A stretch of DNA of 64,000 bases from contig NZ_CP033922.1 of assembly GCF_003815715.1 (NCBI RefSeq), positions 558,001 through 622,000 on the forward strand, in the 5' to 3' direction. Of the stretch, positions 1-64,000 are shown piece by piece. Source of the DNA: Chryseobacterium sp. G0162. GTDB lineage: Bacteria > Bacteroidota > Bacteroidia > Flavobacteriales > Weeksellaceae. A model generated the notes under the pieces. The model was not told the DNA's origin. It searched no databases and saw only the letters and a program-made list of their open reading frames with translations. A program made the position numbers and the translations under genes. How positions within the stretch are numbered: the stretch's first letter is position 1; each line of letters starts with the position of its first letter.

Positions 1-702
1 TTCTTTAGTCAGACCATATCTTTTATGATAGTCAGAGGCTGTGAAACTCATGGCCGCATCATGTCTCTCATGTTGGATTCTTAATAACATCAGAACATCT
101 ACTTCAGCGATCAGTTCATCTACTGAAAGATAAGTTCCGTTGATTATTGCTCCTTCATCAAACCACTGCTCAGGTCCTGAAAAATAAACTTTAGCTCCTA
201 ATCTTCTTAACGCTTCAGCATTTGAGTTGGCAACACGGCTGTGTTTTACATCTCCTACAATTCCTACTTTTAGTCCTTCAAACTTTCCGAATTCCTGATA
301 GATGGTCATCAGATCCAGCATACATTGTGAAGGATGGTTTCCTGTTCCATCTCCTCCATTGATTACAGGGATCTTAATATTTTTCAGTTCTTCAAAGTAT
401 CTGTCTTTCTTATCTCGGATCACTACAAGATTTACTCCAAGGCTTTCAATGGTCTTTACTGTATCATAAAGACTCTCACCTTTATTTACAGAACTGTGTG
501 AAGCATCAAAAGGAACAACCTGTAATCCTAATTTTCTTTCTGCAATATCAAAGCTTGTCTTTGTTCTTGTGCTGTCTTCGAAGAAAAGATTGGAACAAAA
601 AACTTCGCCTTCAATTTTAGCAGTTTTTCCATTTCTGAAAGCTAGTGCTTCTGTCAGTATACTGTTGATTTTCTCGGTACTTAGTTCTGTAATCGTAAAC
701 AT
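1..702 (-). CDS. pyrB: Aspartate carbamoyltransferase, catalytic chain (3' part cut by window edge)
   Basis: Condenses carbamoyl phosphate with aspartate, the first committed step of pyrimidine synthesis, in the cytoplasm. The 234 codons present start at ATG 702 and run off the left edge in frame. The carbamoyl-phosphate loop STRTKTS is at residues 44-50, followed by an NHPSQ motif typical of the transcarbamylase core. Usual family length is about 305 residues, so roughly the last quarter is missing. An intrinsic terminator and a short upstream ORF lie within 120 nt of the start codon, which suggests regulation by transcription attenuation. An ornithine-type transcarbamylase is unlikely given the aspartate-type motifs and the promoter-proximal pyr-like leader. 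Confidence 0.93.
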   Translation of the reverse strand, partial: MFTITELSTEKINSILTEALAFRNGKTAKIEGEVFCSNLFFEDSTRTKTSFDIAERKLGLQVVPFDASHSSVNKGESLYDTVKTIESLGVNLVVIRDKKDRYFEELKNIKIPVINGGDGTGNHPSQCMLDLMTIYQEFGKFEGLKVGIVGDVKHSRVANSNAEALRRLGAKVYFSGPEQWFDEGAIINGTYLSVDELIAEVDVLMLLRIQHERHDAAMSFTASDYHKRYGLTKE

Positions 703-721
703 AATCTTAATTTTTAAGCAT

Positions 722-749
722 AAAAAAAGCGAAGACAACAATCTTCGCT
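722..749 (-). terminator. Intrinsic terminator in the pyrB leader (attenuator)
   Basis: On the minus strand an 8-bp perfect stem (AGCGAAGA / TCTTCGCT, plus-strand arms 742-749 and 728-735) encloses a 6-nt loop and is followed by a run of six T. It lies about 20 nt before the pyrB start and about 70 nt after the predicted transcription start. In this position it can only cut short pyrB transcription, so it acts as an attenuator, not as the end of an upstream gene. A small CTTAA/TTAAG hairpin (706-718) follows it, just before the pyrB ATG. Confidence 0.8.
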
Positions 750-819
750 AATAACAATAAATATCGTAAAGGGCGCTTTCGCCCGGTAAATCTAATGATA
801 TAAATGCTTTTTTATTCAT
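748..819 (-). CDS. Candidate 23-residue leader peptide of pyrB (pyrL-like)
   Basis: An ATG at 819 opens 23 codons ending in TAG at 750-748. The start MNKKAFISLDLPGESALY is followed by DIYCY. The ATG lies 6 nt after the end of a TAnnTTTG box, so the transcript would be nearly leaderless. The stop codon overlaps the first two bases of the terminator stem at 749, so a ribosome reaching the stop would cover the stem. The last codons lie in a U-rich stretch. This matches the E. coli pyrBI leader in layout, not in sequence. Translation is inferred. A chance ORF is possible but the positional fit is close. Confidence 0.62.
   Translation of the reverse strand: MNKKAFISLDLPGESALYDIYCY
771..784 (-). 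promoter_or_regulatory. Candidate RNA polymerase pause hairpin in the pyrB leader
   Basis: A GC-rich 5-bp stem GGGCG/CGCCC with an AAAG loop sits inside the leader-peptide reading frame, in otherwise AT-rich DNA. It is followed by about 26 nt of which half are T, up to the terminator stem. In the E. coli pyrBI leader a pause hairpin followed by a U-rich tract makes elongation sensitive to UTP. The same role is inferred here. Confidence 0.55.
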
Positions 820-825
820 TAGGTG

Positions 826-858
826 CAAAGATACAACAATTTTATGAACCTACAAAAA
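826..858 (-). promoter_or_regulatory. Promoter of the pyrB leader (Bacteroidota type)
   Basis: On the minus strand TTTTTG (858-853), 19 nt, then TATCTTTG (833-826). This is an exact match to the Bacteroidota -7 consensus TAnnTTTG with a good -33 box and spacing. The expected start of transcription is about 819-822, at or just before the leader-peptide ATG. Confidence 0.78.
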
Positions 859-941
859 TTAAGTTTAAAATAAATTAAAAACTTCAGTACTTCTTATTCT
901 CATTTAAAATTAATATTTTTGTTACAACACAACATTATTCT

Positions 942-1403
942 ATGGATTTAAAAGACAAAATGATTCTCAGCATTATACAGGAAGACTCTACTTTATCGGT
1001 GAAAGAAATTTCAGAAAAGATAGGTCTTACCTTTACTCCGACGTATGAAAGAATCAAACAATTGGAGAAGCAGGGGATCATTCAAAAGTATGTAGGGCTT
1101 TTAAACCGTGAAAAGCTGGGCTTGAATATTGTAGTCTACTGTAATGTACGTCTTAAAGAGCAATCCAAGAAGGTATTGGAAACCTTTGAGAAGCATATCG
1201 GAAAATATGATGAAGTACAGGAAATCATCAGTCTTTCCGGAGAGTATGACTATATGCTGAAAATTATTGCCAAAGACATCAACTCTTATAATGAGTTTGC
1301 AGTCAATGTGATTTCAAACGTTCCTAATATCGGACAGTACCACAGCTCCATCGTACTTCATGAGGTGAAAAAATCTACTAAATTCAAAATTGAACTTGAA
1401 TAA
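942..1403 (+). CDS. Lrp/AsnC family transcriptional regulator
   Basis: A 153-residue protein of normal Lrp/AsnC length. Residues 1-60 form the winged helix-turn-helix (LKDKMILSIIQEDSTLSVKE, then EKIGLTFTPTYERIKQLEKQ). Residues 65-150 form the RAM/AsnC effector domain, with the family's SGEYDYMLKI segment. It is divergent from pyrB and sits beside the arginine cluster, so amino-acid-responsive control of a neighbouring pathway is possible, though not shown. The start is set by ATG 942. A TATTTTTG at 914-921 could be its -7 box, but no good -33 box is visible. The ligand cannot be told from sequence. Confidence 0.9.
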   Translation: MDLKDKMILSIIQEDSTLSVKEISEKIGLTFTPTYERIKQLEKQGIIQKYVGLLNREKLGLNIVVYCNVRLKEQSKKVLETFEKHIGKYDEVQEIISLSGEYDYMLKIIAKDINSYNEFAVNVISNVPNIGQYHSSIVLHEVKKSTKFKIELE

Positions 1404-1609
1404 TTCTTTTACTATTAAGCCTTAAGAAGCTTTATGTGATTTCATCACAATCATCAATTTCAAAGATCAAAATAAAATCCAACCATTAAGACAGCTTAAG
1501 CAATTAAGATTTAAGGATTTCACAACGATAAAACATAAGGCGATTCTAAAGTAATTTTTAGATTTTTTATGTCAACTCAAGCCTTTATATATCTTAATGG
1601 TTCAGATTT

Positions 1610-2914
1610 TTAACCTAATAATTTATTCTTCAGTTTATTAAACTGGTATTCTATTTTATCCAGGCATAGATTTCCTATACTTCCCTGGTGAGTATGATCT
1701 AAACTTCCCGGTTCGAATTCAAACTCATTGTTTTCAATCTCCTGTCCCACTTTTACATAAGCATCACGGAAAGAACTTCCGCTTTTCACTTCTTCATTAA
1801 TCTTCTCTACACTGAACAGGTATTTATATTTTTCGTCCTCGAGAATTCCGTCTTTTACCTGAATATTGGGCAAGGTATAGCTTAAGATCTCAAGACATTC
1901 CTTTAATGAATCAATAGCCGGGAATAAAATTTCCTTAGTCAACTGTACATCTCTGTGGTATCCTGATGGCAGATTGTTTGTCAACAGGATCAATTCATTA
2001 GGCAACGCCTGAATTCTGTTGCATCGTGCACGAACCAATTCGAAAATATCCGGATTCTTTTTATGTGGCATAATGCTGCTTCCTGTTGTAAATTCTTTTG
2101 GAAAGCTGATAAAATCAAAGTTCTGATTCAGATACAGGCATACATCATATGCAAATTTCCCTAAAGTTCCTGCTAAAGTTGCCATTGCCATTGCCAGCAT
2201 CTTCTCAGATTTTCCACGAGTCATCTGTGCATAGACTGAATTATAGTTCATGGACTGAAACCCCAGATTATAAGTAGTACTTTCACGGTTGATCGGGAAA
2301 GATGAACCATAACCTGCTGCTGAACCCAGCGGATTTTTATTAATGATATTTTTTGTTGAGAACAACATTTCAACATCATCCAAAAGGGCTTCTGCATATG
2401 CTCCAAACCACAATCCGAAGGATGAAGGCATCGCAATCTGCAAATGCGTATACCCGGGAAGCAGCACATTTTTATGCTGATTTGCCAATTGAATCAAAAC
2501 CTGGAAAAATTCATCGGTCAATGCGGTAATTTCACGGATTTCATCTAGTAAATATAATTTTATATCTAATAAAACCTGATCATTTCTTGATCTTGCCGTG
2601 TGAATTTTCTTTCCCGTATCTCCTAATTTTGTAATCAGGATTGCTTCTACCTGAGAATGGATATCCTCAGCTTCTTTATCAATTTCAAAATTGCCATTTT
2701 CAATTTGCTGTAAAATATCATTTAATACTACCAGCATCTGCTCGGATTCTTCATGAGAAATAATTCCGGTTTCTGCAAGCATTATACAATGTGCCATAGA
2801 ACCTTTAACATCATATTTGGCTAAACGTTCATCAAAGTCAAGGTCTTTTCCTACGGTAAAGTTATTGACTAATATATTGGTGGCCAGGTCATCCTTTTGC
2901 CATATTTTTTTCAT
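1610..2914 (-). CDS. argH: Argininosuccinate lyase
   Basis: Splits argininosuccinate into arginine and fumarate, the last step of arginine synthesis. The superfamily signature GSSIMPHKKNP is at residues 278-288. TARSRNDQ (about 107-113) and the catalytic-type THLQ segment (156-159) are also present. Start ATG 2914 (MKKIWQKDD) gives 434 residues. An upstream in-frame start at 2947 would add 11 residues without family character. It is last in the minus-strand arg cluster and separated from argE by about 315 nt, so it may have its own promoter or depend on read-through. Confidence 0.95.
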   Translation of the reverse strand: MKKIWQKDDLATNILVNNFTVGKDLDFDERLAKYDVKGSMAHCIMLAETGIISHEESEQMLVVLNDILQQIENGNFEIDKEAEDIHSQVEAILITKLGDTGKKIHTARSRNDQVLLDIKLYLLDEIREITALTDEFFQVLIQLANQHKNVLLPGYTHLQIAMPSSFGLWFGAYAEALLDDVEMLFSTKNIINKNPLGSAAGYGSSFPINRESTTYNLGFQSMNYNSVYAQMTRGKSEKMLAMAMATLAGTLGKFAYDVCLYLNQNFDFISFPKEFTTGSSIMPHKKNPDIFELVRARCNRIQALPNELILLTNNLPSGYHRDVQLTKEILFPAIDSLKECLEILSYTLPNIQVKDGILEDEKYKYLFSVEKINEEVKSGSSFRDAYVKVGQEIENNEFEFEPGSLDHTHQGSIGNLCLDKIEYQFNKLKNKLLG

Positions 2915-3229
2915 AAGTATGATTGATTTTTCTAAGACTGCTATCATATATTGATTGCGTAACAGCCCGATTTAAAATATTTGATTGATTTTGACAAGCC
3001 CAGCAAGACTATCCTTATTATTATTAACTATAAAAAAACATTTCCTTAATATATAAAGTCACTTCTTAATGGTATCGTTTGCATAAATCCTTATTAAAAT
3101 GTAAACTTTATTGCCTGCTGAGCATTAGTCAAAATATATGTTAAGCTGGAAGCCTGAAGCTAGAGGCTGGAAGTTAATAACCAACGATAACAACTTCCAT
3201 TCTTCCATCTTCCTATTCCCATCTCTTCT
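2915..3229. other. Intergenic gap between argE and argH with hairpin-forming sequence
   Basis: No gene was found. The segment is AT-rich. At 3145-3198 there are imperfect GGAAG/CTTCC repeats, including an inverted pair GGAAGTT (3169-3175) and AACTTCC (3192-3198) that can form a hairpin just after the argE stop on the transcribed strand. This may end or process the upstream message. No Bacteroidota-type promoter for argH was recognised. Confidence 0.45.
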
Positions 3230-4312
3230 TTATAACACTTTTTCCAAAATCTGGATGTAAATATCAATACCTTCTTCGATTTCATTGATATAGATAAATT
3301 CATCCGCTGTATGCGAGCGCCTACTGTCTCCAGGTCCTAATTTCACAGATGTACACGGGATAATCGCCTGATCTGAAGACGTTGGTGAACCATAGGTTGT
3401 CCTTCCTATTTCCAGTCCGGCTTTAACAAACGGGTGATCCATCTCTATTTTTGAAGAATTCAACCTGAAAGACCTTGCCGTAAGTGCTGATTTCATCTGG
3501 GACTGGATCATTTCAAAGGCTTCCTTATTGGAATATTCATCCGTTACCCTTACATCCAGTGTGAAATGACAGGACTCCGGTACTACATTATGCTGTACTC
3601 CGGCATGAATTCCGGACAGGGTTACTTTTACTTCGCCCAGATAGTCTGAAACCTTCGGAAATTTAAAGTTTAATATTCCCTGAAGATCCGCCATACATTT
3701 GATAATGGAATTATCATCATTAGGATGAGCAGCATGAGAAGGAGTTCCTTTCATTTCTCCGTCAATCACCAACAGTCCCTTTTCAGCTATTGCCAGATTC
3801 ATCTGCGTGGGTTCTCCTACAATGGCAAGCTCTATATTTGGCAACTGTGGAAACAGAGCCTCGATTCCGTCAAAACCTGAAATCTCCTCCTCTGCTGTCA
3901 ACGCAATCACTAAATTATATTCTAAATCTTCTTTCTCATAAAAATGTAAAAAAACCTGCGCCATAGAAACCAGAGAAGCTCCGGCATCATTACTGCCCAA
4001 CCCGAAAAGTTTACCGTCTTTTTCAACCGGTACAAATGGATCAAGTGTGTAAGCTTTATTAGGTTTTACCGTATCATGATGTGTATTCAATAAAACTGAA
4101 GGCTTAAATACATCAAAGTTTTTATTGACCGCCCAAATATTATTTTTAAAACGCTTCGTCGGAATTTGATGCTTTTTAAAAAAGTTTTCAATCTCTACCG
4201 ACGTATTGAATTCATCTTTACTGAACGAAGGAATTTCAATCAGCTTTTTAAGCAGCTCAACAGCATTATTCAATAATTCTTCTTTATTATAAACAGATTT
4301 CAGTTCCTGCAT
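3230..4312 (-). CDS. argE: M20 family deacylase of the arginine pathway (ArgE-like, N-acyl-citrulline deacylase)
   Basis: A 360-residue metallopeptidase-fold amidohydrolase. Metal-binding and catalytic elements are visible: NTHHD (76-80), the Asp of SNDAG (109), the EEE of the AEEE segment (141-143), and a late His in SHTADEF. In Bacteroidota the transcarbamylase acts on acylated ornithine, so this enzyme is expected to remove the acyl group from N-acyl-citrulline before argG acts. That substrate is inferred from the neighbours. The start ATG 4312 lies inside argB, giving a 26-nt overlap and suggesting translational coupling. A DapE or other M20 role is less likely in this operon. Confidence 0.85.
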   Translation of the reverse strand: MQELKSVYNKEELLNNAVELLKKLIEIPSFSKDEFNTSVEIENFFKKHQIPTKRFKNNIWAVNKNFDVFKPSVLLNTHHDTVKPNKAYTLDPFVPVEKDGKLFGLGSNDAGASLVSMAQVFLHFYEKEDLEYNLVIALTAEEEISGFDGIEALFPQLPNIELAIVGEPTQMNLAIAEKGLLVIDGEMKGTPSHAAHPNDDNSIIKCMADLQGILNFKFPKVSDYLGEVKVTLSGIHAGVQHNVVPESCHFTLDVRVTDEYSNKEAFEMIQSQMKSALTARSFRLNSSKIEMDHPFVKAGLEIGRTTYGSPTSSDQAIIPCTSVKLGPGDSRRSHTADEFIYINEIEEGIDIYIQILEKVL

Positions 4313-5081
4313 GATGATTCTCTATATGGTTTTTTAATTCTGTTTCTTTAATCAGAAACACCTTATTTACATTATTCTTTATAGCTCCAAGAGCATTCTC
4401 TAATTTGGGTAAAATCCCTTTGTGAAGCTTTCCTTCTTCCTTCAATGCTGTAAAATCATCTTCGGAAATACTTTTGATAAGAGATTCGGGATCATCTACA
4501 TTTTCCAGGACTCCATTTTTATCAAAACAATACAGGAGTTCTACTTCATATTTCTCAGACAGAGCCTGCGCAATTACAGAGGCAATAGTATCTGCATTGG
4601 TATTAAAAAGGTTTCCTTTTCTATCATGCGTGATAGCAGAAAATACAGGAATAAGATCCAGTTTAATCAATTTTGAAACAAGCTTTTTATTCACACTTTT
4701 CTTATTGACATCTCCTACAAATCCAAAATCTATTTCCGAATGCTCTCTTTTTTTTGCTTTAATCAGATTTCCATCTGCCCCGGAAAACCCAATAGCATTG
4801 CATTTTTTCTGCTGTAGTTTTTCAACAATATTTTTATTGATTCCACCAGCATACACCATCGTTACAATATCCAATGTATCTTTATCCGTAATCCTCCTTC
4901 CGTTAATCATCTTCTGCTCTATGCCTAGCTTATCAGCCAATGTTGTGGCTAACTTACCTCCGCCATGCACAAGGATCTTCTTTTCTTTAATTTCGGAAAA
5001 CTGATCTAAAAACTGATCCAGTAATCGTTCATCATCAATGAGCGCTCCGCCTATTTTTATGATGTATATTTTCTGTTTCAT
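4287..5081 (-). CDS. argB: N-acylglutamate kinase (acetyl/succinyl-glutamate kinase)
   Basis: Amino-acid kinase family, 264 residues, near the usual length. Phosphorylates the gamma-carboxyl of N-acylglutamate in the second step of arginine synthesis. Visible features are Lys9 in IKIGG, the HGGGK nucleotide/substrate loop at 39-43, GRRITD at 61-66, and an AD-type segment NTNADTIASVIA. It overlaps argE by 26 nt and follows argF' after 76 nt that hold a double-hairpin element. The acyl group is likely succinyl if the transcarbamylase reading is right, because all enzymes between argA and argE share the same blocking group. Confidence 0.92.
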   Translation of the reverse strand: MKQKIYIIKIGGALIDDERLLDQFLDQFSEIKEKKILVHGGGKLATTLADKLGIEQKMINGRRITDKDTLDIVTMVYAGGINKNIVEKLQQKKCNAIGFSGADGNLIKAKKREHSEIDFGFVGDVNKKSVNKKLVSKLIKLDLIPVFSAITHDRKGNLFNTNADTIASVIAQALSEKYEVELLYCFDKNGVLENVDDPESLIKSISEDDFTALKEEGKLHKGILPKLENALGAIKNNVNKVFLIKETELKNHIENHHAGTEICL

Positions 5082-5102
5082 TTTTATTTTACATTTAGAA
5101 TT

Positions 5103-5148
5103 GATAGGAATCTATTCCTATCTTGGGTTAAATCGTCCCTTTGGGACT
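5103..5148 (-). repeat. Double-hairpin element, copy 1 (argF'-argB junction)
   Basis: Two stems joined by a conserved linker. GATAGGAA/TTCCTATC (5103-5110 and 5115-5122) and GTCCC/GGGAC (5135-5139 and 5143-5147) flank TTGGGTTAAATC. A second copy at 8349-8393 has the same layout and linker, but different stem bases that still pair. It sits just after the argF' stop and ends about 20 nt before the argB ATG. A role as a mobile REP-like unit or an mRNA processing or stability element is inferred. Confidence 0.7.
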
Positions 5149-5157
5149 CATTGGATG

Positions 5158-6111
5158 TTATTTTATATTGTCTAGAATTTCGCTGAAGACTGCCTGTGCT
5201 GAGAAAATACGGTTCTTTGCCTGTTGGTAGATGATTGAATTTTCTCCGTCCATTACTTCATCGCTTAATTCTACATTACGGCGAACCGGAAGGCAGTGCA
5301 TTACTTTTGCCTGGTTGGTATTCGCCAGTTTTTCGTTAGTCAGCATCCAATCTTCCTTTACTTCAGGCATTGCTGCATAATCATCAAACGAAGACCAGTT
5401 TTTCACATAGATAAAATCTGCATCTTTCAAGGCTTCCTCCTGATTATGAATCACTTTTGTATCTTTTATAAAAGCCGGATCCAAATCATACCCTTCAGGA
5501 TTAGTGATTACTAATTCAACATCCATTTCCTGCATCCATTCTGCAAAGGAATTTCCTACAGCATGAGCAATCGGTTTGATATGCGGTGCCCAGGTTAATA
5601 CCACTTTCGGTTTACGGTCTTCTTTCCAGTTTTCTGTAATCGTAATACAGTCTGCCAGACTTTGCAAAGGATGACGCGTTGCTGATTCTAAAGAGATAAC
5701 AGGAACTTTTGCATGTTGTTCAAACTGACTCAGAATGCTTTCATTTACATCATCTTCCTTACTTTTCATTCCAGCAAAACAACGAACAGCGATGATATCA
5801 CAATATTGATTTAAAACTTCAATAGCGTCTTTGATATGCTCCACTGTATCTCCGTTCATCACCGCACCATCTGCAAACTCAAGATTCCATGCTTCCTGCG
5901 CTGCGTTTAAAGTCAATACATTTAGACCAAGGTTTTGTGCTGCAATCTGACTGCTTAAACGGGTTCTTAAGCTTGAGTTTAAGAATACAAGTCCTATAGT
6001 TTTCCCCTTTCCTTTTTCTGTTTCTGAAAGTGGGTTCGCTTTAATTTCTAAAGCTTTTTTTATGATTTCCTGTAAGTTTTCTACATCACTTACAGCAGTG
6101 AATTTTTTCAT
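5158..6111 (-). CDS. argF': N-succinylornithine carbamoyltransferase (ArgF')
   Basis: Carbamoylates acylated ornithine to acylated citrulline. The 317-residue protein has the carbamoyl-phosphate motif SSLRTR (46-51), the ATRHPLQS segment and the late HCLPVRR motif. It closely resembles the Bacteroides fragilis SOTCase, as remembered, in TWAPH, NSFAEWM and the C-terminal region. The position that sets succinyl versus acetyl specificity is Pro90 in B. fragilis SOTCase and Glu92 in Xanthomonas AOTCase. Here it is Val90, in GDTVEH. Val at that site has been reported to favour the succinyl substrate. It sits between argD and argB in the operon. A plain ornithine enzyme is unlikely. Confidence 0.9.
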   Translation of the reverse strand: MKKFTAVSDVENLQEIIKKALEIKANPLSETEKGKGKTIGLVFLNSSLRTRLSSQIAAQNLGLNVLTLNAAQEAWNLEFADGAVMNGDTVEHIKDAIEVLNQYCDIIAVRCFAGMKSKEDDVNESILSQFEQHAKVPVISLESATRHPLQSLADCITITENWKEDRKPKVVLTWAPHIKPIAHAVGNSFAEWMQEMDVELVITNPEGYDLDPAFIKDTKVIHNQEEALKDADFIYVKNWSSFDDYAAMPEVKEDWMLTNEKLANTNQAKVMHCLPVRRNVELSDEVMDGENSIIYQQAKNRIFSAQAVFSEILDNIK

Positions 6112-6154
6112 TTTGAATTGATTTTAAAGATTTTCCTTTACCTTCTTAGTCTTT

Positions 6155-7300
6155 TTAATCTTCAATATTTTCTAATACTGTTTTCAAAGCATTGATAAAA
6201 AGATCCGTTTCCTCTTTTTTGATATTAAGTGCCGGAAGAATCCTTAAAACACTTTTATCGTTTGAGTTTCCTGTGAAAATGTGATGATCAAAAAGTAAGC
6301 TTTTCCTTACCTCTGAACAGTCCCTGTCGAGTTCTATTCCAATCATCAATCCTTTCCTTCGGATGGATTTAATATGGGGCAAATCTTTAATTTCATTTTC
6401 AATATACTCACCCATTTGCTGAGTATTTTCGATAAGATTTTCATCTTTCATTACATCCAGAACAGCAATAGAAGCTACACAAGCTAAATGATTTCCACCA
6501 AATGTTGTCCCCAACAGACCATTACTAGCCTGAAATTTAGGACTGATTAAAACCCCGCCAACCGGAAATCCATTTCCCATTCCTTTAGCTGTGGTAATAA
6601 TATCTGCTTGAATCCCGAATTCCTGATGAGCAAAGAAGTATCCGCTTCTTCCATATCCTGATTGTACTTCATCTAAAATCAAAACCGTATCATATTGATC
6701 ACATAATTCTTTAATTTTAGATAAAAATTCTGTTGTTGGAATCATAATTCCTCCTACACCCTGAATTCCTTCAATAATTACGGAAGAAATTTCATTTCCG
6801 TGTATTGCAAAGGTTTCTTCAAGCTGCTCAATGTCATTCCAATCAGATTTAATGAATCGTTCTGAAAAATTCACCGGAGCAACAATCTTTGGGTTATCCG
6901 TTACAGAAACAGCTGCGGAAGTTCTCCCGTGAAATGACCCTGAGAAATAAAGCACTTTACTTTTTCCATTGTGAAAAGAAGCCAATTTCAATGCATTCTC
7001 ATTAGCTTCTGCTCCTGAATTACACAGGAAAAGATTGTAGTCTTCATATCCTGAAAGCTTCCCAAGTTTTTCAGCCAGCTCTGCCTGTAATTCATTCTGA
7101 ACTGAGTTAGAATAGAAAGAAATTTTCTCTAGCTGTTCTTTTAATTTATTTTGATAATGCGGATGATTGTGCCCGATAGAAATAACAGCATGTCCTCCGT
7201 AAAAATCAAGATATTTTTCACCTTTATCATCCCAAAGGAAAGATCCCTGAGCTTTAACCGGATTTATGTTGAATAATGGATATACGTTGAATAAATTCAT
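6155..7300 (-). CDS. argD: Acylornithine aminotransferase
   Basis: PLP-dependent class-III aminotransferase, 381 residues. Converts N-acylglutamate semialdehyde to N-acylornithine with glutamate as amino donor. Visible are NSGAEAN (94-100) for phosphate binding, SFHGRT (122-127), ILDEVQSG (208-215) with the cofactor-contacting Asp, and the Schiff-base Lys239 in TTAKGMGNG. It lies 73 nt after argC and 43 nt before argF'. The enzyme family accepts acetyl or succinyl blocked substrates, so sequence alone does not settle the acyl group. Confidence 0.93.
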   Translation of the reverse strand: MNLFNVYPLFNINPVKAQGSFLWDDKGEKYLDFYGGHAVISIGHNHPHYQNKLKEQLEKISFYSNSVQNELQAELAEKLGKLSGYEDYNLFLCNSGAEANENALKLASFHNGKSKVLYFSGSFHGRTSAAVSVTDNPKIVAPVNFSERFIKSDWNDIEQLEETFAIHGNEISSVIIEGIQGVGGIMIPTTEFLSKIKELCDQYDTVLILDEVQSGYGRSGYFFAHQEFGIQADIITTAKGMGNGFPVGGVLISPKFQASNGLLGTTFGGNHLACVASIAVLDVMKDENLIENTQQMGEYIENEIKDLPHIKSIRRKGLMIGIELDRDCSEVRKSLLFDHHIFTGNSNDKSVLRILPALNIKKEETDLFINALKTVLENIED

Positions 7301-7330
7301 GTCTTTTATAAATGATAATTGATTAATGAT

Positions 7331-7356
7331 ATGGGATTCGAGTTTCGAGTCCCCAT
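7331..7356 (-). other. Hairpin at the argC-argD junction
   Basis: ATGGGA (7331-7336) pairs with TCCCCAT (7350-7356, one bulge) around an inner tract with two TTCGAG-type repeats. It has no T-run. It differs in sequence from the double-hairpin elements at the two other junctions but sits in a comparable place between operon genes. It may affect mRNA stability. The stem is short, so confidence is low. Confidence 0.4.
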
Positions 7357-7373
7357 AAATATCAGTTGGTGCA

Positions 7374-8339
7374 TTAAAATGCTATCGGTTTCAGATTCAA
7401 GCCTGTATTTTCTTCCCAGCCCATCGCAATATTCATATTTTGTACAGCTTGTCCTGAAGCTCCTTTCAACAAATTGTCAATCGCTGAGTGAATAACGGCA
7501 ACATTTCCACTCTTTTCAATTTGGATCACACAGCGATTGGTATTGACAACCTGCTTTAAATCAATTGCCTTTTCACTTACCGTAACAAACGGTGCTTCTG
7601 CATAAAAATCCTGATACAATTGATAGATGTCAGAAAGTCCCAAATCTGTTTTCATTGTAGAACTTGTAAAAATCCCTCTTGCAAAATCCCCTCTCCATGG
7701 TACAAAATTCAGGCTGACATTTTTATGATTAAACAAAACTATTTGTTGTAAAATTTCATCTACATGTTGATGAGTCAACGTTTTATAAGCTGATACATTA
7801 TCATTTCTCCAGGTAAAATGTGTGGTTGCCTGTAAAGACTGTCCCGCTCCTGTAGATCCTGTAATCCCTGTTGTGAAAACTTCATCCAAAACTTCCTTTT
7901 CAGCTAATGGTAATAATGCCAATTGAATTGCTGTAGCAAAACATCCTGGATTGGCAATACTTTTTGAACCCGACAGTTGTTTTTTATTGATTTCCGGTAA
8001 TCCGTAGATAAAATTTCTGTTTTCAAAATTTCCATCCAAACGGAAGTCATTTCCTAAATCAATAACCAGGGCTTCTTCTTTAACCGGATTTTGAGTTAAC
8101 CAATTCTGACTTTCTTTATGAGGAAGACATAAAAAAAGAATATCCACCTCCTCAGGCTTATCCGTCAGAACCTGTTCACAAACGGTCGTTAAATCCGGGT
8201 ACAGATCAGAAATTCTTGTTCCCGAATTCGAACGACTATATAAAAAACTCAATGTCACATGGGGATGGAAAGCCAGCAAACGTATTAGCTCGCTTCCTGT
8301 ATAACCATTGGCACCAACTATTCCTACTGTTTTTTTCAT
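7374..8339 (-). CDS. argC: N-acyl-gamma-glutamyl-phosphate reductase
   Basis: NADPH-dependent reduction of N-acylglutamyl phosphate to the semialdehyde. The 321-residue protein has the N-terminal dinucleotide motif GIVGANGYTGSEL (6-18) and the catalytic Cys133 in ANPGCFATA. The length and the APFV and VIHSAIDNLLKGASGQA segments fit the ArgC family. It follows argG after a 54-nt spacer that is almost wholly the second double-hairpin element, and precedes argD by 73 nt. The ATG at 8339 directly precedes MKKTVGIVGA, so the start is secure. Confidence 0.95.
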   Translation of the reverse strand: MKKTVGIVGANGYTGSELIRLLAFHPHVTLSFLYSRSNSGTRISDLYPDLTTVCEQVLTDKPEEVDILFLCLPHKESQNWLTQNPVKEEALVIDLGNDFRLDGNFENRNFIYGLPEINKKQLSGSKSIANPGCFATAIQLALLPLAEKEVLDEVFTTGITGSTGAGQSLQATTHFTWRNDNVSAYKTLTHQHVDEILQQIVLFNHKNVSLNFVPWRGDFARGIFTSSTMKTDLGLSDIYQLYQDFYAEAPFVTVSEKAIDLKQVVNTNRCVIQIEKSGNVAVIHSAIDNLLKGASGQAVQNMNIAMGWEENTGLNLKPIAF

Positions 8340-8348
8340 GTTTTAATC

Positions 8349-8393
8349 GATAGGACCATATCCTATCTTTTGTTAAATCGTTCTTTCGGAACT
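8349..8393 (-). repeat. Double-hairpin element, copy 2 (argG-argC junction)
   Basis: GATAGGA/TCCTATC (8349-8355 and 8361-8367) and GTTC/GAAC (8380-8383 and 8389-8392) are joined by TTTTGTTAAATC. Compared with copy 1 the linker core GTTAAATCGT is kept. The GTCCC/GGGAC stem has become GTTC..GAAC with both sides changed, and the stem is preserved. It begins at the argG stop codon and ends about 10 nt before the argC ATG. Confidence 0.7.
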
Positions 8394-9590
8394 CTAGTTG
8401 ATATTTTGGTTAATCTGGTGATATATATTTAAAGAATTACTCACAATCTTGGTATATCCTTTTACATCTTCTCCTGTCCACGCTCTGTTAGCTTCTCCAT
8501 AGCTTCCGAATTTATCCGACATTAAATCGTGATTGGATTCAATTCCGTTTAAAACAAATCGGTATGGATGAAGGGTTACAAATACTTTTCCGCTCACTGT
8601 TTTCTGGGAATCCGTTAAGAAAGATTCAATATTCCTCATCACAGGATCCAAGAAAAGTGCTTCGTGAAGCCAGTTTCCATACCAGTCAGACAACTGAGAT
8701 TTCATCATTTGCTGGTATTTTGAAAGCGTATGTTTCTCCAATAAATGATGCGCTTTGATAATCACTGAAGCTGCTGCCGCTTCAAATCCTACTCTTCCTT
8801 TGATTCCTACAATCGTATCTCCTACATGGATGTCACGTCCGATTCCGTATGCAGAAGCCAACTCTTCTATTTTTTGGATAGCATATACAGAATGTTCAAA
8901 GCTCTCACCATTTACCGTTACCACTTCTCCATTTTTAAACTCAATTTCTAATGCTGAAGGTTGAGTTTCCTGAACCTGAGACGGAAAAGCTTCTTCCGGA
9001 AGATAGTTTCTTGATGTCAAAGTCTCTTTCCCTCCTACAGAAGTTCCCCAAAGTCCTTTATTCACTGAATATTGTGCTTTATGGAATTCCATTTCATATC
9101 CGTGGCTTTTCAAAAACTCAATTTCTTCTTCACGGGACAAAGCCATATCACGGATCGGCGTAATGATTTCAATATTTGGGCACATCACCTGAAAAATCAG
9201 ATCAAAACGAACCTGATCGTTCCCAGCTCCTGTACTTCCATGGGCAATAGCATCTGCTCCCACTTCAATGGCATATTTTGCAATTTCCTGCGCCTGAATC
9301 GTACGTTCAGCACTTACAGAAAGAGGATATGTGTTATTTTTCAGCACATTTCCGAAAATTAAATACTTCACGCAAGAATTGTAATAATCTTCCTGAGCGT
9401 CTACGCACCTGTACTCTTTTACTCCAAGGTTTAAAGCTTTTCTTTCCAGTTCTTTTTCTTCTTCTTTGGAAAAACCTCCGGTATTTACAGTAACCGCATA
9501 CACATCATACCCTAGAGTCTCACTAAGATATTTTGCACAGTAGGAAGTATCTAAACCTCCACTAAACGCTAAGATGACTTTCTTGTTCAT
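8394..9590 (-). CDS. argG: Argininosuccinate synthase
   Basis: ATP-dependent joining of citrulline and aspartate. The N-terminal pyrophosphate loop AFSGGLDTSYC lies a few residues after the start, and GSTGAGNDQVRFD and the SVGGKETLTSRNY region are present. The start chosen is ATG 9590 (MNKKVILAFSGG), giving 398 residues, the usual length. Another in-frame ATG at 9617 adds nine residues not typical of the family. Either way the start lies inside the upstream acyltransferase gene, so the two are probably translationally coupled. As second gene of the operon it produces the substrate for the distant argH. Confidence 0.94.
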   Translation of the reverse strand: MNKKVILAFSGGLDTSYCAKYLSETLGYDVYAVTVNTGGFSKEEEKELERKALNLGVKEYRCVDAQEDYYNSCVKYLIFGNVLKNNTYPLSVSAERTIQAQEIAKYAIEVGADAIAHGSTGAGNDQVRFDLIFQVMCPNIEIITPIRDMALSREEEIEFLKSHGYEMEFHKAQYSVNKGLWGTSVGGKETLTSRNYLPEEAFPSQVQETQPSALEIEFKNGEVVTVNGESFEHSVYAIQKIEELASAYGIGRDIHVGDTIVGIKGRVGFEAAAASVIIKAHHLLEKHTLSKYQQMMKSQLSDWYGNWLHEALFLDPVMRNIESFLTDSQKTVSGKVFVTLHPYRFVLNGIESNHDLMSDKFGSYGEANRAWTGEDVKGYTKIVSNSLNIYHQINQNIN

Positions 9591-10200
9591 TGCAATATTT
9601 AATTTCTGGTTGCTCATTCACAACACTGTTTACTTTATTATTATCAGGCTGATTGTTTACAACCTTATCTTTTTTCACATTTTCAGGAACGAAAAGCATT
9701 GCTGTACAAAGGCAGTTTTTACGTTCCTTTTTCATTAAAATTTCATAATTCACACAGTTCTTACAACCGCTCCAGAACTCCTCATCCTGAGTCAGTTCAG
9801 AATAGATGACCGGCTTGTATCCTAAATCACTGTTGATTTTCATTACCGCAAGACCTGTTGTTAATCCGAATACTTTTGCTTCCGGATATTTTTCTCTAGA
9901 TAACTGGAAAACTTTATGCTTAATCTGAGTAGCTACTCCACCATGCCTGAATTTGGGAGATACAATCAATCCCGAATTAGCCACAAACTTCCCATGTGAC
10001 CAGGTCTCTATATAACAGAAGCCTACCCACTCACCGTTTTCAGTGGCTACCACAGCATTGCCCTCTGAAATCTTCTTACTCAAATATTCTATGGAACGTT
10101 TTGCGATTCCCGTTCCTCTGCGCTGTGCAGAATCATACATTTCCTGCTGTATTTCACTCACATACATTAGATGTTCGCATGAGGAAATTTCTATTTCCAT
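9562..10200 (-). CDS. GNAT acyltransferase, candidate N-acylglutamate synthase (ArgA role)
   Basis: A 212-residue GNAT-fold protein. The acyl-CoA loop is RHGGVAT at 85-91, after the strand with the NSGLIVSP segment. Being the first gene of the arg operon, it is the natural candidate for the glutamate N-acyltransferase missing elsewhere in the cluster. No classical ArgA or ArgJ is present. After the GNAT core there is a four-cysteine pattern, Cys146-x2-Cys149 and Cys163-x-Cys165, that could bind zinc. A polar low-complexity tail (about 172-212) follows. The overlap with argG favours joint expression. The acyl donor (acetyl-CoA or succinyl-CoA) is not determined. Confidence 0.72.
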   Translation of the reverse strand: MEIEISSCEHLMYVSEIQQEMYDSAQRRGTGIAKRSIEYLSKKISEGNAVVATENGEWVGFCYIETWSHGKFVANSGLIVSPKFRHGGVATQIKHKVFQLSREKYPEAKVFGLTTGLAVMKINSDLGYKPVIYSELTQDEEFWSGCKNCVNYEILMKKERKNCLCTAMLFVPENVKKDKVVNNQPDNNKVNSVVNEQPEIKYCNEQESHLSV

Positions 10201-10221
10201 TTATTTATCTAATTTTTTTGG

Positions 10222-10254
10222 CAAATTTAAAATATATTTTCTTTAGAATGCAAA
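10222..10254 (-). promoter_or_regulatory. Candidate promoter of the arginine operon
   Basis: On the minus strand TTTG (10254-10251), 21 nt, then TAAATTTG (10229-10222), an exact TAnnTTTG match. The predicted start is near 10216, about 16 nt before the GNAT gene ATG at 10200. Spacing is slightly long. A short palindromic AT tract (AAAATATATTTT, about 10230-10241) overlaps it and could be an operator. Confidence 0.5.
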
Positions 10255-10317
10255 TAAAAAAGATATTTTTTTTGTTTTAAAAAATTACACAGGTAAAATT
10301 ATCTTTCTTCAAAAATG

Positions 10318-10344
10318 TATATTTGCTAATTTATTATATATTTG
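10318..10344 (+). promoter_or_regulatory. Tandem -7 boxes before the zinc-ribbon gene
   Basis: Two TATATTTG octamers at 10318-10325 and 10337-10344, each followed by CTAA, form a direct repeat 19 bp apart. The second lies 16 nt before the ATG at 10361. No convincing -33 box was seen for either. They face away from the arg operon promoter, so the 160-nt region is a divergent control region. Confidence 0.45.
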
Positions 10345-10360
10345 CTAAAATAATATAGCT

Positions 10361-10777
10361 ATGGAAAATATATGCCCTAAATGCAAGAGTAACAAAGTAG
10401 TTAAAAGTGGTATCGTTAATGAAAAACAAAGGTTTCTCTGCAAGAGCTGCAACTATTATTTTACTGTTAAAAAACTGGGAAAACAGATTGATGACTATTA
10501 TGTCACCAAAGCATTACAGCTCTATCTTGAAGGGCTAAGCTACCGTGAAATCGAAAGAATCATAGGAGTTTCCCATGTCACGATAAGTTCATGGATCAAA
10601 AAATATAATATTACAAGACCTCCTCATTCCGAATTCCATCCTGTATATAAAATACTGAAACAAAATGAATTAATTGAATATATTGCTCAGGAGGACAATA
10701 TCAAAAACTCAGGGATTATTATTACTCAGTTTGCAGATAAATATATGTTGATTAAATGGGAAAGATTTAAGAAGTAA
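10361..10777 (+). CDS. Zinc-ribbon plus helix-turn-helix protein resembling IS1 InsA
   Basis: A 138-residue protein. Residues 5-30 form a four-cysteine ribbon (Cys5, Cys8, Cys27, Cys30) like those of InsA proteins of IS1-type elements. Residues 47-82 form an HTH (LYLEGLSYREIERIIGVSHV, then TISSWIKKY). The C-terminal 50 residues are not a transposase catalytic domain. No terminal inverted repeats, target duplication or second transposase ORF flank it, so it looks like a domesticated DNA-binding protein. It is transcribed divergently from the arginine operon and may regulate it or itself. That role is inferred from position only. Confidence 0.7.
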   Translation: MENICPKCKSNKVVKSGIVNEKQRFLCKSCNYYFTVKKLGKQIDDYYVTKALQLYLEGLSYREIERIIGVSHVTISSWIKKYNITRPPHSEFHPVYKILKQNELIEYIAQEDNIKNSGIIITQFADKYMLIKWERFKK

Positions 10778-11004
10778 TTTTAAGGTACGAGATTCATAGT
10801 GCGTTGTGAGAATACAAAAAACTACTAAATATCAACAGGTTAAAATAAAAAAAAATCCCAAAAACAGGAACACAAAATCCCGAACACGTAACACGTATCA
10901 AATTATAACTATACTATTACCACTAATATATATTAAATTTTCGTAAATAAATTATTAATTCCAATTTGGCTTTCACAAAAAACAACGCCAAAAATTGATA
11001 ATTT

Positions 11005-12384
11005 ATGAAGAAATTACTTACATTCATTGGAGTAGCCTTAATTAGCGGATCTATGTATTCGCAGGGTTCTCCTGATTACGGCAGTGGATTAAAAATAAAC
11101 CTCAACCCTGAGGGAGACAAATTCATCAGATTTATTTTATGGGATCAGCTGTGGCTAAGAAACAGCGCAATGAATCCCGGAAGCATGGTTGGAAATGAAC
11201 CAACAGACAACACATGGAACCTGGGAAACAGACGATTACGCGCTTTAACATATGCACAAATCTCCAAACGATATATGATTCTTCTTCATTTTGGGATCAA
11301 TAATCAGACTTTCATTAACGGAGGTGCTACAGGTACTTCAGGAACAGGAGGGTATGGAAACGGAAAGAAAACCCAGATGTTTTTTCATGACGCCTGGAAT
11401 GAATATGCAGTTATTTTACCTGGAGAAGCAGGAAAATTCAGTTTATCTTTAGGAGCCGGACTTCATTACTACATGGGACTTTCCCGTATGACCATGGCCT
11501 CCACTCTTAATTTCCTTACGGTAGATTCTCCGGTATTCTCCTGGCCATTAATTGATAATTCGGATCAGTTTGGAAGACAAATCGGAATGTTCGCCAAGGG
11601 GAAATACGGAAAACTAGAGTATCGTTTTAGTTTAAATAAACCTTTTGCTACAGATCTTGCTCCTGCCAACGTAACCGATCCATCAAAAGCTGTAGCTGTA
11701 GACAATAATGGAAATCCAAGTTTCTCAAAAGCAGGATATGTGGAATATCAATTTCTTGATGAGGAATCCAACACATTACCCTTCAAAGTAGGGTCTTATT
11801 TGGGAACAAAGAAGGTTTTCAATGTAGGAGCCGGGTTTTACCATCAGGCAGACGGCACCAGAACTTCCGTAAATTCAAATGTTGAAAAACACGACATTAC
11901 TCTTTTCGCAGTAGATGCTTTCGCAGATATTCCTTTAGGAGAAGCAAAAAACAAAATGGCCGTTTCGGCTTACGCAGGATATTATAATTACAATTTCGGC
12001 CCAAACTATGTAAGAAATCTGGGAACAATGAATATTGCAGCAACAGATCCTAATTTCATTGGCAACAAAGCCATCGCAGGGCCAGGAAATCTACAACCCA
12101 CCATCGGAACAGGCAATATTATCTACGCACAGGCTGGTTTACTGTTACCAAGTCAGGCAGAAAAGCCAAAGATCAGAATACAACCTTTTGCAGCTTATAC
12201 TCATAAAAACTTTGAAGCTTTTGATAAATCATCTTCTCAGTTTGATGTTGGAGCCAATTGGTTTATTGATGGACATCACGCAAAAATCACTACGCAATAT
12301 TCTACAAGACCGGTTTACACAAGTCCTTCTGAAAGCCCATCTTCAAAAGGAGAATTCATTGTGCAATTCCAGATCTATTTATAA
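11005..12384 (+). CDS. Outer-membrane beta-barrel porin-like protein
   Basis: A 459-residue protein with a signal peptide (MKKLLTFIGVALISGSMYSQ). Then alternating aromatic/polar strands (RFILWDQLWLRN, AGLHYYMGLS, GYVEYQF, YAGYYNYNFG), ending in EFIVQFQIYL. The terminal aromatic/hydrophobic strand is typical of outer-membrane barrels. It comes first in a plus-strand block with an MFS carrier and acyl-CoA ligases, so it may admit short carboxylates across the outer membrane. That substrate is inferred only from context. The closest named family is probably the phosphate/carboxylate porin-like group of Bacteroidota, and assignment is uncertain. Confidence 0.75.
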   Translation: MKKLLTFIGVALISGSMYSQGSPDYGSGLKINLNPEGDKFIRFILWDQLWLRNSAMNPGSMVGNEPTDNTWNLGNRRLRALTYAQISKRYMILLHFGINNQTFINGGATGTSGTGGYGNGKKTQMFFHDAWNEYAVILPGEAGKFSLSLGAGLHYYMGLSRMTMASTLNFLTVDSPVFSWPLIDNSDQFGRQIGMFAKGKYGKLEYRFSLNKPFATDLAPANVTDPSKAVAVDNNGNPSFSKAGYVEYQFLDEESNTLPFKVGSYLGTKKVFNVGAGFYHQADGTRTSVNSNVEKHDITLFAVDAFADIPLGEAKNKMAVSAYAGYYNYNFGPNYVRNLGTMNIAATDPNFIGNKAIAGPGNLQPTIGTGNIIYAQAGLLLPSQAEKPKIRIQPFAAYTHKNFEAFDKSSSQFDVGANWFIDGHHAKITTQYSTRPVYTSPSESPSSKGEFIVQFQIYL

Positions 12385-12438
12385 TCTGAATACACTAAGG
12401 CTATAAAAATTATAATGACTCTATACAATTTTACATCA

Positions 12439-12561
12439 CTGTCATTGACTACGTCGAATCTTCGATTTCTGACGAAGGAAGAATCTCATAATATTGCTTA
12501 GATTCTTCATTTCACTTCTGAACTACGTTCGCAGACCTTCAATCTGTATTCAAAATGACAG
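12439..12561. repeat. Degenerate palindromic intergenic repeat
   Basis: An about 123-bp imperfect palindrome. Outer arms are CTGTCATT (12439-12446) and AATGACAG (12554-12561). The inner arms GAAGAATCT (12478-12486) and AGATTCTTC (12500-12508) leave a 13-nt loop. Arms in between are partly complementary. The TGTCATT...GAAGAATCT layout resembles a repeat frequent between genes in many Bacteroidota genomes, recalled from experience and not checked. It lies between the porin and the MFS gene. Confidence 0.65.
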
Positions 12562-12635
12562 AGTCATAGGAATAAGATATTAAGAATAAAACGCCTCACT
12601 ATTCCATTTTCTATTAACATCAAAAACTAATCAAT

Positions 12636-14216
12636 ATGAGCGAAAATCATCACGAAAGCTACGAAAATATGACCGACAGGCAGAAAAACCGCACTATTTG
12701 GAGTGTGATCACCGCCTCATCCCTCGGAACATTGATAGAATGGTATGACTTCTATATCTTTGGAAGTTTAGCCATCGTTTTAGCGACCAAGTTTTTCCCG
12801 GCTGACAATCCGACAGCAGCATTTTTGTCTACTTTAGCTACTTTTGCCGCAGGATTTGTGGTAAGACCTTTTGGGGCTTTATTCTTCGGAAGATTGGGTG
12901 ACATTATCGGAAGAAAATATACTTTCCTCGTCACGCTACTCATTATGGGATTTTCCACGTTCCTGATCGGATGTATCCCAAGTTATGAAACCATCGGGTT
13001 CCTTGCTCCGGTTTTGGTTTTAATCCTAAGATTATTACAAGGACTTGCTCTTGGGGGTGAATATGGAGGAGCCGCAACCTATGTAGCAGAATATGCACAA
13101 CCACATCGAAGAGGTTACTGGACTTCATGGATCCAAACTACAGCCACCGCAGGACTTTTCATTTCACTAATTGTTATTTTAATCACAAAGACCACCCTTT
13201 CTCCGGAAGAATTCGATGGTTGGGGTTGGAGAATTCCTTTCTGGATTTCCATTTTAATGGTAGGTGTTTCATATATCATCAGAAAAAACATGAAAGAGTC
13301 TCCGCTTTTTGCCAAGGCAAAAAGTGAAGGCAAAACTTCTAAAAATCCTTTAAAAGAGAGTTTTGGTAATAAATTCAACTTCAAATTCGTTTTGCTTGCC
13401 CTTTTTGGAGCAGCTATGGGACAAGGGGTAATCTGGTATACCGGACAATTCTACGCCATGAGCTTCATGCAAAAAGTAATGAATATTGATTCTACGCAGG
13501 TAGATTATTTAATGGCAACCGCTTTGTTTTTAGGAACTCCTTTCTTTGTATTTTTCGGTTGGCTGTCAGATAAAATCGGACGAAAAGCGGTGATGATGAC
13601 CGGAATGCTGATTGCTATTTTAGCTTACAGACCTATTTACGACACTATGTTCAAAAGCGTCAGCCTTGAAAATAAAACAGTTGCCACCAACGGAATTACA
13701 GAAAAGAGAACGGCAAAAATTCACAAGGATATTGCAACAGACAGCCTTGTTACCTTCCATAAAGAAACACTTTTCACCGATGGTACTTTAATAAAAAAAG
13801 ACAGCATCGTTCACTGGTCACCAAGCGGTCCGGTTATGAAAGAGGGAAAAGCTGAAGAACCAAAGGTTTCACAATCGGTAAAAGTAAGTGACAGCACAAA
13901 ATGGTATTTGGTATTCATGGTATTCATCCAGGTCATCTTTGTAACCATGGTTTACGGTCCCATTGCTGCGTTCCTTGTTGAAATGTTCCCGGTAAGAATC
14001 CGTTACACCTCGATGTCCTTGCCTTATCACATTGGAAATGGGGTATTTGGAGGACTTCTTCCTGCCGTAGCTACTTATCTTGTAACCACCGGAAAAGAAG
14101 CCGGACATGCCACATGGTATCTGGAAGGATTATGGTATCCGATTGGAGTGGCCGCAGTCTGTTTGATTATCGGATTAATTTATCTTAAAAATAAGAACAA
14201 TAATCTTCACGATTAA
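12636..14216 (+). CDS. MFS transporter of the metabolite:H+ symporter type with large loop insert
   Basis: A 526-residue inner-membrane carrier. The MFS signature GRLGDIIGRK (85-94), the LRLLQGLALGGEYGGAA segment (131-147), the second copy GWLSDKIGRK (308-317) and about 12 membrane segments match the MHS family, which includes proline/betaine, alpha-ketoglutarate and acetate/propionate-type symporters. Typical length is near 430-450. The excess is a polar stretch at about 336-420, rich in Lys, Thr and Ser, between two C-terminal membrane helices. The neighbouring acyl-CoA ligases suggest a small carboxylate as cargo, by inference. Confidence 0.87.
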   Translation: MSENHHESYENMTDRQKNRTIWSVITASSLGTLIEWYDFYIFGSLAIVLATKFFPADNPTAAFLSTLATFAAGFVVRPFGALFFGRLGDIIGRKYTFLVTLLIMGFSTFLIGCIPSYETIGFLAPVLVLILRLLQGLALGGEYGGAATYVAEYAQPHRRGYWTSWIQTTATAGLFISLIVILITKTTLSPEEFDGWGWRIPFWISILMVGVSYIIRKNMKESPLFAKAKSEGKTSKNPLKESFGNKFNFKFVLLALFGAAMGQGVIWYTGQFYAMSFMQKVMNIDSTQVDYLMATALFLGTPFFVFFGWLSDKIGRKAVMMTGMLIAILAYRPIYDTMFKSVSLENKTVATNGITEKRTAKIHKDIATDSLVTFHKETLFTDGTLIKKDSIVHWSPSGPVMKEGKAEEPKVSQSVKVSDSTKWYLVFMVFIQVIFVTMVYGPIAAFLVEMFPVRIRYTSMSLPYHIGNGVFGGLLPAVATYLVTTGKEAGHATWYLEGLWYPIGVAAVCLIIGLIYLKNKNNNLHD

Positions 14217-14259
14217 TCACTGAATCACTCAAATTTTTATTAATTTTAAAACTACTAAA

Positions 14260-14487
14260 ATGAACGGACTAAAAAAAATATTAGGTATACTTTGGATCGC
14301 AATAGCAGTGGTCGTAGGGTATTTTGGAATTACGGTAATGGGAATCCCCAAGATCACTTCAGGAAAACAGGAAGATTTGGTTTTCGGAATCATCATTATG
14401 TTTGTACTGATGCCGATTATCTCAGGCGGAATGGCTGTTTTTGGTTACTATTCCTTAACCGGAGAATATTCTGATGAAAAAATATAA
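14260..14487 (+). CDS. Small two-helix membrane protein
   Basis: 75 residues with two hydrophobic segments (about 8-30 and 42-66) and a charged C-terminus. It starts 43 nt after the MFS stop on the same strand, so it is probably co-transcribed. It may be an accessory subunit or assembly partner of that carrier. I do not recognise a named function. The ATG at 14260 fits the spacing of the block. Confidence 0.75.
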   Translation: MNGLKKILGILWIAIAVVVGYFGITVMGIPKITSGKQEDLVFGIIIMFVLMPIISGGMAVFGYYSLTGEYSDEKI

Positions 14488-14554
14488 TTATAAAAGATAA
14501 AGGTAATTGGTGAATAATACTGTTCATCAATTATCTTTTTATCCATCATCATTT

Positions 14555-14749
14555 ATGAAAAAGAGACACGAACAAAAACTGGTTATCCTGAGTATTGGAC
14601 TGATGATTGCCTTCAGCATCCCTATTTCGCTGCTTTTCAACAGTGAAAAAGAAGTGTTTGGATATCCCATGTTCCTTATCTACCTGTTCGCTGTCTGGAT
14701 GATCTCTATCATAATTTCCTTTGTAATTGTTAAAAAATACAATGAGTAG
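14555..14749 (+). CDS. Small membrane protein coupled to the transporter-kinase gene
   Basis: 64 residues from ATG 14555 (MKKRHEQKLV). An in-frame start at 14507 would add 16 residues that look non-coding. Two hydrophobic helices (about 9-27 and 36-57) and a basic N-terminus are seen. Its stop overlaps the start of the next gene by 8 nt (ATGAGTAG), a strong sign of translational coupling. Short proteins of this kind often precede SLC5-type sodium:solute symporters. It may be the small partner of the downstream SLC5 domain. Function is not known. Confidence 0.75.
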   Translation: MKKRHEQKLVILSIGLMIAFSIPISLLFNSEKEVFGYPMFLIYLFAVWMISIIISFVIVKKYNE

Positions 14750-17444
14750 TATTGCATTATTTTTTGTGGTTCTGTTTTATCTGGCTCTTCTGTTCTTAGT
14801 TGCTCACCTGGCAGAGAAGAAAAGAAGTAAGTTCTGGATCAACAATCCTTACATTTATGCATTGTCTCTTGCTGTGTATTGTACAGCATGGACTTACTAC
14901 GGAAGTATTGGTGTAGCTGCTACAAGCGGATTAAATTATTTACCTATTTATATTGGCCCTGCCATGATTATCCCTGCCTGGATCTATATCAATACAAGGA
15001 TTGTAAGAATCGCCAGGGTTAATAAAATAAGCAGTCTTGCAGATTTCATCTCGTTACGATATGGAAACAGCAGAAGTCTGGGTGCCATCATTACGATTGT
15101 CTGCCTGTTAGCAATTGTTCCTTACATCGGATTACAGATCAAAGCCATATCTGAAACCTTCCATCTGGTAACGGAAACTCCTATGTCAAAGGATATCCTG
15201 ACCGATAATGCCACATTTGTTGTTGTTCTAATCGCTTTGTTTTCTTCCTATTATGGAACGAGATATGTAGATGCTTCGGAAAAACGACTGGGAATCATTT
15301 CTGCCATTGCCCTGGAGAGCTTTTTAAAGCTATTCTTTATTATCATTCTTGGGCTTTTTGTGATCTATTATGTTTTTGACGGGTTTACAGATATTTATCA
15401 GAAAGCCAGTCATTTTGAAGATTTTAAAGAAAAAAATACATTTAATGGGATTGAAGGAGCCATGAACTGGATGGTTCTGTGCATGATCTCAGCAACAGCA
15501 ATCTGCATATTACCCAGACAATTTCACACAGCGATTGTTGAAAACAGACAGGAAAAGCATATCAGAACAGCCATCTGGTTTTTTCCGCTTTATTTATTGA
15601 CCTTCACTATATTCATTTTTCCGATTGCATGGGGTGGAAGACTGATCTTTGATGGAGAAAAGGTAAACCCTGAATTCTACTCTATTTTAATTCCGCAGCA
15701 TTTTGACAATACTTTAATCACCGTTTTGGTTTTCCTTGGCGGATTGAGTTCGTGTATTTCCATGATTATTATTTCGGCCATCACTTTATCCATTATGCTT
15801 TCCAACAACCTTATCATTCCTTATGGTTTACTTGGAAAACTGAAATCTGAGAATGAAGCACAAAATACAAGAAGCATCACTAACATTAGGAAATTCAGCA
15901 TTTTCGCACTGATTATCATGGCTTTTGTGTTCTATAAATATTTCATTTTAAAAACATCACTGGATTCTGTTGGATTAATCTCGTTTGTAGTCATTGCACA
16001 GCTTGCACCTGCCTTTTTCGGCGCTATATTCTGGAGAAGAGGAAGCTACAAAGGTGCAGTGATTGGTCTTGCTGCAGGATTAGCCATATGCTATTTCGGA
16101 TTAATCATCCCGCAGTATTATTTCTCATACAACCAGGAACTCAAAGGGGTTTTAAGAGATATGTACAATTCTTTCAATTTCTTCACCATTCCTTATCTGG
16201 CAAGGATTCCGCAAATATTTTTTTGGTCAATGCTGGTGAATACAGGTTTATTTACCATTATTTCCGTGAGTACCAAAGGAAATTACCGTGAAAGAAACTT
16301 TGCCGAACTGTATGTAGATATCGACAAATACATTCAGAATCATGAAAATGCTTTTATCTGGAGGGGAACAGCCTACATCTCTGACATTCAAAATATACTG
16401 GAGAGATTTTTAGGTAAAAACAAGACCGAACAGGCCTTGAGAATTTTCAATTTAAAATATAATATTGATTCTAAAACAGAGACTGCCGATTCAAGATTCA
16501 TCAAATTCTCGGAAAACCTTCTGGCAGGACGAATCGGGACAGCATCAGCTAAAATTCTGATTGAAGGGGTCACCAAAGAAGATAAAATATCTCTTAAGGA
16601 AGTTTTGAATATCCTTGAAGAATCTAAGGAAAATATCAGCTTAAACAAAAAACTTACAGAACAGTCTGAAGAATTACAAAAGCTCTCTAATGACCTCAGA
16701 ACAGCTAATGAAAACTTAATCGTTAAAGACCGTCAAAAAGATGATTTTCTGGATTCTGTTGCCCATGAACTGAGAACTCCCATCACAGCGATCCGCTCAG
16801 CCGGGGAAATACTGGCTGATGATGATGACATTCCTTTTGAAATTAAACAGGAATTTTTAAACAATATCATCACCGAATCTGACAGATTAAGTGAAATCAT
16901 CAACGATATTCTTTATCTTGATAAGCTTCAACATGGTGAAATCTTATTAAGTATCCAACAAAATAACATTCTTGAAACCTATAAAAAAGCATTAAGCCCC
17001 CTCCTTCACCTGATACAACAGAAAAACATTCATTTAAGTGAGGTCAATCTCCTGAATCGGGTTATATTTGAGTATGATGAAGCCAGAATGATTCAATTGC
17101 TTCAGAATATATGGGGAAATGCCTTAAAATTTACGGATGAACAGGGAACGATACAAACTAAATTATTTGAAAAGGAAAATCAATTGATAATTACCATTTT
17201 CAATACCGGAAAGCACATCCCGGAAGAGGATCTGGAAATGATTTTTGACAAGTTTTATCAATCCAGAAATCAAAATATTTTAAAACCTACAGGAAGCGGA
17301 CTTGGCCTTGCCATTTCCAAGAAAATAATACAAGCCCACAACGGAAGTATAAAAGCGGAAAACAGCGGTCTTGGAGTAACTTTTACCATCAGCCTTCCTA
17401 ACAGTATAACAAAAGAGATTAAAAATGAAGTTGAACACCTTTAA
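14742..17444 (+). CDS. Sodium:solute symporter / histidine kinase fusion (CrbS/CbrA-like)
   Basis: A 900-residue inner-membrane sensor. Residues 1 to about 515 are an SLC5 transporter with about 13 membrane helices. Residues about 515-625 hold a STAC-like linker (the LLAGRIGTASAKILIEG segment), then a coiled coil. The kinase has its H-box at SVAHELRTP with phospho-acceptor His675, and a C-terminal ATPase ending with TGSGLGLAISKK (about 850-861). No PAS domain is evident. In gammaproteobacteria CrbS controls acs, and two acyl-CoA ligase genes follow here, so an acetate/propionate sensor is likely. The start ATG 14742 overlaps the previous stop. An in-frame start at 14727 is rejected. Confidence 0.9.
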   Translation: MSSIALFFVVLFYLALLFLVAHLAEKKRSKFWINNPYIYALSLAVYCTAWTYYGSIGVAATSGLNYLPIYIGPAMIIPAWIYINTRIVRIARVNKISSLADFISLRYGNSRSLGAIITIVCLLAIVPYIGLQIKAISETFHLVTETPMSKDILTDNATFVVVLIALFSSYYGTRYVDASEKRLGIISAIALESFLKLFFIIILGLFVIYYVFDGFTDIYQKASHFEDFKEKNTFNGIEGAMNWMVLCMISATAICILPRQFHTAIVENRQEKHIRTAIWFFPLYLLTFTIFIFPIAWGGRLIFDGEKVNPEFYSILIPQHFDNTLITVLVFLGGLSSCISMIIISAITLSIMLSNNLIIPYGLLGKLKSENEAQNTRSITNIRKFSIFALIIMAFVFYKYFILKTSLDSVGLISFVVIAQLAPAFFGAIFWRRGSYKGAVIGLAAGLAICYFGLIIPQYYFSYNQELKGVLRDMYNSFNFFTIPYLARIPQIFFWSMLVNTGLFTIISVSTKGNYRERNFAELYVDIDKYIQNHENAFIWRGTAYISDIQNILERFLGKNKTEQALRIFNLKYNIDSKTETADSRFIKFSENLLAGRIGTASAKILIEGVTKEDKISLKEVLNILEESKENISLNKKLTEQSEELQKLSNDLRTANENLIVKDRQKDDFLDSVAHELRTPITAIRSAGEILADDDDIPFEIKQEFLNNIITESDRLSEIINDILYLDKLQHGEILLSIQQNNILETYKKALSPLLHLIQQKNIHLSEVNLLNRVIFEYDEARMIQLLQNIWGNALKFTDEQGTIQTKLFEKENQLIITIFNTGKHIPEEDLEMIFDKFYQSRNQNILKPTGSGLGLAISKKIIQAHNGSIKAENSGLGVTFTISLPNSITKEIKNEVEHL

Positions 17445-17453
17445 AAAACCTTT

Positions 17454-17813
17454 ATGAAAAAGATAATCATTGCGGATGATGAACACAAAATATTAATGTC
17501 ACTGGAATATAGTTTTAAAAAGAACGGTTATGACGTTTATATTGCCCGTGATGGAACGGAGGTTCTGGAGTTTTTAAAAACCATGGTTCCGGATGTGATT
17601 CTTCTCGATATCATGATGCCGAATCTTGACGGTTACAGCACGTTAGACCTCATCAAACAGGATGAAAAAATGAAAAACACCAAGGTGATCTTCCTGAGCG
17701 CGAAAAACAATCCAAGAGATATTGAAAAAGGGCTTGAAATGGGGGCGGACGCCTATGTAACAAAACCCTATTCTATTAAAAAACTGATGCAGCAGATTGA
17801 GGAGATGTTTTAG
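17454..17813 (+). CDS. Receiver-only response regulator
   Basis: 119 residues, a complete CheY-like receiver. It has the acidic pair Asp8/Asp9, phospho-acceptor Asp52 in LLDIMMP, Ser82 in FLSAK and Lys104 in VTKPYS. There is no DNA-binding domain. It starts 9 nt after the kinase gene, so it is the likely phosphorylation partner. The known CrbR partner of CrbS carries a LuxR-type output domain, so here the output must come from protein contacts or from a further phosphorelay. The frame stays open to the natural stop, and nothing suggests truncation. Confidence 0.92.
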   Translation: MKKIIIADDEHKILMSLEYSFKKNGYDVYIARDGTEVLEFLKTMVPDVILLDIMMPNLDGYSTLDLIKQDEKMKNTKVIFLSAKNNPRDIEKGLEMGADAYVTKPYSIKKLMQQIEEMF

Positions 17814-17880
17814 GGAGACAAGAAGCATCTCACTTTGACAAGAAGAAGCAAAAAAAAACACCAAACACACGATTATTACT

Positions 17881-19767
17881 ATGGATTCAGATACTCTATT
17901 TAAACAAAGCATAGAAGACAAAGAAAAATTTTGGAAAGAGCAGGCCGAAGCTATACAATGGTTTCAATTCCCTCAACAAATCCTATCAAAAGACCCCAAC
18001 GACTATCCACAGTGGTTTGCTGATGGAGAGCTTAATATGTGTTATTTATGTATTGACAAACATATTGAAGATGGTTTTGGCGATCAGAATGCTATTGTTT
18101 ACGATTCTCCGGTTACAGGTCAAAAGAGAATATATACATTCAATCAGGCCAAGGAAGAAATATCAAAATTGGCAGGAGGATTAACTTCTTTAGGACTAAA
18201 AAAAGGTGACACAGCGGTTATTTATATGCCGATGATCCCACAAACCCTTTTTGCTATGCTTGCCTGCGCAAGAATTGGCGTTATTCATAATGTGGTTTTT
18301 GGCGGATTCGCTCCTCATGAGCTGGTGGTAAGAATTGATGACTGTAAGCCTAAAGTTTTAATCACGGCAACCGCAGGAATAGAGATCGCCAAAAGAATCC
18401 CTTATCTTCCATTGGTAGAAAAGGCCATTGAATTGGCACAGGATAAAGTAGACAATATTATCGTTTACGACAGAAAATTAGTAGATAATCGGGATGAAAT
18501 GTTTGATGGACTGATCGATTATGAAGAATTGGTTCAAAAATCAGCTCCTATTGACTGTGTTTCTATAGAATCCACTCACCCACTCTATCTGCTTTATACT
18601 TCCGGAACTACAGGAAAACCTAAAGGGATTGTTCGTGACACGGGCGGCTATGCCACAGCACTAAAGTTCTCCATGAAATACATGTACGGTGTTGAACCCG
18701 GCGAAACCTATTGGGCTGCCTCTGATTTCGGTTGGGCTGTTGGACACAGTTATTCTGTTTATGGGCCGCTCCTCAATAGAAATACAACAATTATTTTTGA
18801 AGGAAAGCCTATTATGACACCTGATGCAGGAACTTTTTGGAGAATTATCTCTGAATATAAAGTTTCTGTTATGTTCACAGCTCCCACTGCTATCAGAGCA
18901 ATAAAAAAAGAAGACCCTAATGGTGAACTGGTAAAAAAATATGATCTGTCTCATTTCAAAAAGCAGTTTCTTGCCGGTGAACGCTGTGATGTAGCTACTT
19001 TGGACTGGTTTGGTGAGCATATCGGGGTTCCAGCTATCGATCACTGGTGGCAGACAGAGTCCGGATGGCCAATGCTCGGCTTATTAACATTTGACGACAA
19101 TTACAACATCAAAAGAGCTTCTGCAGGAAAACCCATTCCAGGATATGACATCAAAATTTTTGATGAAAACGGACTGGAGCTGAACCCGCACCATGAAGGC
19201 TATTTAGTTATAAAGTTACCTCTTCCGCCAGGAGCTATGCTAGGAATCTGGAAGGATTATGATCGATTTGAGAACAGCTATTTATCCCAATACAAAGGAT
19301 ATTATTTTTCCGGTGACGGCGCTATACAGGATGAAGATGGCTATATTTTCATCACGGGAAGAGTGGATGACGTAATCAATGTAGCCGGCCATCGACTTTC
19401 AACATCCGAAATGGAAGAAATTGTTTCTTCACATCCTGATGTTGCGGAATGCGCTGTGGTGGGAATTGATGATGATCTAAAAGGACAGGTTCCGTTTGCA
19501 ACGGTGGTTCTAAAAAATGGTTCCTCCATTACCGAAGAGGACATCGAAAAAAATATCATTCAGATGGTTCGTGAAAAGATTGGCGCTGTAGCTTTTTTAA
19601 AAAACACAATGGTTGTCAAAAGATTACCCAAAACCCGATCCGGAAAGATTTTAAGAAAGCTTATCAGAACATTGCTGGACGGGAAAGATTTTCAGATTCC
19701 GTCTACCATTGATGATGAAAAAATTATTGAAGAAATCCAGGAAAAGATCAGGGAATATAGGGGGTAA
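17881..19767 (+). CDS. AMP-forming acyl-CoA synthetase, propionate-CoA ligase-like
   Basis: A 628-residue ANL-family ligase that activates a short carboxylate to its CoA thioester via an acyl-adenylate. It has the ATP loop YTSGTTGKPKG (239-249), the WWQTESG aryl/acyl-site motif, the GRVDDVINVAGHRLS hinge, and Lys589 in RSGKILRK, the acetylatable catalytic lysine. Overall it resembles PrpE/acetoacetyl-type members more than Acs. It follows the response regulator by 67 nt and is followed by acs 57 nt later, so two ligases of different preference sit together. Acetoacetate or propionate are both possible substrates. Confidence 0.85.
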   Translation: MDSDTLFKQSIEDKEKFWKEQAEAIQWFQFPQQILSKDPNDYPQWFADGELNMCYLCIDKHIEDGFGDQNAIVYDSPVTGQKRIYTFNQAKEEISKLAGGLTSLGLKKGDTAVIYMPMIPQTLFAMLACARIGVIHNVVFGGFAPHELVVRIDDCKPKVLITATAGIEIAKRIPYLPLVEKAIELAQDKVDNIIVYDRKLVDNRDEMFDGLIDYEELVQKSAPIDCVSIESTHPLYLLYTSGTTGKPKGIVRDTGGYATALKFSMKYMYGVEPGETYWAASDFGWAVGHSYSVYGPLLNRNTTIIFEGKPIMTPDAGTFWRIISEYKVSVMFTAPTAIRAIKKEDPNGELVKKYDLSHFKKQFLAGERCDVATLDWFGEHIGVPAIDHWWQTESGWPMLGLLTFDDNYNIKRASAGKPIPGYDIKIFDENGLELNPHHEGYLVIKLPLPPGAMLGIWKDYDRFENSYLSQYKGYYFSGDGAIQDEDGYIFITGRVDDVINVAGHRLSTSEMEEIVSSHPDVAECAVVGIDDDLKGQVPFATVVLKNGSSITEEDIEKNIIQMVREKIGAVAFLKNTMVVKRLPKTRSGKILRKLIRTLLDGKDFQIPSTIDDEKIIEEIQEKIREYRG

Positions 19768-19824
19768 GCGAAAAATTAAACATATATTTAAAATACAATT
19801 CAAATTTCAAAAAACGAAAGGGAT

Positions 19825-21732
19825 ATGAGAAATTACTTAATAGAAGATTTACCACAATACTTTGAAGATTACAAAAAATCTATCAAAAATCCGAAGAAAT
19901 TCTGGGATAAGGTAGCCGATCAAAATTTTGTGTGGTATCAGAGATGGAGCAAGGTTGTTAAGTACGATATGAATGAAGCTAAAATCGAATGGTTTAAAAA
20001 TGCCAAACTTAATATCACCAAAAACTGTCTGGACAGGCATCTCGCCATAAGAGGAGATAAAACAGCCATTATCTGGGAACCGAATGATCCTAAAGAAGAG
20101 GCTCAGCATATTTCATACAACGAATTGTATACCCGTGTTAATAAAACAGCTAATGTTTTAAAGGATATGGGTATTGAAAAAGGAGACAGAGTCTGCATCT
20201 ACCTTCCGATGATTCCGGAGTTGGCTATTACCATGCTGGCTTGTGCCAAACTGGGAGCTGTTCATTCTGTTATTTTTGCCGGATTTTCTGCCTCTGCCGT
20301 ATCTTCAAGGGTGAATGATTGTGAAGCTAAAATGATAATCACTTCAGATGGAAGTTATAGAGGAAGTAAAGTTCTGGATCTGAAAAGTATTGTGGATGAA
20401 GCGTTGGAAAAAACACCAACTATTGAAAAAGTTTTGGTGGTGAAGAGAACTCACAATGAAATCAAGATGAAGGAAGGAAGAGATCATTGGCTGGCAGATC
20501 TGTATGAAAAAGCCTCCACTGATTTCGTAACCGTTATTATGGATTCTGAAGATCCGCTTTTCATTCTTTACACTTCCGGTTCTACTGGAAAACCAAAAGG
20601 AATGCTTCACACCTGTGCCGGATACATGGTCTATACCGCTTATACCTTCAAAAATGTATTTAATTATAAAGAAAACGATATTTATTGGTGTACCGCAGAT
20701 ATTGGTTGGATCACAGGCCACTCTTACATTCTTTACGGACCATTATTGAATGGAGCTACTACTGTTATTTTCGAGGGAGTCCCAACCTATCCTGAGCCGG
20801 ATCGTTTCTGGGAAGTGATTGAAAAACATAAGATCACCCAATTCTATACCGCTCCTACTGCTATTCGTTCCTTAGCTAAAGAAAGCACTGAATGGGTAGA
20901 CAAACATGATCTGAGCTCTTTGAAAGTAATCGGATCTGTAGGAGAACCTATCAATGATGAAGCATGGCATTGGTTTAACGATCACGTAGGAAAGAAGAAA
21001 TGTCCGATTGTTGATACCTGGTGGCAAACCGAAACGGGAGGAATCATGATTTCACCGCTTCCTTTTGTAACTCCCACCAAACCAACTTATGCCACTCTTC
21101 CTCTACCGGGAATCCAACCCGTTTTGATGGATGATAAGCGTAATGAAATTACTGGAAATCAGGTAACCGGAAACTTATGTATCCGTTTTCCATGGCCGGG
21201 AATCGCAAGAACCATCTGGGGTGACCATCAAAGATATAAAGAAACTTACTTTACCGCTTTCCCTGGAAAATATTTTACGGGAGATGGCGCTTTGAGAGAC
21301 GAAGTAGGCTACTACAGAATTACCGGCCGTGTTGATGATGTAATCATTGTTTCCGGACACAATTTAGGAACTGCTCCTATTGAAGACAGCATCAACCAAC
21401 ACCCTGCCGTTGCAGAATCTGCCATCGTAGGTTATCCACATGACATCAAAGGAAATGCTTTATATGGCTATGTAACACTTAAAGAAACCGGCGAAGGTCG
21501 TGATAAGGAAAACCTTAAGAAAGAAATCAATCAGTTGATTTCCGATCAGATTGGGCCTATTGCTAAGCTGGATAAAATACAATTCGTTTCAGGACTTCCA
21601 AAAACACGTTCCGGTAAGATTATGCGTAGAATTCTTAGGAAAATTGCAGAGGGAGACTTCAGTAATTTCGGAGATATCAGCACATTACTAAATCCGGAAA
21701 TTGTAGATGAAATTAAAAACGAAAGAATTTAA
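19825..21732 (+). CDS. acs: Acetyl-coenzyme A synthetase
   Basis: A 635-residue enzyme. Activates acetate with ATP and CoA in the cytoplasm, feeding the citrate cycle. It has the ATP loop YTSGSTGKPKG, WWQTETGG (the TETG motif), GRVDDVIIVSGHNLG, and Lys598 in RSGKIMRR, the regulatory acetylation site known from Salmonella Acs. Length matches Acs (about 650). It is last in the CrbS-type block and ends in a strong hairpin terminator. Co-regulation with the preceding genes by the sensor kinase is inferred. Confidence 0.93.
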   Translation: MRNYLIEDLPQYFEDYKKSIKNPKKFWDKVADQNFVWYQRWSKVVKYDMNEAKIEWFKNAKLNITKNCLDRHLAIRGDKTAIIWEPNDPKEEAQHISYNELYTRVNKTANVLKDMGIEKGDRVCIYLPMIPELAITMLACAKLGAVHSVIFAGFSASAVSSRVNDCEAKMIITSDGSYRGSKVLDLKSIVDEALEKTPTIEKVLVVKRTHNEIKMKEGRDHWLADLYEKASTDFVTVIMDSEDPLFILYTSGSTGKPKGMLHTCAGYMVYTAYTFKNVFNYKENDIYWCTADIGWITGHSYILYGPLLNGATTVIFEGVPTYPEPDRFWEVIEKHKITQFYTAPTAIRSLAKESTEWVDKHDLSSLKVIGSVGEPINDEAWHWFNDHVGKKKCPIVDTWWQTETGGIMISPLPFVTPTKPTYATLPLPGIQPVLMDDKRNEITGNQVTGNLCIRFPWPGIARTIWGDHQRYKETYFTAFPGKYFTGDGALRDEVGYYRITGRVDDVIIVSGHNLGTAPIEDSINQHPAVAESAIVGYPHDIKGNALYGYVTLKETGEGRDKENLKKEINQLISDQIGPIAKLDKIQFVSGLPKTRSGKIMRRILRKIAEGDFSNFGDISTLLNPEIVDEIKNERI

Positions 21733-22135
21733 TCGAATCTCAAATAGTAAAACAAAAAGATCATTTCTATACGAAATGGTCTTTTTTTATCTATAGAAAG
21801 AACGATGAAGTATAAAATATAATCTGTAGATTTTACACCTGAACGGTCTGCCAAATCTGCGGGAGCAATAAGTAATTCATATCAGAAAGTTAGAGTTAAA
21901 TAATAAAAAATGTTCGCAGTACCTTTCATCAGGGTGATTTATGAATTATCACAGATTTATCAAATGATTAAAAAATTATCAGTTTTACAAATTTAAACAC
22001 GCGTTCAATAGATATCTTCAAATAATTTAACATTATAATATAGATAAAATATTAATAGATATTTTTTTTTGGCTATACATCAAAAAAATAAGAAAATTTT
22101 ATTAACTTTAATCAGAACTTTAAAACCCATTAATT
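21733..22135. other. Gap after acs: terminator, then AT-rich sequence without a gene
   Basis: Apart from the acs terminator near the left end nothing coding is seen. The last 150 nt are more than 75% A+T and presumably hold the promoter of the small protein at 22136, but no clean TAnnTTTG box with a -33 partner was found. Confidence 0.5.
21754..21788 (+). terminator. Intrinsic terminator after acs
   Basis: AAAAAGATCATTTC (from 21754) pairs with GAAATGGTCTTTTT across a 5-nt loop TATAC, with one G-U pair, followed by T residues. A strong stem of 14 bp about 20 nt after the acs stop. Confidence 0.85.
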
Positions 22136-22501
22136 ATGTCAAATATATTAGCTGGGCTATTTGAGCACAATAGCGATTACAAAAAGCTTGAAAGTGATCT
22201 GGAAAATTCAGGAATTCCTAGTTCAGATTACATTGTATACCTTAACAGTGAAGCGAGTAACGCCCAATACCTGGCAAGTGTGGCGGTAAAGGATAGCGGC
22301 CAGGCGGATAGTGCCCGGAGCATTTTCACGAAAAATGCAGTTATAAAGACTTATTTCTTCGAAAATATGAGCATTGATCAGGCAAATTATGATACCATAA
22401 AAAAGTATATCGATGCCAGAAACAGGGCCGAAATCCATAACAGTCCTGATATTAAAATTAAAACGTCCAGTGACGGCATGAATTCAGAAGTGAAATTCTA
22501 A
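22136..22501 (+). CDS. Small soluble protein of unknown function
   Basis: 121 residues, acidic and polar, with no signal peptide or membrane segment. The segment KLESDLENSGIPSSDYIVYL at about 17-36 looks like the alpha/beta fold with a flexible loop seen in some stress-related DUF proteins, and the C-terminal 35 residues are charged. I do not recognise a family. It forms its own transcription unit between two terminators (21754-21788 and 22524-22553), which fits an independently regulated, perhaps stress-induced, gene. The stop is followed within 25 nt by a strong hairpin. Confidence 0.75.
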   Translation: MSNILAGLFEHNSDYKKLESDLENSGIPSSDYIVYLNSEASNAQYLASVAVKDSGQADSARSIFTKNAVIKTYFFENMSIDQANYDTIKKYIDARNRAEIHNSPDIKIKTSSDGMNSEVKF

Positions 22502-22523
22502 ACGACATAAAACTTAATAACCG

Positions 22524-22553
22524 AAAATCCGTAGTACATACTGCGGATTTTTT
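22524..22553 (+). terminator. Intrinsic terminator after the 22136 gene
   Basis: AAAATCCGTAGT (22525-22536) pairs with ACTGCGGATTTT around a 4-nt loop, 12 bp with one G-U pair, then TT. It is on the plus strand just after the stop. Confidence 0.85.
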
Positions 22554-22556
22554 ATG

Positions 22557-22587
22557 TTTGAAAAAAGTAAAAATTTTCGTATTTTCG
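22557..22587 (+). promoter_or_regulatory. Promoter of the relA/spoT homologue
   Basis: TTTG (22557-22560), 19 nt, then TATTTTCG (22580-22587), one base off the TAnnTTTG consensus. The ATG at 22611 is 23 nt further on. It overlaps the end of the preceding terminator, so the gene has its own promoter. Confidence 0.65.
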
Positions 22588-22610
22588 TTTAATTATAGGC
22601 ATCTGCACAA

Positions 22611-24821
22611 ATGAGTTACGATTTAGAACAAGAGAATAAAGAGATCCTTGCCAGATATAAGGATCTGATTTCTAACACCTACAGAACGCTGGATGAGGAA
22701 AATAACAAACTTATCCGGAAAGCATTCGATATTGCATTGGATGCTCATAAGGACCAAAGGAGAAAATCCGGGGAGCCTTACATTTACCATCCTATCGCTG
22801 TAGCCAAAATTGTAGCGACAGAAATTGGCTTGGGCGCAACTTCCATTGCCTGTGCATTGCTTCATGATGTGATTGAGGATTCTGACTATACCTATGAAGA
22901 TCTGAAAAAAATCTTTGGGGAAAAAATCGCCAATATCGTGAATGGATTAACCAAAATATCCATCATGAATCATCAGAATATCTCTGTACAGTCAGAAAAC
23001 TACAGAAAACTGTTGCTGACACTGTCTGAGGATTTCAGGGTTATTCTGATCAAAATTGCAGACCGTCTTCACAATATGCGGACATTGGAAAGTATGGCTC
23101 CGGACAAGCAGAAAAAAATCGCTTCAGAAACGGTTTATATCTATGCTCCGATGGCTCACCGTCTTGGGTTATATAATATCAAATCCGAGCTGGAAGACCT
23201 TTCCCTAAAATACAATAATCCTGAGGTATACAATGAAATCACGGAGAAATTGGAATTGGCCAAAGAAAGCCGCGAAAGATATATTGAAGAATTCAAAACT
23301 GAAGTTTCTGAACGACTGAAAGAAGAAGGTTTAAATTTCACCATCAAAGGACGTGCAAAAGCTATTTCTTCCATTTACAGAAAAATGCTGAAGCAGGGGG
23401 TTTCTTTTGAAGAAGTTTTTGACAACTATGCGATCAGAATTATCTATAAATCGGATGCTAAAAACGAAAAATTCCTGGCATGGAAGATTTATTCCATTGT
23501 TACGGATGTTTATCACAGTAACCCATCAAGAATGCGTGACTGGATTACCCAACCCCGTTCTACAGGATATGAAAGTTTGCACCTGACCGTTCTTGGCCCA
23601 GATAAAAAATGGATTGAAGCACAGATCCGTTCAGAACGAATGGATGAGATCGCTGAAAAAGGGGTGGCTGCTCATTACAAATACAAGGAAGGCTATAAGC
23701 AAAGTTCTGATGATCGTAATTTTGAAAAATGGGTTACGGAGATCCGTGAAGTGCTTGAGCAGCAGCAAAACCTGTCTACTTCCGAACTTTTGGATAATAT
23801 CAAACTGAACCTTTATTCCAAAGAAGTATTTGTGTTTACGCCAAAAGGAGAAATTAAAATTCTACCAACCAATGCAACCGCTCTGGACTTTGCCTTTTCC
23901 GTCCACTCTGACCTGGGAATGAAGTGTTTGGGGGCCAAAATCAATGGAAAATTGGTTCCTATTTCCTATATTCTACAAAATGGTGATCAGATCGATATCC
24001 TTTCTTCTCAGAATCAGAAACCTAAATCTGACTGGCTGGAGTTCGTTGTCACTTCGAAAGCTAAATCAAAGATTAAAAGCTACCTGAATTCCCAGAAAAA
24101 TCAACTGGTAGAAGAAGGAAAAGAAATTTTACAAAGAAAACTTCGTCATGCGAAAATCAATTTTAATGATGAAGAAATTAATAAATTACAAAAGTTTTTT
24201 AACTTAAAATCTTCTCAGGAACTTTTCCTTAAATTCCAAAGCAACGAACTGGATGTCAGTAGCTTAAGAAAATACATTGAAAGTAAGAACGTATTCAACA
24301 ACTTACTCTCAAGATTCAGAAAGTCTCCATCTAAAAGCGTTAACTTCGAGGAACCGAAAGAGCAAAACCTTGATATGATCGTCTTTGGAAAAGATGAGGA
24401 AAAACTGAATTACACCTATGCAAAATGCTGTACTGTAATTCCGGGAGACAAGATCTTCGGATTTATCACTATTTCTGATGGAATCAAGGTACACAGTGAT
24501 AACTGTCCGAATGCCATTAATCTTAGAGCACAATATGACTACCGTGTCATTCCTGCCAAATGGGTGAACGAAGAAAGTTTCAAAAACCGAGTGAAAATTG
24601 AAATCGAAGGTCTTGACAGAATGGGAATGATTAATGACATTACCACAGTCATTAGTGGGAGTATGGGAATGGACATGAAAAGTATGTCTATTGAATCCAA
24701 CAACGGCGTTTTCACCGGAAATATCAATCTTGAAGTTAAAAATAAGGGGCAATTGGAGGAAACCTTCAAGAAGCTCAAGAATATTAATGGAGTCTCCAGG
24801 GTGAGACGACTACAATCATAA
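22611..24821 (+). CDS. Bifunctional (p)ppGpp synthetase/hydrolase (RelA/SpoT homologue)
   Basis: A 736-residue Rsh protein that makes and breaks (p)ppGpp in the stringent response. Domains in order: HD hydrolase (about 35-190, with HDVIED at 85-90 intact, so hydrolysis is expected), synthetase (about 240-360, RAKAISSIYRKM), TGS (about 405-465), a conserved-Cys region (YAKCCTVIPGD) and a C-terminal ACT domain (about 655-735). With both catalytic domains apparently intact it is SpoT/Rel-like, not a degenerate RelA. It stands in its own unit and ends two bases before nhaA, so the two genes may be co-transcribed. Confidence 0.95.
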   Translation: MSYDLEQENKEILARYKDLISNTYRTLDEENNKLIRKAFDIALDAHKDQRRKSGEPYIYHPIAVAKIVATEIGLGATSIACALLHDVIEDSDYTYEDLKKIFGEKIANIVNGLTKISIMNHQNISVQSENYRKLLLTLSEDFRVILIKIADRLHNMRTLESMAPDKQKKIASETVYIYAPMAHRLGLYNIKSELEDLSLKYNNPEVYNEITEKLELAKESRERYIEEFKTEVSERLKEEGLNFTIKGRAKAISSIYRKMLKQGVSFEEVFDNYAIRIIYKSDAKNEKFLAWKIYSIVTDVYHSNPSRMRDWITQPRSTGYESLHLTVLGPDKKWIEAQIRSERMDEIAEKGVAAHYKYKEGYKQSSDDRNFEKWVTEIREVLEQQQNLSTSELLDNIKLNLYSKEVFVFTPKGEIKILPTNATALDFAFSVHSDLGMKCLGAKINGKLVPISYILQNGDQIDILSSQNQKPKSDWLEFVVTSKAKSKIKSYLNSQKNQLVEEGKEILQRKLRHAKINFNDEEINKLQKFFNLKSSQELFLKFQSNELDVSSLRKYIESKNVFNNLLSRFRKSPSKSVNFEEPKEQNLDMIVFGKDEEKLNYTYAKCCTVIPGDKIFGFITISDGIKVHSDNCPNAINLRAQYDYRVIPAKWVNEESFKNRVKIEIEGLDRMGMINDITTVISGSMGMDMKSMSIESNNGVFTGNINLEVKNKGQLEETFKKLKNINGVSRVRRLQS

Positions 24822-24823
24822 AC

Positions 24824-26002
24824 ATGAATTTATCACTCTATTTTAAAAAATTTTTCAACAACAGTCAAGCCTCAGGAATCATCCTTATTTTCTGCGTGCT
24901 TATTTCATTACTTATTGCCAATTCCTCTCTTGCCGGAAGCTTTCAAAGCTTTTTAGACAAGGAAATAGGAACCCATCTGTTTGAGCTGGAATATCCTGTC
25001 AGCATCTGGATCAATGATGGTCTGATGGCCGTATTTTTCCTTTTGGTGGGGCTGGAAATTAAAAGAGAACTTGTAGAAGGTGAGCTTTCTTCTTTCAAGA
25101 ATGCATCATTGCCTATTTTTGCAGCAGTGGGCGGAATGCTTGTACCTGCTGTTGTGTACAGTATTTTCAATTCCGGAACAGAATACAGCAATGGCTGGGG
25201 AATTCCGATGGCTACGGATATTGCTTTTTCTTTAGCGATTATTTCGATGTTAGGAAAGAAAATTCCTAATTCAATTAAAATATTCCTGGCTGCATTAGCG
25301 ATCGTTGATGACCTGGGGGCCATTCTTGTGATTGCAATTTTTTATACTGAACAGATTCACTGGACTTATCTCCTACTCTCTTTTGGTGTAACAGCTCTGT
25401 TGTTTATTTTAAATTTTTTAAAGGTTACCAAAACAATATTTTATATTATCCCTGGATTATTTTTATGGTATTTCCTTCATCACTCGGGAATCCATGCAAC
25501 CATTGCAGGAGTTTTACTGGCATTTTCAATTCCTACGAATGCATCTAATGTAGAAATTTCACCATTGGAAAAACTGGAACATCAGCTTCATATTCCTGTA
25601 AGCTTTTTAATCATGCCTATTTTCGCTCTGACAAATACCAATATTACTTTCTCAAATGAAATGGTAGCCGGTGTTACGAGTACATTAGGACTAGGAATTA
25701 TCTGCGGATTGATTCTTGGAAAACTGATTGGAATTAACTTATTCTCTTTAATTGCCATTAAATTAAAGCTTAGCTCTTTACCACAAAACAGTAACTGGAC
25801 TCAGATGATAGGTGTAGGACTTCTGGCCGGGATCGGATTTACAATGTCCATTTTCATTGCCTTATTATCATTTAAAGGAGAGATTGAGATTCAGGATGAA
25901 GCTAAATTTGCCATCCTGATTGCTTCTTTTATTGCAGCAATTTTGGGATATCTAATTTTAAGTCTAAGTTCTAAAGGAAATATGGAACCGGAAGAAGATT
26001 AA
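24824..26002 (+). CDS. nhaA: Na+/H+ antiporter NhaA
   Basis: A 392-residue inner-membrane protein with about 12 helices. It exchanges internal Na+ for external H+ in pH and salt balance. The conserved ATDIAFSL segment and the IVDDLGAI motif, whose two Asp are the ion site of NhaA, are present. The C-terminal GFTMSIFIALL helix also fits. The start follows the relA/spoT stop by two bases. The end overlaps the convergent yihY gene by 4 nt. Length matches the E. coli protein (388). Confidence 0.95.
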   Translation: MNLSLYFKKFFNNSQASGIILIFCVLISLLIANSSLAGSFQSFLDKEIGTHLFELEYPVSIWINDGLMAVFFLLVGLEIKRELVEGELSSFKNASLPIFAAVGGMLVPAVVYSIFNSGTEYSNGWGIPMATDIAFSLAIISMLGKKIPNSIKIFLAALAIVDDLGAILVIAIFYTEQIHWTYLLLSFGVTALLFILNFLKVTKTIFYIIPGLFLWYFLHHSGIHATIAGVLLAFSIPTNASNVEISPLEKLEHQLHIPVSFLIMPIFALTNTNITFSNEMVAGVTSTLGLGIICGLILGKLIGINLFSLIAIKLKLSSLPQNSNWTQMIGVGLLAGIGFTMSIFIALLSFKGEIEIQDEAKFAILIASFIAAILGYLILSLSSKGNMEPEED

Positions 26003-27012
26003 TTCTTCTTCTGGTCTCCCAGCTTTCTTCTGTGCTGTTCATCACTTTCAAAATCCGGCTCTGTAACAGGTGTGTGATAATGAACAGTTTCTTTCTGAAT
26101 TTCATCTGACAGCAGCTTTTCTATTCTAAGTTTCCTGATCGCCATATTCAGTTCGTTTCCAAAGAGTAAAAGATATACATTGACATTTACCCATACCATC
26201 AGCAGGATCATACTTCCAATAGATCCGTAAAGCACATTATATCGGGCAATATCTTTTACATAGATGGCAAAAATATAGGTCGTAAGCAAAAATAATACGG
26301 TTGTAAGAATTGCCCCCGGAACAGCCTGTCTGAATCTGGTAATTTTTACGGTTCCCAACCAGTAAAATAAGGTTAAAAGAATAAAATAAAATAACGGAAA
26401 AGAAACGAAACCAATGATACTGGAAAGGTTATCCACCAACCATGTTACATCATAAGCGGGAGCAAAAAGCTTCATCACAACTTCTACATAATAGACTCCG
26501 AAAAGCGTTAAAAATACAATGGTAATAAAGCCTATTGTAATAAAGAATGAAAGAATAAATTCCTTTACATCACTGAGCTTTTCTTCTGTATTTTCATTAA
26601 ATCCATTAATCAGGGAAAAAGTACCATTTGTTGCAAAAATAAGTGCCAATACGATAGTCAGATTACTAATCCCTTTCATATTGGGAATGATATTGGTTTC
26701 GATATACCCTCTCACATCACCTTCCATATTAGAAGGAAAAACATTATGCATCAGCACCTCAAAAATATAAAATTGAAGTTTATCATAATGCGGCATATAA
26801 GGCAATACCGAAAGCAGGAACAGGATAAAAGGGAATAAACTCATGGTAAAGCTCCAGGAAATTGCTGCTGCTTTTCGCCCTATCTTTCCTTTGAAAATCC
26901 CGGAGATATAGATCTGAAACATCTGCCAAAGTGATATTCCCAAAACGGGAATATGGATGTCGTCAAAAAACTCCTGAACCTTCAGGATAAATCGGGGAAC
27001 CTTTACACTCAT
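25999..27012 (-). CDS. YihY/BrkB-family inner-membrane protein
   Basis: 337 residues with six predicted membrane helices. The family's motifs are seen: AAAISWSFTMSLFPFILFLL after the first amphipathic region, NVLYGSIGSMILLMVWVNVN near the end, and a polar, charged C-terminal tail of about 40 residues. The function of the family is unsettled. The old ribonuclease BN label is considered wrong. A TATATTTG at 27109-27102 on the minus strand could be its -7 box, about 90 nt before the start. It is convergent with nhaA. Confidence 0.87.
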   Translation of the reverse strand: MSVKVPRFILKVQEFFDDIHIPVLGISLWQMFQIYISGIFKGKIGRKAAAISWSFTMSLFPFILFLLSVLPYMPHYDKLQFYIFEVLMHNVFPSNMEGDVRGYIETNIIPNMKGISNLTIVLALIFATNGTFSLINGFNENTEEKLSDVKEFILSFFITIGFITIVFLTLFGVYYVEVVMKLFAPAYDVTWLVDNLSSIIGFVSFPLFYFILLTLFYWLGTVKITRFRQAVPGAILTTVLFLLTTYIFAIYVKDIARYNVLYGSIGSMILLMVWVNVNVYLLLFGNELNMAIRKLRIEKLLSDEIQKETVHYHTPVTEPDFESDEQHRRKLGDQKKN

Positions 27013-27263
27013 CTATTGCAATTTCGTAATTAGTTAAGAGATCAAATACCAAATGACTCAAATTACGAGTATTTTTTAAGATATTTTCTCTGTCTCTCTT
27101 ACAAATATAAACATTTTCCCTCTCCTGTTTCTCAATCTGAATTATATAGAATGGAGACTTACAGACATTCACAATAAAAATCCCGATCATTTCCCTTTTA
27201 TAGATATCATCCTTTTCAAATTAAATGCAAACCATTAAAATAATAAAAATAATAATCGGACGA

Positions 27264-27713
27264 CTATGCATTAAATTGTCTTAAATGATGATCCATATGC
27301 TTGTAAACAAAAATACCAATCTCCTCTTTTGTCATCTTTCCAAAAAAGTCGTGAATAAAATTAGGGTTGGTGTAATTCACATAGGAAGCAATCTGTTCTT
27401 TCCAGTTCTTCTTCAGAGCTTCAGTATCTCCTGATGATTCCTTTATTGCAAAACTTCCTGCTGGAGAATTTCTGCTCATAGGTTTATCATCCTTTACCAT
27501 TCCCTTCAGGACCATTTTACCAAAGAGTTTCCCTAAAAAATCCTGCTTATAGGTATAATGACTACTGCCAAGCATCCAGTCATTCCATACAGTACAATGT
27601 TTTACCATTTGATAGAGGTTCATTTTCCCCCATTGTGCAGTATTCTTTTGAGAAAGCGTATCAATCCTGCTGATAAGTTCCTCTCTAACATTAGAATCAA
27701 ATATTGTTTTCAT
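27264..27713 (-). CDS. DinB-like / DUF1569-type protein
   Basis: 149 residues of four-helix-bundle character. His-containing segments lie at the places where DinB-superfamily proteins bind metal: MVKHCTVWNDW at about 36-46 and KHMDHHLRQF at the C-terminus. No signal peptide is seen. It is divergent from a GlxA-type regulator with 116 nt between them, so that regulator may control it. Members are often thiol-dependent enzymes or unknown. I cannot name a substrate. Confidence 0.7.
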   Translation of the reverse strand: MKTIFDSNVREELISRIDTLSQKNTAQWGKMNLYQMVKHCTVWNDWMLGSSHYTYKQDFLGKLFGKMVLKGMVKDDKPMSRNSPAGSFAIKESSGDTEALKKNWKEQIASYVNYTNPNFIHDFFGKMTKEEIGIFVYKHMDHHLRQFNA

Positions 27714-27829
27714 AATAAATATTTTTGTAAAATTATTATACTTAAAAAATAGTTCTACTACGCAAAAACGACATATGACGGTGTATTTTGTGCCAAAATT
27801 TATATACCTTTAGGTATTAATATACTGAT

Positions 27830-28819
27830 ATGAAACACATTTCAATTATATTATATGACAATGTAATGGGTACGGCAGTTTCCAACACTATTGCATTGCT
27901 TACCAGTGCCAATGATATGGCCCTTAGGAATCATTTGCCTGTTCTTTTTCAAATAGAAATAGTCGGAATTGACAAAAAAGAAGTAAAATCTAATCTTCCT
28001 ATACAGTTTCAATGTTCAAAAACCATAGCTGAAGAGTTCAAGACAGATGTAGTTATTATTTCACCCAATAATATCACTTCACCAAAACAGATCGATACAT
28101 TATTGGCTGAAAATCATCAGCTTCTTAAATGGATAGAAGAAAAATATAATCAAAAAGCTGAAATCATCAGTTTGTGTACAGGCGCTTATTTTTTAGCTGA
28201 ATGCGGGCTATTAAACGGTATGCCTGCCACTTCACACTGGGGTGCTATGGAAGACCTGCGGAAAAGATATCCATTGATTGACTTTAAACCAGATCATGTT
28301 GTTACCCATTCCAAGGCAATCATCACAGGTGGTGGTGGATTTTCCTCTTTAAATGCCCTGCTTTATTTTATAGAAAAGAATTCCACAAAGGAAATTGCCA
28401 TAGAACTCAGCAAATATTATGCACTGGACTATGGCCGAACTTCGCAGAATATTTTCAGTATTTTTTCCGGACAGCGTCTTCATGATGACCATGAAATTCA
28501 TCAGGCACAAAATTATATTGAAAAAGGCATTAAAACTGATCTTTCTGTAGAACAGCTTGCAGAGCGCGTCAATATGAGCAAACGAAACTTTATCCGCAGA
28601 TTTAAAAATGCTACTACGTTGAATCCTATAGAATACATTCAGCGGGTAAAGGTGGAAGCAGCCAAAAAAGCACTAGAAACCGGAGAATTCAATATTGCGG
28701 ATATTACTTACAGTATTGGTTACAATGATCTGAAAACATTCAGGACCTTATTCAAACGAGTGACTGGCCTTACCCCCATTGACTACAAAAACAAGTATAA
28801 AGGCAATTTAATAGATTAA
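27830..28819 (+). CDS. GlxA-family transcriptional regulator (DJ-1/PfpI domain plus AraC HTH)
   Basis: 329 residues. The N-terminal amidase-like DJ-1/PfpI domain (about 3-190) has Cys116 at the nucleophile-elbow position in SLCTGAY. The C-terminal AraC/XylS DNA-binding domain (about 222-322) has two HTHs, one around VEQLAERVNMSKRNFIRRF and one around IADITYSIGYNDLKTFRTLF. Such proteins sense small molecules and activate adjacent genes. The divergent DinB-like gene is a natural target, by inference. The ATG at 27830 is preceded by an AT-rich tract with TACCTTTA, one base off a -7 box. Confidence 0.88.
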   Translation: MKHISIILYDNVMGTAVSNTIALLTSANDMALRNHLPVLFQIEIVGIDKKEVKSNLPIQFQCSKTIAEEFKTDVVIISPNNITSPKQIDTLLAENHQLLKWIEEKYNQKAEIISLCTGAYFLAECGLLNGMPATSHWGAMEDLRKRYPLIDFKPDHVVTHSKAIITGGGGFSSLNALLYFIEKNSTKEIAIELSKYYALDYGRTSQNIFSIFSGQRLHDDHEIHQAQNYIEKGIKTDLSVEQLAERVNMSKRNFIRRFKNATTLNPIEYIQRVKVEAAKKALETGEFNIADITYSIGYNDLKTFRTLFKRVTGLTPIDYKNKYKGNLID

Positions 28820-28892
28820 AAATCAAGGAGAGATTTACTTTAAACCACCAATTAGAAACATTTATCACCTAATTCTAACCGGTAAAAATCAC

Positions 28893-28900
28893 TATCTTTG
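28893..28900 (+). promoter_or_regulatory. -7 box of the rlmH promoter
   Basis: TATCTTTG is an exact TAnnTTTG match 19 nt before the rlmH ATG. A -33 partner is not clear at the expected spacing. Confidence 0.5.
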
Positions 28901-28919
28901 CCGCCTGAAACTTCTTATA

Positions 28920-29393
28920 ATGCGAATCAGCTTACTTTGTATCGGCAAAACGGATGATAAAGAGATTACCTCTTTGATTAATTATTATCTTAACCGCCTT
29001 CCTAAGCACTGGAATTTTGAAATTACTGAGATTCCTGATGTTAAAAATGCTAAAAACCTGTCTCCGGATCTTCTTAAAAAAGAAGAAACCAAACTTTTTC
29101 TGAATCATATTGATAAAAATGATCTTGTTGTCATCCTTGATGAAAAAGGAAAACAGTTTACAAGCCGTGAATTTTCTCAGAAAATTGATACATGGATGAA
29201 TTCTTCCGTAAAAAAAGTACATATCCTGATTGGAGGAGCCTATGGTTTTTCGGAAGATATGTATAATAGAGCCAATGAAAAGATGTCATTATCGAAAATG
29301 ACTTTTACCCATCAGATGATCCGTTTATTTATTGTGGAACAGCTTTACCGTGCAGATCAAATTCTTCAGGGCAAGCCTTATCATAATGATTAA
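28920..29393 (+). CDS. rlmH: 23S rRNA (pseudouridine1915-N3)-methyltransferase RlmH
   Basis: 157 residues, SPOUT-class methyltransferase that modifies helix 69 of 23S rRNA in assembled ribosomes. Diagnostic features are LIGGAYGFSEDM, the trefoil-knot SAM site, FTHQMIRLFIVEQLYRA, and the C-terminal KPYHND motif. Length fits the family (about 155). It is convergent with another SPOUT methyltransferase gene (trmL) 37 nt downstream. Confidence 0.96.
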   Translation: MRISLLCIGKTDDKEITSLINYYLNRLPKHWNFEITEIPDVKNAKNLSPDLLKKEETKLFLNHIDKNDLVVILDEKGKQFTSREFSQKIDTWMNSSVKKVHILIGGAYGFSEDMYNRANEKMSLSKMTFTHQMIRLFIVEQLYRADQILQGKPYHND

Positions 29394-29430
29394 AAGTCAC
29401 TTATTTTACAAATACCGCTTAAATAGCAGA

Positions 29431-29886
29431 TTATATTTTTAATCCGATCTGCCTTTTCGCTTCTCCTACCACAAAAGCAACAGAATTGGCAATATTAAAA
29501 CTTCGGATCAGCTTCGACATCGGAATGGTTAAATGTTGGTCAAATTGGTTCAAAACCTCTTCACTCAAGCCAACACTTTCTTTTCCGAAAACAAGCCAGT
29601 CACCATCCTGAAAATCATTTTCCAAATAGGATTTTTCGGCATGTGAACTCATTAGAAAAACACGTGACGGATCGGGAATATTTTTAACCCATTCTTCTAC
29701 ATTGGCATATTCAGTAACGTCAAGATGTACCCAATAATCCAATCCGGATCGCTTCAGGTTTTTATCATTAATTACAAATCCAAAAGGATGAACTAAGTGC
29801 AGTTTACATTCTGTACCCACACACAAACGTCCGATATTTCCTGTATTATTAGGGATTTCAGGCTCTACAAGAACAACATTTAACAT
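29431..29886 (-). CDS. trmL: tRNA (cytidine/uridine-34-2'-O)-methyltransferase TrmL
   Basis: 151 residues, SPOUT/TrmH-like, methylating the wobble ribose of some leucine tRNAs. Family motifs are LVEPEIPNNTGNIGRLC at the start, FGKESVGLSEE for cofactor binding, and IPMSKLIRSFNIANSVAFV at the C-terminal knot. The length is normal and the start ATG gives the canonical MLNVVLVEPEIPNN beginning. It is convergent with rlmH, so its own promoter lies upstream of 29886. Confidence 0.93.
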   Translation of the reverse strand: MLNVVLVEPEIPNNTGNIGRLCVGTECKLHLVHPFGFVINDKNLKRSGLDYWVHLDVTEYANVEEWVKNIPDPSRVFLMSSHAEKSYLENDFQDGDWLVFGKESVGLSEEVLNQFDQHLTIPMSKLIRSFNIANSVAFVVGEAKRQIGLKI

Positions 29887-29981
29887 GTATATTTTTTATA
29901 TGAATAGAAAACAGCTAAAGATAATCGTATTGTTATATTCAGCTGTTTTTTTATTGATGATTAATAATAATGAATATTGTA

Positions 29982-30794
29982 TTATTTTTTAACACACTTA
30001 GCATAATACTCAGCTAATATGGCTTTTTCATAGCCTAAACCTACGGCTCTATCAAGGTTTTCACAGGCTTCTTTTGGTTTCGCTGTATTAAATAAAATCA
30101 TCGCTTTGGTTACATACGACTGGGAAAACTTCGGATCTATAGAAATCGCTTTATTTACATCGGCAAATGCATCTTTATTTCTTTTCATCTTCAAATAAAC
30201 ATCTGCTCTTCCGTTATACAGTAATGATTCGGGTTTTTCTGCAATAAGTTTATTATAATCTTTCAATGCATCTTCCAGTTCGCCATGATTTTTTTTCAGA
30301 TTGGCTAATCCTGTTTTAGCAAAAATATTATCCGGTGCAAAAGTCAGGATATGATTGAGATCTGCTTTAGCCAAATCTTTTTTGTCCTGCGTTTCATAGA
30401 TTTTAGAGCGTGTAAGATATAAATCAGGGCTTTTATCGTTTACTTTAAGACCACTTTCAATGTACTCCAATGCTTTTTTCTTATCTCCTTTCTGGCTGTA
30501 TAGCGAAGAAAGATTTTCATACACAGAAATAGACATCGGATTGGTCTTTAAAGCCATATCATAAGATTTAAAGGCAAGATTGGTCTTTCCTAACCTTCTT
30601 TGAGCCGTTCCGAGATTGTTATAATATTCAGATTGAATTTTTCGGATCTGTTCCTTCTCTGCCAGTTTGGAATATTGTTCTTCAGCACATTTATAATCTG
30701 CTTTTTTAAAACATTCTTCAGCCATTTTTTTATCCTGTGCAAAGACATTTAAAGAAAAGCTAACAGAAGCTAACAGTAATAAAGATTTTTTCAT
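29982..30794 (-). CDS. Exported tetratricopeptide-repeat protein
   Basis: 270 residues with a signal peptide (MKKSLLLLASVSFSLNVFAQ). About six TPR-like units follow from residue 24 to the C-terminus, with the typical pattern of small residues and paired helices (for example the NNLGTAQRRLGKTNLAFKSY unit). It is likely periplasmic and acts as a protein-interaction scaffold. Its ATG overlaps the stop of the PAP2 gene upstream by 4 nt, so the two are co-translated. The specific role is unknown. Confidence 0.85.
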   Translation of the reverse strand: MKKSLLLLASVSFSLNVFAQDKKMAEECFKKADYKCAEEQYSKLAEKEQIRKIQSEYYNNLGTAQRRLGKTNLAFKSYDMALKTNPMSISVYENLSSLYSQKGDKKKALEYIESGLKVNDKSPDLYLTRSKIYETQDKKDLAKADLNHILTFAPDNIFAKTGLANLKKNHGELEDALKDYNKLIAEKPESLLYNGRADVYLKMKRNKDAFADVNKAISIDPKFSQSYVTKAMILFNTAKPKEACENLDRAVGLGYEKAILAEYYAKCVKK

Positions 30795-31357
30795 GAAGTT
30801 ATATTTTGTTTGTTGATTACTTTTTTAGCGAGTGCACCAAATATCACTCCCAATAAAGATCCAACAAACGCCCCCACCAAAATATCAATTGGAAAATGCA
30901 CTCCTAAATATATTCGGCTGTAGGAAACCACTATAGCCCATACAAATATAGCATAAGGAAACCATTTAAGTTTATTTTTAAGCAAAATACTTAAAAAGGC
31001 GGCTAAAAAGAATGTATTGGACGCATGTGCAGAATAAAATCCAAACTGTCCACCACATTTCACAATTCTCATATAATGTTCTAAACTAGGATCATGGCAT
31101 GGCCTCAACCTTGCCACTCCATATTTGAATACACTGGCAAGCTGGTCTGAAACCGTTGCCCCAAGTGCTAAAAATATAAGAATAAAAACTAAAGATTTTA
31201 GTTTATAGTTTTTGTATAAAAAATATAGGAATATAATGTAAAGCGGTACCCAGATCCAAGTGCTGGATATCAGCATCCAAAATTGATCAAAGGCTGGGTC
31301 TCCCAAGTTATTAAGGTATAAAAATACCTGCTTATCTTCCTGAATAATTTCCTCCAT
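30791..31357 (-). CDS. PAP2-family membrane phosphatase
   Basis: 188 residues with about five helices. The three phosphatase motifs are present: KYGVARLRP (KxxxxxxRP), YSAHAS (in place of PSGH), and SRIYLGVHFPIDI (SRxxxxxHxxxD). Such enzymes remove phosphate from undecaprenyl pyrophosphate, phosphatidic acid or lipid A. The tyrosine in place of the usual Pro of motif 2 is common in some subgroups. It lies between tatA (3 nt gap) and a TPR protein (4 nt overlap), so these three form one operon. Confidence 0.88.
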   Translation of the reverse strand: MEEIIQEDKQVFLYLNNLGDPAFDQFWMLISSTWIWVPLYIIFLYFLYKNYKLKSLVFILIFLALGATVSDQLASVFKYGVARLRPCHDPSLEHYMRIVKCGGQFGFYSAHASNTFFLAAFLSILLKNKLKWFPYAIFVWAIVVSYSRIYLGVHFPIDILVGAFVGSLLGVIFGALAKKVINKQNITS

Positions 31358-31360
31358 ACA

Positions 31361-31699
31361 TTATCTGCTTACAGGCCCTTCGTAAGTTTCATCATCGGCA
31401 GGCTTTGGTTTTGGAGGTTCCTGAGTGGTAGAAGCAGGTTCTGTAAGAACATCTTTTTCAATGTCCTTCATCGGGTTGAAATCTTTGGCAGCATCTTTTA
31501 CTTTCTCAATTTCGCGCTTAATCTCAGAAACAGGGTTATCTGTTTCCTTCATAATCTCGGTCTTGATATCTTCCACTGCGCCACGCATTTTTCTAACACC
31601 CGCACCTAAGTCACGTGCAATCTGAGGCAGTTTATCCGGTCCGAACAATACAACGATTGCTATTGCAATCAATGCCATTTCTCCAATGCTTAATTCCAT
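31361..31699 (-). CDS. tatA: Sec-independent protein translocase subunit TatA
   Basis: 112 residues. One N-terminal membrane helix (about 5-20, IGEMALIAIAIVVLFGPDKL), then an amphipathic helix (QIARDLGAGVRKMR), then a polar tail rich in Pro and Glu. This is the TatA/TatB layout. The FGP hinge motif is typical. It forms the pore component for folded proteins exported through the twin-arginine route. It starts an operon with the PAP2 and TPR genes. TatA versus TatB cannot be fully separated by sequence. The other tat genes are not in the window. Confidence 0.88.
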   Translation of the reverse strand: MELSIGEMALIAIAIVVLFGPDKLPQIARDLGAGVRKMRGAVEDIKTEIMKETDNPVSEIKREIEKVKDAAKDFNPMKDIEKDVLTEPASTTQEPPKPKPADDETYEGPVSR

Positions 31700-32047
31700 G
31701 TTGTAAAATTACGAAAGATTATACATTTATTTGCGGTAAACTAAAAATTTAAACAAATTTTAAGATTTTGAGTGAAAGACTCTTTTAAAGTTCAAGGTTT
31801 TTAGCTCAAAGTTTGATGCTTAAGGTTGTGATCCATTCAATAATCCAAAATTTTGATACTTGATTACTCCATTAACTTCTTTCATCTATTTGTCTATGAT
31901 CTTTCTGTTTCCAAGCTTCAATCCCTTTCTCAAATCCTTTCCTTAAAACAGCAATTACCCTCAAATTAACAAATAATTAATTCAAAATATTGAGAATTAC
32001 ACAACATTTAAGTATATTTACTATACACAACCTAAATAAAATATATT
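31700..32047. other. AT-rich gap without a gene
   Basis: No coding region was seen. The left half has loose, decayed repeats (AGTTCAAGG, GCTCAAAG, GCTTAAGG). The right end should contain the promoters of the divergent tatA operon and of the lipoprotein at 32048. A TATATTTA near 32012 is close to a -7 box for the latter. Confidence 0.45.
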
Positions 32048-32992
32048 ATGAAAAAATTAGTTACTGCCTTTAAATTTATGGCCGTATTAACGGTTTTGAC
32101 GCTCAGCAGTTGTAGTGATGAGAACAATGAAATCACAAAACAGGAAGCGGTTCAGGCAAAAATCACCACTGCTGATTTGCAAAAGGAAACTACTGCCATT
32201 TCTCTCATCGTTCCTGGTACTGTACAAACTCAATTAGATGAATCACAAAAAAATCTTGAAAAATATTTGAAAAGTGATTTACAGATTGCCGGAGTAAAGG
32301 TGATTGGACAAATTTCAACGCAAAAAGGAATTGAAATTTCAAAAAGCCTTGTTGCAGATAAGGATCAGTTTATTGCTATAGGAAACCTTATGGATCTTTC
32401 TACTGTAAAATTAGGTAGAATTGGTGATCTATACGTAGGTGATGATCTTAGCACAGCTCAAACCGGATTAAAAGAAATGGTAACTGAAGCAATAAAAACA
32501 GGAACCAACGTTATGGAAGTAATCTGGAGCAACAAAAACGGAAGATTTACAAGCCTTTGTTTCTATAATGATTCAGGAATTATCTGGGATAATGTTCTTG
32601 GAGGTTTGATTATGATGGACACCAGAGGTACTGTAGAAAATTCAAATGCAGCAGCAGCAAAAGTTGCCTCTAAATGGTATAAAGAATGGTGGACAGCAAG
32701 CTGGCTTTGGGGGTCTAAAAGAGGTGAAATGGGATATCAGATTACCATCTATTATACTGGTTCATCAGTATCTAATGCAGATGTGAATGACTGGGCCAAT
32801 ATCAGCTTAGGAAAAGCAAAAAGCGAAAGCAAGATTACCAAAAAAACAGGCGCTTACGGACAATGTCAATATGCATTGGGACTTTGTACTCCAACGGGGT
32901 CTTTAAGCTTTAATGCCAGCAAATTCTCTGTTTCATTCTCCGGATTAGGCAGCAATATGGTAAGCAATGGATACAAATCATTATATCCTTAA
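32048..32992 (+). CDS. Lipoprotein of unknown function
   Basis: 314 residues. The lipobox LSSCS places the acylated Cys at residue 22, so the mature protein is membrane-anchored. No known domain is recognised. The middle has Gly-Asp segments (LYVGDDLSTAQTGLKEMVTE). Then a Trp-rich cluster (KWYKEWWTASWLWGSKRGEM at about 211-230) is followed by beta-rich sequence with a CQYALGLCTP pair of cysteines. It stands alone with a hairpin after the stop. The Trp cluster might be a membrane-active or binding surface, which is speculation. Confidence 0.8.
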   Translation: MKKLVTAFKFMAVLTVLTLSSCSDENNEITKQEAVQAKITTADLQKETTAISLIVPGTVQTQLDESQKNLEKYLKSDLQIAGVKVIGQISTQKGIEISKSLVADKDQFIAIGNLMDLSTVKLGRIGDLYVGDDLSTAQTGLKEMVTEAIKTGTNVMEVIWSNKNGRFTSLCFYNDSGIIWDNVLGGLIMMDTRGTVENSNAAAAKVASKWYKEWWTASWLWGSKRGEMGYQITIYYTGSSVSNADVNDWANISLGKAKSESKITKKTGAYGQCQYALGLCTPTGSLSFNASKFSVSFSGLGSNMVSNGYKSLYP

Positions 32993-33021
32993 TTTTCATA
33001 GAATATAAAATTTTCAAAATG

Positions 33022-33054
33022 ATAAAGGGAAGTCTGATAACAGCTTCCCTTTAT
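33022..33054. terminator. Convergent hairpin between the lipoprotein and NAT genes
   Basis: ATAAAGGGAAG (33022-33032) pairs perfectly with CTTCCCTTTAT (33044-33054) over 11 bp with an 11-nt loop. It is the same from both strands. The A/T-rich ends allow action as a terminator for both genes. Confidence 0.65.
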
Positions 33055-33080
33055 TGATTATAGAATTAGATTGATCTATT

Positions 33081-33875
33081 TTATCGTTTCTGCTTCAGAA
33101 GCTCAATCGCATTTTCCTTCAAGCCAAAAACATCCTTCAGCATCTGGAAAAGCTGAACATCATTTTCAATAGAAACAGATTCTTTACCGCCCGTTTTTTT
33201 TCTGATATTCAAAGTATCATTACTGAATGTATACCTTGCATTTTCATCAACCTTTGAAAAAACCAGATTTTTCTTGAAATTAGATTCCGGATGAGTAGCC
33301 AGATACCAATTACAAATCTCAAGATCAGGAGACTCTACTTCCTCCAATTCAAAACGATACACCGGCAGCCACTTTTCCCTCCAGGTCCAGAGTGTGTAGG
33401 CTCCATTTTTCTGTAAGATTTTAAACTGTTCATTGGGCGTATCCTGAGGTTCAACATTATTCAGCAACAAAGGAGCAGTTAATGTAGCCGTTCCAAAACC
33501 ACAATCTACAAGATATTTTTGTCCTTCCCATTCTACAATTAGCAATAAGTGTGTTTTAGCCGCGCTACTGTTTTCATCTTTTCTCCATAGTACTCTCCCC
33601 AACTGCAATTGCACTTTAAAACCAAAATATTTCAGAACTTCACTCAAAAGCAGATTTTGTTCATAACAATATCCACCTCTGGATTCCACCACTAATTTCT
33701 CAAAAATATTTTCGAAATCCAGCAACGGAACTGTTCCCGTATAAGAATCTATATTTTCAAAAGGAATATACTGAGGGTGCAGCTGATGGATTCTTTTTAA
33801 AAACTCCATATTCGCTCCCAAATCTCCGGAATAATGGATTCTTTTGAGGTATTTTTCTAATTTTAAATCATCCAT
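33081..33875 (-). CDS. Arylamine N-acetyltransferase (NAT)
   Basis: 264 residues. Transfers acetyl from acetyl-CoA to arylamines and hydrazines. The catalytic triad is visible as Cys70 (RGGYCYEQN), His109 (KTHLLLIVE) and Asp124 (YLVDCGFG), in the usual order and spacing. Length is slightly below the usual 270-280. It lies 20 nt after the drug-transporter gene on the same strand, so the two may be co-transcribed, a sensible pairing of efflux and modification of aromatic compounds. Confidence 0.93.
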   Translation of the reverse strand: MDDLKLEKYLKRIHYSGDLGANMEFLKRIHQLHPQYIPFENIDSYTGTVPLLDFENIFEKLVVESRGGYCYEQNLLLSEVLKYFGFKVQLQLGRVLWRKDENSSAAKTHLLLIVEWEGQKYLVDCGFGTATLTAPLLLNNVEPQDTPNEQFKILQKNGAYTLWTWREKWLPVYRFELEEVESPDLEICNWYLATHPESNFKKNLVFSKVDENARYTFSNDTLNIRKKTGGKESVSIENDVQLFQMLKDVFGLKENAIELLKQKR

Positions 33876-33894
33876 AATTTAAATGAAAGCCGTT

Positions 33895-35136
33895 TTACAA
33901 CTTCTCTTTAGTTTTATTAAATATTTCTTTTTTATTAAAAGCAGAATAAGTGATAACTACACTAATTGCCATTAAAATAAATGCAAGGAAAAACGGAGCT
34001 CCTGAAAACTCAAACGGGGCTTCATCATGCGTAAAGAAGTAGAACAAATTGGTCATCATGGGAGGCCCGATAATTGAAGTGGCGCTCATCAAACTAGTCA
34101 ATGCTCCTTGAAGTTCGCCCTGCTCATTGGAAGGTACGCTTTTCGTAATCACTGACTGCAGAGCCGGTCCACAAATTCCTCCTAAACAGTAGGGAACTAA
34201 AAAGGCAAACATCATCCACCCTTCTGAAGCAAAAGCAAATAATAATAATCCTATTGCATACATGGCCAGACCATAATAAATACTTTTCTGCTCTCCCAGC
34301 CTTGGTGTAGTCCATCTGATTAAAAGACCTTGCACCAAACCAACAAGCAGCCCTACAACTCCTAATGAAATACCTACCATTCTCTCTGTCCAGTTGAATT
34401 TATACATGGTAAAGAAACTCCAATTACTCTGCACGGCATGTCCAGCAATATAGATCAAGATCAATGCAGTAATAAGCCCCGAAATTTCCGGGTGTTTTCC
34501 TAAAAATTTAAAAGATCCTACAGGATTGGCACGTTTCCAGTCAAACTCTCTTCTCTTATTTTTATCCAAACTTTCGGGAAGAATAAAATAGCCATAAAGG
34601 AAATTAAGAAGACATAAACCTGCGGCTGCATAGAAAGGAACTCTGGCTCCATAATGACCTAGAACACCTCCCAGAACCGGTCCTATAATGAATCCCAGAC
34701 CAAAAGCAGCTCCAATTAATCCAAAGTTTTTTGCCCGGTCTTCATCTGTTGAAATGTCTGCAATATAGGCACTCGCCGTGGTTACACTTGCTCCGGTAAT
34801 TCCCGCAATAACCCTTCCAAGGAACAGCCACCAGATGCTTGGAGCCAAAGCAAGAAAAATATAATCTATGGCAAATCCGAAAAGCGAGATCAGAATAATA
34901 GGTCTACGACCGTATTTATCACTCAGGTTTCCAACCAGTGGAGAAAAGATAAATTGTGTAAATGCATAAGCAAATCCCAGCCAGCCGCCATATTTTGCAG
35001 CTTCACTGATATCTGCATGAATCAATTCTTCTATTAATTTAGGAACAACGGGAATAATGATTCCCCACCCTGTAATATCAATTAGTAAAGTAATAAATAT
35101 AAAGCCTATCGCTGCTTTTTTCTTTGAATTTTCCAT
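33895..35136 (-). CDS. MFS drug-efflux transporter, tetracycline-resistance (TCR/Tet) type
   Basis: 413 residues with 12 membrane helices. Motif A is [11 protein letters not shown] (about 69-79), and [11 protein letters not shown] and [13 protein letters not shown] (motif C) are typical of the TetA/DHA1 group. Family members include tetracycline pumps but also many chromosomal proteins of unknown specificity, so resistance must not be assumed. No TetR-type repressor gene is adjacent. It is followed by the arylamine acetyltransferase gene. Confidence 0.88.
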
Positions 35137-35258
35137 GATGATGCAAAATTAATCAAATCTTAAAAAATAATGATTCTAAATTTCATTATATTAAAGAAGT
35201 ATAACATTGAACAACAGAATCATATCAAAAAACAATTGAATATTCAGCAGTGATAAAA

Positions 35259-35294
35259 CAAAAAGACCTATTTCCAAACAAGTGGAATAGGTCT
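35259..35294 (-). terminator. Terminator after the Ig-like protein gene
   Basis: AGACCTATTTCCA (35264-35276) pairs with TGGAATAGGTCT (35282-35293) with one bulge. On the minus strand it is followed by TTTTTGTTTT. It is 26 nt after the stop of the 35320 gene. Confidence 0.8.
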
Positions 35295-35319
35295 TCTTCA
35301 AATCTTATTTTTAAGTATC

Positions 35320-36585
35320 CTACTCATTATTATTAAGCCTCGTTGAAATCATCCGGTTGGATGTAATACATTTGATGAGACAGTTTTTTTTAAGAGTAAT
35401 TTTAACAGTATTGCTGTATTGATATCCGGTAACATTTCCGTTAAGGGTAGATTTTACTCCGCGGCGGTAATAAGTAGTTTGGGTAATTGCCGGAGCACCA
35501 TAACTTGCAGAGGTTGCATTGGCAATATCTACAAATGTTATATTATCAGTTGAGCTTTGCCACTGATAGCTGGCAGAACCTGTCACTTGGGCTGTAACAA
35601 TCTCTGTGAGTGCATCTGGGTTGCTATTGATATCCTGACAAACGACTTGGTCCGTTCCAATGGTTCCGGAATTATCCACTCCATTTACAAACAGTTTACC
35701 TACATTGGAAATCGCCTGAAATGAACAGGTATGGAAGCTTGACTGAGCCACCACTCTATACTGATTATTGCTGAACTCTCCAGGAACATTATTAATGGTA
35801 AGCGTTGAGCTAGTAACATTCTTATAATGGGTATCATTTGTCAAATCTGTCCATACAGCTCCATTCAGTACTTGCCATTGATAGGTGATATTATCAGGAG
35901 TCTCATCAGTATCTGTATTTTTGATGACAGCTGTCATGGAGGTAGATTCACCTATAGCAACCGTTCTATCAGAGGGCTGGGATAAATAAGTCATGGGATC
36001 TATATAATACTCCGAAAGAATATTATAAACCCGCATCTGGCTAAACGAAAAACCCACACCAATAAGTTCGCCAAATTCAAGCCGAACTTCATTCCATGCT
36101 GCCGTTGGTTCTACTTTTATGATTCGTCTTTCCTTATTATCACCAAAATCAAAGAAAAAATGCCCATTGATTCCTGTTCTGTAAACCTCCTTTTTATTGT
36201 TGTAGAAAACAAAATTTCCAGCATTAAAGCTTGGATTAAGGTTAAATCCATCTGATGCAAAGTCTATATACACTGGTTTAGCAGGAAAAGCCGCTCTTGT
36301 AGTTCCTACTCCAATATACATTGAACAAAAAGCTCCAACTCCGGTTCCCGGCTTTAAGGAAGCAAAAGAGTTCACATCCATATCAGTCATATTACCTGGA
36401 TTGATTGCTTCCTTTCCAAATCTAAAACAAAGAATTCCACCATTGCTAGCGCTTGAAGTATTGGTATCTAATAATCTTCCACAACCACCATTAGGAAGGG
36501 AAACCATTTCTTGGGATATCATTTTGTCTGACACAAAAAGACATAAGGCTATAAGGATATAGCGTAACATTGAATTTGTTTTCAT
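35320..36585 (-). CDS. Secreted protein with Ig-like domains
   Basis: 421 residues from ATG 36585. Signal peptide MKTNSMLRYILIALCLFVSD, then KMISQ. The N-terminal 200 residues, with several Cys and aromatic strands, are not recognised. Two Ig-like units follow at about 220-300 (YQWQVLNG...) and 330-400 (YQWQSSTDN...), each with the TYQWQ-type start common in Bacteroidota surface proteins. The C-terminus (about 400-421) is short and basic, and a run of eight T (plus strand, 35384-35391) just before it could mark a slip in the sequence. An in-frame start at 36630 is rejected because the signal peptide begins at 36585. Confidence 0.75.
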   Translation of the reverse strand: MKTNSMLRYILIALCLFVSDKMISQEMVSLPNGGCGRLLDTNTSSASNGGILCFRFGKEAINPGNMTDMDVNSFASLKPGTGVGAFCSMYIGVGTTRAAFPAKPVYIDFASDGFNLNPSFNAGNFVFYNNKKEVYRTGINGHFFFDFGDNKERRIIKVEPTAAWNEVRLEFGELIGVGFSFSQMRVYNILSEYYIDPMTYLSQPSDRTVAIGESTSMTAVIKNTDTDETPDNITYQWQVLNGAVWTDLTNDTHYKNVTSSTLTINNVPGEFSNNQYRVVAQSSFHTCSFQAISNVGKLFVNGVDNSGTIGTDQVVCQDINSNPDALTEIVTAQVTGSASYQWQSSTDNITFVDIANATSASYGAPAITQTTYYRRGVKSTLNGNVTGYQYSNTVKITLKKNCLIKCITSNRMISTRLNNNE

Positions 36586-36672
36586 CACGAATAATTTTAA
36601 GTAATTAATTGTACACAAGAGAATACTCATCCTTGGTTAAGGATGATGATAATGACCAGAAGTATTCTAAAA

Positions 36673-37246
36673 TTATTTGACTACAAATACAATATTGATA
36701 AAAGAACATGCCGTAGCCGTAGCTGCTACATCATAACGCAGTATCCCATTGGCATCAATGCTTACATTCCTCAAAACGCCTGCCATCAAAATCTGTCACA
36801 TAGTAGTAAAGGTCTGTCGCACTCACAAAGAAAGGAATGGCTGCGGGAGCTCCGGTACTTGTGACCTTTGGAGTTGAGAACTGGGTCTTATAAAGTTGAT
36901 ACAAATCCAATGTTTTACCAGTACTCAGTTTTGATGTATCAATACTGATGGATGGCATGTAGAAGAACTTAACGATGTTTCCACTGATGGGAACCCAGTT
37001 GGGATTGGCAGGTGTTCCTATGTTCTGGGTCAGTGCCTGCCTTTTAAGGTCATAAACCAAGAGACCATTTGCGGGAGTACCCACTGCTGATAAATCGGAA
37101 ATTCTGGGAATCAATACACCTTTATTGGTATCGGTAACATCTAAAGCAGAACTCTTATCTGGGGAAGGTGTACCAATTCCTGTCTGCGCATTGATAATAC
37201 TACCAGCACATAATGCCGTAGCAACGAATAATTTTTCGAATCTCAT
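36673..37246 (-). pseudogene. Frameshifted secreted GIGT-type protein
   Basis: From ATG 37246 (MRFEKLFVATALCAGSIINA signal peptide) the reading frame contains the GIGTPSPDKSSALDV segment found at the start of many Chryseobacterium secreted structural proteins. It stops at 36755, giving 163 residues. Near 36777-36784 the frame changes. The +1 frame continues with VLRNVSIDANGILRYDVA and ends SFINIVFVVK at a TAA at 36675-36673. That tail has the typical family ending. Removing one G in the GGCAGGCG tract restores one frame. It is either a recent mutation or a sequencing error. The following Ig-like gene is 87 nt downstream on the same strand. Confidence 0.72.
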
Positions 37247-37487
37247 TTTTGTTTTTTTATATTTATGAAAAAATTTTTTACACTTTTTCAAGTAAAAAGA
37301 ATCCTGGGAAAATCAATTATTTTAAACAACCAATAATCCAAAATTCTTCGACAAAGATAAAACATACAATTGGATTTTACCTTGTCACAGCAAGGAGGAA
37401 AAGAGGTTTTGCATAAAACTTGGTTCAGGAAAAGTTCGTCAACTTATCGTAAATAACTTGAAAACAGACTATAAGTGATGAGAGCTG

Positions 37488-37771
37488 GTTCTGAAAATAT
37501 TTCCAAAAGAAAAAATAATCCGACAGCCTATCTATCATTGCTTCAACGAGTGGAATAAATACGGATTATTTAGCCAAGTCCGGGTTTCTCCATCGTAAAA
37601 TAATTAAAGTGAAGCCTGTCTTTCCTATTTTATATCCAAATGGATGAAAGTCCTCCCAAATCAGCATCATGGCTTTCATGGAATTGAAAAATGCTCAGAT
37701 TGTAATAAATGATAAATAATAAGTTGGGTTATGAGGTTGCATTGGTAAGGGACAGCAGAAGTATGATGTAG
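37488..37771 (+). pseudogene. Degenerate IS5-type transposase relic (candidate)
   Basis: In one frame at 37488-37595 the peptide includes IFPKEKIIRQPIYHCFNEWN then KYGLF. This resembles the N-terminal domain of IS5-family transposases (a Pro, then an aromatic/His, then F..W...G). In another frame at 37709-37771 MINNKLGYEVALVRDS resembles the DKGYD region of the catalytic domain. Stops and frame changes separate the pieces. No terminal inverted repeats were seen. The resemblance is by eye only and the fragments are short. Confidence 0.35.
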
Positions 37772-37830
37772 CGTTAAAAAGTAAGAATTTTGGCATCAAT
37801 AGAAAATAATCCATTGAAAATATAGAAATA

Positions 37831-37859
37831 AAAAAAGCCTTTCTTTCGAAAGGCTTTTA
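37831..37859 (-). terminator. Terminator after secDF
   Basis: AAAAGCCTTTC (37833-37843) pairs with GAAAGGCTTTT (37848-37858) with a 4-nt TTTC loop. On the minus strand it is followed by TTTTTT. It is about 21 nt after the secDF stop. Confidence 0.85.
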
Positions 37860-37879
37860 CTAATTTATTGTAGTTTGTA

Positions 37880-40774
37880 TTATTTTGAAGCAAGTACTTC
37901 TTTATCTGAAGTAGTTTTTCCGTGTACTTCATCTTCTTTTCCTTTCTTAAGGAAGTCATAAGCGATTGCTGATGCAATAAAGATAGATGAGTAAGTACCA
38001 AATCCAATACCAATTAACATAGCAAACATAAATCCTCTTAGGTTATCACCACCAAAAATGAAGATCGCAAGGATCACAAGAATCGTAGTGAATGAAGTGT
38101 TGAACGTTCTACCCAATGTACTTGAAATAGAGTCATCAAATAATCCAGCTAATGTTAAAGACTTCTTCTCTCTTAGATATTCTCTAATTCTGTCGAAGAT
38201 AATTACCGTATCGTTAATTGAATACCCTAATACTGTAAGGATCGCAGCGATGAAATCCTGGTTGATCTCCATGTTGAACGGCATATATTTATGAAGTAAT
38301 GAATACGTTCCTAAAATAATTACCGCATCGTGGAATAATGCTGCAACTGCACCTAAAGAGAACTGCCATTTTCTAAATCTGAATAGGATATAGATAAAGA
38401 TACCTGCCAATGCAGCAACTACCGCAAGAATACCGTGAGTCTGAATATCATCAGCTACCGTAGGACCTACTTTTTCAGATGAAATGATACCTGCGTGATC
38501 TTTGTCTGCAGATTTAAAGTCATTTAAAGTAATATTAGCAGGAAGATCTCCTTTTAATCCTTCATATAACTTCTGTTCAATCGTCTGGTCAGCTTTTAAA
38601 GATTCATCTTCAATAAGATAATCGGTAGAGATCTTCAATTGGTTAGAGTTTCCGAAAGTTTTAGCTTCTACAGAAGAGTTTTTACCATCTTCTGTTTTGA
38701 ATAGTTTTACTAATTTTTCTTCAACATCATTAGCATTAACTTCTTTATCAAATCTTACTACATAGTTTCTACCTCCTGTAAAGTCGATACCATATTTGAA
38801 TCCGTGAGTTACCATAGAAACAATACAAATCACTGTTAATACAGCAGAAACAATGTATGCATATTTTCTCTTACCAATGAAATCGATCCAAGTATTTCTG
38901 AATAGATTTTTCGTAGGTGGAGTCCATACAGAAAGGTGTTTACCTTTGTTCAGTCTACTAAAGATCATTACTCTTGACAACAATACAGAAGTAAATAATG
39001 TCATGATAATACCGATCATTAATGTCAATGCGAAACCTTTAATAGGTCCTGTTCCAAAGAAGAACAATACAACAGCAGTCAATAACGTAGTAGAGTGACC
39101 GTCAATAATTGCGCTTAATGCATGTTTGAAACCATCTTTATAAGCTTCTAAGATGCTCTTACCAGCAAATAATTCTTCTTTTGTTCTTTCGTAGATAATT
39201 ACGTTCGTATCTACTGCCATAGCCATCGTCAATACGATACCAGCAATACCAGGAAGCGTAAGAGTAAAGTCTCCGGAATCCATAATTCCGAAAATATAGA
39301 AAAGGTTAATTACCATTGCAATTACAGCGTATACTCCTGCACCGCCATAATAGAAAATGATATAAACAATGATGATTAAGAATGCGATGGCAAATGAAAT
39401 CATCCCTGCGTTGATAGACTCCTGTCCTAATGAAGGACCTACCTGAGTAGCCTGAACTACTTTAGCACCAGCAGGTAATTTACCCGCACCTAAAACGTCT
39501 ACCAATTCTTTAGCTTCTTCCTGAGAGAAGTTACCAGAGATTTGAGTTCTACCGTTTGGAATAGCGTTTACAACATTTGGAGCAGTATATACTCTGTTAT
39601 CAAGAGTTACAGCTACTGGTTTTCCAACGTTTTTCTCCGTTAAAGTTTTCCATTCTTTTGCTCCTTTAGAATCCATCTGCATGTCTACTACTACTCTTCC
39701 AAGTTCGTCATAGCTAATGCTTGCAGTTTCTACGGCACCGTCTACCGGAGCTTTTTGGTTGATGTTACTTCTGATCGCATAAAGCACTAAGTCATCAGGA
39801 CTTGTAGCTTCAGGCTTGTAACCCCACATAAACTGTGTATATTTAATGTTGGCAGGACGCGAAGCCATTCCTACTTTGCTGTTCAAGATTTTGTTTACAG
39901 CAGCAGTATCAGATAATTTTACGTTGGCAACACCATTACTTCTTAATTTGTCAAGCTGTAAAAGGTTCATGAAGTTTACATTCTTTGCAACTCCCATAGA
40001 ATCTCCTTTCGCAGCAACCATAGTTGTCAATGTTTGGAAATAAGGGGCAACTTCAGGAACTTGTTGTACTTCCCAGAACTGAAGTTTTGCAGAAGTCTGA
40101 AGCATTTTCTTCACCTTGTCAATATCCTTCATACCAGGCATTTCTACAGAAATTCTAGCGGTACCAGGTACTCTCTGAACATTTGGCTGGATTGCTCCTA
40201 GCTTGTCAATTCTCGTTCTGATTACCTCGAAAGCCGTTCCTACAGAAAGGTCAATTCTTCTCTTCACAATACTTTTCACCTGTTCATCAGTAGTATTATA
40301 CTTGATTTCAGATAAGTTTGTGTTTCCGAAAAGTTCCGGATCAGCAAGCTTTAGGTTTGTTCCTTTTGCTTTGTTTACTGCATCGAACTGTTCAAAGAAA
40401 TTGTCGATGTAAGATTTTGTTGAGTTTTTCTGAGCTTCATCAGTCTTATTTAAAGCGTCAATAAGAACAGGATTTGTAGAATAATTGGTTAAATCATTTA
40501 CCAAATCTCTTTGGTTGATTTCCAATAGAACATTGATCCCTCCTTTTAAGTCAAGACCCAATTTCATTTCCTTGTCTTTAGCTTTTGAATAATAAAGCTT
40601 TGTATACCCAAGATTAAGAGTATCTTCCTTGATTCGTTTGATCTCTTTCTCGTTTCCTTTCGCAGCTTCTATCTGCGATTCAATTTTGCTGGCGTACCAG
40701 GTTGGTAATAGCTCGTTTAAGCAAATCAACCCCAGGACAATAGCAACAATTGTAATAAGCCCTTTTCCTTGCAT
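37880..40774 (-). CDS. secDF: Protein translocase subunits SecD-SecF, natural fusion
   Basis: A 964-residue inner-membrane protein of the Sec translocon that uses the proton gradient to help pull proteins into the periplasm. The SecD half includes a first helix, a long periplasmic region (about 30-445) and the DTNVIIYERTKEEL motif in a membrane helix. The SecF half (about 620-955) repeats the pattern with NDTVIIFDRIREYL. SecD and SecF are fused in one gene in many Bacteroidota. An extended polar periplasmic part (about 300-350) is also typical of the group. The protein starts with a short MQGKGLITIVAIV membrane segment. Confidence 0.96.
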   Translation of the reverse strand: MQGKGLITIVAIVLGLICLNELLPTWYASKIESQIEAAKGNEKEIKRIKEDTLNLGYTKLYYSKAKDKEMKLGLDLKGGINVLLEINQRDLVNDLTNYSTNPVLIDALNKTDEAQKNSTKSYIDNFFEQFDAVNKAKGTNLKLADPELFGNTNLSEIKYNTTDEQVKSIVKRRIDLSVGTAFEVIRTRIDKLGAIQPNVQRVPGTARISVEMPGMKDIDKVKKMLQTSAKLQFWEVQQVPEVAPYFQTLTTMVAAKGDSMGVAKNVNFMNLLQLDKLRSNGVANVKLSDTAAVNKILNSKVGMASRPANIKYTQFMWGYKPEATSPDDLVLYAIRSNINQKAPVDGAVETASISYDELGRVVVDMQMDSKGAKEWKTLTEKNVGKPVAVTLDNRVYTAPNVVNAIPNGRTQISGNFSQEEAKELVDVLGAGKLPAGAKVVQATQVGPSLGQESINAGMISFAIAFLIIIVYIIFYYGGAGVYAVIAMVINLFYIFGIMDSGDFTLTLPGIAGIVLTMAMAVDTNVIIYERTKEELFAGKSILEAYKDGFKHALSAIIDGHSTTLLTAVVLFFFGTGPIKGFALTLMIGIIMTLFTSVLLSRVMIFSRLNKGKHLSVWTPPTKNLFRNTWIDFIGKRKYAYIVSAVLTVICIVSMVTHGFKYGIDFTGGRNYVVRFDKEVNANDVEEKLVKLFKTEDGKNSSVEAKTFGNSNQLKISTDYLIEDESLKADQTIEQKLYEGLKGDLPANITLNDFKSADKDHAGIISSEKVGPTVADDIQTHGILAVVAALAGIFIYILFRFRKWQFSLGAVAALFHDAVIILGTYSLLHKYMPFNMEINQDFIAAILTVLGYSINDTVIIFDRIREYLREKKSLTLAGLFDDSISSTLGRTFNTSFTTILVILAIFIFGGDNLRGFMFAMLIGIGFGTYSSIFIASAIAYDFLKKGKEDEVHGKTTSDKEVLASK

Positions 40775-40803
40775 TTTGTTATAACTACGTTAAATTAAGT
40801 CGG

Positions 40804-40811
40804 CAAATATA
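40804..40811 (-). promoter_or_regulatory. -7 box of the secDF promoter
   Basis: TATATTTG on the minus strand, 29 nt before the secDF ATG at 40774. No convincing -33 box at the expected distance. Confidence 0.4.
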
Positions 40812-40990
40812 ATGATTTTCTTGTATTTTATGAATTTTTAACAACAGAAATGGTTTATTTTCAGATATATCAGCATTCTGATTTCTATTTAAGATTTAAC
40901 AATTATTTCAAGGTATCTTAGTGAAGTTTTCAAAATTTAATTGGTATAAAATTTTCATTCATACTTCAATACACTAATTATCACAATATT

Positions 40991-42370
40991 ATGAAAAATT
41001 TACTTTTTACCTTAAGTATCTTTTCTTCTTTAATTCTTAATGCTCAAAGCATTAATCTAGAAGAATTTGCCACCGGATTAACTAGCCCGGTAGAGATTAC
41101 GAATGTCAATGACAGCCGGATATTCGTTGTTCAGCAGAACGGTATGATAAAGATTATCCAACCCAATGGAGCCATTAATCCGACTAACTTTCTGAATATT
41201 TCATCAAAAATTCTATATGGAGGGGAAAGAGGACTTTTAGGACTAGCCTTCCATCCACAATACTCAACCAATGGGTATTTTTTTGTGTATTACAATAACA
41301 CAGCAGGAAATGTTGTAACCGCAAGGTATAAAGTAAGCACCACAGATCCCAATGTAGCAGATCCCAATTCTGAAAAAATCCTACTGAACATTCCCAAACC
41401 ATTTGCCAACCATAATGGAGGAAGTATTCATTTTGCTCCTGATGGAAAGCTATGGATCATAACAGGAGATGGAGGAAGTAGTGGTGATCCCAATAATAAT
41501 GCTCAAAACAAGAATTCTCTTCTCGGAAAGATGCTGAGAATAGATGTGGATGCTGCAGATCCGGTTCCATATAATATCCCTTCTGACAATCCTTTTGCAG
41601 GAGCAGGAGTTGATGGAGCAGATGAAATTTGGGCATACGGACTTCGAAATGCCTGGAAATTTTCATTTGATCTTTCCACAGGAAATGCTATGATTGCCGA
41701 CGTAGGCCAGGGAGCTATTGAAGAAATCAACAAAATGCCTATCACACAGGCCGGGATCAATTATGGATGGCGCTGCTATGAAGGAAATAATGCTTATAAC
41801 ACTACAACAGGATGCCCAGCTCAGTCATCAATGACATTTCCTATCGCTGTCTACGATCATTCCGGAGGCAAATGTTCCATCACGGGTGGTTATGTGTACA
41901 GAGGAACTCAATATCCTTCACTTCAGGGAAAATATTTCTTTGCAGACTACTGTTCCAATCAAATTGGTATTCTGGGTACTGATAATTCTATCACATGGAC
42001 AGCTGCCTACAGCGGAAACGGTTTCTCCTCCTTTGGACAAGATTCTCAAAAAGAACTTTATGTAGCAGGAGTGGAGAGCGGGAAAATTTTCAAAATTACA
42101 ACAGGGACATTAGGTACCAACGAAAACAATCTTTCAAATGCCCTAAAAATTTATCCTAATCCAGCCTCCAAAGAAATCTTTATTGATGGAATCAAAGATA
42201 AAAATGTGACACTGGAACTTATCAATGCAGAAGGAAGAAAAGTACTGGAAACAGATAAGATCACAAGTGGTAAAGGCATTGATATTTCCGGTTTACCTTC
42301 CGGGGTTTACTTTATCAATCTGAAATCAGGGAATTTAAAGTCTTACAGCCAGAAATTAATCATCAAGTAA
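40991..42370 (+). CDS. Secreted PQQ-type sugar dehydrogenase with T9SS sorting domain
   Basis: 459 residues. Signal peptide MKNLLFTLSIFSSLILNAQS. Residues about 25-370 are a six-bladed glucose/sorbosone dehydrogenase propeller with GLLGLAFHP, NHNGGSIHFAPDGKLWI, and GDGGSSGDP motifs, the PQQ- and Ca-binding type. Residues about 385-459 are a type A T9SS C-terminal domain (IYPNPASKEIFIDG, ISGLPSGVYFINLKS, KLIIK), which targets the protein outside the outer membrane. Whether it really oxidises sugars is unknown, as some members do not. Confidence 0.88.
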   Translation: MKNLLFTLSIFSSLILNAQSINLEEFATGLTSPVEITNVNDSRIFVVQQNGMIKIIQPNGAINPTNFLNISSKILYGGERGLLGLAFHPQYSTNGYFFVYYNNTAGNVVTARYKVSTTDPNVADPNSEKILLNIPKPFANHNGGSIHFAPDGKLWIITGDGGSSGDPNNNAQNKNSLLGKMLRIDVDAADPVPYNIPSDNPFAGAGVDGADEIWAYGLRNAWKFSFDLSTGNAMIADVGQGAIEEINKMPITQAGINYGWRCYEGNNAYNTTTGCPAQSSMTFPIAVYDHSGGKCSITGGYVYRGTQYPSLQGKYFFADYCSNQIGILGTDNSITWTAAYSGNGFSSFGQDSQKELYVAGVESGKIFKITTGTLGTNENNLSNALKIYPNPASKEIFIDGIKDKNVTLELINAEGRKVLETDKITSGKGIDISGLPSGVYFINLKSGNLKSYSQKLIIK

Positions 42371-42426
42371 ACAACTGATAAAAATCTATTTGAACTTGCT
42401 ATTCTAAGCTAAAAATCAAAGCCAAT

Positions 42427-42457
42427 AAAAAGCGATTCAGTTTTGAATCGCTTTTTA
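42427..42457. terminator. Convergent terminator between the dehydrogenase and hemN
   Basis: AAAAAGCGATTCA (42427-42439), loop GTTT, TGAATCGCTTTTT (42444-42456). A perfect 13-bp stem with T-runs on both strands, so it can end both converging genes. Confidence 0.88.
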
Positions 42458-42459
42458 TT

Positions 42460-43818
42460 TTATATTGTCATGGAGAATATTCTCGTTTCCGGTTTATTTC
42501 TCATCATTCTGAGGTCGAAAACCATTGCTACGTTTCGGGTGAAAGCTCTCCCCGCTTCTGTAATTTTAATTTCTTTACCTGAAATCTCTACCAATCCATC
42601 ATTTTCCATTTCCTTCAGCATATCTAATGCATTATCAAGTTCAGGGAAAGAATTGTCTATCGTAAAAGTCGTTTCAAGTTGACACATCAGATTTAAAATA
42701 TGTCTTCTTACAATCAAATCTTCTTCATTCAGAACGTGTCCTTTCACAACAGGAATTTTACCTTCTTCCACCATCGTCTGATATTCTTCTACCGTCTTCA
42801 CATTCTGGGCAAAAGCATACCAAGAATCTGAAATAGCAGACATTCCAAGTCCTACCATCAGCTGGGTATTGCTTGAAGTATACCCCATAAAATTTCTGTG
42901 AAGTTTTTTATGGATTAGAGATTGGTATAAATCATCATGCTCTAAAGAGAAGTGATCCATTCCTACCTCAATATAGCCTAAATCCTGAAGCAGTTTTTTA
43001 CCATCTTCATATAAACGGCGTTTTTCTTCTCCACTTGGAAGATCATTTTCATCAAAACCTCTCTGCCCTACTCCTTTTACCCATGGAACATGAGCGTAAG
43101 AGTAAAATGCGAGTCTATCCGGCTTCAGCTCCATCGTTTTTCTGATGGTATGTTCCATTGCTTCCCAGGTTTGATGTGGAAGCCCAAATACCAAATCGTG
43201 ACTGATTCCTCTGTAACCAATTTCCTTAGCCCATTCCGTTACATTTTTCACGTTTTCAAAAGGCTGAATTCTGTTGATCGCTTTCTGTACTTTAGGATCA
43301 TAATCCTGAACACCGAAGCTCACTCTTCTGAAACCAAGATCATATAAAGTCTGAAGGTGTTCCTTCGTAGTATTATTCGGGTGCCCTTCAAATGAAAATT
43401 CCGGATGTTCTGCAATCTCTACAGTAGTAAAAATTCCTTCCAACAATGTTTTTAAATTTTCAGGAGAGAAAAACGTAGGAGTACCACCACCAAGGTGTAA
43501 TTCCTTTAATTTTGGTTTTTCATTAAAAAGCTCCAGGTAAAGTTTCCATTCCTTTAAAACACTTTCCAGATAGGGAATTTCAACACTATGTTGTTTGGTA
43601 ATACGCTTATGACATGCACAGAATGTACATAACGCCTCGCAGAAAGGCAAATGAATATAAATAGAAATCCCCTCCTCTGCATTCGTTTCATGAAATGACC
43701 TGATTACGCTCTCCTTCCATCCTTCTGGTGAAAATGTAGAATCATCCCAATAAGGAACGGTAGGATAAGAAGTGTAACGGGGTCCGGGGATATTATATTT
43801 ATCTATTAAAGAGTTCAT
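42460..43818 (-). CDS. hemN: Oxygen-independent coproporphyrinogen III dehydrogenase
   Basis: 452-residue radical-SAM enzyme. Oxidatively decarboxylates coproporphyrinogen III to protoporphyrinogen IX without oxygen, in the cytoplasm. The cluster motif CxxxCxxCxC at Cys60, Cys64, Cys67, Cys69 (FCEALCTFCACHK) and the GGGTPTFF segment are clear. The N-terminal PGPRYTSYPT is typical of true HemN, and separates it from the HemW-type relatives. Length fits HemN (about 457). Confidence 0.95.
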   Translation of the reverse strand: MNSLIDKYNIPGPRYTSYPTVPYWDDSTFSPEGWKESVIRSFHETNAEEGISIYIHLPFCEALCTFCACHKRITKQHSVEIPYLESVLKEWKLYLELFNEKPKLKELHLGGGTPTFFSPENLKTLLEGIFTTVEIAEHPEFSFEGHPNNTTKEHLQTLYDLGFRRVSFGVQDYDPKVQKAINRIQPFENVKNVTEWAKEIGYRGISHDLVFGLPHQTWEAMEHTIRKTMELKPDRLAFYSYAHVPWVKGVGQRGFDENDLPSGEEKRRLYEDGKKLLQDLGYIEVGMDHFSLEHDDLYQSLIHKKLHRNFMGYTSSNTQLMVGLGMSAISDSWYAFAQNVKTVEEYQTMVEEGKIPVVKGHVLNEEDLIVRRHILNLMCQLETTFTIDNSFPELDNALDMLKEMENDGLVEISGKEIKITEAGRAFTRNVAMVFDLRMMRNKPETRIFSMTI

Positions 43819-44077
43819 TTTGAAAAATAAAATTTTATAAGGTGGGGAAATTTAACATTATTAAAATTCCATCCTACAAAATTAACCATTAGTTATGAAT
43901 TTTTACCTATGAATTATATTAGGTTATAGTTTAGAATGAGTCTAAATACACTATTTAAACCTGTTAGAGAAGTAATGATAAATTCTATTAGTTTCATTTA
44001 TTTTTTTGATATGAATAATGAATCATTATCCCTAAAAAATAAAACTGAACCTTTTTTATGATTTAATGATAAAAATT

Positions 44078-45088
44078 TTATTTTATTTTCATTTCCACAA
44101 TCCTATCCTTCCCCGCAAAAACCACTCTATTTTTGTCAATCCACTGACAGACATACAGTCCTTTTTCCTCAGAAATTTTCTTCCATGTTTTTCCAAAATC
44201 TGAAGAGTAACTGACATGCTGATCTCCTACTGCAACAATCTCTTTCCCTTTTGAACCTGGCTTAATTTTCACACAAGTCATATAACCTGCATTCTGACCT
44301 GAAGCCTGAATCTGCCAGGTTTCTCCGCCATCATGAGTGGTAGCAATATTATTGACATTAGCTCCCTGCTTCGTATAATCTCCACCTACTGCAATTCCAA
44401 ACTGGTCATCACTGAAATCAATGGAATACATTCCCTGTGATGATTCTCCCTGAATAAATGGTGTTTTGAAAACTTCCAGTTTTTCATTCTTAAGATTCAA
44501 TCTTAAGATTCTTGAAGCTTTACCCCCTGTAGCAATCCATACATATTTTTTTGTAGAAGAAATATTGGTATTACTGGCTGCAAAAGCCGCTTCACCATCA
44601 TTCAGTTTTAAAGTATTTTTAAACATTCCCCATTTACCCTCTTTATAGACTGCTAATTTTAATAACTGGTCACTGTCTGCATCACTGAAAGCATACGCCA
44701 ATTTATCATTTACAAAATGCAAAGCATCATAAAATGCTGTTTTTGCAGAGTCTGTAAAAATAATCTGTGATTTCAAATCTTTTTTATCAATCCTGAAGAA
44801 ACGGCCTGGGCTTACAATATTAATGGCATAGAATGACGTTTTATCCTGTGCAAGAGTTCTGAACTCAAGCTTTTCATCAGAAAGCTTAACTTGTTTTTGA
44901 TTCTTCGTATCCTTAAGATCTACAAAACCGAATTTGGAGTCTGAACCGCTATACCAAACTTTATGATCATAGAGTTCAAGAGCTCTGATGCTTATTTTAT
45001 CCGTAAATATTGTTTTAATGCTTTCCACCTGTTGGGAAAACGCTAGCATTCCTAAGGATAGGAATCCAATGGAAAAAATCTTTTTCAT
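44078..45088 (-). CDS. Exported BNR/YCF48-like beta-propeller protein
   Basis: 336 residues. Signal peptide MKKIFSIGFLSLGMLAFSQ. Propeller-type repeats follow, with two Asp-box-like motifs (THDGGETWQI and SSDFGKTWKKI). Similar proteins in flavobacteria carry the vague label oxidoreductase. No active-site residues are recognised. It is probably periplasmic or surface-exposed. It stands downstream of the permease gene but is separated from it by a terminator, so it is its own unit. Confidence 0.78.
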   Translation of the reverse strand: MKKIFSIGFLSLGMLAFSQQVESIKTIFTDKISIRALELYDHKVWYSGSDSKFGFVDLKDTKNQKQVKLSDEKLEFRTLAQDKTSFYAINIVSPGRFFRIDKKDLKSQIIFTDSAKTAFYDALHFVNDKLAYAFSDADSDQLLKLAVYKEGKWGMFKNTLKLNDGEAAFAASNTNISSTKKYVWIATGGKASRILRLNLKNEKLEVFKTPFIQGESSQGMYSIDFSDDQFGIAVGGDYTKQGANVNNIATTHDGGETWQIQASGQNAGYMTCVKIKPGSKGKEIVAVGDQHVSYSSDFGKTWKKISEEKGLYVCQWIDKNRVVFAGKDRIVEMKIK

Positions 45089-45111
45089 ATCTCTATTTAT
45101 TGGTTATTTAC

Positions 45112-45134
45112 AAAAAAAACCGCCGAAGCGGTTT
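45112..45134 (-). terminator. Terminator between the BNR protein and permease genes
   Basis: AAACCGC (45117-45123), loop CGAA, GCGGTTT (45128-45134). On the minus strand the stem is followed by five more T. It lies just after the permease stop on that strand and before the BNR gene start. Confidence 0.82.
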
Positions 45135-45137
45135 ATA

Positions 45138-46658
45138 TTATAGTTCATCTTTTTGATATTTCTCAGGATTGTTAAGCTTACTGTTTCTTTTACCATAAAG
45201 GAAATAAACAATTCCACCTAACAATAACCAACCTCCGGAAAGTTCTTTTGCATGATCACTCAGGTTATAAATAAGATATAGGTTGATAATTACTCCTAAT
45301 CCTACTACAATTTTATATGCAGGAACTTTGAAAGGTCTGATCAAATTAGGTTCTTTCTTTCTCATTACCCAAACAGCAATACAAACCAATGTAAATGCAA
45401 ATAAAGTTCCGAAGCTCGTCATATCCGCCAAAGTGGAAATAGGGGTAAATGCTGCAATAAGTGCCACAATAATTCCCAATAAAATAATTCCTTTATAAGG
45501 CGTTTTTGTTTTTGGATGAAGTTCACCAAAGAATTTAGGAATCAAACCATCCTTTGACATACCGATAAAGATTCTGGATTGTCCCATCATCATTACCATT
45601 ACTACAGAAATTAATCCTACAGTAGCAGCAATCGTTACAATATTACTTGCCCAATGTTTTCCTGCAATTTCAAATGCATAGGCTACAGGTGCTTTAATGG
45701 CATCCGGATATTTTCCATTCGGGTTAAAATCTGTATAATGCATCATCCCAGTTAATACAAGAGATACACAGATATATAAAGCTGTACAGATTAATAATGA
45801 AGCGATGATTGCAAACGGTACATCTTTTTTAGGATTGATTGCCTCTCCCGCCTGAGTGGAAACAGCATCGAATCCGATATAGGCAAAGAAAATAGCGGCA
45901 GCTCCAGAAATAATTCCCTGGATACCATATGCTGAAACCATATCTCCCTCAGAGTTTTTGATCGTAACCTGATCCGGAATAAAAGGATTCCAGTTTTTCA
46001 CACCATCCACAGCATTGTAAAGATCGCTATTCGAAAAAATAATATAAGCTCCTGCAATAACTACAAAAATTACAGCTGAAGTTTTCATTAAAACGATCAG
46101 GTTGTTAGCTCCGGCAGCTTCTTTAGTACCTTTTACCAATAAGGCTGTAATCAAAAGAACAAGAATAAATGCAGGCAGGTTCATAGAAAAACCGCTTCCT
46201 GTATAACTTGCAGGATCCGAGGTAAGATAAGCCGGCAAATGAATATTAAAAATCTTCAAAAATTTGGTAAAATATCCGGACCAACTCACAGAAACGGCCA
46301 TACTGGCCATGGCATACTCCAGGATGAGACACCATCCCATTGCCCACGCAAAAATTTCGCCTACTGTACCATACGCATAGGCATACGCAGATCCTTCAAC
46401 AGGAATAATGGAGGCAAACTCCGCATAGCATAATGCTGCAAAAACGCAGGCAATTCCTGCAATAATAAAGGAGATTGCAAGCGCTGGTCCTGCATGATAA
46501 TAGGCTCCTGTTCCTGTAAGAACAAAGATTCCACCTCCAATGATAGCACCTACTCCTATTGCTGTTAAACTCCATTTTCCAAGGACCTTCTTCAGCTCAC
46601 TTTTCTTCATATCTGCCTCATAGGCACTTAGTGGTTTCTTAACCCAAATTTTCGACAT
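45138..46658 (-). CDS. APC-family amino-acid permease
   Basis: 506 residues with 12 or more predicted membrane helices. The first helix has the APC motif GVGAIIGGGIFVLTGTGA (about 36-53), which holds the unwound substrate-binding stretch. FAYIGFDAVSTQAGEAINP (about 261-279) is also typical of cationic/neutral amino-acid transporters of the CAT type. The substrate cannot be stated. It is followed by its own terminator. Confidence 0.9.
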   Translation of the reverse strand: MSKIWVKKPLSAYEADMKKSELKKVLGKWSLTAIGVGAIIGGGIFVLTGTGAYYHAGPALAISFIIAGIACVFAALCYAEFASIIPVEGSAYAYAYGTVGEIFAWAMGWCLILEYAMASMAVSVSWSGYFTKFLKIFNIHLPAYLTSDPASYTGSGFSMNLPAFILVLLITALLVKGTKEAAGANNLIVLMKTSAVIFVVIAGAYIIFSNSDLYNAVDGVKNWNPFIPDQVTIKNSEGDMVSAYGIQGIISGAAAIFFAYIGFDAVSTQAGEAINPKKDVPFAIIASLLICTALYICVSLVLTGMMHYTDFNPNGKYPDAIKAPVAYAFEIAGKHWASNIVTIAATVGLISVVMVMMMGQSRIFIGMSKDGLIPKFFGELHPKTKTPYKGIILLGIIVALIAAFTPISTLADMTSFGTLFAFTLVCIAVWVMRKKEPNLIRPFKVPAYKIVVGLGVIINLYLIYNLSDHAKELSGGWLLLGGIVYFLYGKRNSKLNNPEKYQKDEL

Positions 46659-46799
46659 GTTTTTTTATTTATTAAGGATTTACGAAAATATAAAAAATTT
46701 AGGAATCCTCACGTTTATCGTTAAACTTTCATCATTTATTTTACATTAAGTCTTTAAAAACCTGAGCAACATATTATTTAATTCATTTTAAAAAGTCCA

Positions 46800-46817
46800 T
46801 ATTTTTGTTTATTTTTG
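46800..46817 (+). promoter_or_regulatory. Tandem TATTTTTG boxes before pnuC
   Basis: Two TATTTTTG octamers at 46800-46807 and 46810-46817, 10 bp apart, precede the ATG at 46823. The second lies only 5 nt before it. A TTTA (46787-46790) 19 nt before the second is close to a -33 box. Use of the second box would give a leaderless message. Confidence 0.45.
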
Positions 46818-46822
46818 ATCGC

Positions 46823-47494
46823 ATGAATTTATATGATCTTTTTGTAAAGCCTTACGAAAGCTATGATTCCTTACAGATTATGCTTGAAGCATCAGGTGCT
46901 ATTTTCGGAACTATGAGCGTATATTTTTCAATTAAGAAAAATATATGGGTATATCCTACAGGCATTATTTCAACCCTGATCTATGTATATATTCTTTTTA
47001 ACTTCGGGTTATTAGGTGACTGTCTTATCAATGTTTATTATACTGTGATGAGTGTCTATGGCTGGATATTATGGGCTAAAAATTCAGAAGATCATATCCA
47101 TGTGGATGTTACATGGGCTACAAAAAAGGAATGGTATTACGCATCCATCCTTTTTATCCTGAGCCTGGCATTGGTTACTCTTATTTATTATTATAAACCT
47201 TATATTGACAATCATTTTTCAATGAAAGGAACCAATCTCGGATTATATCATTTGGATTGGGCAAATTGGATGGATGTTTTCACCACTTCAATATTTTTAG
47301 TAGGAATGTGGTTTATGGCCAAACAACGCATTGAGAACTGGATTTTCTGGATTATTGGAGATCTTATTTGCATCCCTATGATGATTTTTAAGGGGCTTGG
47401 CATCACTTCGGTTCAATATTTGGTATTTACTATAATGGCTATCTTAGGATACCTTAATTGGAAAAAAAGTTTTAAAGAAAAAAAAGTACAATAA
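46823..47494 (+). CDS. pnuC: PnuC-family vitamin-precursor transporter
   Basis: 223 residues from ATG 46823 (MNLYDLFVKP). The upstream in-frame start at 46805 lies inside the promoter region. About seven membrane helices. PnuC-type motifs are YPTGIISTLIYVYILF, YYTVMSVYGWILW and ENWIFWIIGDLICIP, with the aromatic residues that bind the nicotinamide riboside ring. Related proteins carry riboflavin or thiamine. No TPP or NAD riboswitch was recognised upstream, so the cargo is uncertain. The lipoprotein gene follows after 4 nt. Confidence 0.88.
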   Translation: MNLYDLFVKPYESYDSLQIMLEASGAIFGTMSVYFSIKKNIWVYPTGIISTLIYVYILFNFGLLGDCLINVYYTVMSVYGWILWAKNSEDHIHVDVTWATKKEWYYASILFILSLALVTLIYYYKPYIDNHFSMKGTNLGLYHLDWANWMDVFTTSIFLVGMWFMAKQRIENWIFWIIGDLICIPMMIFKGLGITSVQYLVFTIMAILGYLNWKKSFKEKKVQ

Positions 47495-47498
47495 AGTT

Positions 47499-48167
47499 AT
47501 GAAAAATTTATTAAAAATAGCAGTTAGTATCTTTGCAATAAGTACATTAACATCTTGTATGGCATATACAGATGGGTATGGCAGCAATGGCTACGGTGAC
47601 CCATATTATAACAATGGATATTACTATGCTCCTTCAGGATATTATGGTAGTGGCGGATATTATGGTAATGACGGCTATTATTATAGAAACAATATTAATT
47701 ACTACTATGATAATGGTGCTCCTTACTATTATGACAATTATAATAACTCCAGAAGAAAAGTATATGTAGAAAGAAGAACTACGGTTACTTCACAAAGACC
47801 TAATAATGGTTTCCGTAATAACGGTTCCAATAACGGAAGATACAATAACGGAAACTCCAATAACAATAGTGGATATCGTGGCGGATTCAGAAATCCAAAC
47901 AGTGGTTATCAGAACAACCAAGGAAATCAAAATAACCAAGGAAATAGGAATAATCAAAGCAGTGGTGGATTCAGAACTCAAAACGGTTTTGAAAACAGAA
48001 GTTCAAGTTCCAATTCAAATTCGGGTGGTTTCAGAAATTCAGAAAGTACGGGTAGCACAAGATCAGAATCCTCAAGTGGAGGTTTTAGAAACAACTCAAG
48101 CAGCAGCCAAAACACAAATTCAAACTCTAATTCAAACAGACAACAGAACAGTGGTGGCTTTAGATAG
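47499..48167 (+). CDS. Low-complexity lipoprotein with Tyr/Gly/Asn and SGGFR repeats
   Basis: 222 residues. Lipobox TLTSCM puts the acylated Cys at 20. The N-terminal half (about 22-85) is Tyr- and Gly-rich. Then a short basic KVYVERRTTVTSQRP segment, and from about 100 to the C-terminus Asn/Ser/Gln-rich sequence punctuated by six GGFR units, the last at the very end. It follows pnuC by 4 nt and ends in a strong hairpin. It is probably an outer-membrane or surface lipoprotein. No family function is known to me. Shadow ORFs on both strands here are due to the repetitive codons. Confidence 0.8.
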   Translation: MKNLLKIAVSIFAISTLTSCMAYTDGYGSNGYGDPYYNNGYYYAPSGYYGSGGYYGNDGYYYRNNINYYYDNGAPYYYDNYNNSRRKVYVERRTTVTSQRPNNGFRNNGSNNGRYNNGNSNNNSGYRGGFRNPNSGYQNNQGNQNNQGNRNNQSSGGFRTQNGFENRSSSSNSNSGGFRNSESTGSTRSESSSGGFRNNSSSSQNTNSNSNSNRQQNSGGFR

Positions 48168-48197
48168 ATTAATTATAAATAACGATTATAAATAAGG

Positions 48198-48225
48198 AAA
48201 CGAACAGTTAACACTGTTCGTTTTT
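48198..48225 (+). terminator. Terminator after the low-complexity lipoprotein gene
   Basis: AACGAACAGT pairs with ACTGTTCGTT across TAAC, a 10-bp perfect stem followed by TTTT. It is about 30 nt after the stop. Confidence 0.87.
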
Positions 48226-48247
48226 CATTTTAAATATATTAATTTTG
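48217..48247 (+). promoter_or_regulatory. Candidate dapF promoter
   Basis: TTCG (48217-48220), 19 nt, then TAATTTTG (48240-48247), an exact TAnnTTTG match. The ATG at 48273 is 25 nt further. The -33 box overlaps the 3' arm of the preceding terminator. Confidence 0.5.
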
Positions 48248-48272
48248 TTTCTTCATTTAGACAAAAAACAAT

Positions 48273-49040
48273 ATGGAATTTTATAAATATCAGGGAACGG
48301 GAAATGACTTTGTAATGGTAGATAACCGTGACCTTCAGTTTCCTAAAGATAAAAAAATTATTGAAAAATTATGTGACAGACGTTTCGGAATAGGTGCCGA
48401 CGGACTTATCCTTTTGGAAAACGATCCTGATTATGATTTTAAAATGGTATACTATAATTCTGATGGCGGAGAAAGCACAATGTGTGGAAATGGCGGAAGA
48501 TGTCTTGTCGCTTTTGCTTTTTTCCTTGACGTTTTTGAAGACAAGTGTAAGTTCATGGCGATAGACGGTGAACATGACGCAGAAATTCATAACGGGATCA
48601 TTAAATTAAAAATGATTGATGTAGACTCCATTTCTTATGACGGAAGTGATGCTGTTTTGAACACAGGCTCTCCTCATTATGTAAAATATGTAGAAAATCT
48701 TGCCGATTATGATGTCTATACTCAAGGACATGGGATCAGAAATTCAGAAAATTATAAAGAAAAAGGGATCAATGTCAACTTTGTAGAAAAAATTTCTGAT
48801 AATGAAATTTTTGTAAGAACCTATGAACGAGGAGTTGAGGACGAAACTTACAGTTGTGGAACAGGAGTTACAGCTTCTGCTTTAACTTTTCTTCAAAAAG
48901 ACAATCTAACTTCCGTAAAAGTTAAAACGCTGGGCGGAAATCTTAAGGTATATGCTGAAAAAAATAATGATTCTTTCTGTAATATCTGGCTGGAAGGTCC
49001 TGCAAAGCAAGTTTTTAAAGGGAAGGTAGAGCTTCTTTAA
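48273..49040 (+). CDS. dapF: Diaminopimelate epimerase
   Basis: 255 residues. Interconverts LL- and meso-diaminopimelate, for lysine and peptidoglycan synthesis. The two catalytic cysteines are Cys71 in MCGNGGRC and Cys195 in SCGTGVTA. FYKYQGTGNDFV at the start is the family N-terminus. The following mltG gene starts 31 nt later on the same strand, so two cell-wall genes may form one unit. Confidence 0.95.
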   Translation: MEFYKYQGTGNDFVMVDNRDLQFPKDKKIIEKLCDRRFGIGADGLILLENDPDYDFKMVYYNSDGGESTMCGNGGRCLVAFAFFLDVFEDKCKFMAIDGEHDAEIHNGIIKLKMIDVDSISYDGSDAVLNTGSPHYVKYVENLADYDVYTQGHGIRNSENYKEKGINVNFVEKISDNEIFVRTYERGVEDETYSCGTGVTASALTFLQKDNLTSVKVKTLGGNLKVYAEKNNDSFCNIWLEGPAKQVFKGKVELL

Positions 49041-49071
49041 AATCAAAAAACTTTTAATCAATAATATAGGA

Positions 49072-50097
49072 ATGAAAAAAGCTATTCTCATTATCATTCT
49101 GCTCGTTTTTGTAGTAGCAGGATTTTTTGGTTTGAGATTTTATAATAAATATTTTGGAAACAATGTAGAAAAGGAGGGTTATGTTTTGATCCCTCATAAG
49201 GCGAACATGAATCAGATCATGGATTCTATTGCTCCCTACATTAAAGACCGTGAATCTTTTGAAACAGTCGCTAAAGATAAAGGTCTTGCTGCCAATTTCA
49301 AGGCAGGGCGCTATCACATCCAAAGCGGAAAAGGAAATACGGACCTTGTTAATATGATTAAAGCAGGTAACCAGTCAGCAAACTCATTCAGAATCGGAGA
49401 TTTTGGAGATATGTACCAAATGATTGGAAAAGTTACCAAAAAAACAGAACTGGACTCCCTTCATTTTGTCAATGATCTTGATGTGGTAGCACAGCAAAAA
49501 GGATATAAAAATGTTGAAGATCTAAAGAAGTATTTCTTCATTGATACTTATAATTTTTTCTGGACTGTAAGCCCAAGAGAGTTTTTCTCAAAATTTGAAG
49601 ACCAGTACAATGAGTTCTGGACCAGTGAAAGGAAAAATAAAGAACAACAATCCGGACTGTCAAGAGAACAGGTTTATGCTCTTGCGTCTATTGTATATAA
49701 AGAATCAGGAGGAAAGAAAGACGAGATGAAAACTATTGCAGGTTTATATTTAAACCGCTATAGAAAAGGGATGAAACTTCAATCTGATCCTACCGTAATC
49801 TATGCGATCAATAAACAGACGAATTTTAAAGAATCAATCAAAAGAGTATTATATAAACACCTGTCTACTCCATCTCCATACAACACTTACGCCAATGCGG
49901 GAATTCCTCCAGGGCCAATTTGCGTAGTGGATAAGAATTCAGTAGATGCTGTTTTAAATGCAGAAAACAACAATTATATATTTATGTGTGCAGATCCTGC
50001 AAGATTTGGATATCATAAGTTTACAGCAAGTGCGGAAGAACATGCTGTAAATGCAAAAGCTTATCAGGACTGGCTCAATTCAAAAAATATAAAATAA
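49072..50097 (+). CDS. mltG: Endolytic peptidoglycan transglycosylase MltG (YceG-like)
   Basis: 341 residues with one N-terminal membrane helix (about 4-24), so it is anchored in the inner membrane with its catalytic part outside. The YceG signature is the ALASIVYKESGGKKDEM segment, whose Glu is the likely catalytic acid, then AGLYLNRYRKGMKLQSDPTV and NTYANAGIPPGPI. It cuts new glycan strands and is linked to chain-length control. It lies beside dapF. Confidence 0.93.
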   Translation: MKKAILIIILLVFVVAGFFGLRFYNKYFGNNVEKEGYVLIPHKANMNQIMDSIAPYIKDRESFETVAKDKGLAANFKAGRYHIQSGKGNTDLVNMIKAGNQSANSFRIGDFGDMYQMIGKVTKKTELDSLHFVNDLDVVAQQKGYKNVEDLKKYFFIDTYNFFWTVSPREFFSKFEDQYNEFWTSERKNKEQQSGLSREQVYALASIVYKESGGKKDEMKTIAGLYLNRYRKGMKLQSDPTVIYAINKQTNFKESIKRVLYKHLSTPSPYNTYANAGIPPGPICVVDKNSVDAVLNAENNNYIFMCADPARFGYHKFTASAEEHAVNAKAYQDWLNSKNIK

Positions 50098-50230
50098 GCT
50101 TTTAGCAGACACCATAATTTTATAGATTAAGAAACAATAATTAAATCATAATATATTGAAAATCAAATAAATATTAATTTTCAACATATTAAGGGTTATC
50201 CTTTCACGATTTTATACAAAAAAATAACCT

Positions 50231-52837
50231 ATGAAGAATAAGACAGAAATTGTCAATATTTTCACCAGAAAAACACTAGGACTTACTTTAGTACTCTCCG
50301 CAGCTGCTATGGCTTTTGCTCAGGAGAAGGCTGATGTTTCAGGAACCATTGTCAATAAGAAAAACCAGCCGGTACCTTATGCCTCTGTAACCTTTAGCAA
50401 CAAAGCCAACAAATCATTAAGCGATGCAGTATTGACGGATGAAAAGGGACAATATAAACTACAACTTACTCCTGGAAGTTATGATATTGCTGTAGAAGCT
50501 ATTGATTACAAAAAAAGCAGCATCAACAAAAATATTACCGGAGCCGGAAATATTGGTGCATTATCTATTGAGCCTGAAGCTGCCACTACATTAGATGGAA
50601 AGACACAGGAACTGCAAGGTGTTGTTATTACTGCTTCCGCAGCGAAACCTTATAAAGTAGAACTGGATAAAAAAACCTATGATCCTTCTCAGGATATTGT
50701 GAGTAAAGGAGGAAGTCTTCAGGATGTTCTTACCAATGTACCATCAGTTACAGTAGATACAGACGGAACTGTTTCTATGAGAGGAAGTTCAAACGTAAAA
50801 TTCCTAATCAACGGTAAGCCTTCTTCCCTATTGGGTATTGATGATGGAGCAAATGCTTTGCAGAGTATTCCCGCTGACCAAATTGAGAGAATTGAAGTCA
50901 TTACCAACCCTTCTTCAAAATTTGAAGCAAGTGGAACCTCCGGTATTTTAAATATTATTCTTAAAAAGAGCAAAAAAGTAGGATTTAATGGTAGTGTAGT
51001 CGGTAGTCTTGGATACTTTCCGAGAACCTCTCTTAACACTAATTTAAGCTGGAGAAAAAACAACTGGACCTGGTTTGTAAACGGTGGTGGTGGTTATACC
51101 GAAAATAAAACCAAAAGTAATTCTGAAACGACTTACCATAATATCACTTTCCCGAAAATAGATCCTATTCCCACTACCCAGGCAGGAATAGATCAAATTC
51201 CTACGATCCCTGCTCACCAGCTTCAAAATTCCACCAATAAAACATATAATAAAAACTATAACGTAAGTGCCGGTTTTGTATATGATATTTCTGATAAGAC
51301 CTCTGTTAATTTAACAGGATTGGTGAGAACTTTTGAAGGTGACGGAAATGAACTTGTCAATACTTACGACTCCTTTTATAAATATACAGGAGATACATCA
51401 AACCTCTGGAAACCTATGAATACTTACACTTTGAGGGATTCTAAGACGATATTTAACAATCTTGCTTTCCAGGGAGATGTAGGTTTGGATCATAAGTTTG
51501 ATGATAAAGGTCAGAATTTATCCGTATCATTAAGTTTACAGAGAAACAGAAGCAATAACAATGGTGACATCCAAGAAAGTGTAGACCATGTTCTTTCTGT
51601 ACAAGATATTACAAGAAGACATTCTGTAAGTAAAACCGTGATAGGAAAAGCAGACTATGAATTACCAATCGGTGAAAATTCCAAACTTGAAGCTGGTTAC
51701 AGATTGGATATTAATAACAATACCTATGATAATTTTGTAAGCACGACATCTAATAATCCTTTTATTTTAGATTATAATAATAATACAGACTATAAGGAAA
51801 TGTTCAATGCGTTCTATTTACAATTTAAAAGTAAAATTGGAAGCTTTGCCTACCAGGTAGGATTAAGAGACGAGGTTTCCAATGTTAAGATCAATTATAT
51901 CAGCCAAAATCCAAACACACCCCCAATTGATAAAACCAAGAATTACAATAATTTATTTCCAAGTGTATTCTTAAGCTATGATATTGCTAAAAATAATCAG
52001 ATCTTAGTGAACTATTCGCGCAGGATAGACAGACCAAGATCATTCTTTATGGTTCCTTTCTCAAATTATGTCAATAACCAGAATATTTTTGCGGGAAATA
52101 TTGATTTAAATCCATCCTATGTAGATTCTTATGAAGTAGGTTATAACCTTACAAAGAAGAAGTTCACCCTGAACCCTACTTTGTATTACAGACATGCCAC
52201 AGAAGATACGAAAATGTTAGTCTACAGACCGGATGAAAGACAAACGGTATTCTATACAAAACCGGAAAACCTGGGTAATGATGATCGTATAGGTTTGGAT
52301 CTGAACTTTACCTATGATCCTTTTGCATGGTTCAAAATCATGGGTAGTGCGGATATATTCAGATACAAAACTACAGGAATCACTTCTTACGCTACAATAG
52401 ATAGAGATGGCTTAGCCCAGACAAGAACATTAGACTTTACAGGTAGTGGCTTCTCTACAAGGTTACGTCTTAATACAACCTTCAGACTGGATAAAACGTT
52501 AAGTGTACAATTGCAAGGGTTCTACAGAGGAGGACAGAAAACGGTAAACCAGGACAGAAAAGATATGTATGCTCTAAACTTTGGGGCTTCCAAAACGATA
52601 TGGAAAGGAGACGGAACTATTACTTTCAATATTCAGGATATCTTTAATACAAGAGGTATGGAAGTATTTAATTACACTAGTGACTATACCCGAAGCAGCT
52701 TTATGCAATGGCAGCCAAGACAGTTTTCTATCTCTTTAACCTATAGATTCAAACAAGGTGAGAAAATAGAACAACCTAAAAGGAAAAAGGATATTAACTC
52801 CAATGAAAATAAAGATGACCAACAAGGTCCAATGTAA
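50231..52837 (+). CDS. TonB-dependent receptor-type outer-membrane protein
   Basis: 868 residues. Signal peptide (about 1-30), then a carboxypeptidase-regulatory-like Ig domain (about 35-110, VSGTIVNKKNQPVPYASV). Then a TonB plug (about 140-240, with GSLQDVLTNVPSVTVDTDG and IERIEVITNPSSKFEASG). The rest (about 250-850) is the barrel of the outer membrane beta-barrel family (type 2). The C-terminus is charged. It is likely an active uptake or surface receptor needing TonB. The ligand is unknown. It is not next to a SusD-like gene. Confidence 0.9.
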   Translation: MKNKTEIVNIFTRKTLGLTLVLSAAAMAFAQEKADVSGTIVNKKNQPVPYASVTFSNKANKSLSDAVLTDEKGQYKLQLTPGSYDIAVEAIDYKKSSINKNITGAGNIGALSIEPEAATTLDGKTQELQGVVITASAAKPYKVELDKKTYDPSQDIVSKGGSLQDVLTNVPSVTVDTDGTVSMRGSSNVKFLINGKPSSLLGIDDGANALQSIPADQIERIEVITNPSSKFEASGTSGILNIILKKSKKVGFNGSVVGSLGYFPRTSLNTNLSWRKNNWTWFVNGGGGYTENKTKSNSETTYHNITFPKIDPIPTTQAGIDQIPTIPAHQLQNSTNKTYNKNYNVSAGFVYDISDKTSVNLTGLVRTFEGDGNELVNTYDSFYKYTGDTSNLWKPMNTYTLRDSKTIFNNLAFQGDVGLDHKFDDKGQNLSVSLSLQRNRSNNNGDIQESVDHVLSVQDITRRHSVSKTVIGKADYELPIGENSKLEAGYRLDINNNTYDNFVSTTSNNPFILDYNNNTDYKEMFNAFYLQFKSKIGSFAYQVGLRDEVSNVKINYISQNPNTPPIDKTKNYNNLFPSVFLSYDIAKNNQILVNYSRRIDRPRSFFMVPFSNYVNNQNIFAGNIDLNPSYVDSYEVGYNLTKKKFTLNPTLYYRHATEDTKMLVYRPDERQTVFYTKPENLGNDDRIGLDLNFTYDPFAWFKIMGSADIFRYKTTGITSYATIDRDGLAQTRTLDFTGSGFSTRLRLNTTFRLDKTLSVQLQGFYRGGQKTVNQDRKDMYALNFGASKTIWKGDGTITFNIQDIFNTRGMEVFNYTSDYTRSSFMQWQPRQFSISLTYRFKQGEKIEQPKRKKDINSNENKDDQQGPM

Positions 52838-52841
52838 TACA

Positions 52842-52873
52842 AAAAGCCCCGAAATTTAAATTTCGGGGCTTTT
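52842..52873. terminator. Convergent terminator between the receptor and the surface-sugar operon
   Basis: AAAAGCCCCGAAATTT and AAATTTCGGGGCTTTT form a perfect 16-bp inverted repeat. T-runs on both strands make it bidirectional. Confidence 0.9.
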
Positions 52874-52877
52874 AATT

Positions 52878-53330
52878 TTATTTTACTGGTTCTGCTCTTT
52901 CTGCTTTTTCTTTTTCAGCTTCGTAGATCCTTTTTCTTAAGTCGCTGGTGGAAAACCTGTGATCTCTTTTGTTATAAAAAATTTCAATTCCCTTTTCTTC
53001 ACAGTATTGCTTACCTGTAAAATCTCTGTCCATATAATCATCACCAATGATTCTTATGTCGATTACAAATGATTTTAAGATATCCAGCAAGTCTTCTTCT
53101 GTATAGTAAGGGATAATTTCATCTACAGCATTTACTGCTTTTAGTTGAATATAACGTTCAACTATTGTTTGGCTTGGCCTGTTCTTATTGGGTCTGTCAT
53201 GGGATGGATCAATCTGCAGACCAACAATCAGATAATCACACACTGTTTTTGCTTCTTCAAGCATTTTGATATGCCCAGCATGTAATAAATCAAATGAGGA
53301 AAATGTAATACCTATTCTTTGTGTCTTCAT
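52878..53330 (-). CDS. Nucleotidyltransferase of the cytidylyltransferase (TagD-like) family
   Basis: 150 residues. HAGH at 17-20 (the HxGH motif), and RFSTSDLRKR at about 127-136 in the place of the ISTT/S signature, mark the nucleotidyltransferase fold. Glycerol-3-phosphate cytidylyltransferases and heptose/ADP-sugar enzymes share these. Adjacent galE and DegT genes suggest it makes an activated sugar or polyol for a surface polymer. The C-terminal tail is rich in Glu and Lys. The substrate is not determined. Confidence 0.82.
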   Translation of the reverse strand: MKTQRIGITFSSFDLLHAGHIKMLEEAKTVCDYLIVGLQIDPSHDRPNKNRPSQTIVERYIQLKAVNAVDEIIPYYTEEDLLDILKSFVIDIRIIGDDYMDRDFTGKQYCEEKGIEIFYNKRDHRFSTSDLRKRIYEAEKEKAERAEPVK

Positions 53331-53343
53331 ATTAATGTTAAAA

Positions 53344-54108
53344 TTAAAATTTCGCTGAAATAAACGTTCTCTTAAATGGATAAAAGACCGGTGATTCAGG
53401 GAAGGTGTTTTGTAATTGTTGTTTATAATCGTTTTTAAATTCTTCTTTCAATTCGTTAGGAAGCCTTTCTATATAAGGAAGCATTGCTGTTCCGGAAGCC
53501 CAGGTATATACAGCTTCTGCATCTTTAAGAATATGAGGAAATACTTTCTCATATACCGTAATTTCTCTTCCTTTACTTTCAAACAATATCCGGGCGTAGT
53601 CTTCAATTGTTAAAACTGTATATTCTCTTTTCCAATCATTATAGGCACTTTTATAGGGTTCTGTATCTGCAACTGTTCTGAGGAGTTGATGTACCACATA
53701 TTCGTGATTAGAAGGAATCTGCACTACCAACTGTCCACCTTCCTTGATCTTGCTTATGATTCTTGGAAAAAGCTCTTTATGATTGCTACACCATTGGATG
53801 GCAGCATTGGAAATAATCAAATCATAAGTATCTCCCAAATGAAGCTGCTCTTCAATACTTCTTTTTTCAAAGGTCAATCTACTGGTCTTGAACTGAGCTG
53901 CTTTTTCAAGCATTTCTTCAGAGGAATCTATGCCTAAAACCTTTGAATCTTCCAAATAATCTAAAAGTTTTGAGGTAAGTTCTCCTGTTCCACATCCCAG
54001 ATCTATAACAGATACTCCTGTTCTTGATTCTACAAGCTTTAACAGATCAAAAAAAGGTGCTGAACGCTCTTCTTTAAATTGGTCATATACTTCAGGATTC
54101 CAAGCCAT
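53344..54108 (-). CDS. SAM-dependent methyltransferase, trans-aconitate methyltransferase-like
   Basis: 254 residues. The class-I methyltransferase motif I DLGCGTGELT (about 36-45), an acidic D at motif II (VLGIDSSEEM), and DLIISNAAIQWCSNH at motif IV are close to E. coli Tam. The C-terminal region with EVYTWASG-type sequence also agrees. It is in the middle of a minus-strand sugar operon, so a different substrate is possible. It starts 20 nt after galE. Confidence 0.85.
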   Translation of the reverse strand: MAWNPEVYDQFKEERSAPFFDLLKLVESRTGVSVIDLGCGTGELTSKLLDYLEDSKVLGIDSSEEMLEKAAQFKTSRLTFEKRSIEEQLHLGDTYDLIISNAAIQWCSNHKELFPRIISKIKEGGQLVVQIPSNHEYVVHQLLRTVADTEPYKSAYNDWKREYTVLTIEDYARILFESKGREITVYEKVFPHILKDAEAVYTWASGTAMLPYIERLPNELKEEFKNDYKQQLQNTFPESPVFYPFKRTFISAKF

Positions 54109-54128
54109 AATGATGCTATTTTATGAGT

Positions 54129-55148
54129 TTAATTTCTCGAATTAAGATATTTCTGCCATTCCCAGACTGTCCTTAAAGACTCTTCCAGAGATGTTTCAGA
54201 TTTCCAGTTAAGCTCTTTTTCTGCTTTAGAAGGATTGGCATAAGCAATCGTAATATCACCTGCTCTTCTTTCACAGATCTGATAAGGAACACCCACTCCG
54301 TTTGCATTTTCAAAAGCCTTTACGACTTCCAAAACAGAAGATCCTTTCCCTGTCCCCAGATTATAGGTATCAATCACTGTTTCAACAGATTGGTCATTCA
54401 TCAGCCTTTTCAAGGCTGCTACGTGAGCTTTGGCTAAGTCTACAACATAGATATAATCACGAACGGCTGTTCCGTCTTCTGTTGAATAATCATCCCCCCA
54501 AACACTTAATTTCTCACGAACTCCTGAAGCAGTCTGCATTACATAGGGAACAAGATTATTAGGGATTCCTATTGGCAACTCTCCAAGTTTTGCAGATGGA
54601 TGTGCCCCAATTGGATTAAAGTACCTTAACAAAGATATTTTACGGCCATATGCTTTAGCAAAATCGATAAGGATTTCCTCACCCATTTGCTTGGTCTTCC
54701 CATAAACACTTTCAGGCATTTTCAAAGGAGTATTTTCATCAATGGGCATCACTTCTGCCTGTCCGTATACAGTACATGATGAGCTGAAAATAAAGTTGGA
54801 GATTTCTCTTTCTTTAAATTCTTGTAAAATATTAATAAGAGAGAACAGATTATTTTCGTAATAATCTACAGGTTTTACCTGGCTCTCTCCTACAGCTTTA
54901 AAAGCTGCAAAATTAATACAACCCTCAATATTATGAGCGTCAAAAACCTGATTAAGAAGTTCTTTACGCTTCAAATCAAAAGGATAAAAAACGGGTTTCT
55001 TACCTGTAATTTCCTCAATATTATTTAAAATAAATCTCTCCGAATTAGACAGATCGTCTACAATAACAACATCAAAGTCATTATTAAGAAGTTCCACTAC
55101 AGTGTGAGAACCAATATATCCAAGTCCTCCGGTAACAAGTATTGCCAT
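54129..55148 (-). CDS. galE: UDP-glucose 4-epimerase
   Basis: 339 residues, extended short-chain dehydrogenase fold. NAD motif GGLGYIGSH at 7-15, active-site Ser/Tyr/Lys in SSSCTVYG and SVYGKTKQMG. YFNPIGAHPS and GSSVLEVVKAFE are GalE markers. It interconverts UDP-glucose and UDP-galactose (or the N-acetyl forms) for surface polysaccharides. It is in the operon with the DegT aminotransferase and a methyltransferase. Confidence 0.94.
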   Translation of the reverse strand: MAILVTGGLGYIGSHTVVELLNNDFDVVIVDDLSNSERFILNNIEEITGKKPVFYPFDLKRKELLNQVFDAHNIEGCINFAAFKAVGESQVKPVDYYENNLFSLINILQEFKEREISNFIFSSSCTVYGQAEVMPIDENTPLKMPESVYGKTKQMGEEILIDFAKAYGRKISLLRYFNPIGAHPSAKLGELPIGIPNNLVPYVMQTASGVREKLSVWGDDYSTEDGTAVRDYIYVVDLAKAHVAALKRLMNDQSVETVIDTYNLGTGKGSSVLEVVKAFENANGVGVPYQICERRAGDITIAYANPSKAEKELNWKSETSLEESLRTVWEWQKYLNSRN

Positions 55149-55164
55149 TTTTTAATATTCTTTT

Positions 55165-55614
55165 TTACTCATTATGTGTTCCTATTTCTTCTATTTCGCT
55201 TTTTGCGGGATAATGTTTAAAATAATTTATCAGGACTACTGGGCCTACAACAAATAAAACATTTGAAACTATATACAAAAATAAATATGTTTCATGATTT
55301 GTCGTTCTTTGATATTTAACATAAAAAATAATTGCATGAAAAATAATCATTAAGAATAAAGAAATATTTAAGTAAGTAAACATTTTTCTTGATTCTTTAA
55401 AAATACTCACAAATGTAATAATCAATAAGGGAAAGATTAAAAAGTACAATACATAAATTGGTATTTTAAATGTATTATACTCTTCTCTCAATCCAGCGCC
55501 TATTACAAAGATTTTAAACATATTATATGCAAAAAAGATCATCCAGCAAAGGACAAAAATAATTGCAAAAAAATAAGCAAACTTATGCTTTAATATTCTC
55601 TCATCATGAAGCAT
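55165..55614 (-). CDS. Small integral membrane protein of unknown function
   Basis: 149 residues with four predicted membrane helices (about 12-35, 44-66, 76-95, 110-132). No recognised motif. It sits 3 nt after the DegT gene and 16 nt before galE in the same operon, so it is probably involved in the same surface-polymer process. It could be a small flippase-like or accessory protein, but nothing in sequence shows this. Confidence 0.72.
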   Translation of the reverse strand: MLHDERILKHKFAYFFAIIFVLCWMIFFAYNMFKIFVIGAGLREEYNTFKIPIYVLYFLIFPLLIITFVSIFKESRKMFTYLNISLFLMIIFHAIIFYVKYQRTTNHETYLFLYIVSNVLFVVGPVVLINYFKHYPAKSEIEEIGTHNE

Positions 55615-55617
55615 CTC

Positions 55618-56742
55618 TTATCCCATAAACTCAAGTACAGCATCCGTGATATACTTCAACTGCTCTTCGTCTAATTCAGTATGCATTGGTAGAGAAATTA
55701 CCTGATCCAAAAGCTTATCTGTATTCACAAAATCAGCAGCATTGCTTTCCTGGAAATATGCTTTTTGCTTTCTTAATGCAACCGGATAATAGATCATTGC
55801 AGGAATTTCTTTTTCAGTAAGGAATTTCTGAAGCTCATTACGTTTTCCGTTCAGAATTCTCAATGTATACTGATGAAATACATGAGTAGAACTCTCAGAT
55901 CGCTGCGGCGTTAAAATATTTTCGTGACCTGCAAATGCCTCATCATAATAATCAGCTGCTTTTCTTCTCGCTTCGTTGTATGAATCCAGGTGTGGTAATT
56001 TTTTTCTTAAAACAGCAGCCTGAATACTATCCAAACGAGAATTTACACCCACCTCATCATGATAATATCTTTCGTACATTCCATGGTTTACGATTCCTCT
56101 TAAACGGTGTGCCAGTTCATCATTATTGGTGAAGATAGCCCCTCCGTCACCGTAGCATCCAAGATTTTTGGAAGGAAAGAAAGAAGTTGTTCCTACTGTT
56201 GCCATTGTCCCGGCATATTTTGATGTTCCGTCAGAGAATGTATATTCTGCACCAATTGCTTGTGCATTATCTTCAATCACATATAAATTGTGCTCTTCAG
56301 CAATTTTCAGGATTTCTTCCATATTCGCACACTGTCCGAAGATATGTACAGGAATAATGGCCTTTGTTTTTGGCGTAATTGCCTTTCTCAGAGCCTCTGT
56401 TGAAATGGTAAATGTATCATAATCAACATCTACCAAAACTGATTTTAATTTAAGCAGATGAATCACCTCTACAGTTGCTGCAAAGGTAAAATCAGCAGTA
56501 ATTATTTCGTCTCCCTCCTTCAGATCCAACGCCATAAGAGCAATCTGCAATGCATCAGTTCCATTAGCACATGGAATCACATGTTTTACGTCTAAATAAG
56601 ACTCCAATTCATTCTGGAAAGACTTCACTTCAGGACCGTTGATAAAAGCTGCGGAATCCATTACATTTAAAACTGCATTGTCTACATCATTCTTTATTTT
56701 GTAATACTGACTTTGCAAGTCAACCATCTGAATTTTTTTCAT
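55618..56742 (-). CDS. DegT/DnrJ/EryC1-family sugar aminotransferase
   Basis: 374 residues. A PLP-dependent enzyme that puts an amino group on a nucleotide keto-sugar. The Schiff-base Lys192 lies in SFFPSKNLGCYGDGG, and GTDALQIAL (61-69) and IEDNAQAIGAEY (156-167) are typical. The family has mixed substrates: 3-amino-3,6-dideoxyhexose and 4-amino types both exist. It leads the minus-strand operon ending with the nucleotidyltransferase gene. The product is likely an amino sugar for O-antigen, capsule or glycan on surface proteins. Confidence 0.92.
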   Translation of the reverse strand: MKKIQMVDLQSQYYKIKNDVDNAVLNVMDSAAFINGPEVKSFQNELESYLDVKHVIPCANGTDALQIALMALDLKEGDEIITADFTFAATVEVIHLLKLKSVLVDVDYDTFTISTEALRKAITPKTKAIIPVHIFGQCANMEEILKIAEEHNLYVIEDNAQAIGAEYTFSDGTSKYAGTMATVGTTSFFPSKNLGCYGDGGAIFTNNDELAHRLRGIVNHGMYERYYHDEVGVNSRLDSIQAAVLRKKLPHLDSYNEARRKAADYYDEAFAGHENILTPQRSESSTHVFHQYTLRILNGKRNELQKFLTEKEIPAMIYYPVALRKQKAYFQESNAADFVNTDKLLDQVISLPMHTELDEEQLKYITDAVLEFMG

Positions 56743-56829
56743 AAATAAATTATTTGTGTAAAAATAAGGATTTTAAAATCCTATCAAAAATTTTATTGAT
56801 TTTGTTTTTATCTTTATACAAAAATTTAT

Positions 56830-58434
56830 ATGAAAAAAATTTTACTCTTTTGTTTCCTAACAGGTTACTCCTATACTTTTGCCCAAACTCAGCTTGTTTT
56901 TGTTTATTTTAAAGATAAGCCTAATAAAGCGGCATTTTACGCCAATCCTCTTTCTGAACTTAGCCAAAAATCCCTTAACAGGCGTACAACCTTAGGTCTA
57001 TCTCTTAATGATCAAGATGCCCCTATAGAACAATCTTACATACAAAATCTTCAAAATCTGGGATTTACCGTTACAGATTATTCAAAATGGCTTAATGGAG
57101 CCGCTGTAAATGCTACCACGGCACAAATCACCCTTTTACAAGCACAGCCTTTTGTACTTTCTGTAGAAAGTTTTATCCGAAATGGAGGACCTGTATTAAA
57201 ATCAATGGCTGTAAATAAATGGCAAAATACTACAGATACTCAAAAAACACTTACCAATTTTGAATATGGCTCAGGAGAATTGCAGGTTGACCAAGTCAAC
57301 ATAAGACCGCTACATCTTGCTGGCTATACCGGGACCGGAGTTTCTATCGCTGTTATTGATAGCGGATTTCCTACTGTAAATACAGGAAATGCTTTTCTGA
57401 GATTACGAAACAATAACAAAATAAAGGGAGGATATGACTTTGTTACTAAATCCAATGACATTTACAATCCATCTCTGAATGCGCATGGCACTGTTGTACT
57501 GGGAGCTATAGGTGGTTATCTGGAAAATATATTTGTAGGCTCTGCTCCCGATGCTGATTTCTACCTGTATCGCAGTGAAAATTCTGCTGCTGAAATTCCC
57601 GAAGAAGAACTCTACTGGATTGAAGCCGCTGAAGAAGCAGATAGAAAAGGAGTGGAAATTATTACGACCTCACTTGGATATAATGTTTATGACAATCCTC
57701 AATACAGCTACACGTATGCTGATATGAACGGGAGCACCTCATTTATTGCAAGAGGAGCAGGAATTGCCGCTGAAAAAGGAATCTTTGTATTGGCTGCAGC
57801 AGGAAATTCCGGAGATAAACCCTGGCACTATCTTCTGACCCCGGCAGATAATGCTAAGGTATTTACAATCGGAGCTGTGGATTCTTCAGGAAACACATCT
57901 GTATTTTCATCTTTCGGTCCTAATTCTGCTGGGGTTATTAAGCCGGACGGAAGCGCAAGAGGAACAGCTACAGCCACTGTTTTAGGTGATACAACTTATA
58001 CCAGTACAGGAACTTCTCTTGCCACCCCTATTGCTGCCGGAGGTGTAGCCTGCCTCCTTCAGGCATTTCCCGTTATGAATAGAGATCAGCTCAAAACAAA
58101 ATTGAGGCAAACCGCTTCTATTTATCCTAATCACACAGATCAAATGGGATACGGCATTCTAAATTTCGGAAGTCTGTATAACAGTGTTCTCAATACCTCT
58201 GAAATTGTTAAAAAAGAGAAATTTGCCCTATTCCCAAACCCTGTTAAAAGCATCCTGAATATTGCATCAGAGAATGAAATCAATTCGCTGGAAATTTATG
58301 ATAACCTGGGAAGATTAATAAGAAAAGCAGACCATCAAAAATCTGTAAAGGTTGATGATTTTGCAAAAGGAGTTTATTATCTGAAAATTCAGACCAATGA
58401 TAAAGTATATTATGAGAAATTTATAAAGGAATAA
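56830..58434 (+). CDS. Secreted subtilisin-like serine protease (S8) with T9SS sorting domain
   Basis: 534 residues. Signal peptide (about 1-19, MKKILLFCFLTGYSYTFAQ). An S8-type inhibitor-like propeptide comes next (about 20-140). The catalytic domain (about 150-435) has Asp177 in VIDSGF, His219 in AHGT, oxyanion Asn326 in AAGNSG and Ser396 in GTSLATP. The C-terminal 70 residues (FPNPVKSILNIASENEINSL region) are a T9SS type A sorting domain ending in a YYEKFIKE strand. It is exported to the surface or medium. It stands divergent from the sugar operon. Confidence 0.93.
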   Translation: MKKILLFCFLTGYSYTFAQTQLVFVYFKDKPNKAAFYANPLSELSQKSLNRRTTLGLSLNDQDAPIEQSYIQNLQNLGFTVTDYSKWLNGAAVNATTAQITLLQAQPFVLSVESFIRNGGPVLKSMAVNKWQNTTDTQKTLTNFEYGSGELQVDQVNIRPLHLAGYTGTGVSIAVIDSGFPTVNTGNAFLRLRNNNKIKGGYDFVTKSNDIYNPSLNAHGTVVLGAIGGYLENIFVGSAPDADFYLYRSENSAAEIPEEELYWIEAAEEADRKGVEIITTSLGYNVYDNPQYSYTYADMNGSTSFIARGAGIAAEKGIFVLAAAGNSGDKPWHYLLTPADNAKVFTIGAVDSSGNTSVFSSFGPNSAGVIKPDGSARGTATATVLGDTTYTSTGTSLATPIAAGGVACLLQAFPVMNRDQLKTKLRQTASIYPNHTDQMGYGILNFGSLYNSVLNTSEIVKKEKFALFPNPVKSILNIASENEINSLEIYDNLGRLIRKADHQKSVKVDDFAKGVYYLKIQTNDKVYYEKFIKE

Positions 58435-58460
58435 CTTCTCTTTGAACTGATTATAAATTA

Positions 58461-58488
58461 AAAACGGGCATTGAAGCCCGTTTTTTTT
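58461..58488 (+). terminator. Terminator after the S8 protease gene
   Basis: AAAACGGGC (58461-58469), loop ATTGAA, GCCCGTTTT (58476-58484), then TTTT. A 9-bp stem about 27 nt after the protease stop. Confidence 0.88.
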
Positions 58489-58530
58489 CTTTATATAGAC
58501 TCTTAAGAATATCCTTTTATTAAGGATAAT

Positions 58531-61065
58531 TTAAGCTGAGTTCCTGCTTGCATTAATGTTTCCGAATAAGGATCTTGTCACTAATTTTTCATAAGCTTCT
58601 TTATTTCCCTCTCCTTTTTGAATTTTAATCAGGGCATATTGCTGAATGCTTAGCAATGGTAGAACAATCTTCTCACGGATCTTCACAGATTTTCTGGATA
58701 ACGGGTCCTCTTCCTGTAGCATTTTGAAACCTGTCAGTTCCAACATGATTTCTTTTGAAAGCTCATATTCACTGAAAAGGATGTTCCAGAAAGCTCCAAA
58801 TTTAGGATTGTTTTTGATGTAGTAAGTTAACGGGAAGTAAGACTTATTCATACTCATCATTGAGTTCAACACTAAGGTCTTAAAGAAGTCTGAACCTCTA
58901 TACAATTCTCTTACTTCTTCAAACCTTCCTTGCTCCTTCATCTTCTGCATGGCATAGCCAAAACCAAAAAATCCGGGAACATTCTGCTTCAATTGTGACC
59001 ATGAACCCACAAATGGGATAGCTCTTAAGTCTTCAAACTTCAGTTCACTTCCGTTTCCTCTCTTCGATGGACGGCTTCCGATATTGGTTTTCCCATAATA
59101 CTCCAAGGTACTCATCTCCTGAAGATAAGGAACAAACATTGGATGAGCCTTCAGGTCTGAGTATTTCTGATAACTGATATTAGCCAGCTCAATAATCAAT
59201 GCTCTTTCTTTTTCTGTCAGGTCTTTTTTAGCATTCTTGAATACATCATTTTCAACTCCTGCTGTCAATAACTGTTCAAAATTGTATTGTGCCTGCTCTT
59301 TATTTCCAAAAATACTCGTAATGGTCTGTCCTTGAATCGTAAGTTCAATTTTATTGTTAGCAATTGTTTTTCCCTGAGAAGCGTAGAAATCGTGAGTTTT
59401 TCCTCCACCTCTTGCCGGAGGCCCGCCTCTACCGTCAAAAAATACTACTTTGATATTATTCTGCTCTGAAAGTTTTGTCAGAACTTCTTTAGCTTTATAA
59501 ATTTCCCAGTTAGCTTTTAAATATCCACCGTCTTTAGTTCCATCAGAGAAGCCCAACATAATTGTCTGTTGATTTCCTCTTCTTTCAAGATGTCTTTTAT
59601 ATACAGGATTCTGATACAGTTCATTCATCACATATTCTGCATTATCAAGCCCTTCCATAGTTTCAAAAAGCGGTACAATATCCATATTGATATCTTCATC
59701 CTTATATCTGCAGATCTTAAAGAAGGCATAAACATTCATTACATCTTTCACTGCATCAGAATTAGAAATAATATAACGGTTCATTCCTCTTAATCCGTTG
59801 AGATTCTGAATTTCAGAAACCTGAGATACAGTTAATAAGGTGTCTTTTACAATGTCTTCAAAATCATCTGCATTTACAAAATCTGAAGTCTGAATCAATC
59901 TGTTGAATTTTTGTTCGTAATCCGCTTCTTCATTTCCATATAATTTTGCAAAAACCTCATCAATAACTTTCTGATGAATTCTACTATCCTGACGGATATC
60001 CAACGTCGCGAAATGAGTTCCGAAAATCTTCACACGATCTCTAAAATTTACTAAAAGATCCAAAAACAGAGCATTGTGCTCATTAATTAATATCTTTTCA
60101 GTCTCATCGGCTTTCTTTAAAATTGCTTCTGCGGTAATGGCCTTTCCGTTGAAAATGGCCGCATACAACTCCTCACTCAACGCTGTCAAGACTTCAGAAA
60201 CCCCTCTAAAGCTTAATCTTCTTCTGATAAATTTTAAATGACTGTAATAAGATTTCAGAATTGCTGAGCGAAGTTCTTCTGCTACTCTTTTGGTAACATC
60301 TGCTGTCACAAAAGGATTTCCGTCACGATCTCCTCCCGGCCAGAATCCAAGCTGAATAATATCTTCATGCAGATGGAAATGTTCATTTCCAAAAGTCTTT
60401 TTAATTTTGGTAAATAGCTCCCCAATGGTATCGTAATATACATATCTCAAATAGGAAATAATACTCAAAGCCTCGTCAATAGGTGTTGGCTTTTCTTTAT
60501 TCACAAAAGGAGTTTTTCCTAATTGCTGCAAAAGCGTATCAATCTGTGTAACAGAATCACTGGTAATGGCTCCTCTCAAATCCTGAATGATTCTCTGCAC
60601 TGAACTTGGATAAAACTGAGTTGGATGCGCTGTAAACACCACTTTCACACTGAAATCTTTTAGTTTTTCACGTACTTTTTCAATTTTATGATCCTGAAAA
60701 GAACGTTCAAAAAGATTGGTAACGGTTCCACTATCACTTTCTGAGTGCAGGTTTGGAAATGCAGCATCTTCGATACTATCAAATAAAACTACTTGTCTTT
60801 CTATATATTGGATAATCTTAAAAAGCAGTTCAAGTTTCTGCTCTTCGTTCTGTAGATCCGTATGGTTTTTAAAAAATTCTTCAACAATTTCTTCGGGGGT
60901 CTTCCCTGCATCATAGCCGGTTTTGCTTTCCTCATAAAGAAAAGGAAGCAACATCCCGATATTCGTCATTTTATCATAGGGCAGGCTCATAAATAATGAA
61001 TTGTAGATCTGGAATTTGTTCTCCACGATCTGCCTGAATTTTTCTGCGCGTTGGTCGTGTCTCAT
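58531..61065 (-). CDS. ppc: Phosphoenolpyruvate carboxylase
   Basis: 844 residues from ATG 61065 (MRHDQRAEKF). A longer reading from 61107 would use a TTG start and is rejected. It carboxylates PEP to oxaloacetate to refill the citrate cycle. The catalytic His147 is in FTAHPTQ, GGDRDGNP is at 244-251, and FDGRGGPPARGGG is the PEP-binding loop. A MLGFSDGTKDGGY segment is also conserved. The C-terminal end differs from E. coli PEPC, ending NASRNSA. A TACATTTG box (61078-61071) lies only 5 nt before the start codon. Confidence 0.93.
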   Translation of the reverse strand: MRHDQRAEKFRQIVENKFQIYNSLFMSLPYDKMTNIGMLLPFLYEESKTGYDAGKTPEEIVEEFFKNHTDLQNEEQKLELLFKIIQYIERQVVLFDSIEDAAFPNLHSESDSGTVTNLFERSFQDHKIEKVREKLKDFSVKVVFTAHPTQFYPSSVQRIIQDLRGAITSDSVTQIDTLLQQLGKTPFVNKEKPTPIDEALSIISYLRYVYYDTIGELFTKIKKTFGNEHFHLHEDIIQLGFWPGGDRDGNPFVTADVTKRVAEELRSAILKSYYSHLKFIRRRLSFRGVSEVLTALSEELYAAIFNGKAITAEAILKKADETEKILINEHNALFLDLLVNFRDRVKIFGTHFATLDIRQDSRIHQKVIDEVFAKLYGNEEADYEQKFNRLIQTSDFVNADDFEDIVKDTLLTVSQVSEIQNLNGLRGMNRYIISNSDAVKDVMNVYAFFKICRYKDEDINMDIVPLFETMEGLDNAEYVMNELYQNPVYKRHLERRGNQQTIMLGFSDGTKDGGYLKANWEIYKAKEVLTKLSEQNNIKVVFFDGRGGPPARGGGKTHDFYASQGKTIANNKIELTIQGQTITSIFGNKEQAQYNFEQLLTAGVENDVFKNAKKDLTEKERALIIELANISYQKYSDLKAHPMFVPYLQEMSTLEYYGKTNIGSRPSKRGNGSELKFEDLRAIPFVGSWSQLKQNVPGFFGFGYAMQKMKEQGRFEEVRELYRGSDFFKTLVLNSMMSMNKSYFPLTYYIKNNPKFGAFWNILFSEYELSKEIMLELTGFKMLQEEDPLSRKSVKIREKIVLPLLSIQQYALIKIQKGEGNKEAYEKLVTRSLFGNINASRNSA

Positions 61066-61070
61066 AATAA

Positions 61071-61078
61071 CAAATGTA
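61071..61078 (-). promoter_or_regulatory. Candidate -7 box of ppc, five nucleotides before the ATG
   Basis: TACATTTG, an exact TAnnTTTG match on the minus strand. If used, the transcript would start at or near the start codon, giving a leaderless message. The nearest upstream TTTG is 26 nt away, longer than usual, so support is weak. Confidence 0.35.
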
Positions 61079-61300
61079 AGCGATTTTGGAATTAGTTGAG
61101 TTGACAAATGACAAAAAATAAAAACTTTATTATAAGCTTAAAATTAAAAAATAGTGATGGTAATTACGGTTTATTTAAAACATAGAAAGTAAGTTATTTA
61201 TAAATCATTCTATCTATATCTTCAATTAAACATTTCGTAACTTTGAATTTTAATTAAGACTTGAATATAACATTATCAGTTGTATTAAAATTTTTCGAAA

Positions 61301-61867
61301 ATGGGTTACATCAGAGAATATTACGAACAAATCGTCAAACTACAGGAATCTGAATGGGAATTCATCGCAGGGTATTTCCGTAGAAAAGTGTATGCTAAAA
61401 ACGAGATCATTACCCAACAAGGTGATACGGAAAACTTTCTGTCTTTTATTGAATCCGGATTGGTAAGATTTTATATTCCTGATGATGAATATGGCTATAC
61501 TTTCAGCTTCAGTTTTGAAAAGGAGTTTACTTGTGCGTATGATTCTTTCCTTACCCAAACTCCTTCTGAATACGAGATGCAGGCACTTACCGAAACAGTG
61601 GTATGGCAAATTTCTTTTGATGATTTACAGAAAATCTACAGTCAAACCAATGTGGGCAATCATTTAGGGCGTTTTGCTTCCGAGAAACTTTTCCTGGCTA
61701 AAAGCAAAAGAGAGCTTTCTTTATTGAAACTTACCGCGAAGGAACGCTATTTAAAGCTATTTACCGAACAGCCTGAACTGCTACAGCGTGTCCCTCTGAA
61801 ATATATTGCTTCTTACATCGGAATTACTCCGCAGGCTTTAAGCAGAATCCGCAAAAACATTAATTAA
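61301..61867 (+). CDS. Crp/Fnr-family transcriptional regulator
   Basis: 188 residues. N-terminal cyclic-nucleotide-binding-type jelly roll (about 15-115, with KNEIITQQGDTENFLSFIES). The C-terminal HTH (about 145-186) has the recognition helix around the ASYIGITPQALSRIRK segment. Bacteroidota versions of this family are short, like this one. The effector is unknown: it lacks the Fnr cysteine cluster, so an oxygen-sensing cluster is not expected. The next gene is peptide deformylase after 56 nt. Confidence 0.88.
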   Translation: MGYIREYYEQIVKLQESEWEFIAGYFRRKVYAKNEIITQQGDTENFLSFIESGLVRFYIPDDEYGYTFSFSFEKEFTCAYDSFLTQTPSEYEMQALTETVVWQISFDDLQKIYSQTNVGNHLGRFASEKLFLAKSKRELSLLKLTAKERYLKLFTEQPELLQRVPLKYIASYIGITPQALSRIRKNIN

Positions 61868-61923
61868 CATAGGTTCATTGTATATCTTTCGTCTTCTGCT
61901 GAACTTTGCAGAAAAGTATTTCA

Positions 61924-62505
61924 ATGAATTTACCTATTATTGCCTATGGAAATCGCATTTTAAAGCAAAAATGTATACAGATTAACAAAAACAGCCCGGA
62001 AATCCAGGACCTGATTACCAACATGTGGGAAACCATGGAAAACTCCAACGGGTGCGGCCTCTCCTCTTCTCAGATCAATAAACCTTTACAGCTTTTTATC
62101 GTTGACAGCCAGATTACTTTTGAAAACCTCGACACTGAGAGTCAACTTGTTTATTTCGAAAAGAATGACAAAGGAATTAAAGAAACTTTTATCAATGCCA
62201 GGATTATTGATACCTCTGAAGAAACCTGGGAAGATTATGAAGGATGCCTAAGTATTCCCGGTTTGTCTCAAAAGGTAGAAAGACCCTGGAAAATCACTGT
62301 CGAATATTTTAATCAGGATTTTATCAAACAAACCAAAACCTTCACTGGATTAACGGCTAGAATTATTCAGCATGAGTACGATCATACACAGGGTGTTTTA
62401 TATATTGATCGCCTAAAATCACTGACAAGAAAAATGATAGAGTCGAAACTCAAAAAGATTGTCAATGGAAATATTAAAACAGGGTATCCAATGAAATTTT
62501 TATAA
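61924..62505 (+). CDS. def: Peptide deformylase
   Basis: 193 residues from ATG 61924 (MNLPIIAYGN), where an in-frame non-ATG start at 61906 would add six residues. It removes the formyl group from new proteins. Motif 1 is GCGLSSSQ (43-50; the usual form is GxGLAAxQ), motif 2 EGCLS (106-110) and motif 3 HEYDH (150-154), which binds the metal with its two His and supplies the catalytic Glu151. The Ser-Ser in motif 1 is a departure from the common Ala-Ala. Confidence 0.93.
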   Translation: MNLPIIAYGNRILKQKCIQINKNSPEIQDLITNMWETMENSNGCGLSSSQINKPLQLFIVDSQITFENLDTESQLVYFEKNDKGIKETFINARIIDTSEETWEDYEGCLSIPGLSQKVERPWKITVEYFNQDFIKQTKTFTGLTARIIQHEYDHTQGVLYIDRLKSLTRKMIESKLKKIVNGNIKTGYPMKFL

Positions 62506-62569
62506 TCTTTCTGAGGCATTAAGAAGCATCAGTAATTTTCGTAAATTTGTCCTGAAAACACCTTTCTTT

Positions 62570-63175
62570 ATGAAAATTATCATCACACTTTCCCTGATCC
62601 TTACCAATCTGCTTTCTGCACAGATCACGGTTCCTGATGATTATAAAAAGATCCCGAATATTCTGGATACCACAGAATACCTTTACCCTTTTGTCATTCC
62701 CAATAAAGATTACGAATATTGGAGAGTACTTACCAATGATGATGATCCGGACAAAGCTATTATCTATGAAAGCCAGGCTCCTCTTTTTATGACGATTAAT
62801 GATCCGGCTCCTGAAAAAGGATTCTTTCAGAAATGTATTGGCAATCATTGCTTTTCCTATATTCTTGCCTGCAAAAAAGACAGAACCGTTTATTTTTCCA
62901 ATGAACAGCAATTAAGGGATTTCATCGGAACAGTTGACAACCTTCCCGAAGCCATTTTAATGGCTAAGACGTATGGTTACTCTATTGATACGCAAAACCG
63001 TTTTACAGGGTCTTATAAAATTGAAGACCAATTTATTTCACTGTACGCTTTACAGGCTAAAGGCTGTCCTGTGACGAAGGAATCATTTTTAATTAAGATC
63101 AATAGAAAGACAGGAAAACTGGAAGCCAAAAGCAAGGGTATTTATTCAAAAAGTGAAGATTGTACCACTTTATAA
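62570..63175 (+). CDS. Exported protein of unknown function
   Basis: 201 residues with a signal peptide (MKIIITLSLILTNLLSAQ). The mature part has Asp-rich segments (about 50-60, TNDDDPDK) and three Cys residues near the middle. No domain is recognised. It is probably periplasmic or secreted. It lies 64 nt after def on the same strand. A 15-bp inverted repeat lies downstream, between it and the convergent lpdA. Confidence 0.75.
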   Translation: MKIIITLSLILTNLLSAQITVPDDYKKIPNILDTTEYLYPFVIPNKDYEYWRVLTNDDDPDKAIIYESQAPLFMTINDPAPEKGFFQKCIGNHCFSYILACKKDRTVYFSNEQQLRDFIGTVDNLPEAILMAKTYGYSIDTQNRFTGSYKIEDQFISLYALQAKGCPVTKESFLIKINRKTGKLEAKSKGIYSKSEDCTTL

Positions 63176-63223
63176 CTTTCATAATATACCCCCATTTTTT
63201 TCACAAAAAATATATGTTATTTT

Positions 63224-63267
63224 TTGCCACGAATGCACCAACGATTTTATTCGTGCATTCGTGGCAA
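63224..63267. repeat. REP-like inverted repeat
   Basis: TTGCCACGAATGCAC (63224-63238) and GTGCATTCGTGGCAA (63253-63267) form a perfect 15-bp stem with a 14-nt loop. No T-run follows on either strand, so it is not a standard terminator. The GCCACGAAT..ATTCGTGGC layout is, as remembered, common between genes in Flavobacteriia genomes. It lies between two converging genes. Confidence 0.75.
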
Positions 63268-63283
63268 TTTAAAGCATTTAGCA

Positions 63284-64000
63284 TTAGATATTAATCGCTC
63301 CTTGTCCTGATGCCATCAGATACGCTTCTTTCAATGTTTCTGAATACGTTGGATGCGCATAAGAAATACGGAACATATCTTCTGCTGTCACCTCATATTC
63401 CTGCGCAATTACCCCCTGAGCAACCAGATCTGCTGCTCGTGCTCCGATGATATGTACCCCAAGTACCTCTCCATATTTTGGATCCACTAATACTTTTGCA
63501 AACCCATCCGTATCCATGGAAGCTCTTGCTCTTGCACTCGCTGAAAACGGGAATTTACCAACATGATAAGCTATATTATTCTTTTTTAGATATTCTTCAG
63601 TGTATCCAACGGATGCTACTTCCGGCCAGGTATATACCACAGATGGAATTCTGTCATAATGGATATGATGTTTTTGTCCGTTAATTGTTTCTGCTACCAA
63701 AACACCTTCTTCTTCCGCTTTATGGGCAAGCATTGCTCCGCCTATTACATCCCCTATCGCATAGATATTTGAAACGGAAGTACGATTGCTTTCATCCACT
63801 TTAATGAATCCACGATCATCCAGCTGTACATCTGTATTTTCTAATCCCAATCCTTTTACGTAGGGACTTCTTCCAACTGCTACCAGAATATAATCAGCCT
63901 CTAATTTATTTTCTGTCCCATTTTTATCTTTAAAGAATACTTTAACTTCCGCATCTGAACTTTCAGTTTTATAAACAGCCTGTCCTAAGCGGATATCAAC
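63284..64000 (-). CDS. lpdA: Dihydrolipoyl dehydrogenase, C-terminal part (cut by window edge)
   Basis: 238 codons that run in frame past the right edge. It begins (C-terminal half seen) with VDIRLGQAVYK, then the FAD-binding AVGRSPY and a YAIGDVIGGAMLAHKAEEEG segment of the cofactor domain. The dimerisation domain has VYTWPEVASVGYTEE. The active-site base HPTYSETLKEA is near the end. E3 subunit of pyruvate and oxoglutarate dehydrogenases and the glycine cleavage system. The N-terminal FAD domain and redox-active disulfide lie outside the window. Confidence 0.92.
   Translation of the reverse strand, partial: VDIRLGQAVYKTESSDAEVKVFFKDKNGTENKLEADYILVAVGRSPYVKGLGLENTDVQLDDRGFIKVDESNRTSVSNIYAIGDVIGGAMLAHKAEEEGVLVAETINGQKHHIHYDRIPSVVYTWPEVASVGYTEEYLKKNNIAYHVGKFPFSASARARASMDTDGFAKVLVDPKYGEVLGVHIIGARAADLVAQGVIAQEYEVTAEDMFRISYAHPTYSETLKEAYLMASGQGAINI

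Follow-up and report, generated by a model that had tools for sequence, protein, structure and literature searches.

A probable ribosome-coupled attenuator of pyrL-like layout upstream of pyrB in Chryseobacterium sp. G0162 and its family

Gene content and layout of the pyrB leader

The DNA analysed (the window) is a stretch of 64,000 nt from the genome of Chryseobacterium sp. G0162. The leader described here lies between pyrB, which runs on beyond the window, and a divergent gene for an Lrp-like regulator (942-1403, below the curated cut-off). In the genome the operon has the order pyrB, carA, a four-helix-bundle ORF and carB, the last being recognised by its length and sequence, and pyrI is not present in it. 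The four-helix-bundle gene between carA and carB belongs to TIGR02436 (L005 6255-6608, minus strand).

Arginine genes are found upstream of the pyr operon on the same (minus) strand (window 1610-6084), with the divergent Lrp-like gene in between. They comprise argH (1610-2947, above cut-off), an ArgE/DapE-like deacylase (3230-4312, below cut-off) and an N-acetylornithine carbamoyltransferase (5170-6084, 288.4 bits for a cut-off of 288), all on the minus strand. Carbamoyl phosphate feeds both the arginine and the pyrimidine pathways. A sub-threshold match to the Acido-Lenti-1 RNA on the plus strand of this stretch (5103-5148; 25.9 bits against a gathering score of 37) is probably due to chance.

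Table 1. Features of the pyrB leader region in window coordinates, listed in the order in which the minus strand is read
Feature	Position	Strand	Basis or remarks
Possible -33 element TTTTTG	853..858	minus	Sequence; a similar TTTTG is kept in most alignment rows
-7 box TATCTTTG	833..826	minus	Sequence; box-ATG distance of 5-7 nt elsewhere in the family
Start-codon helix, 5' arm UAAUGA, includes the leader AUG	816..821	minus	RNAalifold and cross-genus helix count
Leader ORF MNKKAFISLDLPGESALYDIYCY	748..819	minus	23 codons and TAG; ATG 819..817, TAG 750..748
Anti-start arm UCAUUA, codons TCA TTA of the leader ORF	793..798	minus	RNAalifold, cross-genus count, codon conservation
GC hairpin GGGCGAAAGCGCCC (GGGCG-AAAG-CGCCC) in the leader ORF, candidate pause hairpin	784..771	minus	Folding z
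T-rich tract between GC hairpin and terminator, candidate UTP-sensitive stretch	770..750	minus	T content
Intrinsic terminator	722..749	minus	Arms AGCGAAGA (749..742) and TCTTCGCT (735..728), T-run 728..722
pyrB (aspartate carbamoyltransferase), 5' part	1..702	minus	ATG 702..700; runs on beyond the window

Read along the minus strand, the candidate -33 element (a motif name used in PMC6847099) lies 19 nt 5' of the -7 box, and six nt separate this box from the leader ATG. The GC hairpin is followed by UUUACGAUAUUUAUUGUUAUU. The terminator then reads AGCGAAGA-ttgttg-TCTTCGCT, followed by the T-run, 19 bases and the pyrB ATG. Its stem begins 70 bases past the start of the leader ATG, and the last two bases of the leader stop codon TAG are the first two of the stem. 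A first-pass annotation had described the same series of promoter, 6-nt gap, 23-codon ORF, hairpin, T tract and terminator, with the stop overlapping the first two stem bases. We recovered this layout on the minus strand at coordinates that agree.

Flavobacterial transcripts are reported to start 4-5 nt past the -7 box (PMC6847099, PMC9723704), which PMC9723704 places at -12 to -5. Because six bases lie between box and ATG, this rule predicts a transcript start at 821 or 820 and thus a 5' UTR of 1-2 nt. Leaderless RNAs are a minority in flavobacteria (5.5% in F. psychrophilum), and leaders of more than 10 nt are found in 87% of predicted F. johnsoniae transcripts (PMC6847099 / PMC9723704). At pyrB loci outside the genus but within the family, the gap between box and ATG was 5-7 nt in 40 of 40 cases, 34 of them having exactly six nt. 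The start-site rule and this constant gap support, as a prediction, the near-leaderless start that had been proposed.

Terminator stems carry several standard pair types at positions 4, 5, 6 and 8 (22 distinct stems). The distance from the end of the T-run to the pyrB start has a median of 19 nt over 140 loci, some genomes being counted twice. A TAnnTTTG sequence occurs between T-run and gene at only one of these loci (L126), four bases from the ATG. Given this gap and the lack of a -7 box within it, pyrB should be reached by reading through the terminator.

Conservation of the leader geometry and absence of PyrR

Leader DNA was matched in 98 of 98 genomes of the genus, that of G0162 included. 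In an alignment of 70 Chryseobacterium loci the leader frame is kept, even across a 3-base insertion in L074; frame-shifting deletions near the leader stop occur in L039 and L071, and L039 has a long variant peptide. For the divergence analysis, leaders were found with an expression that caught 183 of 187 loci and, because it fixes some bases, the leader conservation seen there is partly built in; loci overlap between collections, and 35 distinct leaders were counted. Synonymous divergence was 0.062 and non-synonymous divergence 0.103 in the leader (pN/pS 1.65), as compared with 0.351 and 0.115 respectively in the first 23 codons of pyrB. The low synonymous divergence of the leader relative to pyrB therefore indicates a constraint on nucleotides more than on the peptide. 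Leader peptides of the same genus are near-identical, the 183 leader loci giving 27 distinct peptides. Across genera the peptides vary; this variation and the divergence values give no sign of selection on the peptide itself.

A PyrB relative was found in 163 of the 197 family genomes (Weeksellaceae), representing 26 of 33 genera. The 34 genomes with no PyrB match include 30 of the 187 better genomes, and the apparent pyrB losses concern seven of the 33 genera as well as some members of others. For the cross-genus sample, 40 loci were picked by hand in 23 other genera, each genus contributing between one and ten, and eight further genomes were taken from g7, g17 and g30. The layout of box, 5-7 nt, ATG, ORF, terminator and pyrB is present in 25 of the 26 genera with a PyrB relative, namely the 23 sampled genera, g1 and, as read by eye, g30. 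Genus g17 deviates: its leader is different and longer, and a frame stays open through a different terminator in L252, L253, L254 and L255. An ATG start was sought for this terminator-crossing frame in the four loci and none was found. The PyrB protein of g17 is diverged (51-53% identity).

The position of the leader stop is usually kept across these genera. Measured from the first G/C of the stem, the end of the stop falls at -6 to +3 nt in 30 of the 40 loci, with 1.27 expected from shuffled ORFs, and the other two frames gave 0 and 2 such loci. At 38 of 40 loci (6.0 expected) the frame stays open until 6 nt or less from the stem, as it does at 1 and 12 loci for the other two frames; the frame +1 control is biased, since ATGA yields an immediate TGA. 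Counting a single locus for each genus puts the stop on the stem in 15 of 23 genera (0.75 expected) and leaves the frame open in 21 of 23 (3.4 expected). The ten exceptions to the stop rule comprise eight ORFs that, like E. coli pyrL, enter or cross the stem and two that end 9 and 16 nt short. Leader peptides differ between genera while this geometry stays; several carry, by eye, a loose LDDL...G..AD...IYFI pattern. The first-pass annotation had proposed alignment of the region as a check, and had named loss of the frame and a freely moving stop as findings that would speak against it. The short ORF proved to be conserved in frame in the 70-locus alignment, and in the 40-locus count its stop is usually held on the terminator stem.

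Over 24 genera, T makes up 0.49 of the last 21 nt before the stem and 0.30 of the remaining ORF (p = 1e-5). The GC hairpin has a folding z of -2.7 in the window and a mean of -1.2 over 24 genera, in 13 of which it is below -1. The hairpin within the ORF noted by the first-pass annotation is present, but its statistical support across genera is modest. An outer helix around it (ATATC/GATAT), noticed by eye, was dropped.

Two loci show peculiarities in this region. In L108, from a g4 genome, about 124 nt that include a stretch resembling an inserted repeat separate the attenuator from pyrB. In L109, the stretch around the pyrB start of a g5 genome, a match to the Flavo-1 RNA above its gathering score lies at 496-577.

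Outside the family the same gene, and with it the same pathway step, is found in PyrR-controlled pyrR-pyrB operons of other Bacteroidota. At 44 of 44 such loci PyrR is encoded directly upstream of pyrB on the same strand. Sixteen of these loci come from the order and 28 from the class; they are the best-scoring PyrB matches of two draws, a non-random sample. In the order outside the family, 76 genomes have a clear PyrB, and 75 of them also have PyrR, as counted from hand-entered genome lists. In contrast, no PyrR gene was found in any of the 197 family genomes at E <= 1e-15. The same query detected PyrR in 76 of the 119 genomes of the order draw and in none of the 14 family members included there. 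In the G0162 genome the best PyrR match reached 32.6 bits for a cut-off of 138, which 6 of 14 control genomes exceeded. No Rfam match to a PyrR-binding RNA element was obtained in window 1-6000 at E <= 1, in line with the first-pass annotation, which had recognised no PyrR-binding loop. Control by PyrR was rejected, the gene being absent from G0162 and from the 197 family genomes while the positive controls found it. PyrB itself shows 51-80% identity in other genera of the family, among the matches listed, and roughly 36-46% in the order and class, among the full-length matches listed. Chryseobacterium and its family seem to have dropped PyrR and to use a tiny-ORF switch for the pyrimidine pathway instead.

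A helix over the leader start codon

In a consensus fold of 60 distinct Chryseobacterium and g32 leaders (RNAalifold), UAAUGA, which contains the leader AUG, pairs with UCAUUA within the ORF. When each genus is represented by a single locus, 14 of 25 genera have a perfect helix that covers the AUG and is 5 bp or longer, as against 3.1 expected (p = 3e-7); the other 11 lack one. Among seven other anchor positions, six were near expectation and the overlapping -3 anchor gave 8 for 4.2 expected (p = 0.05). When the first 36 nt are folded, the best structure pairs the whole AUG in 14 of 25 genera (4.8 expected); the mean unpaired probability of the AUG is 0.37 compared with 0.62 in shuffles (p = 7e-4). 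The corresponding value at the start of pyrB itself is 0.55 (24 loci).

Position -2 is a pyrimidine (T or C) in 24 of 25 genera. A helix of 4 bp or longer is present in 17 genera; there the letters at -2 and opposite it are U-A in 5 genera, C-G in 7 and C-A in 1, and the remaining 4 have others. Leaving out these four, the 2x2 table for the remaining 13 genera (U-A 5, C-G 7, C-A 1, U-G 0) gives p = 0.005; the counts lean towards pairing because the best helix was chosen by length. The shuffle comparison is free of this bias, the same choice having been applied to the shuffles. The Leu codon of the arm is TTG with C at -2 in g7 and g30, and TTA with T at -2 in g1 and in those g26 rows that have an arm. 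In Chryseobacterium the anti-start codons hardly drift, TCA being kept in 35 of 35 and TTA in 34 of 35 distinct leaders, which the start-codon pairing would explain.

Comparison thus supports pairing of the start codon with an arm inside its own ORF. Both this helix and the absence of PyrR had been missed by the first-pass annotation. Where the AUG is paired, fold energies range from -1.7 to -7.8 kcal/mol; these folds are weak, so any effect of the helix is probably kinetic. It would probably confine the loading of ribosomes to the moments right after the onset of transcription.

Proposed mechanism, known systems and alternatives

The pyrBI operon of E. coli is controlled by an attenuator with the leader peptide pyrL. 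Its mechanism is described in PMC5021804 and PMC4824070. The Chryseobacterium leader shares with it a short ORF upstream of pyrB, a hairpin in this ORF, a T-rich stretch, and an intrinsic terminator just before pyrB that a ribosome can reach. The distance between the 3' end of the hairpin and the start of the ATG is 49 nt here and 50 nt in E. coli pyrL. Several features differ. In MG1655, pyrL crosses its terminator (stem at +89, stop at +132, pyrB ATG at +138), whereas the Chryseobacterium stop is on the stem. The E. coli leader has 44 codons, ends just before pyrB and carries GGAGG before its ATG; that of Chryseobacterium has 23 codons and a predicted 5' UTR of 1-2 nt. The Chryseobacterium operon also has no pyrI, and its leader has the start-codon helix. 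No local alignment between pyrL and the leader peptide was obtained at E <= 100, and the first-pass annotation had seen no sequence relation either. The further statement that a stop on the stem is how the E. coli system works was wrong, since MG1655 pyrL runs through its terminator. The pyrL-type reading as a whole finds support in part, through the predicted near-leaderless start, the conserved frame, the pyrL-like layout and the lack of PyrR; it does not hold as worded for the stop, which E. coli pyrL does not have on its stem. Because pyrL crosses its terminator, the leader is best described as a variant of that system. It is pyrL-like, with a stop on the stem, a peptide that does not align and a near-leaderless start.

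We consider it likely, from the layout and its conservation, that this leader is a ribosome-coupled attenuator of pyrB-carA-carB that senses pyrimidine supply through a race between polymerase and ribosome, as in pyrL. UTP is the probable signal: the leader has a T-rich tract, it precedes a pyrimidine operon, and E. coli offers a precedent. Transcription would start 1-2 nt before the leader AUG, and a ribosome loaded on this near-leaderless RNA would trail the polymerase across 23 codons. When UTP is ample, the polymerase would cross the T-rich tract and form the terminator ahead of the ribosome, and transcription would end. When UTP is scarce, the polymerase would be slow in the T-rich tract, perhaps aided by the GC hairpin; the ribosome, arriving at the stop codon on the stem base, would cover the 5' arm of the terminator and pyrB would be transcribed. 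Such a switch would take the place of PyrR in the family.

Findings in E. coli agree with this reading. There, termination fell from about 90% to less than 10% when the distance between a stop codon and the terminator downstream of it was shortened from 28 to 5 nt; a terminator within the first 100 nt of an ORF is active because the ribosome still lags behind, except where pausing lets it close the gap (PMC4824070). The leader fits both conditions: 70 bases separate the start of its ATG from that of the stem, and its stop codon falls on the stem. The pause at E. coli pyrL is reported to be neither stabilised by NusA nor rescued by compensatory stem mutants (PMC9291695). Because that pause is reported to be hairpin-independent (PMC9291695), we do not rest the mechanism on the GC hairpin. 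The start-codon helix counts against the attenuator model, since it should hinder the translation that the model needs. The ten loci that break the stop rule, the deviating genus g17, the modest hairpin support and the upstream pairing in 9 of 41 truncated leaders (see below) also weigh against it.

The main rival keeps the same coupled attenuator but lets it report translation capacity, that is the supply of ribosomes or of initiation, or the growth state, the T-rich tract being incidental. Coupling alone would explain the leader ORF and a stop placed on the stem, and the start-codon helix hints at a control of ribosome loading. The T-richness before the stem exceeds that of the rest of the ORF in the 24-genus comparison, however, and the element belongs to pyrB, a gene expected to respond to UTP, in a lineage that lacks PyrR. 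We regard this rival as unlikely. An attenuator of the trp/his type, in which ribosome stalling at regulatory codons under a shortage of charged tRNA would allow an antiterminator to form, was considered for Asp, a substrate of PyrB, because Asp is enriched 2.4-fold in the peptides over shuffles; Gly (2.5-fold) and Phe (1.8-fold) are enriched as well. Clues for leader-peptide attenuation have been described in the same phylum at amino-acid operons of F. psychrophilum (PMC9723704); the pyrB leader differs from these in having neither a run of regulatory codons nor a winning antiterminator. An antiterminator was sought by partition-function folding. With both arms present, the 5' arm of the terminator has the terminator's 3' arm as its partner (mean 0.94) and almost none upstream (0.002), so that no antiterminator wins. 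When the 3' arm is removed, upstream pairing of the 5' arm reaches at least 0.5 in 9 of 41 leaders, which would suit such a mechanism, but its mean is just 0.30. The peptides contain no run of a single codon and, by eye, Gly, Ala and Asp codons lie in or beside the hairpin, which may account for the enrichment. Asp sensing therefore received low weight, and we hold amino-acid attenuation to be quite improbable. Since the terminator wins with both arms present, the ribosome is the evident agent able to open it.

The conservation data bear on two further explanations. An RNA-binding protein or ligand might act on the leader RNA in the fashion of PyrR, the ORF being secondary. The nucleotide constraint (synonymous divergence of 0.062 as against 0.351 in pyrB) and the conserved 5' helix would fit, but the frame and stop geometry are held while the sequence changes across genera, and the leader has neither an Rfam match nor a PyrR to act on it. 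The silence of Rfam is weak evidence, as Rfam is also blank at E. coli pyrL. This explanation appears very unlikely to us. The leader ORF might, alternatively, encode a small functional protein with its own terminator and have no part in pyrB control, as the near-identity of the peptides within the genus could suggest. The pN/pS of 1.65, the variation of the peptides across genera, the lack of space for a second promoter before pyrB and the positioning of the stop on the stem all argue against it, and we give it hardly any credence.

Start-site switching at E. coli pyrC and pyrD provides a precedent for the helix. There, the 5' end of the RNA folds into a hairpin that prevents translation from starting and may hinge on +1 being a pyrimidine. 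The Chryseobacterium leader shares the 5'-end hairpin that would block initiation, perhaps again in dependence on the +1 pyrimidine; here it would act on the leader ORF, ahead of the attenuator, and start-site switching is a possibility. A tentative extension of the attenuator reading, which we find possible though doubtful, is a two-stage pyrimidine sensor on one short RNA, in which the start-codon helix would gate ribosome loading before the ribosome-polymerase race. At the first stage the 5' end would fold so that the leader AUG pairs with the anti-start arm in its own ORF, the outer pair, U-A or C-G depending on the genus, including the predicted +1 pyrimidine. Loading would then be set by the choice of start site (the pyrimidine or the next A) or by slow transcription before the arm. 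At the second stage a loaded ribosome would race the polymerase through the T-rich tract to the stop on the terminator. If true, such a sensor would join pyrC/pyrD-like start control to pyrL-like attenuation, with no protein sensor, and would have replaced PyrR in the whole family.

Bacteroidota mRNAs naturally lack Shine-Dalgarno sequences, and the phylum has a divergent sigma factor (PMC6847099). The leader would be a UTP-type leader-peptide attenuator in this phylum, and would plainly illustrate how a ribosome-polymerase race can take over from a regulator, PyrR. In the literature covered, which leaves out most subscription journals so that an earlier report is possible, we found no report of leader-peptide attenuation at pyrB in Bacteroidetes, Flavobacterium or Chryseobacterium; pyrB is absent from the main text of PMC9723704, PMC7366714 and PMC4833913.

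A narrow search of the G0162 genome for a second switch, with a pattern combining T-run and near-leaderless ATG, revealed none. It returned 20 matches, as compared with 26 in a reversed control. A match in L269 with a seeming hairpin at the run proved to be the end of an unrelated reading frame, and the remaining 17 were judged from the first 80 bases of each. Two overlapping matches are the pyrB leader itself. For annotation, a -7 box followed by 5-7 nt, an ATG and a stop on a terminator stem could serve as a search rule.
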